The notes under the pieces are model-generated. The model ran no database searches and was not told where the DNA came from. It was given only the letters and a program-made list of their open reading frames with translations. Source: a virus. Taken from it: a stretch of DNA of 64,000 nucleotides. The stretch's first letter is position 1. Each line of letters opens with the position of its first letter. Positions 1 to 64,000 of the stretch are shown piece after piece. The stretch spans positions 1-64,000 of the IMG/VR virus record IMGVR_UViG_3300023257_000007. The stretch is one strand, 5' to 3'. A program made the translations under genes and the position numbers.

Positions 1-1137
1 CATTGTACAGACAAATTAAAAAATAAAATTAAACAAGATTTAAAAACCTGTTGCGAAAAAAATTCAATTAAAAGTCTACCCAATAGAAATAAAAACTACT
101 GGTTAATTAGAGGATGGTCTATGGAAGAAACAACACTTAAAATAAACGATATTAATAATTTGAGAAAGAAAATTAAAATTACTATTTTAAATAAAGAATT
201 TTGGATTGAAAAAGGTTTCACCGAAATAGAATCTATCAAAAAAATCTCAAAAATTCAAAGTGAAAGATCCAAGAAAATGCATAAGAAAAGAAAAGAAAAT
301 CCAGAAAATTACAAACCAATACTATCACCATTTACTGAAGAATTTTGGATTAAAAAGGGTATTACAAATAAAGAAGAAATTAATTTTAAAATAAAATCTC
401 AAAGAAAACTTAATGTAGAATTTTGGTTAAATAGAGGACATAACACCAAAGAATCAATTAAATTAGTTAAAAATTATCAATCTGAAAATTCAAAAAAACG
501 TCAAGATAAATGGAAAGATAAAAAACATTTAGTTGATTATTTAAAACAATTTAACACAAATATAGAATTTTATTTAGATAAAGGTTTTTCTATAGAAAAA
601 AGCCAAGAATTATTAAAAGAAAGACAATCAACTTTCACTTTAGAAAAATGTATTATTAAACATGGATTTAAAAATGGTACTTTAATATTTAATAATAGAC
701 AAACAAAATGGAAAGAAAAAGTCTTTAATGAAAATACTTGTATTGCTAATGGTACGAGTATGATATCAGAAAAATATATACATTCTGTGATAAGCAAAAT
801 TAACAATGATAAAATTACAGATCTTTTCAAATATGGAAAAGACGAAAAATTTATTTATGATAATAAATTAAAAAAATGTTACAAATATGATTTAACTTAT
901 AAGAAAAAAATAGTGGAATTTCATGGTGATTTTTGGCATTGTAACCCAAAAATATATAATGAAAATGAAATACACAAAGTAATTAAATTAACAAGCAAAG
1001 AAATTTGGGCTAATGATAAAAGGAAAAAAGATTGTGCTGTTGAGAATAATTATGATATTTTTATAATTTGGGAAAGCGAATATTTACATGATCCTGTCAA
1101 AAGTATTGAAAATACAATAAAATTTTTAGAATTATGA
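1..1137 (+). CDS. Vsr-like homing endonuclease inside the gp46 split intein (5' end outside window)
   Basis: The frame is open from the first base, and an ATG at 121 is probably internal because the repeat pattern starts before it. Repeats of the form [FY]W-x-x-[KR]-G-x(4)-ES-x(5)-QSE occur several times in the N-terminal half. The C-terminal 90 residues hold the nuclease core: an acidic strand ending EFHGDFWHCNP, then IWANDKRKKD and a strand ending IIWESEY. This matches the Vsr/EDxHD-like endonucleases known to sit between split-intein halves in phage 'fractured genes'. The stop overlaps the start of the next gene (ATGA), which begins with the C-terminal half of an intein. The N-terminal half of gp46 and of its intein must lie upstream of the window. 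Confidence 0.85.
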   Translation, partial: HCTDKLKNKIKQDLKTCCEKNSIKSLPNRNKNYWLIRGWSMEETTLKINDINNLRKKIKITILNKEFWIEKGFTEIESIKKISKIQSERSKKMHKKRKENPENYKPILSPFTEEFWIKKGITNKEEINFKIKSQRKLNVEFWLNRGHNTKESIKLVKNYQSENSKKRQDKWKDKKHLVDYLKQFNTNIEFYLDKGFSIEKSQELLKERQSTFTLEKCIIKHGFKNGTLIFNNRQTKWKEKVFNENTCIANGTSMISEKYIHSVISKINNDKITDLFKYGKDEKFIYDNKLKKCYKYDLTYKKKIVEFHGDFWHCNPKIYNENEIHKVIKLTSKEIWANDKRKKDCAVENNYDIFIIWESEYLHDPVKSIENTIKFLEL

Positions 1138-3101
1138 AAATTACAATAAAAGATTTATATGATTTTAACTTAGAAACTGACTTAATAAATAAAGGTAAAT
1201 TTAAAGTTAAAACTAAGAATGGTTTTAAAAAAATTGATGCAATTGATATAACTGACATTAGTTCAAAAATTGTGATAAATACAAAAAGTGATAAAATTAA
1301 AACATCACCAGATCATCTTTTATCAAAATTTGACGATTGGATATTTGTCAAAAATTTAAAAATTGGTGATTATATTGATTGTATTAATGGTCCCGAACAA
1401 ATTACCAATATTGAAATTGATGAAATAGTAGAAGAATTATATGATATTCAAGTTGATGGAGAAGAATATTTTGCAAATAACTTTAGAACTCATAATTCAT
1501 CTTTACGACAATGTATAGACTTTGCACTATTCCATAAAGTTAGAGGTAAAACAAAAAAAGTTCTTTCAGTTAAGAAACTACCAAATAGACACAATAAAAG
1601 TCTTTATGTTGGATTATGGTTTGATAATTATAAAGGTGATGAAATAGTTATTAAAAAATATCTAGAACCACAAAAATTCGAAATGACAATAAATGAAGAA
1701 CCATTTGAGAAAAAATTCTCTAAAATGACTGATCCTGAAAAAGAAAATCTACTAGGATTTAGTTATAACATATTTCAAAACTTCATATCAATGTCACTTA
1801 ATAACTTCAAAAATTTTGTATCATTATCTAAAGATGATAAAGAAACAGTCCTAAATAAATTATTTAATTTAGAAGAACTAAATTCACTACAAAATATAAC
1901 AAAACAACTAAAAAAAGACTTACAAAAGAACAGATCTAGTGTTTATGAAGAATTGCAAGAGAAAAAGACAAGAATAGATGAATTAAATAATATTATATCA
2001 AAATTAAACTCTAATAATAGTATAAATAAAGTAGAAAGAATCAAAGAGATTAATATCAAATTAGTTGAATATAAAAACAGAAGTGGTATATTAACCAATA
2101 AGAATATCGAAATTAGTAAAGAAATTGAAGTTTATAATCAAAAATTAATGAAATTTGCTAGTAATAAAACACAAGGAGATAGAATGATTACAACAAACGA
2201 ACTTAAAATTGAAAACATAGAAGAAAAATTAGATGCTTTCAATAAAGGAATATGTCCTATATGTGATAGTAATTTAAATACTAATAAACATAAATCAAAA
2301 ATTGGTGAATTTAGTACAACTGTAAAAAAATTAAATGAAAAAAACGAAGAAGTTGAAGAACAATTAATAAAAGTAGTAACACTTGATACAAAATATAGAA
2401 ATAAAAAGAGTACTTTGTATAATGAATTAAGTAAGAATAAACAAGAACTTGATTTAATCAAAGAAAATTTTACTAAATTTAAATTAGAAAAATCTTCATT
2501 AAAACAACAAAACTTTGATTCTATTGATGAATTAAACAAAGAAAAAGAGCTACACAAAAAAAGAGTTAATTCATTATTACCTAATTTTAATAAATATAAA
2601 GATAAAGAACCAATTTATGATGAACTAATTAATATATTTTCAGGTGATGTTATTAGAAATAATATTATTAAAAATATATTAAAATCAGTTAATTATTATC
2701 TTCAAGATTTTTTAACCAAATTAGAATATCCATATGACGTTGAATTGGACATGAATTTCAATGCCATAATTAAAGAAAAAGAAAAAATCGACCCTGAAAC
2801 ATTATCTGGAGGAGAAGATAAAAAAATTAATGTTGCTATTGCTTTATCATATTTGTGTTTAATACTTGATGTTAAACATAGTAATTTATTATTTTTAGAT
2901 GAAATATTTGATTCAATTGACATTGAAAGTGTAGACTTATTATTGAACTTACTTAAAGAAATATCAGAAAAATATAAAATCAATATTATCATTGTTCACC
3001 ATAATGATGTTAATTTACAACATTTTGATAGAATAATTAGAACTAAAAAAGATTTATTTAGTGATATTGAAGAAATTGATTTAGTAAATGAGAAGAATTA
3101 A
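1134..3101 (+). CDS. gp46: Intein C-half fused to C-terminal part of gp46 recombination exonuclease (SbcC/Rad50-like)
   Basis: Residues 1-121 are an intein C-fragment: a block-B-like TSPDH at 58-61, and a terminal block F/G reading FANNFRTHN with the splice junction after Asn121 and Ser122 as +1 residue. The extein starts SSLRQ, the second half of an ABC ATPase P-loop (GxGK|SS), so splicing in trans rebuilds Walker A. It continues with long coiled coils around a CPIC zinc hook near residue 373, an ABC signature LSGGE near 555, and Walker B LLFLDE near 587. T4 gp46 with gp47 forms the nuclease that prepares DNA ends for recombination-dependent replication. The N-terminal lobe is not in this window. 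Because block B is in the C-fragment, the intein is split unusually early. Confidence 0.9.
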   Translation: MKITIKDLYDFNLETDLINKGKFKVKTKNGFKKIDAIDITDISSKIVINTKSDKIKTSPDHLLSKFDDWIFVKNLKIGDYIDCINGPEQITNIEIDEIVEELYDIQVDGEEYFANNFRTHNSSLRQCIDFALFHKVRGKTKKVLSVKKLPNRHNKSLYVGLWFDNYKGDEIVIKKYLEPQKFEMTINEEPFEKKFSKMTDPEKENLLGFSYNIFQNFISMSLNNFKNFVSLSKDDKETVLNKLFNLEELNSLQNITKQLKKDLQKNRSSVYEELQEKKTRIDELNNIISKLNSNNSINKVERIKEINIKLVEYKNRSGILTNKNIEISKEIEVYNQKLMKFASNKTQGDRMITTNELKIENIEEKLDAFNKGICPICDSNLNTNKHKSKIGEFSTTVKKLNEKNEEVEEQLIKVVTLDTKYRNKKSTLYNELSKNKQELDLIKENFTKFKLEKSSLKQQNFDSIDELNKEKELHKKRVNSLLPNFNKYKDKEPIYDELINIFSGDVIRNNIIKNILKSVNYYLQDFLTKLEYPYDVELDMNFNAIIKEKEKIDPETLSGGEDKKINVAIALSYLCLILDVKHSNLLFLDEIFDSIDIESVDLLLNLLKEISEKYKINIIIVHHNDVNLQHFDRIIRTKKDLFSDIEEIDLVNEKN

Positions 3102-3570
3102 TATTATAGTAGCAATTGGTCAGAACAATGAAATTGGTTGTAATAATAAATTGCCTTGGAATATACCAGAAGATTTAAAAAGATTCAAAGAATTAACATT
3201 AAATCATCCTGTTATAATGGGAAGAAAAACCTTTGAAAGTATTGGCAAACCATTATCAAACAGATTAAATATTGTTATTAGTAATAATGATAATTTCTCA
3301 AGTAAAGGTATAATTAAAATGAATTCTCTTACTAATGCTTTAAAATATATACATCAAGAGGAAGTTTTTATAATTGGTGGTGCTCAAATATATGAACAAT
3401 CTATATATTTAGCTGATAAACTATATATAACAAGAATATTTGATACATTTGAAGCTGATACATATTTTCCAAAAATAGATTTAAAATACTGGAAACTAGA
3501 ACAAATTGAAAGCAACACTAATAAATCTACGTTATCTTACACATTTGAAAATTACATAAGAAAATATTAA
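3088..3570 (+). CDS. folA: Dihydrofolate reductase
   Basis: This 160-residue protein has the full DHFR pattern: an N-terminal strand INIIVAIGQNNEIG, the substrate loop LPWNIPEDLKRFKELT with the catalytic acidic residue, the cofactor motif VIMGRKTFESIG, and VFIIGGAQIYEQ before the C-terminal sheet. DHFR makes tetrahydrofolate for thymidylate synthesis; T4 carries one (frd). The start overlaps the end of gp46 by 14 bases, so the two are probably co-transcribed. Confidence 0.95.
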   Translation: MRRINIIVAIGQNNEIGCNNKLPWNIPEDLKRFKELTLNHPVIMGRKTFESIGKPLSNRLNIVISNNDNFSSKGIIKMNSLTNALKYIHQEEVFIIGGAQIYEQSIYLADKLYITRIFDTFEADTYFPKIDLKYWKLEQIESNTNKSTLSYTFENYIRKY

Positions 3571-3576
3571 TATATA
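3567..3576 (+). promoter_or_regulatory. TTAATATATA promoter-like element before the histidine kinase
   Basis: An exact copy of the 10-mer found upstream of many genes here. It overlaps the DHFR stop and lies 21 bases before the kinase ATG. It is read as a -10-like element; role inferred. Confidence 0.45.
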
Positions 3577-3597
3577 TTATTACTAATATTATTATTT

Positions 3598-4647
3598 ATG
3601 AAAGAAATTGATGTTATAGATAAGTTTTACAGAAATTTACCAACCCCTACTTCTATGTGGAAGTATGTTAATGGTTCATTCATATTGATTAATTTCAATA
3701 ATGAATTAGAATCTATAACCAACAATAATATTGAAAATTATTTAGGTCAAGCATCTTATTCTATTTATGATGATGCTGAAATAACAGAACAAATGAATAT
3801 TTGTTATAATACCAAAGAAGTTGTAAAAAAAGACTATATACTTGACGATAAAACAATAAGAACAACATATGTTTTTGTTGAGCCAGATTATTTAATTGTT
3901 CAATCAGAAGATATTACCAATCAAAAATCTTTAATAAAAAAATTCAAAAACTTAAATGAGGAATACATGGCTCAAAACGAAGAATTAAATCAATTTGCAT
4001 ATTTAGCTTCACATGATTTACAAGAACCATTAAGAACAATTAGTGGTTTTATTTCACTTTTAAAAGTAAGTTATAAAAATGATTTAGATGAAAAATCTGA
4101 AAAATATATGGAATATATAGAAAGTGCTATTGATAGAATGCAGAATATGATTGATGATATTTTAAATTATTCTAAATTAAAGAATGGTATTGAAGATTTA
4201 GATGAAGTAAATTTAAAAGAATTAATACATGAAATATATTTAGATTTGAAGAGTTTGGTTGATGATGGAGAATTAACATTAATAACAGAAAATTTACCAA
4301 CCATTAGAGCTGATAAAAATTTAATGTATAGTTTATTTCAAAATTTAATAACAAATGCTGTAAAATATAGAAGTGAAGAATTACCGATAATTGAAATAGA
4401 TTGGGATGAGAATGAGAATTATTATAAATTTACAGTTAAAGACAATGGAATAGGAATTGAAAAAGAATATAAAAATAAAATATTTGATGTTTTTTACAGA
4501 TTGCATAGCAAATCAAAATATGAAGGTACGGGCATTGGTTTATCAATTTGTAAAAAGATCATAGAATTACATAAAGGTAAAATTTGGGTTGATTCAGTAT
4601 TAGGTATAGGTAGTACGTTTAACTTTACTTTAAAAAAAACAAGATAA
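3598..4647 (+). CDS. PAS-domain sensor histidine kinase
   Basis: Residues 1-110 look like a PAS domain ending EDITNQK, followed by a short coiled linker. The H-box is ASHDLQEPLRT with phospho-acceptor His139, the form found in phytochrome-type and other Bacteroidetes kinases. The ATPase core has the N-box NLITNAVKY (250s), G1 DNGIGI (282-287), an F-box near FDVFYRLH and G2 GTGIGL (310-315), all intact. There is no transmembrane segment, so it should be cytoplasmic. A single-receiver response regulator follows after three bases. A complete kinase is very unusual in a phage genome. The signal sensed cannot be told from sequence. Confidence 0.92.
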   Translation: MKEIDVIDKFYRNLPTPTSMWKYVNGSFILINFNNELESITNNNIENYLGQASYSIYDDAEITEQMNICYNTKEVVKKDYILDDKTIRTTYVFVEPDYLIVQSEDITNQKSLIKKFKNLNEEYMAQNEELNQFAYLASHDLQEPLRTISGFISLLKVSYKNDLDEKSEKYMEYIESAIDRMQNMIDDILNYSKLKNGIEDLDEVNLKELIHEIYLDLKSLVDDGELTLITENLPTIRADKNLMYSLFQNLITNAVKYRSEELPIIEIDWDENENYYKFTVKDNGIGIEKEYKNKIFDVFYRLHSKSKYEGTGIGLSICKKIIELHKGKIWVDSVLGIGSTFNFTLKKTR

Positions 4648-4650
4648 AGT

Positions 4651-5019
4651 ATGAAAATACTAATGATTGAAGACAGTGAACCTGATAGAGTATTAATCAA
4701 AGAATCATTTGACAATTGCACTTATTATACTATATTAGATTATGCAGAAGATGCAAGTGAAGCTTTAAATTATTTATCTAAAACAATACCAGATTTAATT
4801 TTATTGGATTTAAACCTTCCGAAGGTTTCTGGATTTGATTTATTAGAAAAATTGAAAAAAAACCCAAAATATAAAGAAATACCTGTAATAATATTAACTG
4901 CTTCGAATAATGTACAATATGTGAAAATGGCATATAAATTATATGCAAATTCTTATATTACAAAACCTATGGATGCAGAGAATTTCTTAAGATATTGGTT
5001 TGAGGTTGTAGAATTATAA
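4651..5019 (+). CDS. Single-domain response regulator (Rcp1-like receiver)
   Basis: A stand-alone receiver domain of 122 residues. It shows the acidic pair E7/D8, phospho-acceptor Asp53 in LLDLNLPK, the conserved ILTASN threonine strand and the lysine of ITKP near residue 106. There is no output domain. It starts three bases after the kinase stop, so the pair is almost certainly co-expressed and the kinase is its likely phosphodonor. Similar single-domain regulators pair with HDLQEPLR-type kinases. Confidence 0.93.
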   Translation: MKILMIEDSEPDRVLIKESFDNCTYYTILDYAEDASEALNYLSKTIPDLILLDLNLPKVSGFDLLEKLKKNPKYKEIPVIILTASNNVQYVKMAYKLYANSYITKPMDAENFLRYWFEVVEL

Positions 5020-5027
5020 TTTATAAT

Positions 5028-5037
5028 TTAATATATA
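5028..5037 (+). promoter_or_regulatory. TTAATATATA promoter-like element before the cassette membrane protein
   Basis: An exact 10-mer copy 24 bases before the ATG at 5062. It may give the second half of the signalling cassette its own transcript. Confidence 0.4.
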
Positions 5038-5061
5038 ATTGCATAAAATTAATTTATATTT

Positions 5062-5760
5062 ATGAATAAATTCATAGAATTCATTATTGAAAAATGGGAA
5101 ATCTTTCCTTTATGGTTAAAGTGGGTACTTGGAATTCTAACAACATTAATAACATTCGGGTTAGTTATTAAATATACTTATCCTATAATTAAAGATATAA
5201 GAAATTCTAAAAAGAAATCAGAGTCTTTAGACAAAGGAATGTTATTGAATCATGATTTTTTTCTTGATTTAGATAAAATGTTGAATTATGATATTAAAAA
5301 TATGAATTTTGGTAGTGAAGGTAAAAACTATATAGCAAAACTTTTACTTAAAACCAAAATTAATACTTTTATAAAAAAGACACAAAAATTCATTAAAAAT
5401 ACAAATTTTAAAATATCTGTAAATGATTGTAAAAAATTAATTTTAAATAATATTTATGAATGCATCAGTGAGTATGAAATTAAATTTATGTCTCATGCTT
5501 ACACAAATGAAGAAAAGGAAATATTTAATATTATTTTAAAAAAATTCAACGAAAACCATCTAAAAAACGAAGATCTTATAATAACATCTATCAACGATAG
5601 ATTTGATTCTGATGTATATCAAAACATACACGCTAGATTATGTTATTCATTAGACATGATGGCTATTCCATTTGATTTTTTAATACAAGAAGTGGAATCT
5701 GTTTTCATCGAAATGAATGGTGATTTAGAAGGTAAAAAAATACATAATAGACTAATATGA
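5062..5760 (+). CDS. Membrane-anchored protein of the two-component cassette, unknown function
   Basis: A 232-residue protein with one clear N-terminal transmembrane segment (about 15-42, rich in L, I, T, V and W) and a charged cytoplasmic remainder of mixed helices. I recognise no enzyme motif. It sits between two receiver genes and its last four bases overlap the start of the second one, so it is likely part of the same signalling unit, perhaps as its membrane target or output. Confidence 0.75.
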   Translation: MNKFIEFIIEKWEIFPLWLKWVLGILTTLITFGLVIKYTYPIIKDIRNSKKKSESLDKGMLLNHDFFLDLDKMLNYDIKNMNFGSEGKNYIAKLLLKTKINTFIKKTQKFIKNTNFKISVNDCKKLILNNIYECISEYEIKFMSHAYTNEEKEIFNIILKKFNENHLKNEDLIITSINDRFDSDVYQNIHARLCYSLDMMAIPFDFLIQEVESVFIEMNGDLEGKKIHNRLI

Positions 5761-6116
5761 AAAAAATTCTATTAATAGATGATCATAACTACATGTATGA
5801 TTTAGTCGCAGGAATATTAAAAGAGTATAATATTTCTTATGTTGATAATGTTGATGATGCTTTATTAACACTTAATAATGAAACATTTGATTTAGTGATT
5901 GTAGATTTAATGATGCCTAAGAAAAGTGGTTTCAGTTTACTACCATTATTGAAAAATAAAAATATTCCTAATATCACATTAAGTAATGTTAAGAATAAGC
6001 GAATTAGTAGGGATATATTAAAAATGACAGATGCTTACATTAATAAAGGGGAAATTGATCATCTCAAATCAACTGCAATTAAAATATTAAATGGTATTGA
6101 AATAGAAAAAGTCTAA
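5757..6116 (+). CDS. Second single-domain response regulator
   Basis: A 119-residue receiver: acidic pair D8/D9, phospho-acceptor Asp50 in VIVDLMMPKKSG, a serine/threonine strand NITLSN, and a lysine in YINKGE in place of the usual KP. The last point makes its active site slightly atypical. It has no output domain. The start overlaps the stop of the membrane protein gene. The end overlaps the convergent gene on the other strand by four bases. Confidence 0.9.
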   Translation: MKKILLIDDHNYMYDLVAGILKEYNISYVDNVDDALLTLNNETFDLVIVDLMMPKKSGFSLLPLLKNKNIPNITLSNVKNKRISRDILKMTDAYINKGEIDHLKSTAIKILNGIEIEKV

Positions 6117-6481
6117 GGATCAACTATTTCTTCATTTTTAACAATTACTGGTTCTTCAACCGGTTTTTCAATCGGTATTTCGGGTTCTTTCTTATTTTCT
6201 GCCGTATTTTGTTTAGTTTCGTGATATTTATTTATTCCAAGTAAAGTTAATTGGTGAGTTAAAAGCGAACCAAAAACAATTATTATTTCACTTGACAATA
6301 TATATTTACCAGTAGATAATATAGATGTAATGGCTGTGTAAATTTCTATCCCTAAAAATACAAAACAAAATAAAGATATAAAGAAAGTTATAATATATGC
6401 AATTAATCTTGTAGAACTTTCTTTTCCACCCTTTGGTGAGTTAATTGATGATCTAATTAATGATAAAAATCTTTTAAACAT
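6113..6481 (-). CDS. Two-transmembrane, holin-like membrane protein
   Basis: A 122-residue protein with an amphipathic N-terminus containing SSTRLIA, two hydrophobic segments (about 28-50 and 62-82) and a charged tail rich in Pro, Glu, Val and Ile. Size, topology and the charged tail fit a phage holin, but membrane proteins of this kind have little diagnostic sequence, so this stays a suggestion. The stop codon is TAG. Confidence 0.6.
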   Translation of the reverse strand: MFKRFLSLIRSSINSPKGGKESSTRLIAYIITFFISLFCFVFLGIEIYTAITSILSTGKYILSSEIIIVFGSLLTHQLTLLGINKYHETKQNTAENKKEPEIPIEKPVEEPVIVKNEEIVDP

Positions 6482-6493
6482 AATATCTTTTTT

Positions 6494-7075
6494 TTAACTA
6501 TCATATACTTGTTGTGTATGTGAATTCTTTGCACTATAAATATATTCGTGGTCATAAGTTGGATTTACTCCAAACCTTTTAAATGTTATATAAATATCTT
6601 CTAAACACTCCATATCAGCACCACCTACTAATGTAACATTTTTTCCAATTAATCTTCTTATTAATAATACAAGTTCATTATTAACAAAAAACCATTTATG
6701 ATTATGTTTATCATTATAAATTATATATGTATCTGTATCACCAATTTTAAATAATTTACCTGGTCCAAAATCTTTTTGTTGTTTAACAGTCTCTACGTGC
6801 TTTAAAAGTTCATCATCAAACCATTTATGTCCAAATCTTTTTGGAATATTTTCACTGTTTCCATTTTTATTTTTAAACGTATAAAGTGGTTTTAAAGGAA
6901 CTTTATTAGTGTCATATATCTGATAAACTTGATTAAATTCTTTTGCATAATCTTGCAACTTTGATACAAATCCCTGTGGAATATGTTTTGAAAATTCCTG
7001 TTGAACATCAACAATCACTAAAATATCATTATTTATAATTTGTGATTCTATTAAGTTACTAAACTTCTTTATCAT
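6494..7075 (-). CDS. Isochorismatase-fold cysteine hydrolase (nicotinamidase-like)
   Basis: A 193-residue protein with the isochorismatase pattern: an N-terminal strand LVIVDVQQEF carrying the catalytic Asp, and late in the protein VTLVGGADMECLEDI followed by a helix, where the Cys fits the nucleophile position. The family includes nicotinamidases, which turn nicotinamide into nicotinate, the substrate of the PncB encoded at 32.5 kb. That link is attractive but distant in position; other amides are possible. The start overlaps the stop of the gene upstream on the same strand. Confidence 0.65.
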   Translation of the reverse strand: MIKKFSNLIESQIINNDILVIVDVQQEFSKHIPQGFVSKLQDYAKEFNQVYQIYDTNKVPLKPLYTFKNKNGNSENIPKRFGHKWFDDELLKHVETVKQQKDFGPGKLFKIGDTDTYIIYNDKHNHKWFFVNNELVLLIRRLIGKNVTLVGGADMECLEDIYITFKRFGVNPTYDHEYIYSAKNSHTQQVYDS

Positions 7076-7313
7076 CTAAAATGTCTTTAATTTCTTTTAA
7101 AACAACTTTATGATTTTCATCTAATTTAGATTCATCTAATTTTTCGATTTCCTCTAACCATATCCAAACTAATTGTTCAGGAGTCAAATCTTCAAATTCA
7201 ATATCGTAGTCTTCAACATGTTTAATTGCAAGACCAATACTCTCATAAATAACATAATCAACATCATCATATGATTCTATAACAATTCCATATTTATTAT
7301 GTTTTTCTTCCAT
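7059..7313 (-). CDS. Small acidic protein, unknown
   Basis: An acidic 84-residue protein (MEEKHNKYG start chosen because the longer frame upstream is low-complexity Tyr/Ile translated from promoter DNA). No recognised domain. The C-terminus ends KEV then tandem stops TAG-TAA, and overlaps the start of the hydrolase gene. Confidence 0.65.
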   Translation of the reverse strand: MEEKHNKYGIVIESYDDVDYVIYESIGLAIKHVEDYDIEFEDLTPEQLVWIWLEEIEKLDESKLDENHKVVLKEIKDILDDKEV

Positions 7314-7405
7314 ACAAATATATATAAAATAAAAATTCTTATGAATTTTAGAAAATTTTGACTTTATTATATTTATATATAAATATAAATAAATATAAAT
7401 ATAAT

Positions 7406-7642
7406 ATGAAAAAACAAAAAACATTTACAATTGATATGGATATTTGGGAAAAATTTAATGAAATAAGCAAACAAAAATCTATCAATAAATCTTTATTAAT
7501 AGAAAATCATTTAAGAGATATCATTTATTTAAACGAAAACCCAAAACATTTTATTATCGTTGGAGATGAAATAAAATTATTAAAATATTCATTAAATGAA
7601 AATGAAATTTATATATTAGACGCAAAACCAAATATAAAATAA
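7406..7642 (+). CDS. Small protein with probable ribbon-helix-helix DNA-binding domain
   Basis: 78 residues from the ATG at 7406; the longer TTG start would add AT-repeat sequence. The N-terminal part has a short strand TFTIDMD followed by two helices around a turn (WEKFNEISKQKS, NKSLLIENHLRDII), the layout of CopG/Arc-type regulators. The last 30 residues form a separate strand-rich tail. The stop overlaps the ATG of the endonuclease gene (TAATG), so it may control that gene or its own promoter. Confidence 0.6.
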   Translation: MKKQKTFTIDMDIWEKFNEISKQKSINKSLLIENHLRDIIYLNENPKHFIIVGDEIKLLKYSLNENEIYILDAKPNIK

Positions 7643-9219
7643 TGATATTAACCAAATCAGTCAAAGTTAAAGTGCATTCATCTATGGTAAAATACTATCA
7701 GAGTAAAGGATATGAATGCAAATATAAAGATATAATTGATATTAAAGTAAAAGATCTAAAACAAAAAAGTACAGTAATTGTCGAAGTTGAATGTGATATA
7801 TGTGGTGAAAAGAAAAATATACCATTGTTTAGATATAACAACAATTTTAATAATAAAAATATGTATGTTTGTTCAGCTTCTTGCGCACAAACAAAAATAA
7901 AATTAACTAAATTAGAAAATCATGGAGATGAAAATTTTTCAAATATTAAAAAACGAAAAGAAACATGCAAAGAAAGATACAACAACGAAAATTATAAGAA
8001 TATTGAAAAAAAGAAAGAGACAAATATAGAAAGATATGGAGTTGAACACGTGATAATGAATGAAAATATAAAAAATAAAAGACTAGAAACATATAAAAAA
8101 TTATATGGTGAAGAGCACCCAATGAAAAATAATGATATAATTCTAAAGAAAAAACAAACATCTAAAAATAAACATGGTGATAAAAATTATAACAACATAC
8201 AAAAAACACTCAAAACAATTAAAAATAAACAACTTCAAAATATTGAAAAATATAATATTAAAGCTATCAATTATCAAGATTTTCTTTTTGAAGTTGAATG
8301 TGATAAAGGACACAATTATAAAATATCATTCGATTTATTATACAAAAGACATAAATATAATGTAGAAAAATGTACAATATGTAATCCTATTGGAATCAAA
8401 TATTCAAATAGTGAGTATAATTTATTACAATTCATTAAAGAAAATTATAATGGTGAAATAATAAAAAATTCAAGAAAAATAATAAAACCGTATGAATTAG
8501 ACATATTTTTACCAAATTTAAATTTAGCATTTGAATATAATGGATTATGGTGGCACAATGAATTATATAAAGATAAAAATTATCACAAAACTAAAAGTGA
8601 TTTATGTGATAAAAATAATATACAATTAATACATATATGGGAAGATAACTGGATTTATAAACAAGATATAGTTAAATCTATGATATTAAATAAATTAGGT
8701 AAAACACTAAATAAAATATATGCAAGAAAATGTGAAATTAGAGAAATTAAAAATAATGATTTAATAAAACAATTTTTAAACAATAATCATATACAAGGTT
8801 TTGTTGGTTCGAGTGTAAAATTGGGTTTATATTACAATAATGAATTAACTTCTTTAATGACTTTTAAAAAAGATAATAATAATTTTGAATTAAACAGATT
8901 TTGTAATAAGTTAAATACTAATGTTATTGGTGGTGCATCTAAATTATTTAAATACTTTACTAAAAATTATAACTTTTATGAAATAAAAACATTTGCAGAT
9001 AGAACTTATTCAAATGGAAACTTATATTTTAAGATGAATTTTAAAATAGGTAAATTTATAAAACCAGATTATTATTATATTGTTAATGGTATTAGAAAAC
9101 ATAAATTTAATTTTAGAAAACAAAAAGATAACATAAAAACAGAACATGAAATTATGTTAGAAAAAAATATTTATAGAATATATGACGCAGGTAAATATAG
9201 ATTTACCTACTCATTATAA
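7642..9219 (+). CDS. Free-standing homing-type endonuclease, copy 1
   Basis: A 525-residue member of a family with four copies in this window. The N-terminus has a zinc-ribbon-like pair CDIC/CSASC. The middle holds degenerate repeats of the type ERYGVEHxxMNENIKxK. Then comes a PD-(D/E)XK nuclease core: ELDIFLPNLNLAFEYNGLWWHN and later LIHIWEDNW. The C-terminal 170 residues form a conserved module (IYARKC, NHIQGFVGS, RFCNKLN, GGASKLF, YADRT-like, RIYDAG). Such proteins occur in many T-even-like phages as mobile endonucleases. Its 3' end overlaps the convergent structural gene by 17 bases. Confidence 0.85.
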   Translation: MILTKSVKVKVHSSMVKYYQSKGYECKYKDIIDIKVKDLKQKSTVIVEVECDICGEKKNIPLFRYNNNFNNKNMYVCSASCAQTKIKLTKLENHGDENFSNIKKRKETCKERYNNENYKNIEKKKETNIERYGVEHVIMNENIKNKRLETYKKLYGEEHPMKNNDIILKKKQTSKNKHGDKNYNNIQKTLKTIKNKQLQNIEKYNIKAINYQDFLFEVECDKGHNYKISFDLLYKRHKYNVEKCTICNPIGIKYSNSEYNLLQFIKENYNGEIIKNSRKIIKPYELDIFLPNLNLAFEYNGLWWHNELYKDKNYHKTKSDLCDKNNIQLIHIWEDNWIYKQDIVKSMILNKLGKTLNKIYARKCEIREIKNNDLIKQFLNNNHIQGFVGSSVKLGLYYNNELTSLMTFKKDNNNFELNRFCNKLNTNVIGGASKLFKYFTKNYNFYEIKTFADRTYSNGNLYFKMNFKIGKFIKPDYYYIVNGIRKHKFNFRKQKDNIKTEHEIMLEKNIYRIYDAGKYRFTYSL

Positions 9220-10003
9220 ACCAACTAACTTGAGATTCACCTTTAATTTTCTCTTCAACCTTCGTTACCAATTCTTTCCCTTCAGAAATCATGTCGGCTG
9301 CGTTATATTGAAAATTACCTGGCATTGGCATATTAAATCTACCAACTACTTCACCCTGTCTAACTTTTGACAAACCTATAACATAATCTTTAAACATATA
9401 AAGATCAAATAATTCTTCTTGTTGGACTCTCAAATAAACTTCTAACATTAAATCAACTGGATATCCACCTTCATCAACATTCGTAAGAATCTTAAGTTGT
9501 TTATTAAAATGATTAAATGAGAACATTAACGTAGGTTTATTCATTTTATTAAGTTCATCAGAAAAAGCTGAAATAACAGAACGATAAACACCTAAATCAC
9601 CAACAGTTGTAACAAAAGATGTTAAAAATGGTTGGTTAGTCACACCAAGATTAATTGAAAGATGTGGTGCTTGAATTCCTAATCTAAATAAACTTGGATC
9701 ATCTATTTTAACTATTCTAGTTATATTTTCTACTTCTTCAGGTAAAATAAAATATTTATGTGCAGTGTAACAATCATGTGATAAACACTCATGAGGTAAC
9801 CAGTAATAAGATTTTTGAACTGCAAATTGATAATTTTTATAAAACCATTCTAATGCATGTTCTTTAATTATTCTTTTTATTTCTCTATCTGGTAAAATTT
9901 TAGGAAATAATCCAGAAATAGTTAATTCTTGATTAACAATATCAACTAATTGCTCTAATGTTATTTGGCCATCATAATTTTGTCCACCTGCTGTATTATA
10001 CAT
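9203..10003 (-). CDS. Putative phage structural (neck/connector-type) protein
   Basis: 266 residues with a composition typical of virion proteins: a helical N-terminus (ITLEQLVDIVNQEL, DREIKRIIKEHALEWFYKNYQ), a strand-rich centre, and a C-terminal helix NAADMISEGKELVTKVEEKIKG. It has no enzyme motif or membrane segment. The length is close to T4 neck proteins gp14 and gp15, but I cannot show homology. It is expressed from its own promoter-like element and lies between two mobile endonuclease genes. Confidence 0.5.
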   Translation of the reverse strand: MYNTAGGQNYDGQITLEQLVDIVNQELTISGLFPKILPDREIKRIIKEHALEWFYKNYQFAVQKSYYWLPHECLSHDCYTAHKYFILPEEVENITRIVKIDDPSLFRLGIQAPHLSINLGVTNQPFLTSFVTTVGDLGVYRSVISAFSDELNKMNKPTLMFSFNHFNKQLKILTNVDEGGYPVDLMLEVYLRVQQEELFDLYMFKDYVIGLSKVRQGEVVGRFNMPMPGNFQYNAADMISEGKELVTKVEEKIKGESQVSWFIMSR

Positions 10004-10027
10004 ATTTACATATTTATTTTCTATTAT

Positions 10028-10037
10028 TATATATTAA
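10028..10037 (-). promoter_or_regulatory. TTAATATATA promoter-like element (minus strand)
   Basis: An exact copy on the minus strand, 24 bases before the ATG of the structural gene ending at 10003. It is paired with a divergent copy at 10079. Confidence 0.45.
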
Positions 10038-10078
10038 AAAAAATTTTTCTTAATTCTGGTGTTTTTAAACCTAACCTT

Positions 10079-10088
10079 TTAATATATA
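10079..10088 (+). promoter_or_regulatory. TTAATATATA promoter-like element (plus strand)
   Basis: An exact copy followed by AA, 16 bases before the ATG of endonuclease copy 2. With the copy at 10028 it forms a compact divergent promoter region. Confidence 0.45.
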
Positions 10089-10104
10089 AAGATAAATTAA
10101 ATAT

Positions 10105-11751
10105 ATGTTATTAACAAAGAATATTAAAATTAAAATAAATAATAGGTATATAAAATATTATCAAAATCTTGGATATCAGGTAAAAGGCGGTCAAGAATGT
10201 GAAATAAAAATAGAAGATTTATCAAAAAAAAGCCACGCTTTTGTTGATGTTAAATGTGATATATGTCAAGAAGAAAAAACAATTAAATATTATAATTATA
10301 CTGAAAATATACTAAATCAGGGTTTTTACACTTGTAAAAAATGTAAACATCATAAGACAAAAATCACAAATCTAGAGAAATATGGTGTAGAATGTACATT
10401 ACAATCTGATGATGTTTTAGAAAAGATAAAAAATAAAAACATAGAAAAATTTGGCACAGACCATTATTCAAAAACAAATGAATTTAAAGAAAAAATAAAA
10501 GAGACAAATCTAGAAAAATATGGTGTTGAAAGTAATATGCAATCAATCGAATTTAAGGAAAAATCTATATTATTTAATCTGAAAAGTTACGGTGTTGATC
10601 ATTATTCAAAGACTAATGAATTTAAAGAAAAAGTAAAAAAAACAAATTTAGAAAAATATGGTGTTGATCATTATTCAAAAACTGATGAATTCAAGGAGAA
10701 GTTGTCTAAAAACCATTTTTTAAAACTTAAAAAAGAAAACAACAATCTTAAAGAGATAAATGGTGATGAATATGTGATATATTGTGATAAATGTGATAAA
10801 GATTATACTATTCATAAATGGTTATATAAAAATAGAAAAAAGAAATATAAAACTAATACTTGTTTATATTGTAATCCTATAAATTCTTCTAAATCTGGAA
10901 TGGAATTAAAATTATTAGAATTTATAAAAGATAATTATAATGAAAAAATTGTTTATGGTAATAGAAAAATTATACCACCTAAAGAATTAGATATTTATTT
11001 ACCAAATTTAAAATTGGCATTTGAGTTTAATGGTGTATATTGGCACAACGAATTAAACAAACATAACAAATATCATTTAGAAAAAACAGAAAAATGTCTA
11101 GAAAAAGGAATACAATTAATTCATGTTTTTGAAGATGATTGGATTTATAAACAAGATATAGTAAAATCTAGAATTTTGAATTTAATTGGAAAATCTAAAA
11201 AAATATTTGCTCGAAAATGTGAAATTAAATTAGTCAATGATAATAAAGTTATTAGAAATTTTCTAGATGAAAATCATTTACAAGGGTTTGTAGGGAGCAA
11301 AATAAAATTGGGTTTGTATTATAATGATGAATTAGTAAGTTTAATGACTTTTGGAAATTTGAGAAAACCTTTAAATCAGTCAAAAAAGGATGGGTCATTT
11401 GAATTATTAAGATTTTGTAATAAATTGAGCATTTATGTTATTGGTGGTGCTTCAAAATTATTTAATTATTTCTTAAAAAACTATGAAATTTGTGAAATAA
11501 TAAGTTATGCGGATAGAAGTTGGAGTAATGGAAATTTATATGAAAAACTTGGTTTTGAATTTATACATAAAACACAACCTAACTATTATTATATAATAGG
11601 CAATCTTAGAAAACATAGATTTAATTTCAGGAAAGATAAATTAATTAAAGAAGGTTTTGATTCAAATAAAACCGAACATGAAATAATGTTAGAAAGGGAA
11701 ATATATCGAATATATGATAGCGGTAGTTTAAAATATAGTTATTTAATATAA
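10105..11751 (+). CDS. Free-standing homing-type endonuclease, copy 2
   Basis: 548 residues, same architecture as the gene at 7642. Zinc pair CDIC/CKKC; six regular repeats of the type LEKYGVDHYSKTxEFKEK between about 90 and 205; nuclease core KELDIYLPNLKLAFEFNGVYWHN plus LIHVFEDDW; conserved C-terminal module (IFARKCEI, NHLQGFVGSK, SLMTFG, LLRFCNKLS, GGASKLF, YADRSWSNG, RIYDSG). The near-identical repeats are recent at DNA level and likely vary in number between strains. The 3' end overlaps the convergent LRR gene by nine bases. Confidence 0.87.
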   Translation: MLLTKNIKIKINNRYIKYYQNLGYQVKGGQECEIKIEDLSKKSHAFVDVKCDICQEEKTIKYYNYTENILNQGFYTCKKCKHHKTKITNLEKYGVECTLQSDDVLEKIKNKNIEKFGTDHYSKTNEFKEKIKETNLEKYGVESNMQSIEFKEKSILFNLKSYGVDHYSKTNEFKEKVKKTNLEKYGVDHYSKTDEFKEKLSKNHFLKLKKENNNLKEINGDEYVIYCDKCDKDYTIHKWLYKNRKKKYKTNTCLYCNPINSSKSGMELKLLEFIKDNYNEKIVYGNRKIIPPKELDIYLPNLKLAFEFNGVYWHNELNKHNKYHLEKTEKCLEKGIQLIHVFEDDWIYKQDIVKSRILNLIGKSKKIFARKCEIKLVNDNKVIRNFLDENHLQGFVGSKIKLGLYYNDELVSLMTFGNLRKPLNQSKKDGSFELLRFCNKLSIYVIGGASKLFNYFLKNYEICEIISYADRSWSNGNLYEKLGFEFIHKTQPNYYYIIGNLRKHRFNFRKDKLIKEGFDSNKTEHEIMLEREIYRIYDSGSLKYSYLI

Positions 11752-12345
11752 TCCCATTTTTTTTGCATTGTGAAGGTCTGGATTTTCTTTCCAAAACCAT
11801 TCCCAATATTTTTCTAAATTATCATAAGGTAATTGGTTATTTTCACAAAAAAACTCTTTTAATCCTTTTGGTAATTCAGGTAATTCAGTTAATTGGTTAT
11901 TATAACAATTTAATACTTCTAACCCTTTTGGTAATTCAGGTAATTCAGTTAATTTGTTATTACCACAATATAAATATTTTAATCCTTTAGGTAATTCAGG
12001 TAATTTAGTTAATTGGTTATTATAACAATATAAATATTTTAACCCTTTTGGTAATTTAGGTAATTCAGTTAATTGGTTATTATAACAATATAAATATTCT
12101 AACCCTTTTGGTAATTCAGGCAATTCAGTTAATTGGTTATAACGACAAAATAAATATTTTAATCCTTTTGGTAATTCAGGCAATTCAGTTAATTGGTTAT
12201 AACAACAAAATAATTTTTCTAATCCTTCTGGTAATTCAGGTAATTCTGTTAAATTTAATCTAGCTAAATCTAATGTTTTGCCATCATCACTTAAATGGTC
12301 TTTAATTAATTGGTTTTCTGAATATGTTTTTAAATATCTCATCAT
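11743..12345 (-). CDS. Leucine-rich repeat protein with capsid-targeting-like leader
   Basis: 200 residues: leader MMRYLKTYSEN, then DDGKTLDLARLNLT, then seven 20-residue LRRs of the form LPELPKGLKYLYCxNNQLTE, and a capping tail ending NAKKMGLY. The repeat is the short LPxLPxxLxxLxxxxNxL type seen in YopM/IpaH effectors and in Bacteroidetes surface proteins. There is no signal peptide, so it should be cytoplasmic or in the virion. The tail KKMGLY matches C-termini of three other leader-bearing proteins here. LRRs bind proteins, so an injected host-interaction factor is plausible, but untested. Confidence 0.85.
   Translation of the reverse strand: MMRYLKTYSENQLIKDHLSDDGKTLDLARLNLTELPELPEGLEKLFCCYNQLTELPELPKGLKYLFCRYNQLTELPELPKGLEYLYCYNNQLTELPKLPKGLKYLYCYNNQLTKLPELPKGLKYLYCGNNKLTELPELPKGLEVLNCYNNQLTELPELPKGLKEFFCENNQLPYDNLEKYWEWFWKENPDLHNAKKMGLY
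11821..12240. repeat. Seven tandem 60-bp repeats encoding the LRRs
   Basis: Near-identical 60-bp units in exact register, each encoding one 20-residue LRR. Similarity at third positions means recent expansion or homogenisation; copy number may vary and may be misassembled from short reads. Confidence 0.9.
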
Positions 12346-12385
12346 AATTTATTATTTTACTTTTAATCGGTCAAAGATAAAATTA

Positions 12386-12395
12386 TATATATTAA
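12386..12395 (-). promoter_or_regulatory. TTAATATATA promoter-like element (minus strand)
   Basis: An exact copy on the minus strand 40 bases before the LRR gene start. The 93-base gap between 12345 and 12439 holds nothing else recognised. Confidence 0.45.
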
Positions 12396-12438
12396 ATAAT
12401 GACTCTTCGTTCTTTACTTGACGACCATTCAATAATAT

Positions 12439-12801
12439 TCAATCTTTATTTTTCTCCCAAACATACCTACTTTTCTTAGAATCATTTAAACCACTGAATT
12501 GTATTTCATCCCCAATTACTTCTACATCAAAAGTAACTAAATTAGTTTCTTTTTTTCTCTCTACAAATTTTTGCAATTCTTCATATTCAATCCCACTTTC
12601 TTCTAAGAATTTATCTATTTTTGTTTTTATTCTTGTAACTTTTGGGTCATCTTTATAATTTCTTAACCAAGTCATCATTTTATCTATTAAACCACCAAAT
12701 TCACCAGAACCTTTTCTATATTCTCCAAATCTTTGAATTTCAGGTTCTTTTTCATCCAACATTTCTTCTGTTAAAAAATTTTTAAATTTTTTTAATTCCA
12801 T
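12439..12801 (-). CDS. Leader-bearing small protein, unknown
   Basis: 120 residues starting MELKKFKNFLTEE, a capsid-targeting-like leader ending in L-T-E, which fits a T4-type prohead protease site. The rest is charged and helical with a short strand region at the end (LVTFDVEVIGDEIQFSG). No known domain. Its start overlaps the end of the metalloprotease gene upstream, and the three genes down to here look like one operon read from 14664. Confidence 0.75.
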   Translation of the reverse strand: MELKKFKNFLTEEMLDEKEPEIQRFGEYRKGSGEFGGLIDKMMTWLRNYKDDPKVTRIKTKIDKFLEESGIEYEELQKFVERKKETNLVTFDVEVIGDEIQFSGLNDSKKSRYVWEKNKD

Positions 12802-13760
12802 TTTGCTTTTGGTAAATGTTTTTTAGCATAGTTTGACCATACTCTTAATAATTTTTCTCTATCTTTTTCTATGACCATATTTCTATCAACTAAACTATCT
12901 AAATTTTCACCAAACACATCATTTAAAGTTCTTTTAGACCATTTAGCTTTTTTATACATACCTCTAACTAAAGAAGGTATTTCATCTTTTAAAAGATAAT
13001 ATAAATAAAATCTTTCAGGGTCATCATATATTTTCTGTCTCAATTCTAAACTCGTACCATGTACTTTACCTTTCAATCTATTAACACCATCTTGTGTTAA
13101 ATGTTCAGATTCATGTCTAACAACATCATGTAATTCAGATATCATATCTTGATATATTTTAGGTTCATCTTCTGGATTTATAATAATAGTAACATGTATT
13201 AAACCATCATTATAATAATCATCAACATTAACTATTTCTTCATTAATACAATATGCATCAATTATAAAACCTTTACTTTTAAAAAATGTAACATCACTTT
13301 CATCAAAATTAACATCACCATTAACATTTCTTTTTATATCTAATAAAACAGAAACCTTTTTCATTGTACCCGTATAATCACCAAGTTTAAATTGATTAAA
13401 ATCCTCTTCATCTTCACCATCATAATCTTCTTTAGATTCTTTAATTTCTGATAATATATCATCAACTAAAATACCAACCATTTTATCATATTTACCTTCA
13501 TTTAAAAAATTATTAAACCTATATAATTTATTTTCATTATTTTTAGAATATAATGTTTTCAAAATATCTCCTAATCTTTCTTTTCCTTCCGCCATATCAT
13601 CTGCAAAATCACAATCTTGATATTTATCATTATAAAAATATTTTAAAATAAAAGGTCTAGCTTTATCCTCATATGGTTCAATAAAACCGTATAATTTTGG
13701 ATTTTCAGTAACTCTCAATTCCAATTTATCTTTACCTATATATCTTTCTTCAATATTCAT
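12792..13760 (-). CDS. Putative zinc metalloprotease (HExxH) with internal leader motif
   Basis: 322 residues. A HESEH motif at 216-220 inside a helix (ISELHDVVRHESEHLTQDG) is the zincin signature with both His ligands and the catalytic Glu. An internal segment YRFNNFLNEGK at about 80-90 looks like the capsid-targeting leader, with an L-N-E site, so residues 1-88 may be a propeptide removed in the capsid. An acidic stretch follows (110-122). The target protein is unknown. A peptidase packaged in the head could act on scaffold, on internal proteins or in the host after injection. Confidence 0.7.
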   Translation of the reverse strand: MNIEERYIGKDKLELRVTENPKLYGFIEPYEDKARPFILKYFYNDKYQDCDFADDMAEGKERLGDILKTLYSKNNENKLYRFNNFLNEGKYDKMVGILVDDILSEIKESKEDYDGEDEEDFNQFKLGDYTGTMKKVSVLLDIKRNVNGDVNFDESDVTFFKSKGFIIDAYCINEEIVNVDDYYNDGLIHVTIIINPEDEPKIYQDMISELHDVVRHESEHLTQDGVNRLKGKVHGTSLELRQKIYDDPERFYLYYLLKDEIPSLVRGMYKKAKWSKRTLNDVFGENLDSLVDRNMVIEKDREKLLRVWSNYAKKHLPKAKWN

Positions 13761-13761
13761 A

Positions 13762-14664
13762 CTAAAACATTACTCTATCATCGGCTACATCACCAACACT
13801 ATTCCATTCAATTTCATCAACAACTCTTTTGTAATCATACTCATTAATAGGAATTTCTATATTAGTATTTGCAAGTTGTATTTTATTTCTATATATATGT
13901 AATTGTTGACCGTTTATTTCAATTACAATCATATCTTCATTTTTTGGCATCCATGTTCTTAATTTTGAATCCTTTATATTTGTTAAAGTATTAAGTAAAT
14001 ATTCTTCTTTATTATTCTTAAAATGTTTTTTATCTGAATATTTAAGAAATAATCCAACTAAATATGGAATACCTTCAACCATTAACCAACCACCAACTAT
14101 TCCAATACCTGAAGCAATTAATCCAGTACTCATAGGATCAAGAAATTCTTTTACTAAATATTTTTTTTCTACATATTTAGTTAATTCTGGTGCAAAATCT
14201 TGAGATTCTTGTTTATAATTCAACCATAATTTTACATATTTAGGTATATCTGTTTCCAATTTAGGACCTTTTTTATGCTCATTATCAAATAGAGTAATTA
14301 TTTTGAATAAATTAGCTTGCCATTCACCTTCTTCCTTCTTATATTGATATTCAGTATCAAATGCATCATTTTCAACATAATCCCCATAATGTCCTACTTG
14401 AAACTCATTTAAGAAGTAATCAAATCTTAATAAACGGTTTTCATTTTTACTACCGTGATGTGATTCCATTTTATTTTTAAATATATTCATAGCTGTTCCA
14501 TAAATTTTTTCATTTTTATCTTTACCTTTATCAGATTTAGGACTTTTTGATGGTGTACCATATTGTTTCTCTGCTAATTTTTTAGCAGATTTCCATTCTC
14601 TCTCTGCAATTTCAACTGAAACATTATATTTCTTTGCAAATGATTCTACGGCTCCTGTTGGCAT
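13762..14664 (-). CDS. Putative virion protein: phage N-terminal helical domain, leader motif, membrane segment
   Basis: 300 residues in three parts. Residues 1-66 (MPTGAVESFAKKYNVSVEIAEREW...YGTAMNIFKNKM) resemble a small helical domain often found at the N-terminus of phage virion proteins. Residues 78-88 read LLRFDYFLNEF, the leader-type motif with L-N-E. The remainder has a hydrophobic Gly-rich segment (179-207, STGLIASGIGIVGGWLMV). A membrane segment in a packaged protein could serve DNA ejection, but that is a guess. The stop is TAG, one base before the start of the metalloprotease gene. Confidence 0.65.
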   Translation of the reverse strand: MPTGAVESFAKKYNVSVEIAEREWKSAKKLAEKQYGTPSKSPKSDKGKDKNEKIYGTAMNIFKNKMESHHGSKNENRLLRFDYFLNEFQVGHYGDYVENDAFDTEYQYKKEEGEWQANLFKIITLFDNEHKKGPKLETDIPKYVKLWLNYKQESQDFAPELTKYVEKKYLVKEFLDPMSTGLIASGIGIVGGWLMVEGIPYLVGLFLKYSDKKHFKNNKEEYLLNTLTNIKDSKLRTWMPKNEDMIVIEINGQQLHIYRNKIQLANTNIEIPINEYDYKRVVDEIEWNSVGDVADDRVMF

Positions 14665-14686
14665 AATTATTCTATTTATTTAATCA

Positions 14687-14696
14687 TATATATTAA
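14687..14696 (-). promoter_or_regulatory. TTAATATATA promoter-like element inside the end of the upstream gene
   Basis: An exact copy on the minus strand overlapping the stop of endonuclease copy 3, 22 bases before the start of the virion gene at 14664. It would let the three-gene virion operon be read without the endonuclease. Confidence 0.45.
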
Positions 14697-16504
14697 TTCT
14701 TAAAAATGTATTTATAATTACCACTATTATATATTCTATAAATACCTCTTTCTATCATTATTTGATGTTCACTTTTATCTAAATCAAAACCTTCTTTAAC
14801 CAACACGTCTTTTCTATATCCAAACCTATATTTTCTCACACCATCTACTACATAATAATAATTTGGTTTAGAAATATGAGATAATTCAAAACCTAAATTT
14901 TCATATAATTTGCCATTTGAATGTGATCTATCTGCATAACTTATTATTTTTTTAAAAAAATAATTTTTAGTAAAATGTTTAAACAATTTTGAAGCACCAC
15001 CAATAACATTAGTATTTAACTTATTACAAAATCTTATAAGTTCAAATTCACCTTCTACACTAGAAGAATTTTGAGACTTTCTTTTTTTACCAAAAGTCAT
15101 TAAAGAAACTAACTCATTTTCATAATAAAGACCTAGTTTAATACTAGAACCAACAAAACCTTGTAAATGATTATCATCTAGAAATTTTCTTATCAATTTA
15201 TTATCTTCAATAACTTTAATTTCACATTTTCTTGCATAAATTCTATTTGGTGTTTTACCTATTTTGTTTAATATTATGGATTTAACTATGTCTTGTTTAT
15301 ACAACCAATCATCTTCCCAAATATGTGTTAGCTGAACACCTTTTTTAAAACAATTATCTGTTTTATTTAAATGATAATTATTATCTTTATTTAATTCGTT
15401 ATGCCAATACAAACCATTAAATTCAAAAGCTAATTTCAAATTTGGTAAATAAATATCTAATTCTAATGGTTTAATAACATCTCTATCTGATGTTTCAATG
15501 ACACCAGTATAATTTTCTTCAATAAAACTTAATAATTGTATTTCTAATCCTGATGTGTGTTGATTAATTGGGTTGCAAATAGTACACAATTCAGTTTTAC
15601 ATTTAACTCTATTTGAAAACAAGGATGAATTAATAATATAATCATGTCCTTTATCACATAATATTGTATATTCTTTATTATCAAAATCAATATTCAAAAA
15701 ATTTAAATAACTATAATTACTTAAAAGATATTTTTTAGTTCTTTTTCTATTATTCTCTTTAATATTTTTTATAACTTTTTCTGTTTGAAAATAATTTTCA
15801 ACACCATATCTTTCTAAGATTGTAGTTTTTCTTTTTTCTTTTAATTCATTAGAATATGATGGATTTTCAACACCATAATTTTCCATTAATGATTTTATTG
15901 ATTTCTCTCTAATTTCTTCTGATTGTTGAGGATACTCTACACCATACTTTTCTAAATTTGTTTTTTTAATTTTATCTTTTATTTCTTCTGATTCAAACGG
16001 ATTTTCAACACCATATTTTTCTAGATTTGTTTTGGATATTTTATCACGTATCTCTTTATTAGATAGAGAAAATTCAACACCATACTTTTCTAGATTTGTT
16101 TGTTTTTGCTTTCTTTTTACACACTCATTTTGAGTAAAATGTTCGACACCATATTTTTCCAAACTTGTTTTTTTAACTCTATCAACATATTCCTCAGTCT
16201 GTGTATAATATTCACTGCCATATTTTTCAAATGTTGTCTTTTTAACTTTTTCTTGAGCACACTTAGAACTACAAGCATAAAACCCACCATTATTAATATT
16301 TTTAACATATTTTTGATACATTAAATCCTTTTCATTATTACAAAAATCACATTTTACTTTTATTTTTACATGACTACCATCAGATAAATATTTAGGATGT
16401 ATATTTAAAATATCTCCCAATTGTACATCTTTCGAATATTCTTCTTTTAGTTTACTTAAATTTCTTTTTGTTACTTTAATTAATGTTTTTTCTGTTAAAA
16501 TCAT
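14693..16504 (-). CDS. Free-standing homing-type endonuclease, copy 3 (longest)
   Basis: 603 residues, the longest of the four copies. Zinc pair CDFC/CSSKC; eight or nine repeats of the type LEKYGVENPFESEEIKDKIKKTN; nuclease core LELDIYLPNLKLAFEFNGLYWHN and LTHIWEDDW; C-terminal module as in the other copies (IYARKCEI, NHLQGFVGSS, SLMTFGKKRK, LIRFCNKLN, GGASKLF, YADRSHSNG, RIYNSG). All key residues look intact, so it is likely active. It lies between the virion operon and the divergent amidoligase gene. Confidence 0.87.
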   Translation of the reverse strand: MILTEKTLIKVTKRNLSKLKEEYSKDVQLGDILNIHPKYLSDGSHVKIKVKCDFCNNEKDLMYQKYVKNINNGGFYACSSKCAQEKVKKTTFEKYGSEYYTQTEEYVDRVKKTSLEKYGVEHFTQNECVKRKQKQTNLEKYGVEFSLSNKEIRDKISKTNLEKYGVENPFESEEIKDKIKKTNLEKYGVEYPQQSEEIREKSIKSLMENYGVENPSYSNELKEKRKTTILERYGVENYFQTEKVIKNIKENNRKRTKKYLLSNYSYLNFLNIDFDNKEYTILCDKGHDYIINSSLFSNRVKCKTELCTICNPINQHTSGLEIQLLSFIEENYTGVIETSDRDVIKPLELDIYLPNLKLAFEFNGLYWHNELNKDNNYHLNKTDNCFKKGVQLTHIWEDDWLYKQDIVKSIILNKIGKTPNRIYARKCEIKVIEDNKLIRKFLDDNHLQGFVGSSIKLGLYYENELVSLMTFGKKRKSQNSSSVEGEFELIRFCNKLNTNVIGGASKLFKHFTKNYFFKKIISYADRSHSNGKLYENLGFELSHISKPNYYYVVDGVRKYRFGYRKDVLVKEGFDLDKSEHQIMIERGIYRIYNSGNYKYIFKN

Positions 16505-16549
16505 AGTTTGAACCTTATTTTTTGTTCGGCTACATAAACCTTTTCCTTA

Positions 16550-16559
16550 TATATATTAA
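16550..16559 (-). promoter_or_regulatory. TTAATATATA promoter-like element (minus strand)
   Basis: An exact copy 45 bases before endonuclease copy 3, divergent to the copy at 16583. Confidence 0.42.
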
Positions 16560-16582
16560 AATACATAATTGGTTTTTTAATA

Positions 16583-16592
16583 TTAATATATA
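16583..16592 (+). promoter_or_regulatory. TTAATATATA promoter-like element (plus strand)
   Basis: An exact copy only six bases before the amidoligase ATG. If it is a -10 element, the transcript would be nearly leaderless. Confidence 0.42.
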
Positions 16593-16598
16593 ATTCAT

Positions 16599-18050
16599 AT
16601 GAAGAAATTTAGTGAAAAATACATTAATGATTGGAACATACTACAAAATGCAATTATTGGTTTTGAATTTGAATTTTATGCTGATAAATCATACTATAAA
16701 TTATTAGAACATTTAAATAATGTTTTAAAACCAGTTAAAGTTAGTGGATTTAAAAGATACCATAGTTCTTTTACACCGACAGACAAACATTGGAAAATAG
16801 AACCGGATCTATCCCTAGGATATGAGGGATGTGAGATCATCACCGGACCATTACCATATGTGAATTCAAAAATATATCTATTAAAAATATTAAAAACAAT
16901 AGAAACATACGGTAAAACAGATGAAAAATGCTCTATTCACATTAATATATCATTTGATAAAGATAAAACAGACAAAACAATAGAACATCTTAATCCGTTA
17001 AAACTCATATTAGAAATTGATGAAGATTTTATTTATAAATGTTTTCCAGATAGAAAAAACAATTTTTATGCTAAATCAATAAAAAAATTAATACCTTTTA
17101 AAAATTATCATTTTGCAGACAGAGCAACAGAATTATTACAAAATAGTTTAGAATTACCAAATACTAAATATTACGGTGTAAACATTCAAAATGTTCAAGA
17201 AGGAAGACTAGAATTTAGATATATTGGTGGTCAAGATTATGAAAAGAAAACAGATGAAATATTACAATTAATGGATTATTTTATATTATTATCTTGGAAA
17301 TGTACAAAAGCTGAATTAGAAGAAGAAGATAGAAATGCTCTAAAAAATTATCTATCAAAAAATATTAATCAATTTAAAAATTATTCTAAATATGAAAATT
17401 TTATAGCTGAATTTCCTTCAATTACATTACAAGTTGATAAAGATTCCGATTTTAATATGGTAAAAACACATTATGATAAAATCTATAACGAACTATATGA
17501 TATAATCACAAATATTTATAATTTAAATGATTGTATTATTAATTATGATACAGAAGAACATAAAATTGAATTAGTTGAAGCTTCAGTAAAATCTATTTTT
17601 GATATTAAAAATATCAATATAATTAATTGTGTTATTGATGGTGGTTCTTTCAATAATGTACATTTTGTAAATTGTGATATAAAGAATGCACATATTCATA
17701 ATTCAACATTAACTCAAACTAATGCATTTAATACTAAAATAGAAACATCAAGAATTGATTATATGAGTGAAGTTAAAAACTGTTACTTATTTAACTCATT
17801 CTTAGATGGTCATATGGATGGTGGTATTTTTAGATCAGGTAAAATTGGAGAATATGGAAACATGGAAAAAAATGTTAAAATTATTACTGATATTAACAAC
17901 TACTTTGGTGTGCAAAGAAATGATATTAATTTTAAAGATAAAATGAGAATGGTGGGTTATGTAGGTAAAAAACACCAAGATAAGAAAAAATTCTTCAATA
18001 ACAACCAATTTCCACACAATAATAAAGAAAGACATACTGATATGTTTTGA
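16599..18050 (+). CDS. Putative amidoligase with C-terminal pentapeptide-like region
   Basis: 483 residues. The first 240 fit the glutamine synthetase/gamma-glutamylcysteine ligase-like amidoligase family: GFEFEF at 21-26 (metal-binding acidic strand), WKIEPDLS and EGCEIITGPLPY (65-87), CSIHINIS (111-118) and GRLEFRYIGG near 205. Such enzymes make amide bonds and have been predicted to modify cell-wall peptides. Residues 330-395 have a five-residue rhythm (INCVIDGGSFNNVHFVNCD) like pentapeptide repeats, an unusual fusion. The start MKKFSEKYIND is leader-like but not convincing. Followed closely by two leader-bearing genes. Confidence 0.75.
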   Translation: MKKFSEKYINDWNILQNAIIGFEFEFYADKSYYKLLEHLNNVLKPVKVSGFKRYHSSFTPTDKHWKIEPDLSLGYEGCEIITGPLPYVNSKIYLLKILKTIETYGKTDEKCSIHINISFDKDKTDKTIEHLNPLKLILEIDEDFIYKCFPDRKNNFYAKSIKKLIPFKNYHFADRATELLQNSLELPNTKYYGVNIQNVQEGRLEFRYIGGQDYEKKTDEILQLMDYFILLSWKCTKAELEEEDRNALKNYLSKNINQFKNYSKYENFIAEFPSITLQVDKDSDFNMVKTHYDKIYNELYDIITNIYNLNDCIINYDTEEHKIELVEASVKSIFDIKNINIINCVIDGGSFNNVHFVNCDIKNAHIHNSTLTQTNAFNTKIETSRIDYMSEVKNCYLFNSFLDGHMDGGIFRSGKIGEYGNMEKNVKIITDINNYFGVQRNDINFKDKMRMVGYVGKKHQDKKKFFNNNQFPHNNKERHTDMF

Positions 18051-18064
18051 AAAACATTATAATT

Positions 18065-18448
18065 ATGAAACATTTGAAAACATTTGAAGGGTTTTTTTCT
18101 GAGACTAAAAATAAGTTTAAAGAACAATTGCAAGATTATAAAACATTATATACAAGTTTCTTTGAAAAGAAACATATGGAATTAACTAGACAACTTTATA
18201 TAAAAACAAACCAATTACTTATTAACAAACCATATTCTATTAATATGAAAATAGACAATAAAGATTATGTGTTACATGTTCATTTAGGTGATGTTTATAT
18301 ATCTACCGGAGATGAAATTAAACGGGAAGATAATCTTGAAATTCGAATGCCTAGTATAAAGAATAATAAACTATTAAAGAAAGTATTAAATTATCTAGAT
18401 AATCTTAACCAAGATTTTATTGAAGGAAAGAAATTAGGCTTATTATAA
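18065..18448 (+). CDS. Leader-bearing protein, unknown (MKHLKTFEGFF...GLL)
   Basis: 127 residues from the ATG at 18065; an earlier TTG would add six residues before the leader. Starts MKHLKTFEGFFSE and ends GKKLGLL, the tail shared with three other leader proteins. The body is charged with a strand-rich centre (YVLHVHLGDVYIS). No known domain. Confidence 0.75.
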   Translation: MKHLKTFEGFFSETKNKFKEQLQDYKTLYTSFFEKKHMELTRQLYIKTNQLLINKPYSINMKIDNKDYVLHVHLGDVYISTGDEIKREDNLEIRMPSIKNNKLLKKVLNYLDNLNQDFIEGKKLGLL

Positions 18449-18462
18449 AATAAATATAAACT

Positions 18463-18846
18463 ATGAAACATTTAAAAACATATGAAAATTTCTTTGATTC
18501 TGAAAAAAGATTCATTTATTTCGACACACTTGATAGAGAATCAGATCAAGAAGTAATTAATCGTTTACAAGATTTAAATTATACAGTATTTTTTGATGCT
18601 AAAGAAGGTTCCGATCTAATGCTACCAGAAGGATATAAAGTAACTTTATGTTTTAATGGTTATGAACATGGAGATGGAACACCAATTACTGGTAAAGCTT
18701 ATTGGGTAGATGAAAATGACGAAGAATTCAAAGAAAAAGAGTGTGTGGTAGTAAAATATGATCCAGAAGAAACTTGGGATCAATTAGAAACAATTATAAA
18801 CAATATCAAACAATTACACACAAATAAAGCATTATTATCAAATTAA
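18463..18846 (+). CDS. Leader-bearing protein, unknown (MKHLKTYENFF)
   Basis: 127 residues, leader MKHLKTYENFFDSE, then an alpha/beta body with many aromatic and acidic residues. No recognised domain. Lies 14 bases after the previous gene and is followed at once by a strong terminator. Confidence 0.75.
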   Translation: MKHLKTYENFFDSEKRFIYFDTLDRESDQEVINRLQDLNYTVFFDAKEGSDLMLPEGYKVTLCFNGYEHGDGTPITGKAYWVDENDEEFKEKECVVVKYDPEETWDQLETIINNIKQLHTNKALLSN

Positions 18847-18875
18847 AAAAGATCAGGTAGCGAATCTGATCTTTT
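18847..18875. terminator. Bidirectional terminator hairpin
   Basis: AAAAGATCAG and CTGATCTTTT form a perfect 10-bp stem around a nine-base loop. The A and T flanks let it end transcripts from both directions; it sits between convergent genes. Confidence 0.8.
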
Positions 18876-18911
18876 AAATGGTCGAAACCATAACAGTCCT
18901 AAAACCGTATA

Positions 18912-19460
18912 TTATTTAAATTTATCTTCAATTATTTCATTTCTAAACTTTCTCCAAAAATCATATATTTTTGGTTTATCTTCATGTTTTTTAGGATCTA
19001 ATTCATTCACAAATTCTTCAAAAGGAATAATAATATGATCTTTACCTATATAATGTAAATTGACTGTATCTAATTCTTTAATATCAGGATTAATTTTTAA
19101 TTTGTATTTTCTTTTGACTTCCTTATATTTTTTAATTTCACTTTCTAACTCTTTAATATCATCCTCTTTAGATATAATGTCAATATCTATATTTTTAATA
19201 TCATTTTCTAATCTAGTTTTAACTTTAGGATCACCCCAACCTTTTGTATTCTTATCAATAATTTTAAAATCATTTTTTAATGTATTCATTATAGTATGAT
19301 AATAACCATAAATTTTAAGTTTATCATAAACATCCATATTATCAATTTCTCTATAACAGTTCTCAACCCACTCATGTTCACCCCAATCTTTACCTATGAG
19401 TTTAACATCATAATTTTTCATTTTTTCATTTAACTCTGAATATCTCTTAATTTTGATCAT
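18912..19460 (-). CDS. Leader-bearing coiled-coil protein, unknown
   Basis: 182 residues starting MIKIKRYSELNEK (site L-N-E). A strongly charged heptad region at about 88-120 (IDIDIISKEDDIKELESEIKKYKEVKRK) should form a coiled coil. No enzyme motif. First in convergent orientation after the terminator, last in a run of minus-strand leader genes. Confidence 0.72.
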   Translation of the reverse strand: MIKIKRYSELNEKMKNYDVKLIGKDWGEHEWVENCYREIDNMDVYDKLKIYGYYHTIMNTLKNDFKIIDKNTKGWGDPKVKTRLENDIKNIDIDIISKEDDIKELESEIKKYKEVKRKYKLKINPDIKELDTVNLHYIGKDHIIIPFEEFVNELDPKKHEDKPKIYDFWRKFRNEIIEDKFK

Positions 19461-19499
19461 TATCGCGTATTTGTATTTTTATGCCAAATTTAATTTTCT

Positions 19500-20438
19500 C
19501 TATTTTGCATTTGCATTTTTTCCTTTATAACCCATTGGTATTCCACTACTATAATCACCATTCATAACTTTAATTGAAGTTAATAAAAGATTAAATTCTT
19601 CTTTATTTCTCACAATTTTAGTAATTGATGGAACTAACCATGGACTAATATCTTTAATACTCCAACCATCATTTAACCAAATAAACATATTCATATTTGC
19701 ATAAGCTGTTAATTCAGCTTCACCCCATGTACCCATTCCAGCACCAGCGTTAGTTGAAATTAAATTAGTATCACACTGCATAATTATTCTTCTATCAGGA
19801 CTTGTCATTGTAGCATTTCCTGTTTTTTGCCAATAATTCCAAAGTTCATCTTCTTCAGAACCTGGTTCCATTTCATTAAATCCACCAGATTTCCAAGTAT
19901 CTAAAGCTTTTTTGAAATCACCTTTAAATCTTACTAATTCATTTCTCATTGGATTAAGAACAAGTGGTTTTGGAAATTTAGATTTATCAATTTTACCAGT
20001 TTTACCAAGTTTTATAATATCTTCACCAGTGACAACATGATCCATTCCGAAAAAGTTTTCAGTATCTTCTCTCCAGTGTTTAACTTCTGAATCTGGTTTT
20101 GTTTTATCAATACCACCACCTAAGTAAATACCTTCTACTGATTTAATATTTGAAAAATCAGTAGGGTCTACAATATTTAATATATCTACTTTTTTATCAA
20201 TTTCTTTTTCATTCAAGTTAATCAACCAATTCAAAGCCTTCTTATTTAACCATGTTTTAAATTTATCAAATAAATCTGTAAAAACATTTTCATTTAATTG
20301 TTCTGTAACAGGCAAAGATCTAAGAGTTTCTTTCAATTCTCTTCTAGCCATTAATGGCATACTAAGAATCTGATCCATATATTCATCATCTATACTCTCA
20401 TTTAACTGATAAAAATTATCAAATCTTTTTATTTTCAT
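19500..20438 (-). CDS. Nucleoside 2-deoxyribosyltransferase-like protein A, with leader
   Basis: 312 residues: leader MKIKRFDNFYQLNE (L-N-E) and a helical linker to about 100, then an NDT-like domain. Visible features are an early strand GIYLGGGID followed by a W-R pair, PLVLNPMRNE, the strand IIMQCDTNLIS and GTWGEAELTAYA, where Glu fits the catalytic GTxxE motif of the family. These enzymes cleave N-glycosidic bonds of deoxynucleosides or related compounds. A clear paralogue lies at 21966, with deoC between them. The stop is TAG. The substrate is unknown; the fold is shared with NAD-cleaving enzymes. Confidence 0.7.
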   Translation of the reverse strand: MKIKRFDNFYQLNESIDDEYMDQILSMPLMARRELKETLRSLPVTEQLNENVFTDLFDKFKTWLNKKALNWLINLNEKEIDKKVDILNIVDPTDFSNIKSVEGIYLGGGIDKTKPDSEVKHWREDTENFFGMDHVVTGEDIIKLGKTGKIDKSKFPKPLVLNPMRNELVRFKGDFKKALDTWKSGGFNEMEPGSEEDELWNYWQKTGNATMTSPDRRIIMQCDTNLISTNAGAGMGTWGEAELTAYANMNMFIWLNDGWSIKDISPWLVPSITKIVRNKEEFNLLLTSIKVMNGDYSSGIPMGYKGKNANAK

Positions 20439-20453
20439 TATTTGTCTTTTTTC

Positions 20454-21257
20454 TTAATAACCTTCTCCAGTTGTTTCTAAACCATTTAATGTATCAACTG
20501 ATTGCCATCCCATTCCAAATCTATCAACATACTGACCAAACGTTGTTATATCATTCATATCTCTTACTCCACCAGATGCTTTAATCTTCATATTTTTAGA
20601 TAGTAAGTTGGGATTATCTTGAATAACATCATGCATAATTTTAACTTTATTAATCTCTGCACCAACTGGCACTTTACCAGTGGATGTTTTAATAAAGTCT
20701 GCGCCAGCTTCTAAACAAGCCAAAGTTGCAACTATTGTTTGTTTTTCAGTCAATAAACCTGATTCAACAATAACTTTAAGTGTAATTGGTTCCCCATCTT
20801 TATTATCATTTTCATGACAAATATCAACCAATGATTCAATTTCTTCAACTAATATGTCAAATTTTTCCATTGGTAAATCACCATCATTATCAGTATCTAC
20901 CCACTCTTTTTTAAGAAATTTATAATTTATAACCATATCAACTTCATCAGCACCATCTTTAATTGTCTCTTTTGTTTCTGATTCTTTGTGTTCTAATGTA
21001 TAAACTCCTTCTGGAAAAGAAATTACAGTACATACTAAAACATCTGAATCAGCTAAAATTTCAGCTGCAATAGAAACATGTTTTGGCATAACACAAACAG
21101 ATTTAACACCAAAATCTTGTGCTTTTTCACATAATTCAATAATATCTTCATCAGAAGCATCATTATCAAGTAATGTATAATCTATCATCGGATTATATTT
21201 ATCCATGTTATTAACATTTTCATTAATTGAGTTGATAAATTTTTTGTAGTTTTTCAT
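20454..21257 (-). CDS. deoC: Deoxyribose-phosphate aldolase with capsid-targeting-like leader
   Basis: 267 residues. Leader MKNYKKFINSINENVNN (I-N-E) precedes a full DERA barrel beginning MIDYTLLD. The Schiff-base lysine is in FIKTSTGK, the second active lysine in IKASGGVRD, and VKSVCVMP and VIVESGLL are intact. DERA splits 2-deoxyribose 5-phosphate into glyceraldehyde 3-phosphate and acetaldehyde. The extra N-terminal leader is not part of normal DERA and points to packaging. Between two NDT-like genes, it could process deoxyribose released by them. Confidence 0.92.
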   Translation of the reverse strand: MKNYKKFINSINENVNNMDKYNPMIDYTLLDNDASDEDIIELCEKAQDFGVKSVCVMPKHVSIAAEILADSDVLVCTVISFPEGVYTLEHKESETKETIKDGADEVDMVINYKFLKKEWVDTDNDGDLPMEKFDILVEEIESLVDICHENDNKDGEPITLKVIVESGLLTEKQTIVATLACLEAGADFIKTSTGKVPVGAEINKVKIMHDVIQDNPNLLSKNMKIKASGGVRDMNDITTFGQYVDRFGMGWQSVDTLNGLETTGEGY

Positions 21258-21272
21258 TATATATTTTATTTT

Positions 21273-21716
21273 TTATATTAATCCTATACTTTTTGCATTT
21301 TTGTTTGCATCTTCACCAAGTTCTTTATGCATTTCTATATCTTTAAGAAGATCATCATTTGATTTTGGTATTCTACTTTTTTTAACTTGATCAACACATA
21401 TATTATATATCTTTTTAACTTTCTGTCTTGACACATTTAAATCTCTATTATTATATTTAAAAGATACGTCCCATGTTCTATTTTGCCATCTTTCATAATG
21501 CATAACAACTCTCATACCAAAGACATTAAAATAATAAGTTCCATATCCTACAATTTCTTCTTCAGTATACGGTTCTTTATAATTAAAATCACAATGATCT
21601 ATTTTAAAAGTACCACCGTTAAATTGTTTTTTAATTTCTTGATATATTTCATCAAGTATAACATCATCATTTACTAGTGGTTTACCAAAACCTTCATATG
21701 TCTTTAAATATCTCAT
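21273..21716 (-). CDS. Leader-bearing protein, unknown (MRYLKTYEGF...GLI)
   Basis: 147 residues with leader MRYLKTYEGFGK and tail NAKSIGLI, the same two end motifs as the LRR protein. The centre is strand-rich and aromatic. No known domain. Starts inside the stop of the gene upstream (ATGA). Confidence 0.75.
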   Translation of the reverse strand: MRYLKTYEGFGKPLVNDDVILDEIYQEIKKQFNGGTFKIDHCDFNYKEPYTEEEIVGYGTYYFNVFGMRVVMHYERWQNRTWDVSFKYNNRDLNVSRQKVKKIYNICVDQVKKSRIPKSNDDLLKDIEMHKELGEDANKNAKSIGLI

Positions 21717-21964
21717 ATATATGTTATTATTGCACTTATTATATCTTTATTTATATATTTCTTAACTTCGTATTTTTTCCTATATTTTATTATATCCTTC
21801 ATCAAATAATCAATTGCTGACTCACATCTAAAAAATATTTCAACATAATATCTATCATGCCAATATTTTAATTCATATAAATCATTAGTAAATCCAACAT
21901 CATATAAATAATTCTCAATCTCCCATTTTAATGAAGTAGAATCTATATATATCGTTGTTTCCAT
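21713..21964 (-). CDS. Small protein, unknown
   Basis: 83 residues starting METTIYIDSTSLKWEIENYL. Mixed alpha/beta, no leader motif, no recognised family. Its position, overlapping the next gene by ATGA and one base after the NDT-like gene, supports it as a real gene. Confidence 0.65.
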   Translation of the reverse strand: METTIYIDSTSLKWEIENYLYDVGFTNDLYELKYWHDRYYVEIFFRCESAIDYLMKDIIKYRKKYEVKKYINKDIISAIITYI

Positions 21965-21965
21965 A

Positions 21966-22883
21966 TTATTGATTTTGTTTCTTTATTGCATCCAACAATA
22001 TTCTTAAATTTTCATCACCAACAACCAATTTTGTGATAGAACCCATTAACCATGGAGATATATCTTGTACTCTTTTTTCTCCTTGATTAAATTCTTCAGA
22101 TTGAATCCACATAAATGTATTTATTTGTCTCATTGGTGTCATTTGCAATTCACCTTGTGTTCCTGAACCAGCAACATTATCAAATTTAACTAAATTAGTA
22201 TCACAAATATTTAATACTCTTAAATCATATGCAACAACTTTTCTATTAAAAAAATCACCAAGTTTTTGAAAATCTTCTGATATAGTCATATCATCCATTT
22301 GACCTGTTTTCCACATTGTATAAAGTCTTTGATATTCTTCATCATCTCGAATAACTTCATTTCTTAAAGGATTTAAAATTAGAGGATTTTTATAATCAGA
22401 TTCATTCAACTTACCAGTAATACTCAAATTAATTAAATCAGGACTGTAAATAATATGAGGATTTTCACCATTAACATCATAATGTCCTTCTGACGTTCCA
22501 CCAAAATATTTTTCTACATATGATCTCCAATCATCTTTTCCAACAGGAGCTTTATCAATACCACCACCTAAATATAGTTTAGTAACTGGTTTAAAACAAT
22601 CACTCAAATCTGATATATCTATCATATTAAGAACTTTTAATTTCTTTGTTAATTCTCTTTCATTTCTATTAATTAACCATTTCCATGCTCTTCTAGATAA
22701 ATAATCATTAAATTGATTCCATAATCCAGAAAATAGAGATTCATTAACAGATTCATCAACTGATTGTAATATTATATTTTTAAGTTCTTTGATTTTATTT
22801 ATAGGTAATCCTGCACTTAGAATATCATACATATATATCTCACCCTGATTAGATTCATTAATAAATTCACCATATTTTTTCAT
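21966..22883 (-). CDS. Nucleoside 2-deoxyribosyltransferase-like protein B, with leader
   Basis: 305 residues, paralogue of the protein at 19500. Leader MKKYGEFINES (I-N-E), helical linker, then YLGGGIDKAPVGKDDWRSY, LILNPLRNEV, the strand VLNICDTNLV and GTQGELQMTP with the family Glu. The aligned blocks are the same in order and spacing. Two diverged copies suggest two substrates or two stages of one reaction. Head of a minus-strand operon that includes deoC. Confidence 0.7.
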   Translation of the reverse strand: MKKYGEFINESNQGEIYMYDILSAGLPINKIKELKNIILQSVDESVNESLFSGLWNQFNDYLSRRAWKWLINRNERELTKKLKVLNMIDISDLSDCFKPVTKLYLGGGIDKAPVGKDDWRSYVEKYFGGTSEGHYDVNGENPHIIYSPDLINLSITGKLNESDYKNPLILNPLRNEVIRDDEEYQRLYTMWKTGQMDDMTISEDFQKLGDFFNRKVVAYDLRVLNICDTNLVKFDNVAGSGTQGELQMTPMRQINTFMWIQSEEFNQGEKRVQDISPWLMGSITKLVVGDENLRILLDAIKKQNQ

Positions 22884-22904
22884 TCTAAGTTGATAATTTT
22901 ATCT

Positions 22905-22914
22905 TATATATTAA
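22905..22914 (-). promoter_or_regulatory. TTAATATATA promoter-like element (minus strand, divergent site)
   Basis: An exact minus-strand copy 21 bases before the NDT-B gene. The adjoining plus-strand sequence TTAAATATATAAA may serve the gene at 22941. Confidence 0.42.
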
Positions 22915-22940
22915 ATATATAAAATAAAAAATTATCCTCA

Positions 22941-23486
22941 ATGATAACTAATTTTAAAAATTTCATAATTGAAAATAATTTACCAAAAGGTACATGGGTT
23001 AAAGCCACTGAAGATGAACTTGACGAATATAATGATGAAATTCTAGATATGATTAATAAAACATACAATTACTTAGGAGGATATCCAGGAATTGATACAC
23101 CAGATGATATTAACTTCAATAAAGCAGATGAATGGGAAATTATAGATTTAACTGGTGATGATGAACCAGATGCGGTCTCAGCTGATAAAATAAAACTACA
23201 TGGTAAAAAATATACACTCGGAGCCAATGATGGTGAAAAACAATCAAAGATAGAATATATACAAATGATGATTGATAGGTTACATAAACCTGGCAATTAT
23301 GTAGAATGTTCATATAAACTAGCCAATTTCTTAATAAAAAATAATGCACCTATTGTAACAGACAAAAAAAATATAGAAAAAATATTAAGCAAAGAAGTAA
23401 AAATGGTGAATAATGGTTGGTATGAAAGAGAAATAAATGGAAAACGTAAACTTAATATATTATTAGGTAAACCTCTTGTAAAATAA
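22941..23486 (+). CDS. Leader-bearing protein, unknown
   Basis: 181 residues, leader MITNFKNFIIEN (I-I-E). The body has a compact alpha/beta look with YIQMMIDRLHKPGNYVECSY in the centre and an acidic stretch. I do not recognise the family. Confidence 0.7.
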   Translation: MITNFKNFIIENNLPKGTWVKATEDELDEYNDEILDMINKTYNYLGGYPGIDTPDDINFNKADEWEIIDLTGDDEPDAVSADKIKLHGKKYTLGANDGEKQSKIEYIQMMIDRLHKPGNYVECSYKLANFLIKNNAPIVTDKKNIEKILSKEVKMVNNGWYEREINGKRKLNILLGKPLVK

Positions 23487-23556
23487 TTTGTTTTACTTGA
23501 AAATTTTTTGTACTTTTATTTATAAGAAAGTTTTAGATTTTAAAAATATTAAAGAA

Positions 23557-24084
23557 ATGGATTATTTGAAAACATATACAGAAAAACAAGAAGACAAACC
23601 AACCTATAAAATATATGTAGATTTAGATGGTGTGTTATGTGATTTTAATGGAAGATTTAAGAAAGATATAGATCAAATAGGACCAGAAAAATACATAAAA
23701 AAATATGGAGTAACTAAAATGTGGCAAGAAATCGAAAAACGTGGTATAGAACATTGGAGTAACATGGATTGGATGTCTGATGGTAAAAAATTATGGAAAT
23801 TTATTACAGAAAATTTTAACGATATAGAAATATTAACTGGTTCACCTTGGGGTAAAGCTGGTCAATATGCTCACAAAGGTAAAGATATTTGGTGTAAAAG
23901 AGAACTAGGTAATATTAAAGTCAATCATAAATCAAGTAAACAAAAATATAAATTTGCTTCTGAAAATCACATATTAATTGATGATATGAAAAGAAATACT
24001 GATATGTGGAAAGATGCTGATGGTATTGCAATAAATCATAAATCTACCAATAAAACAATTAAAATATTAAAAAAATATATTTAA
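23557..24084 (+). CDS. HAD-superfamily phosphatase (5'(3')-deoxyribonucleotidase-like) with leader
   Basis: 175 residues from the ATG at 23557; the frame upstream is not protein-like. Leader MDYLKTYTEKQED, then HAD motif I YVDLDGVLCDFN with both Asp residues, ILTGSPWG as motif II, a lysine in NHKSSKQKYKFA, and HILIDDMKRNTDMW as motif III. The family includes deoxyribonucleotidases, which fits the nearby NDT-like and DERA genes. Promoter-like sequence lies near 23507. Confidence 0.82.
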   Translation: MDYLKTYTEKQEDKPTYKIYVDLDGVLCDFNGRFKKDIDQIGPEKYIKKYGVTKMWQEIEKRGIEHWSNMDWMSDGKKLWKFITENFNDIEILTGSPWGKAGQYAHKGKDIWCKRELGNIKVNHKSSKQKYKFASENHILIDDMKRNTDMWKDADGIAINHKSTNKTIKILKKYI

Positions 24085-24087
24085 TTG

Positions 24088-25284
24088 TTAAAACTTCTTC
24101 CATTTAATTTTATCCAAATAAAGTCGATCAAATTCATCTTTTGAAAAAAACTTATCTAACTTTAATTTCCCATATATATTTGGATTCTTGGCTTTTATTA
24201 CTAATTCATTCAAATCTGTTATATCATCAAATGTTTTCTTAGCTTTATATTTATCTGATTTCCCTTCAATTATTTTATCTATTAATTTATTCCATAAAAA
24301 CACACCATATCCTCTATTCAACATTTTCAAAGCTTTAGAAACACCTTTAGAGTCTCTATCATAAAAGAATTTTAAATCTAACCCCTCATCTGCCTCTGTT
24401 AAGAAATTTAACAAATCATTATCATTATTAGCTCCTACCAAACCTATAGAATTAGGATAGAATAGACTATCTAGAAAACCTTCAAATATAGTTACAGTAT
24501 TTTCAAAATTAACATTTAATATGTTATAAAAGTGAGATATTTTATTATAAGAAATAGCTTCAGATTCATCTAACATTTTACCTGGATTCATATAGTTATA
24601 CAACTCTTCAAATTCAACAATTTTATAAAATCTCTTATCAGCGTCTTTTTCTAAATTACGCAACTGAATACCTAACAATTTTTCATTATTTCTATTTAAC
24701 AAAATCATCACAGGACTTTTAAATACGACTTTACCATCTCTCATTTTACGGTATAGTCCTTGATAAATATGTTCGTGGTTGTGTATTTGTCTAGTATATT
24801 TCAAATATTGATATACGTGTGAATTAGTTTGTACGGGTTTAATATCTATTAACCAACTATTTTTACGATTATTCATATATTTAACCCATTCTTCAATATC
24901 AATAAGTTTATCTAATACTGTATAATTATATTCGGTTCGATTATACTTTGTACATTGATCAATATGTTTATAAATTTTAATCTTTTCATCCATATCAATT
25001 TCTATATTAAATAATTCACATAACTTTACAAAAGACATTCTTTCGTCGCAGTTGAAACAAATATATCTTAGACTATCTAGGTATAAATTTCCTCTTTTCT
25101 TACTAGCAACTTTTTCGCTATCTCCACAGATTGGACAAGCAAAATTAAGTCTACTGGGATTAGAATGATTTGGAAATCTCTTTATTTTTTGTTTTTGTGT
25201 TAATTTGTGTTCTTTGTCTAGAATGTCTTGTATTTTACTTTCAATACTTTCTAAATTAACACCAATATCTTTTTTTTCTGCCAT
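24088..25284 (-). CDS. DNA primase (gp61/DnaG-type)
   Basis: 398 residues. A zinc ribbon at about 50-80 (CPICGD...CFNCDE) is followed by a linker and a TOPRIM domain: TIFEGFLDSLFYP with the catalytic Glu, VGANND, and LKFFYDRDSKG with the DxD metal site. This is the primase arrangement; T4 gp61 makes RNA primers with the gp41 helicase. No helicase domain is present. Convergent with the HAD gene, separated by three bases. Confidence 0.85.
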   Translation of the reverse strand: MAEKKDIGVNLESIESKIQDILDKEHKLTQKQKIKRFPNHSNPSRLNFACPICGDSEKVASKKRGNLYLDSLRYICFNCDERMSFVKLCELFNIEIDMDEKIKIYKHIDQCTKYNRTEYNYTVLDKLIDIEEWVKYMNNRKNSWLIDIKPVQTNSHVYQYLKYTRQIHNHEHIYQGLYRKMRDGKVVFKSPVMILLNRNNEKLLGIQLRNLEKDADKRFYKIVEFEELYNYMNPGKMLDESEAISYNKISHFYNILNVNFENTVTIFEGFLDSLFYPNSIGLVGANNDNDLLNFLTEADEGLDLKFFYDRDSKGVSKALKMLNRGYGVFLWNKLIDKIIEGKSDKYKAKKTFDDITDLNELVIKAKNPNIYGKLKLDKFFSKDEFDRLYLDKIKWKKF

Positions 25285-25360
25285 AATAAATTTTAAAATT
25301 AAACTTTTTAGATCATTATATTTATAATGTATAAATAATGAAGTTTAAAAAATTAATATT

Positions 25361-25483
25361 ATGTTAAAAAGTCTAATCTATGGTGCTGCTATCGTGTCAA
25401 CAATTGTAACCATACTAATAATCAATAAAGTAGAGTCAAATTCATATAAAAAAGGTCTTGAAGATAAAAATGAAAAAAGATGA
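25361..25483 (+). CDS. Small single-pass membrane protein (40 aa)
   Basis: MLKSLIYGAAIVSTIVTILII forms one transmembrane segment, followed by a charged tail NKVESNSYKKGLEDKNEKR. Its stop overlaps the next ATG by 14 bases. It could be a lysis or anti-host membrane peptide; nothing proves function. Confidence 0.55.
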   Translation: MLKSLIYGAAIVSTIVTILIINKVESNSYKKGLEDKNEKR

Positions 25484-25712
25484 TATAAAAATAAAAATAT
25501 CAGAACTTAATAAAATATTTGAAAATGCTCAGAAAGAAATAGAATATATTAAAAGTATATGTATTCACGAAGATTATAAAATATCATTACATAACTTTGG
25601 ACAATTTGAAATTGTACAAAGAGTTTGTATATATTGTGGCAAATCACTCGGTGATCCAAATGATAAAGAATTAGATAATTGGAAAAAATATAATTTGGCA
25701 CAAAATTTGTAA
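25470..25712 (+). CDS. Small zinc-ribbon-like protein
   Basis: 80 residues from the ATG at 25470. A coiled N-terminus (KISELNKIFENAQKEIEYIK) leads to a C-x(n)-C-x2-C-G arrangement: CIHE, then RVCIYCGKSLGD. It may bind zinc and nucleic acid. Confidence 0.6.
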   Translation: MKKDDIKIKISELNKIFENAQKEIEYIKSICIHEDYKISLHNFGQFEIVQRVCIYCGKSLGDPNDKELDNWKKYNLAQNL

Positions 25713-25730
25713 TATTAACTGTAAAAAGTT

Positions 25731-26060
25731 ATGAAATTCTTTTACCTAATATTACTATTTTTACTATCCCTCACAATTTCCGCACAAAAAATTTACAAAG
25801 TTGATTATAAATATGATGCAGATATAAAAGTATATGTTGCTGATTATAAATATGATGCAGATTTGATTGTTTATATCGTAGATTATAAATATGATGCAAA
25901 TAAAGATGGTTTATGGTATTTCGTAAATTATAAATATGATGCAGATAAGACAATTTATTTTGTAGATTATAAATACGATGCAAATTTAATAATTTACTTC
26001 TGTGATTATAAGTATGATGTAGGTTGGAAAAATAAATCTAAAATACATTTATTAAGATAA
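25731..26060 (+). CDS. Secreted DUF6150-like repeat protein
   Basis: 109 residues with a textbook Bacteroidetes signal peptide (MKFFYLILLFLLSLTISAQ) and then six short beta repeats of the type VDYKYDADxxVYV. This pattern is known from secreted Bacteroidetes proteins (I recall DUF6150). In a phage it looks like a gene taken from the host, exported to the periplasm or surface of infected cells. Its role is unknown. Confidence 0.8.
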   Translation: MKFFYLILLFLLSLTISAQKIYKVDYKYDADIKVYVADYKYDADLIVYIVDYKYDANKDGLWYFVNYKYDADKTIYFVDYKYDANLIIYFCDYKYDVGWKNKSKIHLLR

Positions 26061-26072
26061 ATATATAATTTA

Positions 26073-26276
26073 ATGAAATGGGATAAATTTATTGATGATA
26101 CTTTCCAACTTAAAGAATGGGATTATATAGATCCTAAAATAATAAATTACATTAAAGATAATTTTTTGACACTTAATAAAGATAATGTTAAAAAGTTACA
26201 TCTTCCCAAAAAATTAACACACCATATTTCAATTAGATTAGAATATTTAGAAGAATTTTCTAATATTAGACCTTAA
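26073..26276 (+). CDS. Small protein, unknown
   Basis: 67 residues, MKWDKFIDDTFQL start. Helical, basic C-terminus, with no recognisable domain. Twelve bases after the secreted protein gene, and the last gene before the RNA region. Confidence 0.5.
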   Translation: MKWDKFIDDTFQLKEWDYIDPKIINYIKDNFLTLNKDNVKKLHLPKKLTHHISIRLEYLEEFSNIRP

Positions 26277-26317
26277 TTAATATTCTCAAAGAATTCTTTA
26301 ACAGGTAATAATATATA

Positions 26318-26342
26318 ACGTGTGCGCGCGCATGCGTATATA
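26318..26342. other. GC-rich alternating purine-pyrimidine tract (Z-DNA-like)
   Basis: 25 bases of perfect purine-pyrimidine alternation with the core GTGTGCGCGCGCATGCG, in a region otherwise close to 85% A+T. It contains the palindrome TGCGCGCGCA. It starts the noncoding region. Confidence 0.6.
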
Positions 26343-26644
26343 AAAAAATTTTTCAAAAGATTAAAATTTTTAAAAATTTTATTTCATTAATATTATCTTT
26401 AACGGTAATACTTATTTTCCTAAGAATAAAGAATTTTCAACTTATTGAATTTTTTAGTATAATTAGTATAATCTTTTAATTTTAGAAAAAAGTGACTTTT
26501 TAAGTCAAATATATAATTTTCACACTTTTATAAATTTTTAAAATTTTTAAACTTTTTAAAATTTTGAAAGTACAAGAAAATAGATTACGAAAAAATAATA
26601 TTTTTTTAAAGATTTTTCGAAATCAAAACGTTCTTTAAAATATT
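26343..26644. other. AT-rich noncoding spacer before the giant RNA
   Basis: About 300 bases of A/T runs (repeated AAATTTTT and TTTTAAAA blocks), no reading frame worth calling. It may hold the promoter of the RNA that follows or a replication start; I see no decisive motif. Confidence 0.4.
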
Positions 26645-27890
26645 GTAAAATATAGTCTGTGCTTGGGCAGACGTTCATCTTCGGATGGAGCAGATAAAAC
26701 ATCGTAAGGTGTCGAAAGAGAGGAAGGTCACTTATTCTCGCCAATAGTCTTCGGATTATGGTCAATCTAAGCAAGTCTCATTTTTGTCTTGACCAACAAG
26801 ACAGCCTCAATAGAAAGGGGATAAGATGAAACAACGTGAGTAACGATCTTTGGTAAGAATAAGATGGCTCAATTGCCCGCAAGGGGAACAAAAGTTATCA
26901 AATATAGAATGGGGACATTCCAATATCGTTTAATCCACTCATTAAGTGTTCGTTGATAGATAAGAGATAGAATAGTAGTTCGAATGTGGAAAGTTAGAGC
27001 ATTATTCAGTTTCAAAGGTGTTGAAAGATGTCTTAACAAACGGCACAGTAAGTCCTCCGGGCTGAAACGCATACGAAGGGTCGTATTTTGTAAGGTGAAA
27101 CTTATGAATCGGTGGACAGGCACTTTGTGGTGATATCATTTTTTATTAGCTCACAATGGTAGAGCAGTAGTATTCTAACTAAAGGTAGATGGTTCAATTC
27201 CATCATAAAAAAAGCAAAGTCCCTGTCCGTCTGTTAAGTAAAGGTGCTTAAAACTTTACACTTCGGTGAATAAAGTGGATTCAAAGCTCGCAAGGTAGAG
27301 AATCTTTGATACAGTAGCCTCAACTTTTAACCCTAGCAGGTTATTAACGCCACGATAGTGGTGAGTGTACGCAAAATATCGAGTAACTTAATAGTACTAG
27401 TGATGTAACCACATAAAAAGTTACAGTACAGCTGGTGTACATAGTTGCCTTTCGAGGGATTATGTGGACAATTCAGGAACGAAGAATAGCAACTCTTTGA
27501 TAATCTGAAGAAAGCAAAACATATAATAAACTGTGTGTTTTACCAGTATGACAGTTTTTAGTCTCAAAATTGTTTCTCTATCAAGATAAAAACCTTGACG
27601 TGGTGATAGAGCTTTAAACTAATATTTATCAAATGTGAAAAAAGTAGTAGAAATTAAAAGACGCAACACGCAGCCCGTTCTCTGCGCTACTTCACAAAAA
27701 TGTGAACGATAAAAATCTTCACATTTAAATACACCAAGAATAACACCATCACTGTAGCCCTAAAGGAGTGATGTTGTCGCATAAAAACGATTAGTGTTAG
27801 TGTGTGTTTGAGAAGACGACGGGGGATTTCACAAAAGTAACATGAATCAAGTAGTGTGAAATAAGAAATTCCTCCAAGTTTTCTCGGAAA
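26645..27890 (+). ncRNA. Giant structured noncoding RNA (GOLLD/ROOL-like candidate)
   Basis: About 1.25 kb with clearly higher G+C than its surroundings and no plausible gene in any frame. Hairpins with stable loops are frequent: CATC-TTCG-GATG at 26676-26687, an ATAGTC/GATTAT stem with TTCG at 26750-26753, GTCTTG/CAAGAC at 26786-26802, a GCAA tetraloop at 26879-26882, CATCACT/AGTGATG at 27747-27773, and ATTTCACA/TGTGAAAT at 27826-27862. A tRNA-like element is nested in it, enclosed by a 14-bp stem (27114-27127 with 27215-27228, one mismatch). Size, phage origin, position beside tRNAs and the inner tRNA recall GOLLD RNAs; I cannot align it to that family by eye. Strand is inferred from the tRNA-like part. 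Confidence 0.7.
27140..27212 (+). tRNA. tRNA-Arg(UCU)-like element nested in the giant RNA
   Basis: The acceptor stem (TTTTTAT/ATAAAAA), D-stem (GCTC/GAGC) and T-stem (GATGG/CCATC, loop TTCAATT) are perfect. By canonical spacing the anticodon is TCT. The anticodon stem pairs poorly at canonical spacing and best as TAGT/ACTA with a six-base loop. It may be a degenerate tRNA or a tRNA mimic within the RNA. Confidence 0.5.
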
Positions 27891-27943
27891 ATTTTTTTAT
27901 GCAAGAAATAATTTGTATATTGTCAAAAATAGAGAATAAATAT

Positions 27944-27953
27944 TTAATATATA
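27944..27953 (+). promoter_or_regulatory. TTAATATATA promoter-like element before the small RNA
   Basis: An exact copy between the giant RNA and a short terminated RNA, suggesting a separate transcript. Confidence 0.4.
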
Positions 27954-27962
27954 AAAAATAGT

Positions 27963-28122
27963 AAAAACAGAAACAATGAATAATACTTTTAAACATAATA
28001 GTTCATCTTTTCATAAGTGGTTTAGCCGCTTCGGATCGGGAATGTTATGCCTTAAAAGTTAAGATTAAAAAATATTAATCAACAAAGGGACAAACTCGAT
28101 TCTAACAAGATTCGGGTTTTTT
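27963..28122 (+). ncRNA. Small structured RNA with terminator
   Basis: A 160-base noncoding stretch with a hairpin AAGTGG-TTTAG-CCGCTT near 28016, and a strong terminator at its 3' end. Promoter-like element upstream. Function unknown. Confidence 0.45.
28094..28122 (+). terminator. Rho-independent terminator
   Basis: ACTCGATTCT, loop AACA, AGATTCGGGT, then a T run. One mismatch and one G-U pair in a ten-pair stem. Confidence 0.75.
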
Positions 28123-28151
28123 GTTTTTTATAAACGTTCTTAAAAATATAT

Positions 28152-28225
28152 GGTGGTTATAGTGTTAGTGGTAGCACGGCAGGTTGTGGTTCTGTTAGGA
28201 TGGATTCAAATTCCATTAATCACCC
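28152..28225 (+). tRNA. tRNA-His (anticodon GUG)
   Basis: Acceptor GGTGGTT/AATCACC, D-stem AGTG/GCAC, anticodon loop TTGTGGT, T-arm TGGAT-TCAAATT-CCATT. The discriminator is C, as expected for His. No encoded CCA. Confidence 0.9.
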
Positions 28226-28237
28226 CAAATTTAACAC

Positions 28238-28308
28238 AGGTCTATAGTGTAACGGTAGCATAAGTGATTCCAAACCACTTGGTCCGGGTTCAAATCCTGG
28301 TAGGCCTG
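28238..28308 (+). tRNA. tRNA-Trp (anticodon CCA)
   Basis: Acceptor AGGTCTA/TAGGCCT, anticodon loop TTCCAAA, T-arm CCGGG-TTCAAAT-CCTGG, discriminator G as in Trp tRNAs. The innermost anticodon-stem pair is A-C. Confidence 0.85.
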
Positions 28309-28377
28309 CGAGAAGTTTAAATATGGTTAAATGAAGGATGGTTAAAAGGTAGAAAAATGAAATATTAATACAAATTT

Positions 28378-28450
28378 GGAACCGTGGTGTAGGTGGTCTG
28401 CACGATACTCTGAAGAAGTATAGGTACCCGTTCAACTCGGGTCGGTTCCA
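28378..28450 (+). tRNA. tRNA-Phe (anticodon GAA)
   Basis: Acceptor GGAACCG/CGGTTCC, anticodon stem ATACT/AGTAT with loop CTGAAGA, T-arm ACCCG-TTCAACT-CGGGT, discriminator A. All stems are well paired. Confidence 0.92.
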
Positions 28451-28467
28451 CTTTAAACTTTTAAATT

Positions 28468-28477
28468 TTAATATATA
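28468..28477 (+). promoter_or_regulatory. TTAATATATA promoter-like element after the first tRNA group
   Basis: An exact copy 50 bases before the leader gene at 28528. Confidence 0.4.
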
Positions 28478-28527
28478 TTAATGTGAAGAAAGAACCAGTT
28501 TTAATGAAAAATAATAAAAATTAACAA

Positions 28528-29274
28528 ATGAAAAAATATACACAATTTAGTAAATCTTTAGAAAAAATCAATCAAAATATGGAATTATTTGAAAAAGCTA
28601 TCGATCAAAATCAAAAAGAAAAAATAGATAGATATATTAATGCAAACAATTACAAAAAAGTTCTATCAGAACTAAAACAAATTATTTTTAATTTAAAAAA
28701 AGAAATTAAAAATTCCAATTTTGATGATTTCATTTATAAACAGAACAATAAAGATATAGAAATAATATATAATCCGACTATTCGTGGTATTTTAACCTAT
28801 TTAGATGGTAAAAGAGTAGAATTTGAATATGGAAAAGAAGAGAATCAACAAAAAATCTTAAACACTATCTATATTGATGGTGAAAGAGACCCATTTTTAG
28901 ATATAACTATTCAACCACCATTTAATCAGATACATATTAATAATGGTTTGCCAGTTTTTATGAAAGGTCTAGGATTAGGTAAAAAAGTTTACAAAAAACT
29001 AATTAAAGATTTTGGTTATCTTTCTTCTTTTAAAGGAATAAAACCTTCTATTGAAAGTGATTTGGTTTGGGATACTTTAGCTGATGATAGAGAATTGTTC
29101 ACTTTTGTGAATGATAACAATATCATTTGTTTTTGGAATGAAGTAGATTATGATATTATAATTATTAAATTGAAAGAATTTTACAAAATAAAAGGACAAA
29201 AAATCTTTGATAACGATTTTAAAAAGTTATATAACTTAACTGATGAAAAAATAGAACAAATAATTAATATATAA
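28528..29274 (+). CDS. Leader-type protein, unknown (MKKYTQFSKSLEK)
   Basis: 248 residues. The N-terminus MKKYTQFSKSLEK is leader-like (F-x-x-x-L-E), followed by a helical region, a strand-rich centre and FMKGLGLGKKVYKKLIKDFGYL, which resembles an acetyl-CoA-binding helix of GNAT proteins but is not conclusive. No firm function. Confidence 0.65.
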   Translation: MKKYTQFSKSLEKINQNMELFEKAIDQNQKEKIDRYINANNYKKVLSELKQIIFNLKKEIKNSNFDDFIYKQNNKDIEIIYNPTIRGILTYLDGKRVEFEYGKEENQQKILNTIYIDGERDPFLDITIQPPFNQIHINNGLPVFMKGLGLGKKVYKKLIKDFGYLSSFKGIKPSIESDLVWDTLADDRELFTFVNDNNIICFWNEVDYDIIIIKLKEFYKIKGQKIFDNDFKKLYNLTDEKIEQIINI

Positions 29275-29292
29275 AGAAAATCAATTTTAAAC

Positions 29293-29541
29293 ATGAAAAT
29301 TAAAAGATATAATGAATCATTAATTGATAATGATAATAACACTAGAGAAGATTTCAATGAAGAAATTGATGATCTAATATCAGAATTAAAGATAAGATAT
29401 AATAATTTTAATAATTTAATTGATTCATACAAAATAATAGAAAAAAGTAAAACAGAAGAATGGGAAAAAGTTAGAAATGAACTAAGAGGCGCATTTGATG
29501 GTTTTAAAAATGAATTAATACAAAAAATTAAAAAATTTTAA
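29293..29541 (+). CDS. Leader-type small coiled-coil protein
   Basis: 82 residues, start MKIKRYNESLID like other leaders, then a nearly all-helical acidic body. No known domain. Confidence 0.62.
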   Translation: MKIKRYNESLIDNDNNTREDFNEEIDDLISELKIRYNNFNNLIDSYKIIEKSKTEEWEKVRNELRGAFDGFKNELIQKIKKF

Positions 29542-29579
29542 ATAATGATTATAATTAACATAAATAGTAAATCGAAAAA

Positions 29580-29671
29580 GAATAGTCGTCTGAAAACGGC
29601 TCGGAATTGTATTACCTAAATTTTTAGGTACAAAGAATTACAAACCGAGTCTGAAAAGATTCGGTTTTTTT
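29580..29671 (+). ncRNA. Small three-stem RNA ending in a terminator, before the tRNA cluster
   Basis: Stems AGTCGT/ACGGCT, CTCGG...CCGAG with an inner ACCTAAA/TTTAGGT hairpin, then the terminator stem AACCGAGTC/GATTCGGTT at 29643-29666 with a T tail. The CTCGG arm and the terminator compete for the same CCGAG, as in attenuators. It ends four bases before a tRNA-Lys. Confidence 0.5.
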
Positions 29672-29674
29672 ATT

Positions 29675-29747
29675 GGCCATTAGCTCAGTAGGTTTAGAGC
29701 ATCTGCCTTTTAAGCAGAGAGTCCAGGGTTCGATCCCCTGATGGCCA
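29675..29747 (+). tRNA. tRNA-Lys (anticodon UUU)
   Basis: Acceptor GGCCATT/GATGGCC, anticodon arm TCTGC-CTTTTAA-GCAGA, T-arm CAGGG-TTCGATC-CCCTG. Complete cloverleaf. Confidence 0.93.
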
Positions 29748-29753
29748 ACCAAT

Positions 29754-29826
29754 GGATCTGTAGCTCAGTTGGTAGAGCTTCTGCCTTTTAAGCAGAAAGT
29801 CCAGGGTTCGAGTCCGACTAGGTCCA
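29754..29826 (+). tRNA. tRNA-Lys (anticodon UUU), chimeric with broken T-stem
   Basis: Acceptor GGATCTG/TAGGTCC and the anticodon arm are fine, but the T-arm reads CAGGG-TTCGAGT-CCGAC with three of five pairs lost. The block from the anticodon arm to the T-loop copies the preceding tRNA-Lys, as if by gene conversion. Possibly nonfunctional. Confidence 0.65.
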
Positions 29827-29830
29827 CTAA

Positions 29831-29945
29831 GGCTTATAACAAATAGGTTGTATTTATAGAGCATTTGTCGGGTTACCGCATGTCACTAAAATGTATATTT
29901 TAAGAGTTACTAGAGATATATGAGGTTCGAATCCTTAATAAGCCA
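29831..29945 (+). other. Oversized or degenerate tRNA-like element
   Basis: A perfect acceptor pair GGCTTAT/ATAAGCC and a good T-arm (TGAGG-TTCGAAT-CCTTA) enclose 83 bases that do not fold into normal D and anticodon arms. Total 115 bases. It may be a decayed tRNA, one with an insertion, or a mimic. Confidence 0.5.
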
Positions 29946-29949
29946 CTAT

Positions 29950-30033
29950 GGAAAGCGTCCGGTTGGACGAGGGGCTACTCTTGAAAAGTAGTAATGGGTT
30001 ACACCATTAGGGGTTCGAATCCCTTGCTTTCCG
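29950..30033 (+). tRNA. tRNA-Ser (anticodon UGA)
   Basis: Acceptor GGAAAGC/GCTTTCC, anticodon arm CTACT-CTTGAAA-AGTAG, long variable arm TAATGG...CCATTA typical of Ser, discriminator G. Confidence 0.93.
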
Positions 30034-30037
30034 CTAT

Positions 30038-30125
30038 GGAAGAGTACCCAAGTTGGTGAAGGGGCTGGTTTGCTAAACCAGTAGGTCTGAAATACGGCGC
30101 GTGGGTTCGAGCCCCACTTCTTCCG
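30038..30125 (+). tRNA. tRNA-Ser (anticodon GCU)
   Basis: Acceptor GGAAGAG/TTCTTCC, anticodon arm CTGGT-TTGCTAA-ACCAG, long variable arm, T-arm GTGGG-TTCGAGC-CCCAC, discriminator G. Confidence 0.93.
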
Positions 30126-30173
30126 CAATTAGGTTTGAAACTCAGTTGGTGACCTACTAAGAAAGATATTTCA

Positions 30174-30356
30174 TTAAACTTCTTGCCAATGGTTAACACC
30201 ATTTTTATCAGTTTGTATTTCCCACATATTACCATCATTACCTTTCATTCTAGTTCCTTCATCATGCCATGTTGCACTATCTGTAGGTCCTTTTCTACTT
30301 TCTGAATGTCTAACTGAAGCAGCACTTGCTTCTTTAAAAGTTTTTAAATGTTTCAT
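30174..30356 (-). CDS. Leader-bearing small protein, unknown
   Basis: 60 residues, leader MKHLKTFKEASAAS, followed by a Ser/Arg/Gly-rich unstructured part and a short end WEIQTDKNGVNHWQEV. Too short for a fold assignment; kept because of the leader and operon-like packing (one base after the next gene upstream). Confidence 0.6.
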   Translation of the reverse strand: MKHLKTFKEASAASVRHSESRKGPTDSATWHDEGTRMKGNDGNMWEIQTDKNGVNHWQEV

Positions 30357-30357
30357 A

Positions 30358-30606
30358 TTATTTAGTCATATATTTTATACCATGTTTTCGTAGTTTTTTA
30401 ACTACTTTGTCATAGTTCACTTCATTTTCATATCCGTATAATATATCCGGGATGAGATCGTCAAGGTGTTCTTCAACCTCTGAAAGAAGTTTAGCACCAG
30501 AATAATCATGTCTCATGTCATAATATACGTCATCTAAAAATTCTTCAAGTTCTATTTTCATATCACTTAATTTAAGTGATTCATTAAAAGTTTTTAAATG
30601 TCTCAT
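30358..30606 (-). CDS. Leader-bearing small protein, unknown
   Basis: 82 residues, leader MRHLKTFNESLKL, acidic helical body. No recognised domain. The middle of a three-gene minus-strand run of leader proteins. Confidence 0.65.
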   Translation of the reverse strand: MRHLKTFNESLKLSDMKIELEEFLDDVYYDMRHDYSGAKLLSEVEEHLDDLIPDILYGYENEVNYDKVVKKLRKHGIKYMTK

Positions 30607-30627
30607 TATTTATTTATTTATTTATTT

Positions 30628-30993
30628 TTATAGTAATCCTAATTTATTTGATTGTAGATATTCATCTATTGTAACTCCAATATTTTTTATATACCAATCT
30701 TCTATTGTAATTGGTTTATAAAATGCATTATTATTTACATTAACATCAAAATCCAATATTCCAGAATTTGTCTTATATATATATAAAGATACAATTTCAC
30801 ATTTACTTTCTACTTGATCTCCCCAAGCACAAGAAACTTCATCTTCTATAATTTCGGTTAATTGTTCATATATTGGTAATTCATAATATTTTTCTATTTG
30901 TTTAATGGTAACTTCTAAATTATCATTATTCTTAATATCAGTTATTGTAATATTAAAATGTTTATTTTCTAAATATGTCTTTAGGTATTTCAC
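30628..30993 (-). CDS. Leader-bearing protein, unknown (MKYLKTYLEN...GLL)
   Basis: 121 residues, leader MKYLKTYLENKH and tail QSNKLGLL, so it shows both end motifs of the packaged-protein set. The body is acidic with strands. Function unknown. Confidence 0.72.
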   Translation of the reverse strand: MKYLKTYLENKHFNITITDIKNNDNLEVTIKQIEKYYELPIYEQLTEIIEDEVSCAWGDQVESKCEIVSLYIYKTNSGILDFDVNVNNNAFYKPITIEDWYIKNIGVTIDEYLQSNKLGLL

Positions 30994-31060
30994 ATATTTG
31001 TATATTAAAAATAAGGATTAAAAATATTTTGTATAAAATATAGAACCAGGTTTATTAAAA

Positions 31061-31546
31061 TCACTGTTTTTTCCACCATAGAGTTTGCCAATCAGGATAA
31101 ACAAAACCTTCTGAATCTGGTTTGATTTGCGTATAACTTTCATATCCTTCCATTAAATCTATCGACTCTTTATATTCTTCTCTTTCCGAATTATCCAACA
31201 TCAAATAACCACCCTTCTTTAATTTAGGAAGAGCTTCCTTTACACAGTTAACCCTATCTCTTCCATCTACTAAAATAAAGTCGAAATGTTCATCTGGGAA
31301 AATAGAAACATATACACTATAATCCCTGTTATGTTGATGAAGGGTAACATTTCCGGGAAGGGATTCAGATACTTTTTTAATCCATTCACTGTCATGTTCT
31401 ATACTAATCAAATGACTCACTCGATCAGCTAACCATTTAGTAGAAGCACCTGCACCAAACTCCAAGCAATGCATATCCTTTGTCAAATAAGACTCAAGGA
31501 ACTCAATTTCACCTTCGGTTATCCAAATTATTTTTCTATCAATCAT
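31061..31546 (-). CDS. Class I SAM-dependent methyltransferase-like protein
   Basis: 161 residues. Motif I CLEFGAGASTKWLA, acidic end of strand 2 in ISIEHDSEW, and DFILVDGRDRVN with a following KLKKGGYLMLDN match small class I methyltransferases related to O-methyltransferases. No leader. Codon choice is a little less AT-biased than neighbours, perhaps a recent acquisition. The substrate is not predictable. Confidence 0.8.
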   Translation of the reverse strand: MIDRKIIWITEGEIEFLESYLTKDMHCLEFGAGASTKWLADRVSHLISIEHDSEWIKKVSESLPGNVTLHQHNRDYSVYVSIFPDEHFDFILVDGRDRVNCVKEALPKLKKGGYLMLDNSEREEYKESIDLMEGYESYTQIKPDSEGFVYPDWQTLWWKKQ

Positions 31547-31558
31547 AATTTTTATCTA

Positions 31559-31568
31559 TATATATTAA
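31559..31568 (-). promoter_or_regulatory. TTAATATATA promoter-like element (minus strand)
   Basis: An exact minus-strand copy 12 bases before the methyltransferase gene. Confidence 0.42.
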
Positions 31569-31615
31569 AGAAATTATTTTATTTTCTTAAAAATTTTTGT
31601 ATATTATAACAAATT

Positions 31616-31838
31616 AATCTAATCGACTATACGCTGATTTTATAAAAAATTAGAGGAAAGTCGGGACAATTTTGCTTAAGGCAGGAGACTTTGGTCGTTC
31701 GTACTGCCGAGGTTGCAACTCAAACAGATCTAGGAGGTGAGCAATTCTATAATGATCGGGTTAGAGGCACTCTTCGGAGAAGTGTAAACACTTAGATAAA
31801 TGTATAGATAAAACAAAATCCCGCTTATGGACTAGGTT
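31616..31838 (+). ncRNA. rnpB: RNase P RNA (phage-encoded, minimal)
   Basis: The universally conserved 5' core GAGGAAAGTCGGGAC (31652 on) and the 3' core TAGATAAATG...ACAAAATCCCGCTTATGGACT are both present in the right order and distance, which is diagnostic. P1 forms between AATCTAATC at the 5' end and GGACTAGGTT at the 3' end. At about 223 bases it is much shorter than the 350-400 of bacterial forms, so peripheral helices are lost. RNase P cleaves tRNA 5' leaders; the protein subunit would come from the host. A promoter-like TTTTTGTATATTATAAC precedes it. Confidence 0.85.
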
Positions 31839-31865
31839 AATTTTAACTTTTAAATTATTTAAATT

Positions 31866-32150
31866 ATGCAAGATAAATGTAAAATATGTGGTCGTAATGA
31901 AACAACATCATTTCATCATTTAATACCAGTAACATTACATACTAAAAAGTGGTTCAAAAAAAATTACGAAAAAGACTATATGAAATCACACGGTATAGAC
32001 TTATGCAAACAATGTCATAAGGCTATACATAAATTTTGGGATGAAAAAACTTTGGGCAAAAAATTTAATACATTAAAAAGTTTATTAGAAAATCAAAAAA
32101 TTAAAAAACACATTGAATGGGTTATAAAACTAAAACATAATAAAAAATGA
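31866..32150 (+). CDS. HNH-type endonuclease-like protein
   Basis: 94 residues with CKICGRNETTSFHHLIPV, then DLCKQCHKAIHKFW: two Cys pairs and the HH...H pattern of HNH nucleases of the small phage type. It may act in packaging, homing or attack on host DNA. The stop overlaps the clpS start (ATGA). Confidence 0.78.
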   Translation: MQDKCKICGRNETTSFHHLIPVTLHTKKWFKKNYEKDYMKSHGIDLCKQCHKAIHKFWDEKTLGKKFNTLKSLLENQKIKKHIEWVIKLKHNKK

Positions 32151-32428
32151 CAAAAGACAAAACTAAAGACGAATCTAAAAACGAATCTAAAGAAAAAGAA
32201 GAAAATTTATACTCAATTATTGTATATAATGACGAAGTTAATACATTTGAACATGTTATTGGTTGTCTTATTAAATACTGTAAACATGAATTAACACAAG
32301 CAGAACAATGTACCATGATTATACACAATAATGGTAAATGTGATGTTAAAAAAGGCACATTTAAAGAATTAGAAACTCCTTATTATGCTTTACTTGATTC
32401 TGGGTTATCTGCTGAAATTGAAAATTAA
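32147..32428 (+). CDS. clpS: ClpS-like N-end-rule adaptor
   Basis: 93 residues: a lysine/glutamate-rich tail (1-20), then the ClpS core YSIIVYNDEVNTFEHVIGCL with the N-degron pocket Asn-Asp, an HNNGKCDVKKG loop and the final GLSAEI. The core is very close to ClpS of Bacteroidetes, pointing to capture from that type of host. ClpS delivers proteins with bulky N-terminal residues to ClpAP/ClpCP. A phage copy could direct the host protease or block it by occupying the docking site. Confidence 0.88.
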   Translation: MTKDKTKDESKNESKEKEENLYSIIVYNDEVNTFEHVIGCLIKYCKHELTQAEQCTMIIHNNGKCDVKKGTFKELETPYYALLDSGLSAEIEN

Positions 32429-32430
32429 AT

Positions 32431-32447
32431 ATATGTCTAATAACATA
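32431..32447. promoter_or_regulatory. Operator-like inverted repeat upstream of pncB
   Basis: ATATGT-N5-AACATA, just upstream of a -35 box. The same arms with the same spacing recur before nadE at 34665 and I noticed no third copy in the window. Confidence 0.6.
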
Positions 32448-32456
32448 TCCTAATTT

Positions 32457-32485
32457 TTGACTTATTAGAAAATTTCTCGTATATT
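32457..32485 (+). promoter_or_regulatory. Sigma70-type promoter of the pncB operon
   Basis: TTGACT, 17-base spacer, TATATT; the ATG is 25 bases downstream. Confidence 0.55.
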
Positions 32486-32510
32486 ATTATAAATACTAAA
32501 ACTTCAAATC

Positions 32511-33818
32511 ATGAGAAATATACAAAAATTATCAGAAAAAGAATTAATAGTACATTTAAAATCTATCTATAATAAACAGATAGATATTTATGATAAATTT
32601 GAAAAAACAGGTGAAATTGAACCAATTATTACCGATTTTGATGATCAAGATGCATATAAATATTTTATGCAATATGCAATCTTTAAAACTCACCCAAACG
32701 CAATAGTAAAATTTAAATTTTTTAACCGTGGAAAACATAAATTTCCAGTCGGTTCAGATTATCATATTAAAAAACAAATAGAATCTATGAAAAATCTTAG
32801 ATTCACTCCTGAAATAGAAAGATCATTTAGAAAAAAATTTTCAAATATGAAAGGTGAATCTTATTTTGATGAATCTTTTTATGGTTTTTTAAGAAGTTAT
32901 AGATACGATCCATCTGAAGTTAAAGTAACTCAAACAGGAGAAGATATCGAAATAGAAATAACTGGTTCTTGGTTAAAAACAATTTATTGGGAAACACAAA
33001 TAATGCCGATTTTAACAGAAACTTGGTATATGTTAACTGATCAATATAAAAATATTCATAATTTTGATCATCTATATGATACACACAGAGACAAATATCG
33101 AAGTTTTATAACAGCCGAATCTAATATTGCAGAATTTGGTTTAAGAAGAAGATATTCAAAACTAATACAAGAATTTATCAATATACATTTTATGTGGGAA
33201 TCACCAGCTAGATATATTGGTACGTCTAATTGTATGTTCGCTAGAAAATTTAATGTTAAAGCCATTGGAACACAAGCTCATGAATGGATAATGTTTCATG
33301 CCGCAAAATATGGACCAGAACTAGCAAATAAGATATCTTTAGAAAATTGGGTTAAAGTTTACAGAGGAGAATTAGGTATTGCGTTATCTGATACTTATGG
33401 TACAGACAATTTCTTAAAATCATTTGATACTTTACATAGTAAATTATTTGATGGTGTTAGATGGGATTCTGGTGATTTTAAATTATTTACTGATAAAATA
33501 ATTGGACACTATAAATCATATGGAATTAATCCTAAATCCAAAACAATTGTCTATTCTGATGGTATAAATTCATTTTTAAAAATACGAGATATTATAAGAT
33601 ATGCAAGTGATAAAATTAAATGCACGTTAGGAATTGGTACTTATTTAACAAATGATATTGGTGTACCAACTATGAATATTGTTATTAAAATGACAGAAGC
33701 TAAACCTGAAAAAATGGATTGGAGATATTGTATAAAGACATCTGATTCATCTGGTAAATATACTTATACTGACAAAAAAACATTAAACAGATACTTAGAA
33801 GATTTGAATATAAATTAA
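32511..33818 (+). CDS. pncB: Nicotinate phosphoribosyltransferase
   Basis: 435 residues with the PncB pattern: AEFGLRRRYS, YIGTSNCMFARKFN, IGTQAHEWIMFH, ALSDTYGTDNF, DGVRWDSGDF, KTIVYSDGIN, LGIGTYLTND and MNIVIKM. These match bacterial PncB rather than NAMPT. It joins nicotinate to PRPP to give nicotinate mononucleotide, the first step of the Preiss-Handler route to NAD. With a Nudix gene and nadE downstream and a shared operator it forms an NAD module, probably to restore NAD during infection. Confidence 0.93.
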   Translation: MRNIQKLSEKELIVHLKSIYNKQIDIYDKFEKTGEIEPIITDFDDQDAYKYFMQYAIFKTHPNAIVKFKFFNRGKHKFPVGSDYHIKKQIESMKNLRFTPEIERSFRKKFSNMKGESYFDESFYGFLRSYRYDPSEVKVTQTGEDIEIEITGSWLKTIYWETQIMPILTETWYMLTDQYKNIHNFDHLYDTHRDKYRSFITAESNIAEFGLRRRYSKLIQEFINIHFMWESPARYIGTSNCMFARKFNVKAIGTQAHEWIMFHAAKYGPELANKISLENWVKVYRGELGIALSDTYGTDNFLKSFDTLHSKLFDGVRWDSGDFKLFTDKIIGHYKSYGINPKSKTIVYSDGINSFLKIRDIIRYASDKIKCTLGIGTYLTNDIGVPTMNIVIKMTEAKPEKMDWRYCIKTSDSSGKYTYTDKKTLNRYLEDLNIN

Positions 33819-33863
33819 ACTAGATAAGAATATAATAATAAAAATAAAAAATAATATAATATT

Positions 33864-34109
33864 ATGGTAAAAAAACAATACATGGGTAAAACAGTGAAAG
33901 AACATTTCGGTTATAAAATAAAACACATGATTCAATTCAGAATGTCAAGAGGACCCAAAGGAAAAGAAATATCTCATCAAGAACCTAGCGGATATTTTGG
34001 TGTATATGCAGGCAAAAATCTATTGTGTGGAAATAAAGAATTCAAAAAAGTAAAAGATGCAGAACAATTTTTATTCAATTATATTAAAAATAAGAAATAT
34101 GAAATTTAA
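33864..34109 (+). CDS. Small basic protein in the NAD operon, unknown
   Basis: 81 residues, basic, with SGYFGVYAGKNLLCGNKEF near the middle. No known family. It overlaps the Nudix gene start by 11 bases, so it belongs to the operon. Confidence 0.6.
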   Translation: MVKKQYMGKTVKEHFGYKIKHMIQFRMSRGPKGKEISHQEPSGYFGVYAGKNLLCGNKEFKKVKDAEQFLFNYIKNKKYEI

Positions 34110-34656
34110 CAACAGACCAAATAAATCAATAAAAAATGATGGTACAACACATTGGATTTCAAGAAGTTGTGCTGTTGTTTCCTATGTATCAGCAAAAATC
34201 GGGAGTGATTTTTATATTTTAGTAGGACAAAGAGGACAAGGCACACCAGACTGTAAAGGTTTGTGGAATTTACCTTGTGGTTATCTAGATTGGAATGAAA
34301 GTGGTAGAGAAGCTTTCTTTAGAGAAATGTGGGAAGAAACTGGTATAAATTGCGAAAAACTTCTAAAAAATTACAAAATTTTTATAAATACAGAAGAACC
34401 TTGGTATATTGATACTAATCCAGACTCACATCTTCAAAATATTTCATTACATTATTCAATTGTATTTGATGCAACTAATTCTATATTACCAGAATTCAGT
34501 ACAGAAAATAGTGAACCTGATGAAGTTGAAAATTTAATGTGGATTAAGATTAAAGACGCTCATAAACTGCATTTTGGTTTTGATCATAAAAAAAGGGTAA
34601 AAGTCTTCAACGAAAAATTTATAATACCATTAGAAAATTCTCTTAAAATATCTTAA
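34099..34656 (+). CDS. Nudix hydrolase in the NAD operon
   Basis: 185 residues from the ATG at 34099. The Nudix box reads GYLDWNESGREAFFREMWEETGI with all key residues. No winged-helix domain follows, so it is not an NrtR-type regulator. In this setting likely substrates are ADP-ribose, NADH or related dinucleotides, for example clearing ADP-ribose made by NAD-destroying defences; this is inferred from context only. Confidence 0.88.
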   Translation: MKFNNRPNKSIKNDGTTHWISRSCAVVSYVSAKIGSDFYILVGQRGQGTPDCKGLWNLPCGYLDWNESGREAFFREMWEETGINCEKLLKNYKIFINTEEPWYIDTNPDSHLQNISLHYSIVFDATNSILPEFSTENSEPDEVENLMWIKIKDAHKLHFGFDHKKRVKVFNEKFIIPLENSLKIS

Positions 34657-34664
34657 TAATTGAC

Positions 34665-34681
34665 ATATGTTATATAACATA
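34665..34681. promoter_or_regulatory. Operator-like inverted repeat upstream of nadE
   Basis: ATATGT-N5-AACATA containing the perfect 14-base palindrome ATGTTATATAACAT. Same arms and spacing as the site before pncB. Confidence 0.6.
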
Positions 34682-34691
34682 CCAAAAAATA

Positions 34692-34719
34692 TTACAATTA
34701 TAAAAATTTTTCGTATATT
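34692..34719 (+). promoter_or_regulatory. Sigma70-type promoter of nadE
   Basis: TTACAA, 16-base spacer, TATATT, preceded by the operator-like site; the spacer AAAATTTTTCG resembles that of the pncB promoter. Confidence 0.45.
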
Positions 34720-34744
34720 TAATTAAACAATAAAAAATATAATT

Positions 34745-35608
34745 ATGAAAAATATAATAAATTACGACAAAGTACTTGAAAATTCAAGATTTTTACTAAA
34801 AGAAAAAATTACAAGAACTAAACTTAAATCATTAGTATTGGGTATTAGTGGTGGAGTTGATTCAGCAATTGTTGCAGCAATTGCTAAACCTATATGTGAT
34901 GAATTAAATATTCCTTTAATAGGAAGATATATTCATATAGAAAGTAATAAGAAAGAAGAAAAAGAAAGAGCTGAAGATATTGGAAAAGCGTTTTGCACTG
35001 ATTTCCAATCAATTGATCTTACAGAATACTTTGATACATTAAAAAATCTAGATGAAATGGATAATGAAGGTTCTCCTTATTCTGAATATGATTATCAATC
35101 AAAATTAATTAGACTTGGTAATATAAAAGCTAGAACAAGAATGATTTATCTTTATAATTTAGCTTCAAAAAATGGTGGTTTAGTATTAGGTACAGACAAT
35201 TTAACTGAATATTATTTGGGATTTTGGACTTTGCACGGTGATGTTGGTGATTTTGGTTTAATTCAAAATCTTTGGAAGTCTGAAGTACATGAATTAACAT
35301 TACATTTAGCTAAAAGTTTAAATGAAAAAGGTAAAGTGTTAGTTGATTGTGCAATGGCAAATGCTACTGATGGTCTTGGAATAAGTGAGACTGATCTAGA
35401 ACAAATTATGCCAGATTGGAAAGAAAGACATAATACAACTGCAAGTGGTTATTCAGAAATTGATAAAAAATTACAATCTTATTTAAAAGATATTAGTAAA
35501 GGAGAAAACATTTCAAAATATAATAATGATCCAGTAATTGAAAGACATAGATCATCTTTCTTCAAAAGAATAAACCCAGAAAGTATAGATAGAGAAGAAT
35601 TAATTTAA
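34745..35608 (+). CDS. nadE: NH3-dependent NAD synthetase
   Basis: 287 residues with the PP-loop ISGGVDSAIVAAIAK, GTDNLTEYYLGF, TLHGDVGDFGLIQNLWKSEV and ATDGLGISETDLEQIMPDW, all typical of NadE. No glutaminase domain, so ammonia is used directly. It converts nicotinate adenine dinucleotide to NAD, the last Preiss-Handler step. The middle step (NadD) is not in the window. Confidence 0.95.
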   Translation: MKNIINYDKVLENSRFLLKEKITRTKLKSLVLGISGGVDSAIVAAIAKPICDELNIPLIGRYIHIESNKKEEKERAEDIGKAFCTDFQSIDLTEYFDTLKNLDEMDNEGSPYSEYDYQSKLIRLGNIKARTRMIYLYNLASKNGGLVLGTDNLTEYYLGFWTLHGDVGDFGLIQNLWKSEVHELTLHLAKSLNEKGKVLVDCAMANATDGLGISETDLEQIMPDWKERHNTTASGYSEIDKKLQSYLKDISKGENISKYNNDPVIERHRSSFFKRINPESIDREELI

Positions 35609-35654
35609 ACTTTTAATTATTTTCGAAATATAATTTAAAAATTAATGGATAATT

Positions 35655-35894
35655 ATGCCAAAAAGTAGAAATAAAAAAAATCAAAAGAAAAGATCTCAAG
35701 CAAGAACACAAAGAATTAAAAATCAACAAGTAAAAGCCAAAAAAGAACTAATAGAATTATTCCAAAAAGCCCAAGAAGAATCTTTACAAGAAAAAGCTAA
35801 ACAAACTGAAGCAGACGCAAACGTAGTTGTAGAAGATTTAGATATAGGTGATAACTTAGAACTTGAAATTGATGAAGAAGAAATAAAAGAATAA
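35655..35894 (+). CDS. Small bipolar charged protein
   Basis: 79 residues: Lys/Arg/Gln-rich first half, Asp/Glu-rich second half ending LDIGDNLELEIDEEEIKE. Probably unstructured. It could bind nucleic acid by the basic part. Followed at once by a terminator. Confidence 0.62.
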   Translation: MPKSRNKKNQKKRSQARTQRIKNQQVKAKKELIELFQKAQEESLQEKAKQTEADANVVVEDLDIGDNLELEIDEEEIKE

Positions 35895-35899
35895 AAAAG

Positions 35900-35924
35900 A
35901 AAAACCACTCAATGAGTGGTTTTT
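35900..35924. terminator. Bidirectional terminator hairpin
   Basis: AAAAACCACTC, loop AAT, GAGTGGTTTTT: perfect 11-bp stem between convergent genes. Confidence 0.85.
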
Positions 35925-35927
35925 TAC

Positions 35928-36416
35928 TTATGTTGTTGCGACATAAACTATTAAAGTTTCCGAACTAACTCCATTCCAAGCCTCAATCCAAATTTCATAA
36001 TCTGAAGCTGAACTTAGATGTTTATTAATTTGTATAACCATATTTAAGTCATTTAATGATCTTATTCTTTGCCTACTCCAAGGCATAACCTTATTTTGAG
36101 ATGAATCCAATACTGTTATAAAATACTTTGCAACACCATCAACTAAATCAAATTTTAAGATAATTTCACTATTTGTAACAGAACTTGATGAAATTGTTAC
36201 TGCAGAAGGTGCTAAAAAATATAATTCTTTATTCTCCCATATTTTATCAAATTGAAAATCATTATCAGCAAATTGATATACTGTATCACCACTTTCAATT
36301 ATTTGTCTTCTTATTAACCATTTTCCTTCAGTAGTTAGTACACCTGGATTAGCATAGCCATAATATGTTTCTGTTGCTCCTGTATTCATTCGAAGCCAAT
36401 TTGTTAAATCAATCAT
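35928..36416 (-). CDS. Putative virion protein with a fibronectin/Ig-like C-terminal domain
   Basis: 162 residues. N-terminus MIDLTNWLRMNTGA..., then a strand-rich part with LAPSAVTISSSSVTNSEIILKFDLVDGVAKYFITVLD and a late SDYEIWIEAWNGVSSETL, the look of an FN3-type sandwich. Common in tail or decoration proteins. No firm family. Confidence 0.6.
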   Translation of the reverse strand: MIDLTNWLRMNTGATETYYGYANPGVLTTEGKWLIRRQIIESGDTVYQFADNDFQFDKIWENKELYFLAPSAVTISSSSVTNSEIILKFDLVDGVAKYFITVLDSSQNKVMPWSRQRIRSLNDLNMVIQINKHLSSASDYEIWIEAWNGVSSETLIVYVATT

Positions 36417-36450
36417 TAGTTAGTTAATTATTTTTTGTTGATTATCTCTT

Positions 36451-36460
36451 TATATATTAA
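36451..36460 (-). promoter_or_regulatory. TTAATATATA promoter-like element at the end of the upstream gene
   Basis: An exact minus-strand copy overlapping the stop of the gene ending at 36457, 34 bases before the virion gene start. Confidence 0.42.
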
Positions 36461-37842
36461 ACTTTTTCTTTATCTATTTCAAAATCTTCCCATCCTTCTT
36501 CACCATCTTCCCATGACCAATCTTTTTTACCACCTTTTTTACCAAAAACAGTTTTCTTCTTTTTCTTTTTCTTATCTTCACCACCCTCATCATCAAATTC
36601 ATCAAATACATCTGGATATAATCTACCATCAGCATCAACTTCATATTTCAAATCAAAATAATCTTTAAAGTTTTTAACATCAGACTTTTGAATAGCATAT
36701 TCTCTATTTAATTCTAATTGTTTTTCTAAATATAAATTTATATCTTTAACCAAACTATTAAATAATATAAGAGTTTGTTGATTAAAAACACCAATTGGTT
36801 TTTTCTTTTTCTTGCTAAATGAACTAAGAATACACTTAAATACATATTCAATTTTATCATTAGATTTAACAAAATCTTTAGTAAGTTTATTTGGTATAAG
36901 TTCCAAATTAATTTTAAATTTATCTTCTTTAAAAAATGATGGAATACCAAAATTCCATTTTTCAATATCTTTCTTAATATCTTTAATATAATCATTAAAT
37001 ATTTTACACACAATCTCAATATATAATTCATCCATTGTTAAAGAATGTAATTTATAATTCTTTAATGCAATTTGTTGAAAATATTCTAAAAATGATAATA
37101 ATATCAAACTATATGTATCTATATATTCTGTGTTATTATTAGATGATAATCTATGATATAAAGGATTTAATAATTCAAATGAATAATCTGTATTATTATC
37201 TATTTTAAATATTATTTTCTCTAAATTATCATTAAATACTTCATCATTCATCAAAAATGAATTCTTTAACTGAGGATTTAGTATTTGATAAAAGAAATAA
37301 GCAAAATTCTTTTCTCCAAAAACATATTCTAAGTCTTTATCACTTGTATTTAAATACAAATCAATTATTTCTAACTGTTTTTCACTTAATTTACCTTTAT
37401 ATAAAACTGGTAAATAATCTACATTAAATAATTCGCCATATTCTTTTAATTCATCATAATTATAAAAATATTTTGAACCTTTTACAATACAAGTTAATAT
37501 TAAACCACCTTTAGGTACAATATTATACTCTATATTTGCAGGTTGATTATCTGGGAAATATTCAAAACAAAACCACCAATTTTTATTTAATAAATCAGTT
37601 ACATAATCTGGTAATTGATGAATATATTTATATGCTTGATTATAAAATTTTTGTGTCGCCAAATCAATAAAATTAAGAGGTTGGCTTCTAAGTGATTTAG
37701 GTTTTATAATGAATTTATCACCAGTCCACTTTATAAAAATTTGAGAACCTTGTATATCTTCATATACAATAAGTTCTTTATCTTTTACAAGATCTATAAA
37801 TTCTTGAGAATTTTCTACGTTAAGTTTTTTAATCATTGTCAT
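36457..37842 (-). CDS. Large phage protein, perhaps a degenerate ligase-fold nucleotidyltransferase
   Basis: 461 residues. Residues 25-140 have the spacing of an adenylation domain (VYEDIQGSQIFIKW, WWFCFEYF, GLILTCIV), but the position of the catalytic lysine reads E-D-I-Q-G-S instead of K-x-D/N-G, so activity is doubtful. The rest is helical and ends in a low-complexity tail of Lys, Glu and Asp with VFGKKGGKKDWSWEDGEEG. Related unnamed proteins occur in marine T4-like phages, as I recall. Confidence 0.5.
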   Translation of the reverse strand: MTMIKKLNVENSQEFIDLVKDKELIVYEDIQGSQIFIKWTGDKFIIKPKSLRSQPLNFIDLATQKFYNQAYKYIHQLPDYVTDLLNKNWWFCFEYFPDNQPANIEYNIVPKGGLILTCIVKGSKYFYNYDELKEYGELFNVDYLPVLYKGKLSEKQLEIIDLYLNTSDKDLEYVFGEKNFAYFFYQILNPQLKNSFLMNDEVFNDNLEKIIFKIDNNTDYSFELLNPLYHRLSSNNNTEYIDTYSLILLSFLEYFQQIALKNYKLHSLTMDELYIEIVCKIFNDYIKDIKKDIEKWNFGIPSFFKEDKFKINLELIPNKLTKDFVKSNDKIEYVFKCILSSFSKKKKKPIGVFNQQTLILFNSLVKDINLYLEKQLELNREYAIQKSDVKNFKDYFDLKYEVDADGRLYPDVFDEFDDEGGEDKKKKKKKTVFGKKGGKKDWSWEDGEEGWEDFEIDKEKV

Positions 37843-37878
37843 ATTTATTTCTATTTTGTTTTTTAGAAATCTTTAACA

Positions 37879-37888
37879 TATATATTAA
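37879..37888 (-). promoter_or_regulatory. TTAATATATA promoter-like element (minus strand)
   Basis: An exact copy 36 bases before the start at 37842. Confidence 0.42.
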
Positions 37889-37949
37889 AATTTTAAATCT
37901 TATTATAGACTTCTTATAAAAAATATATAATAGAAAATAATTATTAAAC

Positions 37950-38372
37950 ATGGGAAAAATGGGAAAATTTATCCAAGCCTTAGCAAATAATGGTTTTGTG
38001 GATTATGAAAACTACATATTAGTTGGTTCTTTTGAAAATGGTAAAATACACATTAAAAACATTAAAACTGAAGAAGAATATATAATTGATGTAAAAGCTA
38101 TTGAAAAACCAGAACCTATTAATATCTTATCAGAAACTGAAAAAAATATAACTGAAGAAATAATAACTGAAGAAGTAACTGGTGATCCTTTAAACTTATT
38201 ATCTGAAGAAGAAGTAGGCGACCCTTTTAATTTACTAACAGAAAATAAGGAAATTATAAAACCCCGTGGTTGGGCATTAAGAAAAGAATATGTTGATTTA
38301 CAAGGCAATGTTTTTCATAAAGGTGTTGAACAACCAAATTTAAAAGGAACTTTACGTCCTAGCAACATTTAG
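37950..38372 (+). CDS. Small acidic repeat protein, unknown
   Basis: 140 residues: a folded-looking N-terminus, a Glu-rich linker with two copies of GDPxNLLxEE, and a basic end. The stop is TAG and overlaps the convergent DUF723-type gene. Possibly a linker or scaffold protein. Confidence 0.6.
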   Translation: MGKMGKFIQALANNGFVDYENYILVGSFENGKIHIKNIKTEEEYIIDVKAIEKPEPINILSETEKNITEEIITEEVTGDPLNLLSEEEVGDPFNLLTENKEIIKPRGWALRKEYVDLQGNVFHKGVEQPNLKGTLRPSNI

Positions 38373-38925
38373 GACATCCTTGTCCTCTTAAATGAGCATC
38401 AGGTCTTTGTAAAAATACTCCATGATTAGGACATTTTATTTTTACTTTTGTTTTATTATTAAAATATTTAACTTCACTATAATTATACTTATTATTATGA
38501 ATTTTATTTGATCTTATTATAAATTCTTCCGTAGTTAATTTATATCTACCACCACATTTAGAACAACCATGTCCACTTAGATGATTTGAAGGTGTTTGCC
38601 AAAATTCACCATGTTTAAGACATATTATTCTCACTTTAGTTTTACTATTTACATAATTAACAAAACTATAATCATATTTATCATCATGAACTATATTTGA
38701 TTTATTAATAAATGATTCTGTATCATCTTTCATATTATTAGTTGCACAAACAGGACAACCTTGTCCTTCTAAATGTTTAGAAGGACTTTGCCAAAATTCA
38801 CCATGTTCAAAACATATTATTCTCACTTTAGTTTTACTATTTACATAATTAACAAAACTATAATCATATTTATCATCATGAACTATATTTGATTTATTAA
38901 TAAATTCAATTAATTTAATTTTCAT
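38359..38925 (-). CDS. Three-repeat DUF723-type zinc-ribbon protein
   Basis: 188 residues made of three units of about 62: IxKSNxxHxxKYDYSxVxYxNxKTKVxIxCxxHGxFxQxPxxHLxGxGCxxC. Each has the Cys/His set of a treble-clef zinc site. Such units are DNA-binding parts of homing endonucleases; no nuclease domain is attached here, so this may be a remnant or a stand-alone binder. The stop is TAG. Confidence 0.8.
   Translation of the reverse strand: MKIKLIEFINKSNIVHDDKYDYSFVNYVNSKTKVRIICFEHGEFWQSPSKHLEGQGCPVCATNNMKDDTESFINKSNIVHDDKYDYSFVNYVNSKTKVRIICLKHGEFWQTPSNHLSGHGCSKCGGRYKLTTEEFIIRSNKIHNNKYNYSEVKYFNNKTKVKIKCPNHGVFLQRPDAHLRGQGCPKCC
38595..38905. repeat. Two 119-bp direct repeats 192 bp apart
   Basis: 38595-38713 and 38787-38905 differ at two positions that I can see. 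They encode units 1 and 2 of the DUF723-type protein, a recent tandem duplication. Confidence 0.85.
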
Positions 38926-39003
38926 AATCTTATATATCTATTGTATAGTGTCCTCCTAAACCAGTGAAGTATTGTATAATCAACACTTTTTCAATTTTTA
39001 TTA

Positions 39004-39013
39004 TTAATATATA
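39004..39013 (+). promoter_or_regulatory. TTAATATATA promoter-like element before the Ig-like virion gene
   Basis: An exact copy followed by AAA, 18 bases before the ATG. Confidence 0.5.
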
Positions 39014-39031
39014 AAAAGAAAACATAAAATT

Positions 39032-40264
39032 ATGAAACAACAAAAAAATGTAAAAGGTATAATGTCATCAAACAGCTTGACTAATTATCCATACTATAGA
39101 ATAGATGGTGGGTCAATGAGTGGTGAAACATATCTTTTAACATATACACACGCAACAGGTTCTACAATAGGTAGTACTGCTATTGTATCTTATCCAACAG
39201 GGGTAACTTCAAGTGCAACTGTAGTAAATGATGGTGATACTGCAACAGTTACTACTGATACTTACTTATTAGTGAAATTAGTGCCTGGTCAAACAGCTAC
39301 GATCAACGGATATGTAGTTGCAAATATTGGTGGTGACTTCTATTTTAATGGAACAAAATATGATATCGGAGACACATTTGATTATGATGGATTAACATTC
39401 ACATTCATTGGATTTGGTAGCTTCTTATTAGGAGTTGTTGATACAGATTCTTCAGCAGTAACTAGCTTTACAATGGTACCTTCATCAGCTGCAACACATA
39501 CAGTAGGTGACTCTATAACATTAGTAATGTATGACCAAAATAGTGTTGATATAACAGGATTAATTGCACTTTCAGGTGATACAACAACATCAACTTATAC
39601 TGATTCTTGGACACCAACAACAGGTGAACTAGTATTATCCAATGTAACTGGTAATACTGTATCTATTTATTTCTATTATATAACAGATGCTACTATCAAT
39701 GATAAATACGTGATCAATTTTATTGATCCTGTAGTATCAAGTATGACACTTGTACCAACAAGTGGATCTTATGAATCAGGTACAACTGAAACACTAGTAT
39801 TTACAAATCAATCTGGTATTGATATAACTACAAATGTTTCTCTATCAAGTGATACATATTCTTCTGCATATGTAACTGACTTCTCAGCTTCAACAGGAGC
39901 TATTTATTTCGGAGACAAGTTCGGTATTGATGTACCATTAACATTCTATTACAATGGTGATGATTCATTAACTAGCACATTCACAGCAGGTATATCTGGA
40001 TTAACAAGTATTACAGTTACTCCGACTGGTGGAACTTCACATGTAACTGGAACAACGACAGTATTAGCATTCACCGACCAAAACGGTAACGCAGTAGATT
40101 CATTAGATATTACTTTATCTGGTGATACATCAGCATATGGTGTTTACGTACCTTCAACTAGTACAATTAGATACGATAAAGAAGGTGTGATGATAGACTT
40201 TGTATTCTACCACAACTCTGATGATACAATAACTAGTACATACACAGTAGATATCTTTTTTTAA
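39032..40264 (+). CDS. Ig-like multi-domain virion surface protein
   Basis: 410 residues rich in Ser, Thr, Val and Gly. After a unique N-terminal region of 145 residues come three Ig-like repeats of about 88, each with a strand like SxTxVPTSG, then LVFTxQxGxDIT and a closing YYNxDDxxTSTxT. No membrane anchor or signal peptide. Codon use is less AT-rich than around it, typical of a highly expressed structural gene. Likely a capsid decoration protein (Hoc-like) or tail surface protein. It has its own promoter-like element and terminator. Confidence 0.75.
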   Translation: MKQQKNVKGIMSSNSLTNYPYYRIDGGSMSGETYLLTYTHATGSTIGSTAIVSYPTGVTSSATVVNDGDTATVTTDTYLLVKLVPGQTATINGYVVANIGGDFYFNGTKYDIGDTFDYDGLTFTFIGFGSFLLGVVDTDSSAVTSFTMVPSSAATHTVGDSITLVMYDQNSVDITGLIALSGDTTTSTYTDSWTPTTGELVLSNVTGNTVSIYFYYITDATINDKYVINFIDPVVSSMTLVPTSGSYESGTTETLVFTNQSGIDITTNVSLSSDTYSSAYVTDFSASTGAIYFGDKFGIDVPLTFYYNGDDSLTSTFTAGISGLTSITVTPTGGTSHVTGTTTVLAFTDQNGNAVDSLDITLSGDTSAYGVYVPSTSTIRYDKEGVMIDFVFYHNSDDTITSTYTVDIFF

Positions 40265-40322
40265 TACGGCTTCGCCTCCCTCAGTTATAACTAACAGTTA
40301 ATCACATTCTTTAATATTTTAG

Positions 40323-40352
40323 AAAATCCCATCAATTTGATGGGATTTTTTA
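40323..40352 (+). terminator. Rho-independent terminator
   Basis: AAAATCCCATC, loop AATTT, GATGGGATTTT and more T: a long stem with U tail, 58 bases after the Ig-like gene. Confidence 0.85.
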
Positions 40353-40359
40353 ATATATA
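40350..40359 (+). promoter_or_regulatory. TTAATATATA promoter-like element overlapping the terminator tail
   Basis: An exact copy only five bases before the ATG at 40365. Confidence 0.38.
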
Positions 40360-40364
40360 CAATT

Positions 40365-40778
40365 ATGATAACAAAATTTAAAATATACGAAAAAGTGAAT
40401 TTAAAAGATATTGAAGTCAAAATCACGAATATTAATCAAAAACTAATAGATATTCTCATATCAGATTTATCATTAGTTGTGAAGAAAAAAAAGAAAAAAT
40501 CAATTAGACCAGAATCTATTACAGGGTACTTTAAAAAAGAAGAAGGTACTGGAAAAGATTTAAAAATAAAAACAAAATTAATAATATTAATGTCAAATAC
40601 TGATCTTATTGAAGCAACACATTCAATAGAAGGAAACGAAAATAATATTAATATTGAAGTAAATGAAGTTTCACATTATAATTTAAACAACCAAATATAC
40701 ACCGATGATATTCTTATAGAAAAAATATCAGAATATTATAAAGAACATTTAAAATTAAAGAATTGGAAATTAAAATGA
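40365..40778 (+). CDS. Leader-type protein, unknown
   Basis: 137 residues starting MITKFKIYEKVN (leader-like), then strands and a KKKKKK stretch near residue 40. No known domain. Its stop overlaps the next ATG (ATGA), so the two are coupled. Confidence 0.62.
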   Translation: MITKFKIYEKVNLKDIEVKITNINQKLIDILISDLSLVVKKKKKKSIRPESITGYFKKEEGTGKDLKIKTKLIILMSNTDLIEATHSIEGNENNINIEVNEVSHYNLNNQIYTDDILIEKISEYYKEHLKLKNWKLK

Positions 40779-41182
40779 AATACTTAAAACAATACGAAAA
40801 AAACACAATTAAAAAAGTTTATACCAGTAAACTAGAAGATAAAGATATTTATATTTTTAATTATAATTCAGATTTAATAAATGGTATAACATGTGAACAG
40901 TGTTTTATAAAATGGTCTTCAGATATCATAGAAAATGATGAAGGAATAGAAAAAATTAATGTGAAAATAGAAAATGTTGAATTAAAATTAGATGTTGATA
41001 AATTTACACATTTAGATGTTGAAAACTTTGAAACCAAAAATGAAATAGAAAATCACATTATCACCAAAAAGAAAGAAATAAAATTTGAATTCGAATATGA
41101 AAATATGATTTCATTTCCTTTAAAACCAAAAGGATTAGAAATAGATTATAGAAATATGACTGTTTTAGTAGAATTTGATTAA
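40775..41182 (+). CDS. Leader-bearing protein, unknown (MKYLKQYEKN)
   Basis: 135 residues from the ATG at 40775, chosen over an upstream TTG because of the coupled start and the leader MKYLKQYEKN. The body is strand-rich and acidic. Function unknown. Confidence 0.68.
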   Translation: MKYLKQYEKNTIKKVYTSKLEDKDIYIFNYNSDLINGITCEQCFIKWSSDIIENDEGIEKINVKIENVELKLDVDKFTHLDVENFETKNEIENHIITKKKEIKFEFEYENMISFPLKPKGLEIDYRNMTVLVEFD

Positions 41183-41613
41183 CTAACCCAATCAGCAATC
41201 GAATGACTCATAGCACCCATTTCTAAACCAATCAAAGAAGTTATAATATAAAACTTAAATTGTATTATCAAAAATAATACAGGAATTTTAAAGAAAAATA
41301 CTATTAATATTGGTATAATCAATATCCATATTAATCTTATTAATGTACCAATTAAAAATCCATGTGTATATTTAGATCTATGTTTAAATATTCGTTGATA
41401 TGGTATCCAAATAAATCTTAAAAAGCCCCATCTTGTATAAGGTTTGCTATGTATATCTAAATCACCATTAAACATATAACCAGCAAAAAGATAAAATAAT
41501 AACCATATTATTGAATATATTATTGGTACAAACATTAAACTTGTACAAAAAATAATGATAGAGGTCATAAAAGTAATACTATCATGAGATTTTGAATTTG
41601 GCATCTTCTTCAT
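41179..41613 (-). CDS. DUF2227-like polytopic membrane protein
   Basis: 144 residues with three to four hydrophobic segments. Between them a conserved-looking set FNGDLDIHSKPYTRWGFLRFIWIPYQRIF, then HRSKYTHGFLIG, fits the DUF2227 family of putative metal-binding membrane proteins (Asp and His in fixed places). A host-type gene of unknown role. Confidence 0.75.
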   Translation of the reverse strand: MKKMPNSKSHDSITFMTSIIIFCTSLMFVPIIYSIIWLLFYLFAGYMFNGDLDIHSKPYTRWGFLRFIWIPYQRIFKHRSKYTHGFLIGTLIRLIWILIIPILIVFFFKIPVLFLIIQFKFYIITSLIGLEMGAMSHSIADWVS

Positions 41614-41836
41614 TATTTAATTTTATATCAAATAAATCTCTAATAACAGGTTCTGTAATTAAAAGATATATTTTATTATAATTTAATGTACTTGGAAATC
41701 TTTCTTCAACTTTAAGAAGATTTTCTTCAGTTGCATTTGTAAAAAATTCACTTAAATCAAGTGTTGATAATGGAACATTATTCATTTCATTCATAAAATC
41801 TAATGTATCGAAATACTTTTCTCTTTCTATTTTCAT
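41582..41836 (-). CDS. Small protein, unknown
   Basis: 84 residues, acidic, MKIEREKYFDTLDFMNEMN start; the end overlaps the membrane protein start by 32 bases. No known domain. Confidence 0.58.
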   Translation of the reverse strand: MKIEREKYFDTLDFMNEMNNVPLSTLDLSEFFTNATEENLLKVEERFPSTLNYNKIYLLITEPVIRDLFDIKLNNEEDAKFKIS

Positions 41837-42087
41837 TTTGTATAATTTAATTTTTCAATTTTAATGACGTATATTTCTTCACCCAATTCTCTTTTTTCTC
41901 TTTCTTCAGCATTATTAATAGCAAATTTTAAAGTTTTTCCATCTTCAGATGATATTATTTGTGTAGGTTTTAACTTTTCATCTTTAAATATTTTTTGAAG
42001 TTTTTCTGTTATCTCATAATGAAAATCTTCAAATTCCTGCTCTATCACAGAAAAATCTTTTTCTCTAACATAATTAATTTTTTTCAT
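41833..42087 (-). CDS. Small protein, unknown
   Basis: 84 residues, acidic helical, overlaps the next start (ATGA). Lies downstream of the polymerase genes on the same strand. Confidence 0.58.
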   Translation of the reverse strand: MKKINYVREKDFSVIEQEFEDFHYEITEKLQKIFKDEKLKPTQIISSEDGKTLKFAINNAEEREKRELGEEIYVIKIEKLNYTK

Positions 42088-42105
42088 TCGTTTTTTCTTA
42101 TTTTT

Positions 42106-43161
42106 TTAAAATCCCCAATCATCAAAGTTTTCAAACTCATCTTTATTTTTTTGAATTGTCTGTTGTATTGAACCACTAAATAAACTATTTAATACCGATA
42201 ATCTTTTATTAATATCTGGTAAACCTACTGGTTCTAAAAACCTATTAGCAATTGCCAAAAATGTTTTTTCAAATTGAGTATCATAATCTATCAATACTCT
42301 TTCTTTTTCAGTTATTTCATACGGATGAAAACTTCTCATATAAGCAAACCTCTCTCCAAGAGTATGGTTACAAAAATACCATTTAACTCGACCACCTTTT
42401 AACAAATCATATTTAGTTTTAAACTCGCTATTTTTATTTAAAAGAAAATTATGTAAAGCGGCGGCTTTAACTGAAAAATGAGCACCTTTAACACAATTAA
42501 CACCAATTTGATCATCAACTACTTTATCTCTATAATTTGATAAAGAAGTCGTCATACTAATATCTTCAATATCAGAGGCTTTAAATTGATTTTTAAGATC
42601 TTTCATAATTTTTAAAACCTCACGTATATTTAACGTATCAGGATTTTTAAATAAATAATTAATAAATTCCCAAACACCACCTTTCTGCTTTTGACCTCTA
42701 ACAAATATTGGTGTTGAAGACCTTACAATATCTACACCTTTTGGAAAAAAATGTTCCATATCTTCATAAAAAATACCATCTTCCCAAACCACATTATTAA
42801 TATAATGTTTCTTTTCAAGATGCATGGCAGATTTATTAACAGTTTCTAATTCAAAATCATGAATATTTTTAACACCATACTTTTTAGCATATTGGTCTAA
42901 ATATTTAACAAATGTGTCTTTTACATACAATCTATCAAGGGTTAATATAAATTCAAGAGGATCACCTTCATAATCACAAGAGTCCATTATTGGTTGAAAC
43001 GACAAATATAAACTATTATGAACTAATAAATTATTAGCAATAAAGGTGTGAGTTTCATCATCAACTTCTATATCATAAACATATTCTTCTTCTCCAAAAT
43101 TACCTACACATTCAATTTCTGAAATTTCAACCAATTCATAATTATAACATATATTTTCCAT
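42106..43161 (-). CDS. gp43: Intein C-half fused to the C-terminal domain of DNA polymerase gp43
   Basis: Residues 1-49 are a short intein C-fragment with block F (YVYDIEVDDETHTFIANN) and block G ending LLVHN; splicing is after Asn49 with Ser50 as +1. The extein SLYLSFQPIMD follows motif C: joined to YGDTD from the upstream gene it rebuilds YGDTDSLYLSF. The rest is the thumb, with a C-terminal tail NKDEFENFDDWGF that looks like a sliding-clamp-binding peptide. The start overlaps the endonuclease gene upstream. Confidence 0.92.
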   Translation of the reverse strand: MENICYNYELVEISEIECVGNFGEEEYVYDIEVDDETHTFIANNLLVHNSLYLSFQPIMDSCDYEGDPLEFILTLDRLYVKDTFVKYLDQYAKKYGVKNIHDFELETVNKSAMHLEKKHYINNVVWEDGIFYEDMEHFFPKGVDIVRSSTPIFVRGQKQKGGVWEFINYLFKNPDTLNIREVLKIMKDLKNQFKASDIEDISMTTSLSNYRDKVVDDQIGVNCVKGAHFSVKAAALHNFLLNKNSEFKTKYDLLKGGRVKWYFCNHTLGERFAYMRSFHPYEITEKERVLIDYDTQFEKTFLAIANRFLEPVGLPDINKRLSVLNSLFSGSIQQTIQKNKDEFENFDDWGF

Positions 43162-44302
43162 ATATTTCTTTTATTAATTTTTTAATACTCGGCAAATCAC
43201 TTTCCCAAATAACAATGATATCTATATCATGATCCTTTTTTAGAAGTGATAATTTTTCTTCATCTTTTTTCCATATATCAGATGATAATTCATTACTAAA
43301 CGGATTAGGTTTATCATCATGTTTAAATTTTTTAGGATTAGCATGAAAAACATCACCATTATATTCTATACCTAAATTTAATTCTTTTATATAATAATCT
43401 ATAAAAACATATCGACCAGTAGATAACATCTTACCATATTCTTTATTATTACATTTTTCATAAAAATATGTTTTAAAATCTTTTGATATTTCTTTATCTA
43501 ATTTCCACAAATAATCCTGTGAAGATTTTGATGCTGGATAATTCCTTATCTTAGAATAAAATTGTTGTAATTTAATTAAAGCGTCATTTTTACCGTATAT
43601 TCTTATATAATTAGATAAATTGTGTGCTTTTTGTTTACACAATTCATCCCATTTTAATTTACCATGTTTTAACACATAATATTCTTTACTTTTTGTTTCA
43701 ATTTGTTTTTTAACATAATTTTCATATTTTATTTTACCGAATTTTTTGCCATGTTTTTTTATCAAATTTTCTAATGTAACAGATCTTGATTTATTATAAT
43801 TATCAAAATCATCTTTATTCCAACCATGTTTTTCTTTTTTATATTCAAATAAATTTGATTTTCGTTGTTTATCACAATAGATTTCCCATCTTTCAACTCC
43901 TTCATTTACACCATATTTTAAAATATAATTTTCCTTTGTTCTAACGTAGTTTAAATTCTTCCATATTTCAGATTCTTTTTCTGGTATATTAAATGCATAT
44001 GTTGTTATCTTATTTACCATGTTAAATATTCTAGCCCTATTCTTATTTTTATACTCAGGATATTTTTCTATCAAACAATCTTCACAAACACTTAAATTAT
44101 AAATTTTACCATTCACCGATTTAAATGTTTTATAAGATTTGCCTTTGTATCCAAATTTTCTTACAGTAAATACAGAATTATAATAAAATATTGGACCATT
44201 ACAAATTAAACACTTAACAGAATTTTTATCATAAAAATCTTGAATTTCCTCATAATCATCTTTATTGATATTAAATTTAAATTTTTGTAATTTATTTTTC
44301 AT
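43142..44302 (-). CDS. Vsr-like homing endonuclease inside the gp43 split intein
   Basis: 386 residues from the ATG at 44302 (an ATG four codons earlier is also possible). N-terminal zinc-like pair CLICNG and CEDC; then repeats of the type YILKYGVNEGVERWExYCDKQ; C-terminal nuclease core LGIEYNGDVFHANPKKF, SSDIWKKDEEK, IIVIWESDL. Same family as the genes at 1 and 49194. It overlaps both flanking intein-half genes, so all three are co-expressed. Confidence 0.87.
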   Translation of the reverse strand: MKNKLQKFKFNINKDDYEEIQDFYDKNSVKCLICNGPIFYYNSVFTVRKFGYKGKSYKTFKSVNGKIYNLSVCEDCLIEKYPEYKNKNRARIFNMVNKITTYAFNIPEKESEIWKNLNYVRTKENYILKYGVNEGVERWEIYCDKQRKSNLFEYKKEKHGWNKDDFDNYNKSRSVTLENLIKKHGKKFGKIKYENYVKKQIETKSKEYYVLKHGKLKWDELCKQKAHNLSNYIRIYGKNDALIKLQQFYSKIRNYPASKSSQDYLWKLDKEISKDFKTYFYEKCNNKEYGKMLSTGRYVFIDYYIKELNLGIEYNGDVFHANPKKFKHDDKPNPFSNELSSDIWKKDEEKLSLLKKDHDIDIIVIWESDLPSIKKLIKEIYGKYML

Positions 44303-45305
44303 ATGGTGACACATCTTTATCTCTATATATCCTTAAAATTTTATCAGTTATTTTCATTTCAGAAGGTTTTACTTCAAATTGTTCACCGTCTCTAAAAACT
44401 ATCATAGAATGATCATTTGTTACGAAAATTTCCTCACCTGTTTTTATTTTAATTTTCCATTTTTGTTTAATAACCTTATGTCTTATAACTCTTTTTACTG
44501 GTGCATAATATAGCTTTTTTTCAGAACACCAATTTAAGATTTTTTCACCAGTTTTAACACTCTCATGTCCCTTCAACGTACTCTCACCCACATTTAATGT
44601 ATTTTCGTTGTAAAATTCTTCTATTGTCTTTTCACCATTATTTGTGATAATTACACTATCCTTGTCAACCGAATCCGTATCACCATAAACACACAATTCA
44701 TCTTTATGAAATTTCGTACTATAAGTTTCTTTATCATCTTTTGTCATTTCTGTAAAACCTGGCATTTCTTCTCTTTCAGAAATCACAGAACCATCAATTT
44801 GTTCAACATTATCTACAAAATTATGAAGATGTCTCTTATATTTAATATTATAAATTTTATCTTCAATTTTAATAGAATCTTTGTGTTCTTCTAATTTATC
44901 AATATCAACATTCCATTCTATTAGTAAATCATGTAAAGTATTATTACCCCTTCCAATTATTCTATTTCTATTATTCATCATATACCAAACATCACTATCA
45001 TCAGTTACAATATACGTAAATTCTAATAACTTATGAACTTCAATATCATGATACCATTCTTCATAAAAATATTTTTCTATTTTATTTAACATAAATAAAA
45101 TTACATCTCTACCATGTGCTGTAATAGCATTTGCAATATCTTTATTAGATACTACAAATTTAGGGTGAGCAAAAGCACCATAAGTTCCGTTAATCACTAA
45201 TTTTAGTGCCAATTGCATTGCTTTATTGTAGTTATATTCTGATTCTACTTTTGCGATTTTCTTTTTAAGATTCTCGATTTTTTTCTTTTTCTCGGCGAAC
45301 GTCAT
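44292..45305 (-). CDS. gp43: Middle part of DNA polymerase gp43 fused to intein N-half
   Basis: 337 residues. Extein 1-211 starts in the palm just before motif B (KLVINGTYGAF) and runs to motif C YGDTD. The intein N-fragment is 212-337: it starts Ser212 (SVDKDSVIIT, block A) and includes block B VTNDHSMI, the usual split place. No exonuclease domain or motif A is present and no intein precedes, so the polymerase is also split as plain polypeptides, with its N-terminal part elsewhere. Free-standing gp43A/gp43B splits are known in T4-like phages. Confidence 0.92.
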   Translation of the reverse strand: MTFAEKKKKIENLKKKIAKVESEYNYNKAMQLALKLVINGTYGAFAHPKFVVSNKDIANAITAHGRDVILFMLNKIEKYFYEEWYHDIEVHKLLEFTYIVTDDSDVWYMMNNRNRIIGRGNNTLHDLLIEWNVDIDKLEEHKDSIKIEDKIYNIKYKRHLHNFVDNVEQIDGSVISEREEMPGFTEMTKDDKETYSTKFHKDELCVYGDTDSVDKDSVIITNNGEKTIEEFYNENTLNVGESTLKGHESVKTGEKILNWCSEKKLYYAPVKRVIRHKVIKQKWKIKIKTGEEIFVTNDHSMIVFRDGEQFEVKPSEMKITDKILRIYRDKDVSPYEK

Positions 45306-45341
45306 ATTATTAGATAATTTTTAATTTTAAAAATAAATACA

Positions 45342-46943
45342 TTAAAAGTTTAATGAATATTTTATATTACCACTGTTATATATTCTATAAATACCTCTTT
45401 CTAACATTATTTCGTGTTCACTTTTATTAGGATCATAACCTTCTCTAACTAAAACATCTTTTCTAAAATTATACCTATATAATCGTTTTAAATTTTTACC
45501 ATCAAAATAATGATAATTCGGTTTTGTGTTATGAACGAATTTAAATTCCAATTTTTCATATAGATTTCCTTTACTCCAGCTTCTATCAGCATAAGTAATT
45601 ATTTCACCCGGATTATAATTTCTGATAAAATATTTAAATAATTTTGATGCACCACCAACAACATTAATATTTAATTTGTTACAAAACCTTAACAATTCAT
45701 ACTCTCCTTCTATACTTTTAGACCCCATTAATTTTCTTTTTTTACCAAAGGTCATTAGAGATACTAATTCATCTTCATAATAAAGACCTATTTTAACAAA
45801 AGAACCAACAAAACCTTGAAGATGATTATCATTTAAAAAATTTCTAATCAATTTATTATCTATTATCTCTTTAATTATAGTTTTTCTAGCATATATTTTA
45901 TCAGACTTTCCAATCATATTTAATATTCTAGACTTGACAATTTCTTTTTGGTTAAACCATTCATCTTCCCAAATATGTATTAATTGAACACCTTTTTTTA
46001 AACAATTGTTTGTTTTATTTAAATGATAATCCTTATCCTTATAAAGTTCTGAATGCCAATACAAACCATTAAATTCAAAAGCTAGATTTAAATCTGGTAA
46101 ATAAATATCTAATTCTTTTCCATCCAAGATCTCTTTATCACTTGTTATTATTTCATAATTATAGTTTTCTTTAATAAAATTCACGATTTCTAATTCTTTA
46201 CCTGAAATCTTATAATCTAATGTATTACAAACTGTGCATAATATTGTTTTTTGTATTTTATATCTTTGATATAAATTTTTGCTATTAATATTAAAATAAT
46301 GATCTTTACCACAATCACATTTAACATCTATCGTTCGATCAGTATTTAAAATATAATCTGTTATATTATATTCCGATAATTTAAATAATATATCTTTTTC
46401 CCACCTTTTATATGTTAACAAATAATATGATTCTGTTTGTGTATACCATTCTTTTCCATATTTTTCAAGATTAGTTTTCTTTATTTTCTCTCTAATTTCA
46501 TATGAAGAAAGTATCTCTTCCACGCCATATTTTTCAAGATTTGTTTTTTTAATTTTTTCTTTGACATCTTTATCTAATAATGTACAAGTAACGCCATATT
46601 TCTTGAGGTTTGTTTGTTTTGTTTTATCTTTTATTTCTTTTATGTGTTGTGGATTTTCAACGCCATATTTTTCTAACATTGTATTTTTTCTTTTAATAGA
46701 AGAACATTTTTTACAACTATAAAAACCTTGTCTTTTTTTATTTTCTAAATATTTATGATATCTTAGTTGTTTTTCATCTGAACATATCTCACAAACAGCA
46801 ATTACTTTAACATGTGAATTTTGTGGCAAATCATTAACATCAATGTCCAATGTTTCACCATTATTACAAACATAATTTTTAGATCTATAATATGTTACAT
46901 TACGATATGTTATATTAACATCAATTCTACTATTTTTAATCAT
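45342..46943 (-). CDS. Free-standing homing-type endonuclease, copy 4
   Basis: 533 residues, same architecture as the copies at 7642, 10105 and 14693: CEIC/CKKC, four to five LEKYGVE-type repeats, nuclease core ELDIYLPDLNLAFEFNGLYWHS and LIHIWEDEW, and the full C-terminal module. It sits just upstream of the polymerase fragment, the kind of place where a homing gene could have caused the polymerase split. Confidence 0.87.
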   Translation of the reverse strand: MIKNSRIDVNITYRNVTYYRSKNYVCNNGETLDIDVNDLPQNSHVKVIAVCEICSDEKQLRYHKYLENKKRQGFYSCKKCSSIKRKNTMLEKYGVENPQHIKEIKDKTKQTNLKKYGVTCTLLDKDVKEKIKKTNLEKYGVEEILSSYEIREKIKKTNLEKYGKEWYTQTESYYLLTYKRWEKDILFKLSEYNITDYILNTDRTIDVKCDCGKDHYFNINSKNLYQRYKIQKTILCTVCNTLDYKISGKELEIVNFIKENYNYEIITSDKEILDGKELDIYLPDLNLAFEFNGLYWHSELYKDKDYHLNKTNNCLKKGVQLIHIWEDEWFNQKEIVKSRILNMIGKSDKIYARKTIIKEIIDNKLIRNFLNDNHLQGFVGSFVKIGLYYEDELVSLMTFGKKRKLMGSKSIEGEYELLRFCNKLNINVVGGASKLFKYFIRNYNPGEIITYADRSWSKGNLYEKLEFKFVHNTKPNYHYFDGKNLKRLYRYNFRKDVLVREGYDPNKSEHEIMLERGIYRIYNSGNIKYSLNF

Positions 46944-46975
46944 TTTACAAAAGTCCCATTTTTACCATTGCTTAT

Positions 46976-46985
46976 TATATATTAA
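46976..46985 (-). promoter_or_regulatory. TTAATATATA promoter-like element (minus strand)
   Basis: An exact copy 32 bases before endonuclease copy 4. Confidence 0.42.
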
Positions 46986-47047
46986 AAAACACAAGTGAAA
47001 AATAAATTTATATATATAATAATGAATAAAAATCATTTAGTTTAAAA

Positions 47048-47881
47048 ATGCCTTATAGAGACGAATTATCAGTTAAAAGAGAAATAGTTATGTCAATCAA
47101 TAATATGATTGATAAATATGTTAATCAAGGGATTAGTTTCACTGATCTTAGCAAACATTTAAGGAAAGATTCTGCTCTAACAAATTTAATGAATGATTTA
47201 AAAGGTAAAAACTCAAATTTAAGAAATCCTGGTATTGAATTCTTTAATTCTAATCTAGAATACAAAAATAAAGTTAGACAGTATCTGAACGAAGTTATTA
47301 AAGATAGAATAGCTTTTGAAAAAGATAAAAGCATTCAAAATTTTGAGTCTTTCACTAAAAATGAACCAAATGATATTATGAAACCTAAAAATTTTAAAGA
47401 TTATTTACATATAAATGAAATTAAACTTCCTGTAATGAGATTAGATGAAATACTTGATGATATTGGTAACGCAGGAAATACACATAAAAAAGTTATAGCA
47501 ACATTTTTCAAAACCTACGTTGACTATATAGATCTTGTTGATAACAAGAAACATCATTTTAAAATCAATGATATGTCAGGTGATATAATGGGTAATAATA
47601 GAGTGACATTTGATGCTATTATTTTTAAAAATAATGAAATACAATCAATAGAAAATAATATTATAAAATACGCTTTAGGTGAATTCTACTCACAAATTCC
47701 AGACACATTAAATATATTTGATATTCAATTAAAACCTATGTCTTTTATTAATAAAACTGATTTGATGGAAGTATTTAAAAATATGTTAACATTCGAACAA
47801 ACTATTAATATTATTACTAATATTACTGGTTTTAATTATGATGGTGAAATGGGTGATTTTTTTATTTGGAGTAAAAAATAA
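47048..47881 (+). CDS. Unknown protein with internal leader-type motifs
   Basis: 277 residues. The N-terminal 90 are helical. Two leader-like segments lie inside: IQNFESFTKNE at 96-106 and MKPKNFKDYLHINEIK at 111-126 (I-N-E). The C-terminal half is alpha/beta. The pattern matches the virion proteins at 12792 and 13762, where the motif follows an N-terminal part. Confidence 0.6.
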   Translation: MPYRDELSVKREIVMSINNMIDKYVNQGISFTDLSKHLRKDSALTNLMNDLKGKNSNLRNPGIEFFNSNLEYKNKVRQYLNEVIKDRIAFEKDKSIQNFESFTKNEPNDIMKPKNFKDYLHINEIKLPVMRLDEILDDIGNAGNTHKKVIATFFKTYVDYIDLVDNKKHHFKINDMSGDIMGNNRVTFDAIIFKNNEIQSIENNIIKYALGEFYSQIPDTLNIFDIQLKPMSFINKTDLMEVFKNMLTFEQTINIITNITGFNYDGEMGDFFIWSKK

Positions 47882-47882
47882 A

Positions 47883-48158
47883 TTATAAAACAAACTCTTT
47901 CCAAATCTCTTCTCTTGGTGGTAACACAATTTTATCAATATGTGCAATTATATCTGGAAAATATTTATATTTATAAATATCAGTAATTTTATATTTTTCT
48001 AAAAAATCATCTTGAATAACAAATCTATAATCACCTTTTTTATTAAACCAATATATAATTTCATATAATTCGTTTCGTAAATTCAAAGATAATATAACTC
48101 CGACGCCATTTTCCATTGGGCCTATCCAATCTGTAACACTAAAAGAAATATTATTCAT
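47883..48158 (-). CDS. Small protein, unknown
   Basis: 91 residues from MNNISFSVTDWIG; the longer frame adds a low-complexity promoter translation. No recognised domain, convergent with the previous gene. Confidence 0.55.
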   Translation of the reverse strand: MNNISFSVTDWIGPMENGVGVILSLNLRNELYEIIYWFNKKGDYRFVIQDDFLEKYKITDIYKYKYFPDIIAHIDKIVLPPREEIWKEFVL

Positions 48159-48174
48159 TATAGAATATCTTTTT

Positions 48175-48184
48175 TTAATATATA
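48175..48184 (+). promoter_or_regulatory. TTAATATATA promoter-like element before gp25
   Basis: An exact copy 30 bases before the baseplate gene, a late structural gene. Confidence 0.48.
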
Positions 48185-48214
48185 TAGTTACATTATAAAT
48201 CAAAATGAAGAAAA

Positions 48215-48592
48215 ATGGCATATAAACCTGTACAAGATTTTAAAGATATCTATATTAGATATAAAGGACACCCAAGTTATAATTCAAAAAAAATTATACA
48301 AGATGACTTAGTTGAAGTTATAGTCCAAAAATTAGAAATGATTTTATTCACAAACAAAGGTGAAGTTATGGGAGATCCAGACATGGGTTGTGATCTTGAA
48401 TATTATTTATGGGAAACAAATCTATCAAACACAAATTTAGAACAAAAAGTTAATGAACAAATTGCAGAATATGTACCAGAATTAGAAGTTATAGGATATG
48501 AATTTAATTTAGAATTAGAAGAAGGTGCAGTGCAAGATATATTGTATCTAAATTTTAAAATAAGAGGTTATAATGTAACATATATAATATAA
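48215..48592 (+). CDS. gp25: Baseplate wedge protein gp25-like
   Basis: 125 residues matching the gp25/GpW family: DDLVEVIVQKLEMILFTNKGEVMGDPDMGCDLEYYLWETN followed by a strand-helix end. T4 gp25 belongs to the inner baseplate wedge and sheath start. Ten bases ahead of the terminase gene. Confidence 0.85.
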   Translation: MAYKPVQDFKDIYIRYKGHPSYNSKKIIQDDLVEVIVQKLEMILFTNKGEVMGDPDMGCDLEYYLWETNLSNTNLEQKVNEQIAEYVPELEVIGYEFNLELEEGAVQDILYLNFKIRGYNVTYII

Positions 48593-48601
48593 TAAAATTT
48601 T

Positions 48602-49126
48602 ATGGCTGGAAAAAAAACTACACTAGGTGATCGAGTATTCACTACTGAAAGAGTTAAAGAAATTGAAGAAAAAGAAAATTTAGGACAACTTTTAAAACAA
48701 CACGAAAAAATATGGTTTAAGAATAATCCAGGAGTTAGAAAATCAAATGTAACATTTGCTATGACTAATGAAGAAATTAGTGAATATGCAAAATGTAAAC
48801 TCTCTGTACATTACTTCGCAGAAAAATATTGTAAAATTAAATTAGAAGACAGTACAATAGGTTCAATGAAACTTAGAGACTATCAAAAAAAGATAATTGA
48901 TTTATACACTAGAAACAGATTCTCTATTTTAATGGCCAGTAGACAAACTGGTAAGTGCAATTCTTTTAATACTAAAATATTAATTTTAAATGAAGAAACA
49001 AAAGATATATATTCTATCCCTTTTTACGAACTTTATTATGATATTATTAGTCAACAAAGAAAATTGTCATTCTTAGAGAAAACAAAAATATATTTATATA
49101 GATTATATAATAAAATTGATAATTAA
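48602..49126 (+). CDS. terL: N-terminal part of large terminase fused to intein N-half
   Basis: 174 residues. Extein 1-118 ends in the first part of Walker A, MASRQTGK. The intein N-fragment starts Cys119 (CNSFNTKILILNEETKDIYSI, block A) and runs 56 residues with no block B. Block B lies in the C-fragment, so the split is early in the intein, as reported for the atypical TerL split inteins. Terminase pumps DNA into the prohead and cuts genome ends. Confidence 0.92.
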   Translation: MAGKKTTLGDRVFTTERVKEIEEKENLGQLLKQHEKIWFKNNPGVRKSNVTFAMTNEEISEYAKCKLSVHYFAEKYCKIKLEDSTIGSMKLRDYQKKIIDLYTRNRFSILMASRQTGKCNSFNTKILILNEETKDIYSIPFYELYYDIISQQRKLSFLEKTKIYLYRLYNKIDN

Positions 49127-49193
49127 TCACATTACCGATTTGTCTAAAAGCCATTAAAATTTATCTATATATAAATGAAAACAATATATAACA

Positions 49194-50180
49194 ATGAAAA
49201 AAGAAATATCTGATTATATTATATGTAAAGTATGTGGTGAAAAAGTAAGAAGAATTTATGGTGCACATTTAAAGAAACATGGATTAACAAGCAAAGAATA
49301 TAAAGAAATGTTTCCAGATGAACCATTAACAACAAAAAATGATAATTTAAAAACAAGTAAAAATTCAGGATTGCATATGAAACAAGAAAAATATAAGAAA
49401 ATGTTTTCTGAAAAAATAAAAGGAGAAAAAAATCCAAATCATAAAACAAAAACTACTGAAAAAGACAGGAAATCAAGAAGTCCATTTTCAAAAGATTTTA
49501 AAAAATATAAAAATGAACAAGAATTAATAGAATTTAGAGAAGAAGCATTAAAAGATAGAAAACACACAACTAGATTAGATTATTATTTAAAACAAGGGCT
49601 TGATATGGAAACATCCAAAAAAATGTTGAAAAAAAGACAAACAACATTTACTTTAGATATTTGTGTAGAAAAATATGGCAAAGAAAAAGGTATAGTAATT
49701 TGGAAAAATAGACAAGTAAAATGGCAAGAAAATTTATTATCTAATGGTAATTTAAAATGTGGATATTCTAAAATAAGTCAAGAACTGTTCTATGGTATAT
49801 TAGAATATTATGATTATGAAAATAAAAAAGATATTTATTTTGCTACAAAAAATCAAGAATTTTTCATATCCAAAAAAGGAACAGACACAGATCCACGAAT
49901 TTTTTTACAATACGATTTTTGTGACATGAAATCAAAAAAGATAATAGAATATAACGGTGATAGATATCATGCAAATCCGAAGATATATGAATCAAAAGAC
50001 AATCCACATCCATTTAGAAAAAATATAACATCACAAGAAATTTGGAATAAAGATAAAGAGAAAACAAGGATAGCGCAACAGGAAGGTTTTGATGTTTTAA
50101 CTATATGGGATAGTGATTATAAAAAAGAAAAAGAAAAAATTATTCAGAAATGTCTGAATTTTTTAAATTTAAAAATATGA
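49194..50180 (+). CDS. Vsr-like homing endonuclease inside the terminase split intein
   Basis: 328 residues. An N-terminal zinc finger of MucR/ROS type: CKVCGEKVRRIYGAHLKKHGLTSKEYKEMFP. A repeat like VEKYGKEKGIVIWKNRQVKWQ is shared with the gene at position 1. C-terminal core KIIEYNGDRYHANPKIY, TSQEIWNKDKEK and LTIWDSDY. The stop overlaps the ATG of the downstream intein-half gene (ATGA). Confidence 0.87.
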   Translation: MKKEISDYIICKVCGEKVRRIYGAHLKKHGLTSKEYKEMFPDEPLTTKNDNLKTSKNSGLHMKQEKYKKMFSEKIKGEKNPNHKTKTTEKDRKSRSPFSKDFKKYKNEQELIEFREEALKDRKHTTRLDYYLKQGLDMETSKKMLKKRQTTFTLDICVEKYGKEKGIVIWKNRQVKWQENLLSNGNLKCGYSKISQELFYGILEYYDYENKKDIYFATKNQEFFISKKGTDTDPRIFLQYDFCDMKSKKIIEYNGDRYHANPKIYESKDNPHPFRKNITSQEIWNKDKEKTRIAQQEGFDVLTIWDSDYKKEKEKIIQKCLNFLNLKI

Positions 50181-52477
50181 AAGTAACAATTAAACATATT
50201 ATTATATTTCTCATTCAATTAATTGAATATTATGAATTTAGAAATATTGATAAAGATGAAAATAAACCAAATAAAAAGATAGTAGATATTATACCAATAA
50301 ATAAATATGTAAAAACTGACTATGGTAATACACCTGTTTCTGAAATAGTTAGAACAATACCATTACAGAGATATGAATTATTATTAGAAAATGATGATAA
50401 AATTGAATGCGCAGACACACATATAATATATTGTAAAAATCATACTCCAAAATTAGTTTTAGATTTAACCGAAAATGATGAAGTTATTACAATATCTGGA
50501 CTATCAAAAATCAAACATTTTAAAAAACTAAGAGGAAAATTATCAATGTTTGATTTAACTATTGATGGACCAGAACCAAGTTATTACACAAATAATATAT
50601 TATCACATAATACAGTATCAGCTGCAATTGTTATTCTTCATTTTGTATTATTTAATAATGATAAAGGTTGTATGGTTGTTGCAAATAAAGGAACTACAGT
50701 TATAGAAATTATTGATAAAATAAAATCTATTTATAAACATTTACCATTCTTCTTAAAAAGAGGTGTAATTAACTGGAATCAAAAATCTATAACATTTGAT
50801 AATGGTTGTAGAATAAAATCAGAAAATAGAACTAAAGAACCTGCTATTGGTTTTACAATCGACCTTTTGTATTTTGATGAGTTTGCAAAAGTACCATCTA
50901 ACATAATTAGACCCTATTATGGATCCGCTGTTCCAACAGTATCATCAATCAAAAATTCAAAAATTATAATAACATCTACCCCAGATGGTTATAATTTATT
51001 CTACGAATTATTAACTGGTGCAGAAAAAGCCGAAGGAGATAAAGATAAGAACACATATGAATCCATGAGAGTATATTGGTGGCAAGTTAAAGGTAGAAGA
51101 GATACTAAACTTTATTTTAATAAAAAAATGTTATCTAAATATGGTGTTAAGGAAAGAGAAATTCTTCAAGAACTAGAATTATATGGATACACAATAACAA
51201 AAAGAAAAGAGGGTGAAAAATTAGTTCATATCATAGCATTTGATGAAGATAACGAAAAAACACACTTAGAAAAAATAAGATCAATAAGATTATTTGATAA
51301 ATTACCTTTGGTTGAAATATGTAATGTTACTAATTGGCAAGAAGAAGAAACTAAATTAGTTGGTGGTGAATCAATCTTCAAACAAGAATATGATATTCAA
51401 TTTATAACAGGTGATAAGTTATTATTTGATAGTATAACATTAGAAAGAATACAGAATGCTACAGAAAAATTTGAACATATTCCAATTCCTAATTTTGATA
51501 AAAGATTAGCCTTACCTTATGATAAATTAGAATTTATTAAAGATAGACCAGATTTATTTGAGATAGAAGAAGTTAAAAAATATCATATGATGTTTTCTAT
51601 TGATTTAGCTGAAGGTTTAGGTAGTGATTACACAGTTTTAAATATATTTAGATTATTACCAAAAGACAAAGTTATAATAGAAAAGAACAAACAGAAATTT
51701 ACAAACATTTATGACTATTTCAAACTAGAACAAGTTGGATTTTTTCATTGTAATTACTATTCAGTTAAAGAATTTGCACATTTATTGTATATGATTGCAT
51801 ATGAAATGTTTGATCCTGAAAAATGTAAAATATCTTTAGAATATAATACTTATGGTGGAGAATTATTAGCACATTTACCAAATGTATTTGAAGGTGATAA
51901 TGATTATTTTGATGCCACATTTATTAGAACAAAACACAACCAAAATGATAAATATAGAAAAAAAGGTTTAAAAATAACAAAAGGCAATAAAGTTAAACTT
52001 GTTATAAAAGATTATCAAGATGCTATTAAAAAACATAGTATAATAGTACATAATGCATTAAATATACTTGAAATGAAAGTTTTTAGTAAAAGAGAAACAC
52101 CTTCTGGTGATTTTACATACCAATCAGAAACAGGAAATGATGATACCGTAATGTCATTAGTTAATTTAAGTGCTAGTTTAACATCAGTCCAATTCAAAGA
52201 TATTGTTGATGATTATATTGCAACAGTACTAAATGATGAAGATAGAAGAATGATTGAAACAAATGTATCAGAATTTAGTGATGAAACTGTAGATTATAGT
52301 TCAGCTATATCAAGTTACAAAAAAGTATATCTAGATAAATCTAAAAAACCTGGAGTTGGAAATAGTTTTAAATCAAGTCCGTTCGAACAACCAAATCCTT
52401 ACCAAAAAAAAGGAAATCCATTTGAAAATAATCCATTTGGTAAAGGTACAACTGGTGTTAGTCCTTTCGGAAAATAA
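50177..52477 (+). CDS. terL: Intein C-half fused to C-terminal part of large terminase
   Basis: 766 residues from the ATG at 50177, chosen because the start MKVTIKH matches MKITIKD of the gp46 fragment and gives the same ATGA overlap. Intein C-fragment 1-145 contains block B (ADTHIIY) and ends YYTNNILSHN; +1 residue Thr146. The extein TVSAAIV completes Walker A (SRQTGK|T). Walker B is LLYFDE; nuclease acidic residues lie in FSIDLAEGLGSDYT, ISLEYNTYGGE and GNDDTVMS. The tail has repeated NPF/SPF motifs. Confidence 0.93.
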   Translation: MKVTIKHIIIFLIQLIEYYEFRNIDKDENKPNKKIVDIIPINKYVKTDYGNTPVSEIVRTIPLQRYELLLENDDKIECADTHIIYCKNHTPKLVLDLTENDEVITISGLSKIKHFKKLRGKLSMFDLTIDGPEPSYYTNNILSHNTVSAAIVILHFVLFNNDKGCMVVANKGTTVIEIIDKIKSIYKHLPFFLKRGVINWNQKSITFDNGCRIKSENRTKEPAIGFTIDLLYFDEFAKVPSNIIRPYYGSAVPTVSSIKNSKIIITSTPDGYNLFYELLTGAEKAEGDKDKNTYESMRVYWWQVKGRRDTKLYFNKKMLSKYGVKEREILQELELYGYTITKRKEGEKLVHIIAFDEDNEKTHLEKIRSIRLFDKLPLVEICNVTNWQEEETKLVGGESIFKQEYDIQFITGDKLLFDSITLERIQNATEKFEHIPIPNFDKRLALPYDKLEFIKDRPDLFEIEEVKKYHMMFSIDLAEGLGSDYTVLNIFRLLPKDKVIIEKNKQKFTNIYDYFKLEQVGFFHCNYYSVKEFAHLLYMIAYEMFDPEKCKISLEYNTYGGELLAHLPNVFEGDNDYFDATFIRTKHNQNDKYRKKGLKITKGNKVKLVIKDYQDAIKKHSIIVHNALNILEMKVFSKRETPSGDFTYQSETGNDDTVMSLVNLSASLTSVQFKDIVDDYIATVLNDEDRRMIETNVSEFSDETVDYSSAISSYKKVYLDKSKKPGVGNSFKSSPFEQPNPYQKKGNPFENNPFGKGTTGVSPFGK

Positions 52478-52525
52478 ACTTTTCAATTTTTCGGAAATAT
52501 ATGTTTAAAATATAGAATTTTATAA

Positions 52526-53314
52526 ATGGCTAAAAGGATTGTAACAAAAAACAATGTTTTTAAAATGAATGTTAATGAACAATTACCACTCTTTTTAAAA
52601 ATGATTCAAGATTTAACTCAAATAGATGATAGAATCTTATTTAAATTTAATAATGATAAATTATTAATATATAGCATGGTTGGTCAAGATACTAATATAC
52701 ATGCATTTAAATCACATATTATAGATATGTGTGAAATATTTTCACTTGTTAAAAATGAATTTGAAACAGATATTAAATATACTGTAAAAAATGCCAAGAA
52801 ATTTTTCAAAAGTATCCAAGGGTTAATAAATTACAAAGAAGATATTGATTTAAAATTAGTTTATAATGAAGATAATTTTGGAGAAAAATTAATGATTAAA
52901 AATAGTATTTATAAAAGAGAATTTGCTGGAGATGATCCAACAGTTTTCAAAAAAGATATTAATATTGAAGCCATTAATGATGCCATGGATACAGATTTAT
53001 CATCATTTTCTTTTAAATTAACAAAAGATAAATATGACCATATTAAAAAGGAATCTGGAATTGATACAGAAAATGAAATTTATTTCTTAAATGTTCGTGA
53101 CGGTGCCGTTTCATTAGGAGAAAATTCATGGGAATTAAAGGTGGATGAAGGAGTAGAAACAATAGATAGTACAATAAGTTTTCCTAAAAAATACTTTAAT
53201 AGTATTAATTTTGATAAAGATATAGATGAATTAACTATATGGGTTTTTGATATGTTTATATTAGTAATAGGAGAAAACACAAATTTAATGATATCAATAG
53301 AATTAACAATTTAA
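52526..53314 (+). CDS. gp45: Probable sliding clamp (gp45-like)
   Basis: 262 residues, strand-rich with a duplicated feel, ending ELTIWVFDMFILVIGENTNLMISIELTI, similar to the final strands of T4-type clamps. Length is near T4 gp45 (228). There is no other clamp candidate in the window, whereas the clamp loader is at 62.6 kb. Call rests on general pattern, so moderate. Confidence 0.65.
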   Translation: MAKRIVTKNNVFKMNVNEQLPLFLKMIQDLTQIDDRILFKFNNDKLLIYSMVGQDTNIHAFKSHIIDMCEIFSLVKNEFETDIKYTVKNAKKFFKSIQGLINYKEDIDLKLVYNEDNFGEKLMIKNSIYKREFAGDDPTVFKKDINIEAINDAMDTDLSSFSFKLTKDKYDHIKKESGIDTENEIYFLNVRDGAVSLGENSWELKVDEGVETIDSTISFPKKYFNSINFDKDIDELTIWVFDMFILVIGENTNLMISIELTI

Positions 53315-53377
53315 AGTAAAAATTAATAATAAATTTTAATCTTTTAGAAAAATTCCATATATTTGTATTAGTTAAAA

Positions 53378-53387
53378 TTAATATATA
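53378..53387 (+). promoter_or_regulatory. TTAATATATA promoter-like element before the Pth2-like gene
   Basis: An exact copy 23 bases before the ATG at 53411. Confidence 0.48.
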
Positions 53388-53410
53388 AATAAAAATAAAA
53401 AATAGAAATT

Positions 53411-53758
53411 ATGACGTAGAACAAAAAACTTTATGTAATTACAAGAAATGACTTACCATCCGGTACAAAAGCCGTTCAGGCAGGTCACAGTTTAGCTCAG
53501 TTCATCCTCGAACACTTAGAAATATCACAACTGTGGCACAAAGAATCCCAGTATTTAATTTATTTATCAATAATTGATGAAAATGCTTTATTGCGTTTAA
53601 TTGAAAAATGCAATAAATGTAATCTTAATATATCCGTATTTAAAGAACCAGATATAAATAATGAGATAACATCTATTACAATTGAGCCAGGAAAAAAATC
53701 TAAGCGATTAGTTGGTCATTTACCATTATTATTTAAAAAAGAAAGGATAACAGTATGA
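53411..53758 (+). CDS. Pth2-like peptidyl-tRNA hydrolase with in-frame amber as third codon
   Basis: Reads ATG-ACG-TAG and then an intact 112-codon frame: NKKLYVITRNDLPSGTKAVQAGHSLAQF, YLIYLSIID, FKEPDINNEITSITI, LPLLFKK. The VQAGHSLAQF motif and FxEPD are hallmarks of Pth2, which frees tRNA from stalled peptidyl-tRNA. No other in-frame ATG exists before the core, and the stop overlaps the next start (ATGA). The body shows no decay, so the amber codon is probably read through, consistent with the CUA-anticodon tRNA at 55154. An assembly error or a non-ATG start remain possible. Confidence 0.7.
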
Positions 53759-54171
53759 AAACATTAGAAAAAGAAGAATACACAGCAATATTTAATGGAT
53801 ATGAAACATTATTATTTAAATTAGGAAAGTTAACAAGTATCTTACATGAAACAGATCCTGAAAATTATGTAGAAATGACAAATATATCAGATATTGATTA
53901 TTATACTAGAAAAAATGATATTAGATACATAGAATTGACTGGAGAAGAATATCATGTTGGTTGTGGTGATTATGAAAATGATTATTGTGAGTTTCCTGAA
54001 GAATGGATCTGGACAGACCAAGATGATGTGGTGAAAATTGTAATAGAAAAAAGAATTGAAAGAGAAGAATTGAAAAAAAGGGAAAAAGAATCACACGAAG
54101 AAAAGAAACAAATAGAATTAGAAAACAAAGAACTAGAATTATTAAAAAAATTAAAAACAAAATATGAATAA
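53755..54171 (+). CDS. Unknown protein with Cys cluster and coiled-coil tail
   Basis: 138 residues. Centre HVGCGDYENDYCEFPEEWIW, then a long Lys/Glu helix (EKRIEREELKKREKESHEEKK). Start overlaps the Pth2-like stop. No family recognised. Confidence 0.62.
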   Translation: MKTLEKEEYTAIFNGYETLLFKLGKLTSILHETDPENYVEMTNISDIDYYTRKNDIRYIELTGEEYHVGCGDYENDYCEFPEEWIWTDQDDVVKIVIEKRIEREELKKREKESHEEKKQIELENKELELLKKLKTKYE

Positions 54172-54535
54172 CTTTAAAAATAAATATGAACGATTACAAT
54201 TCAACCTTGAAAACCAAGGCTGGGGTAAAATGAAATGTTTTGGGAACTCAATGTTACCAAAATTAGATAACCCAACAATGAATACATATATTCCACAAGA
54301 TGATTATGAAGTTGGTGATATAGTATTCTGTAAAGTAAAAGGGAAATTTATAGATTCTCATTTAATTACACAGATAAATGATAAAAAAGGCTATATGATT
54401 AGTAATAACAAAGGACATCAAAATGGATGGAGTAAACGAATTTTTGGTCGTGTAGTTAGAGCCGTTAATGAAAGTAAAGATGAGAAATGGTTTAATTTCA
54501 CAGAAGAAAAATTAAATAACATAACTAAAAAATAA
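54164..54535 (+). CDS. S24/S26-type peptidase-like protein
   Basis: 123 residues. CFGNSMLPKL carries the catalytic-type Ser of the GxSMxP motif, followed by YEVGDIVFCKVKGKFIDSHLI and NDKKGYMISNNKG, the strand order of LexA/signal-peptidase folds. There is no DNA-binding or membrane part. It could be a small protease or an inactive fold relative. Overlaps the previous gene by eight bases. Confidence 0.72.
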   Translation: MNNFKNKYERLQFNLENQGWGKMKCFGNSMLPKLDNPTMNTYIPQDDYEVGDIVFCKVKGKFIDSHLITQINDKKGYMISNNKGHQNGWSKRIFGRVVRAVNESKDEKWFNFTEEKLNNITKK

Positions 54536-54628
54536 AAGGAGATAATATGAAATAGATTATTAGAGGACCCACGTAAGTTGTTGTCAACACAAAAATTTAG
54601 TAAAACTAACAAAAATTAATTAATAACA

Positions 54629-55123
54629 ATGTTTAAAAAAATAAAAAATATTATGAAAACAGAAACAATGACAACAACAGAAATTAACAAAGATTCACAT
54701 CATGCAACAGATTTACAAACTAGATTTGAAGTATTATTAGAAGAAATTAAAGATTTTCTTAATAAAACACATATTGAAAAAAATGATAAACCAATAATTA
54801 ACACAGTTTATCAATTTACAGGTGATCTTTCAAAATTAAAACCAAAAGTACAACACTTAAATAATGCAGGTATTTGTAGAAGAAGAGTTTTGAAAAGAAT
54901 GTTAAGAAAAGTTGAACATAAAATGTCTTTAATAAACATTAATAGATTATTTCACTTTATTGAAGTTTATATTATAGAAAAGAAATCTACTGTAAAAGTA
55001 ACTTGTGAAAAAGATAGAAAAATTCAAATGTTAAGAAAAGAATGGAAAAAATTACAATCTAAATCAGATTTAGCTTTAAAAGAGTATAAAGAAGAAAAAG
55101 GTGATTTCTACAAACAAATATAA
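54629..55123 (+). CDS. Basic helical protein, unknown
   Basis: 164 residues, helical, with a basic stretch CRRRVLKRMLRKVEHK. The gap before it (54536-54628) holds a good Shine-Dalgarno-like AAAGGAG before a two-codon frame ATG-AAA-TAG. No domain recognised. Confidence 0.55.
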   Translation: MFKKIKNIMKTETMTTTEINKDSHHATDLQTRFEVLLEEIKDFLNKTHIEKNDKPIINTVYQFTGDLSKLKPKVQHLNNAGICRRRVLKRMLRKVEHKMSLININRLFHFIEVYIIEKKSTVKVTCEKDRKIQMLRKEWKKLQSKSDLALKEYKEEKGDFYKQI

Positions 55124-55130
55124 ACAAAAA

Positions 55131-55150
55131 TAGTGCTGTTTTCAGCACTA
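55131..55150 (+). terminator. Hairpin between the last gene and the suppressor tRNA
   Basis: TAGTGCTG, loop TTTT, CAGCACTA: perfect eight-bp stem three bases before the tRNA, no T tail. It may be a processing or weak termination site. Confidence 0.5.
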
Positions 55151-55153
55151 ATT

Positions 55154-55225
55154 GGTCCCGTAGCTCAGTGGAAGAGCAGAAGCTTCTAACCCTTTGTGTC
55201 GCTGGTTCAAATCCAGCCGGGACCG
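55154..55225 (+). tRNA. tRNA with anticodon CUA (putative amber suppressor)
   Basis: Acceptor GGTCCCG/CGGGACC perfect, D-stem GCTC/GAGC, T-arm GCTGG-TTCAAAT-CCAGC perfect, five-base variable loop. With the canonical single base 26 the anticodon arm is GAAGC-TTCTAAC-CCTTT: four pairs plus a C-C mismatch, anticodon CTA, which reads UAG. Shifting one base to give UCU (Arg) loses base 26 and most pairs, though the body resembles an Arg tRNA. Discriminator G. The gene for Pth2, 1.7 kb upstream, carries an in-frame TAG. Confidence 0.75.
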
Positions 55226-55528
55226 CTATAACCTCATTATATTGGTTGTTCTATTATACTTAATAGTTTCTTTTTGTCTATTTACCCAATTAATTAATTC
55301 AGACTTAATTTCTTTATATCTTTCTTCTGTCATTTTATCATCATAAAACTCACCTTGTTCAATTTGATGATCATCAGATAACCAAAAATCGGAAACTAAC
55401 TCATTTAATGTCTCCTCTAATTGTCTAAAATTAGTTTCAACACCATTCAAATAATATTTCTTTTGATTTACAGCCCATTCTTCATCTTCTTGAGTTACAT
55501 TTTCATTATATTTCTTTAAATGTCTCAT
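55226..55528 (-). CDS. Leader-bearing small protein, unknown
   Basis: 100 residues, leader MRHLKKYNENVTQ, acidic helical body. Ends with TAG directly against the tRNA; reading on would enter the tRNA antisense, so TAG is a true stop here. Last gene of a seven-gene minus-strand run of leader proteins. Confidence 0.7.
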   Translation of the reverse strand: MRHLKKYNENVTQEDEEWAVNQKKYYLNGVETNFRQLEETLNELVSDFWLSDDHQIEQGEFYDDKMTEERYKEIKSELINWVNRQKETIKYNRTTNIMRL

Positions 55529-55830
55529 TAAAAAGTATTTTTTATTACTCTACCAAATGGTTCTTTTTTATCAGTTGAATTGTACCAATTAAATAGATCA
55601 CTCATATATTGAATAGTAAATTGATTGATCAAATCAGCCCACTTTATACCTATATCAAATCCTTTTAAAAAACCATATTTCTTTTTAAGTTCTTGTAATT
55701 CAAAAAAAATATCATCAAAATCCATATTATCAGATAACATTTTAGAGATTATATCTAATTTTTCTTCTACTTTTTTCTCACTCTTTTCATCAAGATCAAA
55801 ATTTTCTTTAAATGTTTTTAAATGTTTCAT
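55528..55830 (-). CDS. Leader-bearing small protein, unknown
   Basis: 100 residues, leader MKHLKTFKENFD, helical acidic (SEKKVEEKLDIISKML) then a more hydrophobic end. Overlaps the next start by one base. Confidence 0.7.
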   Translation of the reverse strand: MKHLKTFKENFDLDEKSEKKVEEKLDIISKMLSDNMDFDDIFFELQELKKKYGFLKGFDIGIKWADLINQFTIQYMSDLFNWYNSTDKKEPFGRVIKNTF

Positions 55831-55845
55831 TATTTTTCATTATTT

Positions 55846-56085
55846 TTATAGAGTTGTACCTATTAACAATCCGCTTAGAAATATTAATATATTAGTAAGA
55901 CCTAGATTATTATTATTTGTATCAAATATAGATCGACTTTTACTATAAATAGTTATTCTACCGTCATGTCCTTGAGTCGCACCAATCGTTAAATCATAAC
56001 CTCTATCATTTAACACTTTAAGTATTAATGATATCTTTGGTTTGTCACCGTTACCATTCTCATTATATTTCTTAAGATGATTCAT
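55846..56085 (-). CDS. Leader-bearing small protein with C-terminal membrane segment
   Basis: 79 residues, leader MNHLKKYNENGN, soluble middle, and a hydrophobic C-terminal anchor TNILIFLSGLLIGTTL. A tail-anchored packaged protein would be unusual. Confidence 0.65.
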   Translation of the reverse strand: MNHLKKYNENGNGDKPKISLILKVLNDRGYDLTIGATQGHDGRITIYSKSRSIFDTNNNNLGLTNILIFLSGLLIGTTL

Positions 56086-56086
56086 A

Positions 56087-56527
56087 TTAAATAACTTTTA
56101 ACCAGTAATGTCCATTTTTAGTTGTAAGTTCACTATCAGGATATCTTTTTTGGATATTTTTAATATCAATATCTGAAACTTCTTCAAGCTCACCTAAGTC
56201 TAGTAAATCTTTGGTAGATTTAACTTTAAGTTTAGAATACTCGTTATCGATCTTTAAAACGTATTCAGTATCCTCTTCGTTTTTCTCATTCACTTTTTTT
56301 TTAAAAAGATCTTTGCCATATTGAGTTGTACCATTTCCCTTAGACCAACCCTTTTCGATGTCTTTGTAAAACTTCTTAGCTTTGGCTTTGTCCTTACCAA
56401 AAGATCTAGGACTTTTTACGCCATAAAGGTCAAGTAAATTAGAGAAAAATTCTCTATATTCTTTTTGAAGAGGAGATTCTTTTCTCTTTTCGTTTAAGAA
56501 TGATTCATATTGTTTTAAATGTTTCAT
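56087..56527 (-). CDS. Leader-bearing protein, unknown (MKHLKQYESFLNE)
   Basis: 146 residues, leader MKHLKQYESFLNE with an L-N-E site, one of the closest matches to a T4-type targeting sequence. Basic middle (KDKAKAKKFYKDIEKGW), alpha/beta end. No domain recognised. Confidence 0.72.
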   Translation of the reverse strand: MKHLKQYESFLNEKRKESPLQKEYREFFSNLLDLYGVKSPRSFGKDKAKAKKFYKDIEKGWSKGNGTTQYGKDLFKKKVNEKNEEDTEYVLKIDNEYSKLKVKSTKDLLDLGELEEVSDIDIKNIQKRYPDSELTTKNGHYWLKVI

Positions 56528-56546
56528 TTCAATATATTAGTTTTTA

Positions 56547-56879
56547 TTATTCTACTGTTAAATAATCAATTAATTCATCAAATAATTCTGCTTTATCTGG
56601 AAATAGTCCTTTATATAGATCACTATCGGGAACATCAAATGAATATTCTCCACCCTCATCATTTATAATGATTGGGTCATAATCATCATCTTCTAAAGTA
56701 TACTTAATTACACCATCACTTTTATTAATATCACCAACTGTAAAATGAGTTAATTCTTCTAATTCATTAGAGAATTGTAATTCTTGTGGTGTTAAAGAAT
56801 CACCCCTGTCTTGTAACATATCATTAGAATAGTCAGATAATCCAGGATGAAAATCTTCAAAAGTTTTTAAAAACCTCAT
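56547..56879 (-). CDS. Leader-bearing acidic protein, unknown
   Basis: 110 residues, leader MRFLKTFEDFHPG, then very acidic (EDDDYDPIIINDEGGEYSFDVPDSD). Strong negative charge could mimic DNA or bind basic proteins. Confidence 0.7.
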   Translation of the reverse strand: MRFLKTFEDFHPGLSDYSNDMLQDRGDSLTPQELQFSNELEELTHFTVGDINKSDGVIKYTLEDDDYDPIIINDEGGEYSFDVPDSDLYKGLFPDKAELFDELIDYLTVE

Positions 56880-56884
56880 AATTA

Positions 56885-57421
56885 TTAATCTTTTTTATAT
56901 TTCAAAATATAAGTACATTCACCATCACTACAACTCATAAATGCTAGTAAGTTTGGATATTCTTTACTTATTTTTGTCATAACTGCTCTATCAGAATCAC
57001 ATTCTTTACTATAAGGAACTGTTATTGTATAAGCAATAACCTTATCAGTCATAATTTGTTGTCTATTAGGTATTATTCTTTTACCATTTTCATCAGTTTG
57101 ATTTAAACCTTTTAATTGGTCTTGATTTTTCTTAATAATTTCTTTTAACACAGGAATACCAAATGTTTTTCTTCTTGAAAGAACTTTCGGTTTATTTGCT
57201 CTTTCCTCTTTGGCTCTAATCTTATCAGCAGCTCTATCTTTTACTTCTTGAAAATATGCATTTTGAGCATCACCTGGTTCTTCTTTACCAAAAAGTTCTT
57301 CTTGTTGTGAACCGTATTTATAAACCTTACCGTCTTCACCAACCCATTTAGCTTTCTTATTCCAACCTCTTGGACCAGTTGCCATTTCATTAAATTGTTC
57401 CCAGTTTTTTAATGTTTTCAT
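56885..57421 (-). CDS. Leader-bearing basic protein, unknown
   Basis: 178 residues, leader MKTLKNWEQFNEM (F-N-E), basic N-terminal half, then a strand-rich end with Cys (ECDSDRAV, SCSDGEC). No family recognised. Confidence 0.7.
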   Translation of the reverse strand: MKTLKNWEQFNEMATGPRGWNKKAKWVGEDGKVYKYGSQQEELFGKEEPGDAQNAYFQEVKDRAADKIRAKEERANKPKVLSRRKTFGIPVLKEIIKKNQDQLKGLNQTDENGKRIIPNRQQIMTDKVIAYTITVPYSKECDSDRAVMTKISKEYPNLLAFMSCSDGECTYILKYKKD

Positions 57422-57440
57422 TGTTTAATTTTTTAATTTT

Positions 57441-58031
57441 TTAATAGCCATATTCTAACTTCATTTTCGTTAATACATATTCAGTAATCAAATCCCAAGT
57501 CTTAATTTCATCTAAATCTCCAATACTAACTTTAATAGTTCTTGACAATTTTTCAGCCTTTGAACCATCAGTTGGTGGTTTAGTTGTTTTATAATCACCC
57601 GTATTTAATTCCAATATACAAATATGATATCTTGATAAATTTCCTTTATCTACATGTAAAGATTTATCAATATCTAACTGTTTAACATTCGATAAAACTA
57701 CACCAGCTTCTTCATATAATTCTCTTCTTATACAATTACCCACATTTTCATTAGATTCCATTGTACCTGAAATACAAGTTAAAAAATTAGTAACATTACT
57801 AAATCCCTTAACATCTTTATATTTTAATTGATAAGTTGGTATATATTCACTTCTTAATAATATAAAACCTTCATCTTTAAGTATAGGTAAAACTATGACT
57901 TTATCTGGTTCATCTTTTATATCCCAACCATCATGTTGAATAATACTTAACATTTTACCTTCATAAGGCTTAATCTGCTCCTCTTTTTCTTCTTTCTGTA
58001 CTTGTTTACTATAACTGGTAAATTTTTGCAT
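57441..58031 (-). CDS. Nudix hydrolase, ADP-ribose pyrophosphatase-like
   Basis: 196 residues. A leader-like start MQKFTSYSKQVQKE, then a beta region and Nudix box SGTMESNENVGNCIRRELYEEAG with REL-EEAG intact. Related enzymes act on ADP-ribose and nucleotide sugars. A second Nudix protein besides the one in the NAD operon. First gene of the leader-protein run. Confidence 0.83.
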   Translation of the reverse strand: MQKFTSYSKQVQKEEKEEQIKPYEGKMLSIIQHDGWDIKDEPDKVIVLPILKDEGFILLRSEYIPTYQLKYKDVKGFSNVTNFLTCISGTMESNENVGNCIRRELYEEAGVVLSNVKQLDIDKSLHVDKGNLSRYHICILELNTGDYKTTKPPTDGSKAEKLSRTIKVSIGDLDEIKTWDLITEYVLTKMKLEYGY

Positions 58032-58097
58032 TAATTTTAGACTTTCAGTTTGAAACTATATATTAATATAAAATATCATAAATTTAAATTTAACAAA

Positions 58098-59042
58098 ATG
58101 AAAAGTATTACAAAACAAGAACTATTAGTAATTCTAAAAGAAATTATTACAAAACTCGAAAAAGAAGAAATACCTTACGAAATACCACTTTGTCATATTG
58201 ATAAAAATACTTTCAATTATATAGACTTTATAGTACCAGACAATATAGATGCTGTTACATTTGCAAATATATTAGATTTAACAATATATAAAAATGAAAA
58301 AGATAGAATTCAATTTGAATATAAAGATTTAAGAGTTAATTTTATTAAAAGTAATTTAACTGAATTAAAACCAACATATCATTATTATTCATGGAACATC
58401 TTATATCCAATATTAAATATTATGTTAGAAAAATTAAATCTAAGTTATACTACTCACGGTTTGAAATACATATTTGAAACTAAATCAATATTCATAAATA
58501 AAAATCTCCAGAAAATATTTGATTTCATGGAGATTAGCTTTAAAAATATTTATGGTATTAATATACCAACATTAAATCAAATATTTAATGAAATTATAAA
58601 ATCCTCATATTTCAATTATAATTTATTTACAAAAAAATCTTTTGAAAAACATGATCCAATGTATAAATATAATAAAGATTATTACGACAAGTTTTTAAAA
58701 TATATCAAAGTTATGAAGAATAGTGAATTAAACTTTGATTTTGATTCATTTGATGATTCTACTAAATTTGAAAATATACATTCATTCTTTCCTGAAAGTA
58801 AATTTCTAACTAGAATGTATAAAATATATGCAGAAAAACAAATACCAACGAAAATTTTAGAAAAAATAATGTCTAACAAACAAACACTAGAAGAAAAATT
58901 TGCAACAACTCCAAATATAGGGCAATTAATTAAAAGTAAAGAAAAAGAAATTCAAGATAATAAAATTAAAATGAAAAAACCTTCCTTACGTGATATCAAA
59001 GATATCAAAGAGGAAGGTGATAACATTTTTTGGGAAGATTAA
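58098..59042 (+). CDS. Unknown replication-associated protein with clamp-peptide-like tail
   Basis: 314 residues from the ATG at 58098. The N-terminal region has FNYIDFIVPDNIDAVTFANI, faintly like a nucleotidyltransferase acidic strand but unproven. Helical centre. The C-terminus DNIFWED resembles the aromatic-acidic tails of the polymerase (FDDWGF) and RNase H (FWDF) encoded here, perhaps a sliding-clamp contact. Confidence 0.6.
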   Translation: MKSITKQELLVILKEIITKLEKEEIPYEIPLCHIDKNTFNYIDFIVPDNIDAVTFANILDLTIYKNEKDRIQFEYKDLRVNFIKSNLTELKPTYHYYSWNILYPILNIMLEKLNLSYTTHGLKYIFETKSIFINKNLQKIFDFMEISFKNIYGINIPTLNQIFNEIIKSSYFNYNLFTKKSFEKHDPMYKYNKDYYDKFLKYIKVMKNSELNFDFDSFDDSTKFENIHSFFPESKFLTRMYKIYAEKQIPTKILEKIMSNKQTLEEKFATTPNIGQLIKSKEKEIQDNKIKMKKPSLRDIKDIKEEGDNIFWED

Positions 59043-59078
59043 AGTTCATAATCTAATTCAGAACCATTAGGAGAAATA

Positions 59079-59327
59079 TTAACCATTCTCATCTTTATCT
59101 ATTTTAATTTTTCCTTCACTCACATCTTTAAAAACTTTTGGGTGATAATCTTTAAACAATTGTAATCTGGTCGTTTCCCATCCAATTGGTGGTAATGTAA
59201 AATCTTCAAAATATGTGTAGCGAATCATACCACATAAATTAGATCCTGCTTTTTTAATAGAGTTATCTTTCAGAGTAACTTCAAATTCTCCATCACCTAT
59301 ATGTTTTATTTTGTAATCGTAATCCAT
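59079..59327 (-). CDS. Small protein, unknown
   Basis: 82 residues, MDYDYKIKHIGDGEFEV; alpha/beta, no recognised domain. Convergent to the previous gene. Confidence 0.58.
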   Translation of the reverse strand: MDYDYKIKHIGDGEFEVTLKDNSIKKAGSNLCGMIRYTYFEDFTLPPIGWETTRLQLFKDYHPKVFKDVSEGKIKIDKDENG

Positions 59328-59397
59328 TATTTTATTTTTGACATTTTATAAAATGAATCATTTTTCAATGCCTTTTGTATATCTTTTTATTATTTTT

Positions 59398-60429
59398 TTA
59401 AAAATCCCAGAAATCGTCTTTTTCTTCTTCAGATTTGAATTCTGGAAGTCTCATTTTCATTTTTTCAAGTAATATTTCTGGTAAAACCCATTCATCTAAA
59501 TATACAAGTTGAATATTCATTGTAATATTTTCTGTTACTTTATTAGAAACTTCTTGATTTGTGATCTTTTTATAATATATAGCAACATCTTTACATCTTT
59601 CAACAAATTGTTTTGATTTAAAATCTATATTATCAGGATACATTTCTTTATAAATATCATAACATTTTTCAGCACCTATATCTCCAATTCCTCTACCATT
59701 CTCATCATCCCAAACACCATTTTTAACTTTCATCACTCCTTTAACATTATCTCCAGAATCTCCAGAAACTATTTTACAAAATAATGATTTCTCATCATTC
59801 ACTTCTTTAAGTTTAGTATTCATTATCAATTGTTCTAGATAGTTAACAAATTCATCTTCATTTGACAAACTAAATATATCATTTGAATCACCATTAAGAC
59901 CATCTAAGAATATTTTATAATTTTCTGGAACATAAACACGTTGATCATTAAATTTATAATTCCACATAACATTAATATAATTTTTTTCAATATCATAATG
60001 AATTAATTGTTGAATATCAGCATCACTAGATACTATCATATTTGTATAGCCTTGTTTGTTTGATTGTTTAACAATATATGCTAATATATCATCACCTTCA
60101 AGTCCATCTACTTCTATTAAGTTACATCTAGGATTATTTGAAATTGATTGTTTGAAATCGTCATATTCTTTAAACACGAAATCCCAATCAATTGTCTCGT
60201 CTTTTTTTCTTGTGCCTTTATATTCTATATCTAAAAATTCTTTTCTCCAAGACTTTCCTCTATCAGAAACAAAATATATTTTATCAAAAGGGTAGGATTT
60301 TGTTATTTTGTCATAATCTCTTGACATCAATGCTATTAAATCTTCATTAATAGACCTTGATTTTTTTAGTATGAAAACATCTTTATATAAAAGATAGTTT
60401 CCATCTATAATACAACAAGTTTTTATCAT
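59398..60429 (-). CDS. rnh: RNase H / 5'-3' exonuclease (FEN-1 family)
   Basis: 343 residues with the T4 RNase H pattern: CIIDGNYLLYK, FVSDRGKSWRKEF and YKGTRK, VDGLEGDDILA, VSSDADIQQL and the helix-hairpin region KIVSGDSGDNVKGV, with all metal-binding Asp in place. It removes RNA primers on the lagging strand. The C-terminal tail EEKDDFWDF may bind the clamp. Confidence 0.92.
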   Translation of the reverse strand: MIKTCCIIDGNYLLYKDVFILKKSRSINEDLIALMSRDYDKITKSYPFDKIYFVSDRGKSWRKEFLDIEYKGTRKKDETIDWDFVFKEYDDFKQSISNNPRCNLIEVDGLEGDDILAYIVKQSNKQGYTNMIVSSDADIQQLIHYDIEKNYINVMWNYKFNDQRVYVPENYKIFLDGLNGDSNDIFSLSNEDEFVNYLEQLIMNTKLKEVNDEKSLFCKIVSGDSGDNVKGVMKVKNGVWDDENGRGIGDIGAEKCYDIYKEMYPDNIDFKSKQFVERCKDVAIYYKKITNQEVSNKVTENITMNIQLVYLDEWVLPEILLEKMKMRLPEFKSEEEKDDFWDF

Positions 60430-60445
60430 TCATAGTTTTTAATTT

Positions 60446-61069
60446 TTAATAGTGAAAACACACTCTAGTTTCAAATTTAACATTATGACCACCAAACGGA
60501 CGGTTCATACTATTTGGATTTTGTATTTCTATAATATGGCCCAATTGCATTATAAAAAATATACTTGCATTGAGTAACTTTTTATTTAATATTTGTGCCA
60601 TTTCTTTTATTAAAATATCTTTATAAATTTTATTATTATGTATTTCAATTATAGATCCATGATCAATTTTTTTAATATGTTGATATGGGTCATAACAACA
60701 ACTTGTTGAATAAGTTTCAATAGTAAATGTTTTACAGTAGTTTGAATAATCAGGAACATTTAATAAAAAATCATTTTCAAAAGACTGATTAATTTTTTCT
60801 TCAATAGGAAACTTATAATGAAAATAAGGTGCATCTATATTAACAACTTTCATATCTTCTATGTTAATTAAAGAGGCTAACTGTATCATAGATTTAACAG
60901 TTTCAATTTTAGTCTCATTTCTATCAGTTATACTATAATATGATGACGGACTCATATTATGAAAATCCATATTTATATATTTATTAATTGATTCAATTAA
61001 CCAAGGTATTTTATGGTCTTCAATTTTCAATTTCTTTATATAATCTTTAATTGATTGTAAATCATTCAT
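60446..61069 (-). CDS. Unknown protein
   Basis: 207 residues, alpha/beta, with a Cys pair STSCCYDPYQH. No family recognised. Lies between RNase H and IF3 genes on the same strand. Confidence 0.6.
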   Translation of the reverse strand: MNDLQSIKDYIKKLKIEDHKIPWLIESINKYINMDFHNMSPSSYYSITDRNETKIETVKSMIQLASLINIEDMKVVNIDAPYFHYKFPIEEKINQSFENDFLLNVPDYSNYCKTFTIETYSTSCCYDPYQHIKKIDHGSIIEIHNNKIYKDILIKEMAQILNKKLLNASIFFIMQLGHIIEIQNPNSMNRPFGGHNVKFETRVCFHY

Positions 61070-61079
61070 ATTATTTTGT

Positions 61080-61385
61080 TTATCCTAATACATACTTTTC
61101 AGTAATTGGAACAGGAATTTCAATTGTACCACCTTGATTATCAGAAACTGTTTTAATAATTGTGAAAATTATATCTATACTTTCTAATTTCTCTAATTTT
61201 TTTGAAGTTTGACCATCTTCGACGAGCATTTCTTCAACAACGTAATTAAGTTTTATGCCAGGTTCTTCACCAAGACTTTGGTGTAAATCTTTCTTAATTT
61301 GTTCTACATCAATATCACTATTTAAATCTAATGAATTAATATAATTGTTAATTTGTTTCTTTTTGTGTAATTGCATATTATCCAT
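61080..61385 (-). CDS. Small protein, unknown
   Basis: 101 residues, helical basic N-terminus then a strand-rich end with TIEIPVPITEKYVLG. Eight bases after the IF3 gene; likely same transcript. Confidence 0.6.
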   Translation of the reverse strand: MDNMQLHKKKQINNYINSLDLNSDIDVEQIKKDLHQSLGEEPGIKLNYVVEEMLVEDGQTSKKLEKLESIDIIFTIIKTVSDNQGGTIEIPVPITEKYVLG

Positions 61386-61393
61386 AACACTTT

Positions 61394-61939
61394 TTATTTT
61401 TTAGGTTTAAAAATCATTGTCATTCTTCTTCCTACTAATTTAGGCATCATTTCCACGATTGAATCATTTTCTAATTCACTAGCTAATCTTAATAATAAAA
61501 TTTCGCCTTTTTCTTTAAAAGTAATTTCTCTGCCTTTAAAAAACACATATGCCTTAACTTTATTGTTTTTTTGAAGAAAATTTCTAATATGATTCAATTT
61601 AAATTGAAAATCATGATTATCAGTATTTGGGCCAAATCTCACTTCTTTCAAACCCATTTGATTTTCTTTTTGTTTTTGTTCAATATCTTTTTGTTTCTTT
61701 TTTATTTCATAAAGAAACTTGTTATAATCAACCAATTTACATACAGGAGGTTTTGCATTTGGACTTATCTCTACTAAATCTACACCATACTCATCAGCTA
61801 AACTTATAGCTTCTTCTAATGTGTATATTCCTTTTTCTATCTCCTCTATATCACCTATTATTCTTACTTCAGTAATTTTACCCCATTGAGATATTTTAAT
61901 ATTAATTCTGTGTTGTTCTTTTTTATTTTGTCTCACCAT
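61394..61939 (-). CDS. infC: Translation initiation factor IF-3
   Basis: 181 residues, full length with both domains. N-domain VRIIGDIEEIEKGIYTLEEAISLADEYGVDLVEISPNAKPPVCKLVDYNKFLYE; linker rich in Lys/Gln; C-domain LKEVRFGPNTDNHDFQFKLNH, KVKAYVFFKGREITFKEKGEILL and MTMIFKPKK. Close to Bacteroidetes IF3. It controls 30S start-site choice and subunit release. A phage copy could favour phage messages, perhaps those with tiny leaders. It starts with ATG, not the rare codon used for autoregulation in bacteria. Confidence 0.95.
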   Translation of the reverse strand: MVRQNKKEQHRINIKISQWGKITEVRIIGDIEEIEKGIYTLEEAISLADEYGVDLVEISPNAKPPVCKLVDYNKFLYEIKKKQKDIEQKQKENQMGLKEVRFGPNTDNHDFQFKLNHIRNFLQKNNKVKAYVFFKGREITFKEKGEILLLRLASELENDSIVEMMPKLVGRRMTMIFKPKK

Positions 61940-62123
61940 ATATTTTTCTAATTCTATTAATTATATTTTTTTCTATTTTTTGTATATCATAATCTAGTGG
62001 TATACCTAAGTTACCATAAAGACTGTTTTTAATTATTTTAAGAGGTGCACCTAAATTACCAATCATTCTTCCTTTATATATTATCAAAGGCGCGCCCAAA
62101 TTACCCAAAACTTTATTCTGCAT
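61923..62123 (-). CDS. Small protein with three GNLGAPL repeats
   Basis: 66 residues. GNLGAPL, GNLGAPL and GNLGIPL each follow at 14-15 residue intervals, then a basic helix (KIEKNIINRIRKIYGETK). The repeat has a beta-turn look. Overlaps its neighbours on both sides by 11-17 bases. Unknown. Confidence 0.65.
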   Translation of the reverse strand: MQNKVLGNLGAPLIIYKGRMIGNLGAPLKIIKNSLYGNLGIPLDYDIQKIEKNIINRIRKIYGETK

Positions 62124-62649
62124 AAAATCTACTCCTCAAAATCATTTTAGAATTATTAATATCTACTAAATCTAACGCTATACTTGACACTATTGCATAA
62201 GGTTTAAATAATTTCATATTAATAAGTTTCTCATTAATTTTTTCTACAGTTTCCTCAATTAATAAATTTTCTAAATCTGCAATAATATCTATTCCAACGT
62301 GTCTTAAATCTTCTACCTCATTCATTGGTATTATAATAGAAAATTGATATGTCTCTGTCATATGTTTCATATCAACTGCTCTCTGCATAGGTTCTACTTT
62401 AATACCATCTAAATTTAATTTAGAAAGTATCTTTATGGATATTGGTAATGTGTTATCTATTTCAGTCACATATTTATTATAAATAGGATTTTCAATATCT
62501 CTTGATATATAGGAATTTTTATTCATATCTCTCATTGCATGATATTCAGCATATATAGACATCCATTCCAAATCTTTCTCTTTTATATCTAAATTTTCAA
62601 GTACTGGTTTCCATTTATTAATTGATCTTACTTTATCAATATGTTCCAT
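62113..62649 (-). CDS. Unknown protein downstream of the clamp loader
   Basis: 178 residues with NKWKPVLENLDIKEKDLEWMSIYAEYHA near the start and a strand-rich end. Position right after gp44 and size recall gp62, the small clamp-loader subunit, but I see no sequence similarity. Confidence 0.6.
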   Translation of the reverse strand: MEHIDKVRSINKWKPVLENLDIKEKDLEWMSIYAEYHAMRDMNKNSYISRDIENPIYNKYVTEIDNTLPISIKILSKLNLDGIKVEPMQRAVDMKHMTETYQFSIIIPMNEVEDLRHVGIDIIADLENLLIEETVEKINEKLINMKLFKPYAIVSSIALDLVDINNSKMILRSRFYAE

Positions 62650-63626
62650 TAATTATTCATTATATTTTTAAGTTCAGTAATAAAAGATACTAAATGTATT
62701 TCAGGATCTAAAGTTTGATCATATTCAGCATTATACTCTTTACACAATTTAATAAATTCCTGTCCTTTTTTAATAGCCAATGTACTATCTTTCTCTAAAA
62801 GATATTTAAAAAATGGTCTACCTAACAATTTAAGTAAAACATCCGTTTTATCTCTATAATTATCTAATACAAGATAATAATTCTGACCTACATTATTATC
62901 ATTATCCAATATATAGTCATAAAGTTCTAAATTAGTTGAATTTTTTTGTTCTTTTAATATTTCATAATCTCCAATTATTGATACTTCCTGTAAGTCTTGA
63001 ATTGAGGATCTAAAATCTGGAAAATTACTATTGATAATATTCTCTAATATCTGATCATTAATCTCTATTTTTTCAGATTTAGCAACAGTCTTCAAAAAAC
63101 TTAATTGTGATTTTCTAATAAACTGTGATTCATCACTATTTAAAGGTTCAAAATTAATAACATTAAATCTTGATAAAATCGCCATACCTGTTTCATCTCT
63201 TTGAAATTTAGACATACTATTCGCAGTCGCAACAAATCTAACATTATCAGAATGTTCTTCAATAAAACCTCTTAACCCTTCTCTAAATTGTCTAGTTGTA
63301 CCATCAAATTCTTCTAACCACACAGTTTTCATACCTTTATTACCCAGTAAACCATATGTTGTACAGTGATCATCTATCTTTTTTCTAACTGTATCAATAC
63401 CATTTTCAAGTGAACAGTTAATTTTTAAACAATTTGTTCCTTCTGTTAATATTTTTGCGAGTGTAGTTTTACCTATACCAGCACTTCCATAAAATATCAT
63501 ATTTGTTTTAATACCATCTTTAATAAATTTTTCAATTCGTGGTAATAAAAACATTTTTATTTTACCAGATTCTTTAATTAGTGTATTGGGTCTATATTTT
63601 TCCCAAAATAATTTGTCTTTAATCAT
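62649..63626 (-). CDS. gp44: Clamp loader large subunit (gp44-like AAA+ ATPase)
   Basis: 325 residues: WEKYRPNTL at the start, Walker A YGSAGIGKTTLA, Walker B TVWLEEFD, sensor 1 FVATANS, and SRFNVINFEPL with the arginine-finger SRF. It opens the sliding clamp and loads it at primer ends. The stop overlaps the start of the next gene. Confidence 0.9.
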   Translation of the reverse strand: MIKDKLFWEKYRPNTLIKESGKIKMFLLPRIEKFIKDGIKTNMIFYGSAGIGKTTLAKILTEGTNCLKINCSLENGIDTVRKKIDDHCTTYGLLGNKGMKTVWLEEFDGTTRQFREGLRGFIEEHSDNVRFVATANSMSKFQRDETGMAILSRFNVINFEPLNSDESQFIRKSQLSFLKTVAKSEKIEINDQILENIINSNFPDFRSSIQDLQEVSIIGDYEILKEQKNSTNLELYDYILDNDNNVGQNYYLVLDNYRDKTDVLLKLLGRPFFKYLLEKDSTLAIKKGQEFIKLCKEYNAEYDQTLDPEIHLVSFITELKNIMNN

Positions 63627-63686
63627 AATTCATAAATTTAAAATTCTGGATATTATACTTAATAATAAAAAGTTAGTTTAAATTAA

Positions 63687-63713
63687 AAAAGCACCATATT
63701 TCATGGTGCTTTT
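63687..63713. terminator. Bidirectional terminator hairpin
   Basis: AAAAGCACCAT, loop ATTTC, ATGGTGCTTTT: perfect 11-bp stem downstream of the partial gene on the minus strand. Confidence 0.82.
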
Positions 63714-63735
63714 AAGATTATTTAATATTTAATTT

Positions 63736-64000
63736 CTATGAAATAGGTCCATTTTGATTTTGTGATTGATCTGTAGGGAAATTATATTGATTTTTTTCAG
63801 GTATAAAAGTATCATTTGGAGTTACATCATCTATTTTTTCTTCTGTTTTTATTTCCCAATCTTTTTCTAAATGAAATTCTGATTCATCAACATAAATTAA
63901 ATCATCTAATAATTCATCTGATTTAATACTCATATCTTCTTCTAAGTTAACAACTTTTTCAATTTTATCAAAATTATCAAAATTTTCAAAACCACATTTA
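63736..64000 (-). CDS. C-terminal end of an acidic protein (5' end outside window)
   Basis: The frame stays open to the window edge (an internal ATG lies at 63933). The visible 87 residues are acidic (FDNFDKIEKVVNLEED, DELLDDLIYVDE) and end in an Asn/Gln/Pro-rich tail. The stop is TAG. No domain can be named from this part. Confidence 0.7.
   Translation of the reverse strand, partial: KCGFENFDNFDKIEKVVNLEEDMSIKSDELLDDLIYVDESEFHLEKDWEIKTEEKIDDVTPNDTFIPEKNQYNFPTDQSQNQNGPIS

Follow-up and report, generated by a model that had tools for sequence, protein, structure and literature searches.

Giant RNAs of phages

The env-38 GOLLD RNA has been resolved by cryo-EM as a 14-mer cage with its linker inside, and phage-encoded tRNAs are sometimes present in the linkers of this RNA family (PMC12286853). 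ROOL RNA is likewise a large, cage-forming phage RNA that occurs near tRNA islands (PMC12286853). In a Mycobacterium GOLLD, the internal tRNA was scored as a pseudo-tRNA and had no detectable expression (PMC6582537).

The RNA described here lies within the first 64 kb (hereafter the window, the whole stretch of DNA that was analysed) of a 348,222-base virus record, a 348-kb phage with 24% G+C. A noncoding, structured block of raised G+C had been proposed at 26645–27890 from the sequence alone, and base composition, an ORF check and folding all bear this out. The G+C content at 26501–27500 is 0.32–0.39, compared with about 0.24 around it, and no convincing ORF was found in the block. In a shuffle test, z was negative for the fold of the 5′ domain, the 3′ domain (z = −2.43) and a 3′ extension (Table 1). 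The large virus record, a terminase gene and the neighbouring tRNAs place the RNA in a phage and near a tRNA island, as is the case for GOLLD RNAs in phages or prophages. Consensus promoters were no commoner in the region than in shuffled sequence. Elsewhere in the window, three homing/HNH endonuclease genes (10105–11751, 14693–16504 and 45342–46943) are related to one another and fall in a single PHROG family, and a short ORF of DYKYDA-kind repeats, read from the DNA, is found at 25731–26060.

Table 1. Features of the GOLLD locus and of related linkers. Positions are those of the window unless a contig is named.
Feature	Position	Strand	Evidence
GOLLD 5′ domain	26650–27072	+	nhmmer homology; fold z = −2.50
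GOLLD 3′ domain with linker	27073–27541	+	RF02032, 93.9 bits, E 8.7e-25, model 1–416
Enclosing stem, 5′ strand, GGACAGGcACTTTG	27114–27127	+	Direct reading
tRNA-like module in GOLLD linker	27140–27212	+	RF00005, 45.4 bits; ARAGORN 27139–27213; MFE cloverleaf
Enclosing stem, 3′ strand, CAAAGTcCCTGTCC	27215–27228	+	Direct reading
Candidate structured 3′ extension of GOLLD	27542–27895	+	Fold z = −3.77; 0/100 shuffles as stable
60-nt pseudoknot-like motif in 3′ extension	27576–27634	+	blastn to crAss-like phages
Free tRNAs His, Trp and Phe beside GOLLD	28153–28451	+	ARAGORN, RF00005
More tRNAs of the neighbouring island	29674–30126		ARAGORN
Divergent, minimal RNase P RNA	31615–31843	+	RF00010, 59.1 bits, E 2.2e-18; P4 strands
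Permuted linker tRNAs	L081:4740–4866; L113; L465 linker just before 7716		

A divergent GOLLD RNA

The original prediction left two options, a divergent member of a known family or a new class of giant RNA, and proposed an Infernal search with the GOLLD, ROOL, OLE and HEARO models as a check. The GOLLD model (RF02032) aligns across its whole length to the 3′ domain at E 8.7e-25, while the Rfam models for ROOL, OLE and HEARO were not among the matches with E up to 10; in this the window RNA differs from ROOL. Because the score of 93.9 bits lies under the 150-bit gathering score, which is a curation threshold and not a structural feature, a default scan gives no GOLLD report: cmscan at the gathering threshold misses the match, and E-value mode reports it. 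GOLLD members have been collected at E < 1e-5 (PMC12286853), a threshold that the window RNA passes, and it is therefore treated as a divergent member.

The region upstream of the covariance-model match is also related to the family. When 26640–27113 was compared with the upstream parts of other GOLLDs using nhmmer, it aligned over approximately 26695–27100 (E 1.1e-8, 1.3e-8, 3.7e-8, 9.6e-8 and others), and the 5′ domain also matches that of a related phage (L097; E 2.6e-5). Given the RF02032 match at the 3′ side and the homology at the 5′ side, both GOLLD domains are present. The predicted 5′ end of the RNA was placed by its first hairpin (26655–26672). Our own sequence profile of GOLLD 3′ domains matches the window at E 4.1e-24, although the window is among the sources of the profile, so this match is not independent. 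The terminal hairpin of the family, GGTGTAATCTCA.CCT (GGUGUAAUCUCA.CCU in RNA), is not recognisable in the window; the last ~30 model positions are poorly matched, and the profile match ends early too, at profile position 287 of 317. The missing hairpin is a local loss at one end, as the rest of the model aligns.

A new giant-RNA class unrelated to GOLLD could account for a score under the gathering threshold, the absent terminal hairpin and a 3′ extension of 350 nt that has no relatives. It is nevertheless very improbable and strongly disfavoured, given a full-length covariance-model match at E 8.7e-25, a homologous 5′ domain, and a tRNA and enclosing stem that occupy the same slot as in other GOLLDs. 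Judged by sequence comparison, the RNA at 26645–27890 is thus a divergent GOLLD and not a new class, the first option of the original prediction having held and the second having fallen away. It resembles the family (RF02032) in its whole-model 3′ domain, homologous 5′ domain, variable linker, phage host, adjacent tRNA island and tRNA-like unit within the linker. It differs in its score below gathering, its unrecognised terminal hairpin, an extra structured 3′ extension, a full A-U acceptor, a 6-nt anticodon loop and a longer, two-part enclosing stem.

The tRNA-like module of the window

Direct reading confirms the predicted tRNA-like unit with perfect acceptor, D and T stems, as well as the 14-bp stem with one mismatch that was said to surround it. 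The enclosing strands GGACAGGcACTTTG and CAAAGTcCCTGTCC form 13 pairs and one C·C mismatch over 14 positions, and the module consists of an acceptor (TTTTTAT/ATAAAAA), a D arm (GCTC/GAGC) and a T arm (GATGG/CCATC). Stem and tRNA together (27114–27228) fold with z = −4.18, none of 200 shuffles being as stable, and the module has the top score in the cloverleaf fit among 121 linkers. Like a functional tRNA, it has a seven-pair acceptor, in which all seven pairs form and all are A-U. Its anticodon arm (GTAGT-ATTCTA-ACTAA), in which a functional tRNA would have five pairs and a 7-nt loop, has four pairs, one G·A and a 6-nt loop. The CCA of a functional tRNA is not encoded after the module, which is followed by AAGC, although CCA could be added by an enzyme of the host. 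In combining a complete A-U acceptor with a defective anticodon arm, the window copy stands apart from its class, and since its acceptor is complete, the argument from shortened acceptors made below rests, for this phage, on its relatives.

ARAGORN calls the anticodon of the module CTA, which is not to be read as an amber suppressor because the anticodon arm is distorted. The linker tRNA as the amber suppressor of a recoded phage was considered and rejected: the stops in 59 ORFs are TAA (46), TGA (7) and TAG (6), and TAG serves this phage as a normal, if infrequent, stop. Another tRNA that has a CTA anticodon, and is well formed, is found at 55154–55226 (60.9 bits; RF00005, ARAGORN), though TAG is a stop here.

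Conservation of the module in related GOLLDs

DNA patterns from conserved parts of GOLLD gave several hundred IMG/VR stretches among the matches listed, and two broad patterns returned mostly non-GOLLD DNA among the matches listed. A profile search of the fetched stretches yielded at least 156 GOLLD loci, at least 121 of them distinct and with enough upstream sequence. A first cloverleaf fit, which required six of seven acceptor pairs, misplaced or missed many modules, and relaxing the outer acceptor pairs resolved this. The cloverleaf then beat 99% of shuffled linkers in 73 of the 121 distinct GOLLDs, a count that is not a prevalence because the fetch patterns favour linkers bearing tRNAs. 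Some GOLLDs are without any tRNA, and the family can therefore dispense with the module. Among related phages, one of 330 kb has a GOLLD (243 bits) with no linker tRNA whereas the GOLLD of another (L009/L097; 172.7 bits) has a tRNA at the position corresponding to that in the window; the near-identical G001, with 0 differences over 1260 bases, consequently gives no covariation. An unannotated GOLLD (L702:2467–2935, near 33533–34001 of the phage record; 186.6 bits) is found in the cultured, 469-kb Sinorhizobium phage Phosso (PV764938.1), whose linker tRNA (54.1 bits) is arranged as in other tRNA-bearing GOLLDs. A contig of a Crocinitomicaceae MAG (PAVO01000007.1; L358) carries two GOLLD copies separated by approximately 970 bases, and the linker tRNA of one differs from that of the other.

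Covariation among homologues had been set beforehand as the test of the predicted structure, and an alignment of 50 linkers (A1) shows it strongly in the linker module. The inner acceptor, D and T arms served to select the rows, which favours them; the anticodon arm and outer acceptor played no part in the choice, so the contrast between these two is not a product of row selection. Paired cells make up 98.9% of the enclosing stem and 98.8% of the anticodon stem, and, in the parts favoured by selection, 97.4% of the inner four acceptor pairs, 98.0% of the D stem and 97.6% of the T stem. The outer three acceptor pairs are only 48% paired, a figure that gaps alongside lower somewhat; the gap-free cloverleaf fit gives 51, 33 and 66% at acceptor positions 1 to 3. 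Two-sided changes number 342 over the whole structure, with kinship uncorrected; shuffling gives 99 ± 10, and slid controls give no more than 64. Such changes occur at five of the seven pairs of the enclosing stem, and all five pairs of the anticodon stem vary on both sides. Of the 73 linkers with a tRNA, 71 have the homologous 7-bp enclosing stem fully paired, and the stem occurs in 20 different sequences. When a flanking motif is used to anchor it, the stem is fully paired in 68 of 72, compared with 20% when strands are mated randomly.

Linker modules were compared with free tRNAs, that is, all other tRNAs in the same DNA, under one criterion that ignored the outer acceptor pairs and CCA. 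A full seven-pair acceptor is present in 6/64 linker modules and in 618/685 free tRNAs (Fisher p 4e-44), and an encoded CCA in 0/64 and 634/685, respectively. An anticodon loop of 6 or 8 nt is found more often in linkers than in free tRNAs (8/64 vs. 20/685; p 0.0014). U36 and A37 predominate in linker modules, which have Asn, Lys and Arg anticodons, and the excess of U36 (47/56 vs. 247/665 in free tRNAs; p 8e-12) may reflect shared ancestry. The pattern, as read from these sequences, is that of a conserved tRNA shape with a shortened acceptor, and appears to be neither that of a working tRNA gene nor that of general decay. tRNAs in GOLLD linkers were known before; their systematic loss of the acceptor end is new as far as the searched literature shows.

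Circularly permuted tRNAs in GOLLD linkers

In the linkers of L081 (with L113 of the same type) and L465, the usual enclosing stem holds a circularly permuted tRNA (Table 1). It starts with the T arm and the 3′ half of the acceptor, goes on to CCA and a short spacer, and ends with the 5′ half of the acceptor, the D arm and the anticodon arm. Once the L081 and L465 modules are rearranged into the standard order, ARAGORN recognises a tRNA in each, with a perfect acceptor and with CCA. A strict permuted-cloverleaf detector, positive in 0/24,200 shuffled linkers, recovers L465, while L081 apparently falls one base outside its D-loop limit. After normal 5′ and 3′ processing, a GOLLD of this type would become a two-piece RNA with a chargeable end. 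The processed L081 and L465 RNAs would resemble two-piece (permuted) tmRNA in consisting of two pieces joined by the acceptor stem, and differ from it in having no tag reading frame; the comparison applies to these relatives, not to the window. In five viral contigs (L591, L593, L609, L636 and L639), a T arm is followed by CCCCACCA, a short spacer, GGGGAGT and a D arm, an order suggestive of permuted tRNA genes that are not part of a GOLLD.

RNase P RNA of the phage

The phage had been said to encode RNase P RNA, and a whole-record search with RF00010 finds it, with both P4 strands visible (GAGGAAAGTCGGGA and ATCCCGCTTATG; Table 1). Its score is under the 100-bit cut-off, and cmscan did not list it. 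A second GOLLD phage (L330's record; L709 1501–1734) has an RNase P RNA of 62.7 bits in which different P4 letters still pair, and the RNAs of both phages are divergent and approximately 230 nt long. Matches were found in only 3 of the 34 GOLLD phage records tested (the window phage, the near-identical G001 and L330's record), hence RNase P RNA is not a general partner of GOLLD. The additional suggestion that RNase P could process the inner tRNA finds no support: the linker class is without outer acceptor pairs and CCA, and the window module, despite its own complete acceptor, has an abnormal anticodon arm.

Possible function of the linker module

We favour, with moderate confidence, the reading that the linker module of this divergent GOLLD is a conserved, tethered and non-chargeable tRNA mimic. 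By analogy with another, solved GOLLD, the two domains (approximately 26650–27541) would presumably fold and self-assemble into an RNA cage, and the variable linker would sit in its lumen, where the covarying stem would hold the tRNA-shaped module. Selection appears to keep the module as a tRNA fold with a shortened acceptor and without CCA in this group of GOLLDs, which makes both its aminoacylation and its excision improbable. It would then stay attached, and the cage would display many copies of it on the inside. The module would likely serve to bind a factor by which the elbow and anticodon arm of tRNAs are recognised; both the factor and the benefit are conjecture, and one guess is that it acts as a decoy or sponge, taking up a host nuclease that targets tRNAs or a tRNA enzyme. 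In plant RNA viruses, tRNA-like structures lie at the 3′ end and are often aminoacylated. The GOLLD module is like these in being a tRNA-shaped module within a larger viral RNA, but it is internal and, in most members, has no usable acceptor. Another parallel is the Mycobacterium aubagnense GOLLD, which also has a defective tRNA inside, undetected there as a free tRNA (PMC6582537); that is a single case, whereas the covarying module described here is common to ~70 phage GOLLDs.

The module could instead be a real tRNA gene within GOLLD, freed by RNase P (of the host or the phage) and 3′ processing, which would leave a nicked, two-piece GOLLD. The window copy, with all 7 bp of its acceptor formed and neither the D nor the T arm damaged, is consistent with this, as are the RNase P RNA of the phage and the phage-encoded tRNAs in some GOLLD linkers (PMC12286853). 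It seems unlikely, however, since a full acceptor is present in only 6/64 linker tRNAs and CCA in none, unlike in the free tRNAs of the same contigs; the anticodon arm of the window copy is broken, the mycobacterial pseudo-tRNA has no detectable expression (PMC6582537), and RNase P RNA is matched in few GOLLD phage records, two of them near-identical. Slightly less probable still is a history in which the linker simply tolerates insertions, tRNA genes from the neighbouring island having fallen into it and now decaying neutrally. Many GOLLDs do adjoin tRNA islands, some linkers hold only remnants, and the irregular anticodon loops are commoner than in free tRNAs. Neutral decay would not be expected to leave the anticodon stem 98.8% paired, with two-sided changes at all five pairs of an arm not selected on, or the inner acceptor equally kept and the outer lost; the loss is confined to a specific part.

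A more restricted version of the tethered-mimic reading would make the module a bait for anticodon nucleases such as PrrC or the AriB of PARIS, its anticodons for A-starting codons being kept for that purpose. tRNA-Lys is a target of cleavage by AriB, and phage tRNAs that counteract this nuclease are known (PMC11455837); the predominance of U36 and A37, with Asn, Lys and Arg anticodons, would fit. This narrower form is a minor possibility, as the anticodon skew may be due to shared ancestry and the anticodon arm of the window is abnormal. Returning to the tethered mimic as such, we tentatively propose that a conserved working part of phage GOLLD cages is a tRNA mimic, attached covalently and neither chargeable nor releasable, and that in a few phages its place is taken by a permuted, CCA-bearing tRNA, which after processing would yield a two-piece, aminoacylatable cage RNA. 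That RNA-only GOLLD cages hold tRNAs is a published idea, and a linker tRNA conserved in shape yet probably non-chargeable sharpens the question to what binds a tRNA elbow and anticodon inside the cage. It could be tested in the cultured Sinorhizobium phage Phosso, which has the same arrangement.

The 3′ extension and a motif shared with crAss-like phages

Downstream of the 3′ domain, the candidate extension spans 354 nt. A search of 27515–27900 against the flanks of other GOLLDs with nhmmer gave no match, and an Rfam search of the extension gave none beyond chance. In blastn, the whole region had only a short crAssphage match among named phages. The motif concerned matches MH552500.1 at 42353–42409 (78.9%, E 8e-4) and phage phi14:2 (KC821624.1) at 3507–3553 (E 0.1), both in noncoding gaps. 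By eye, its stem and loop-tail pairs change together across the three sequences, and a conserved CCTTGACGWGG is common to the window phage and the two crAss-like phages (L701:2500–2560; L703:3389–3445), in which the motif lies shortly upstream of a possible ORF start.
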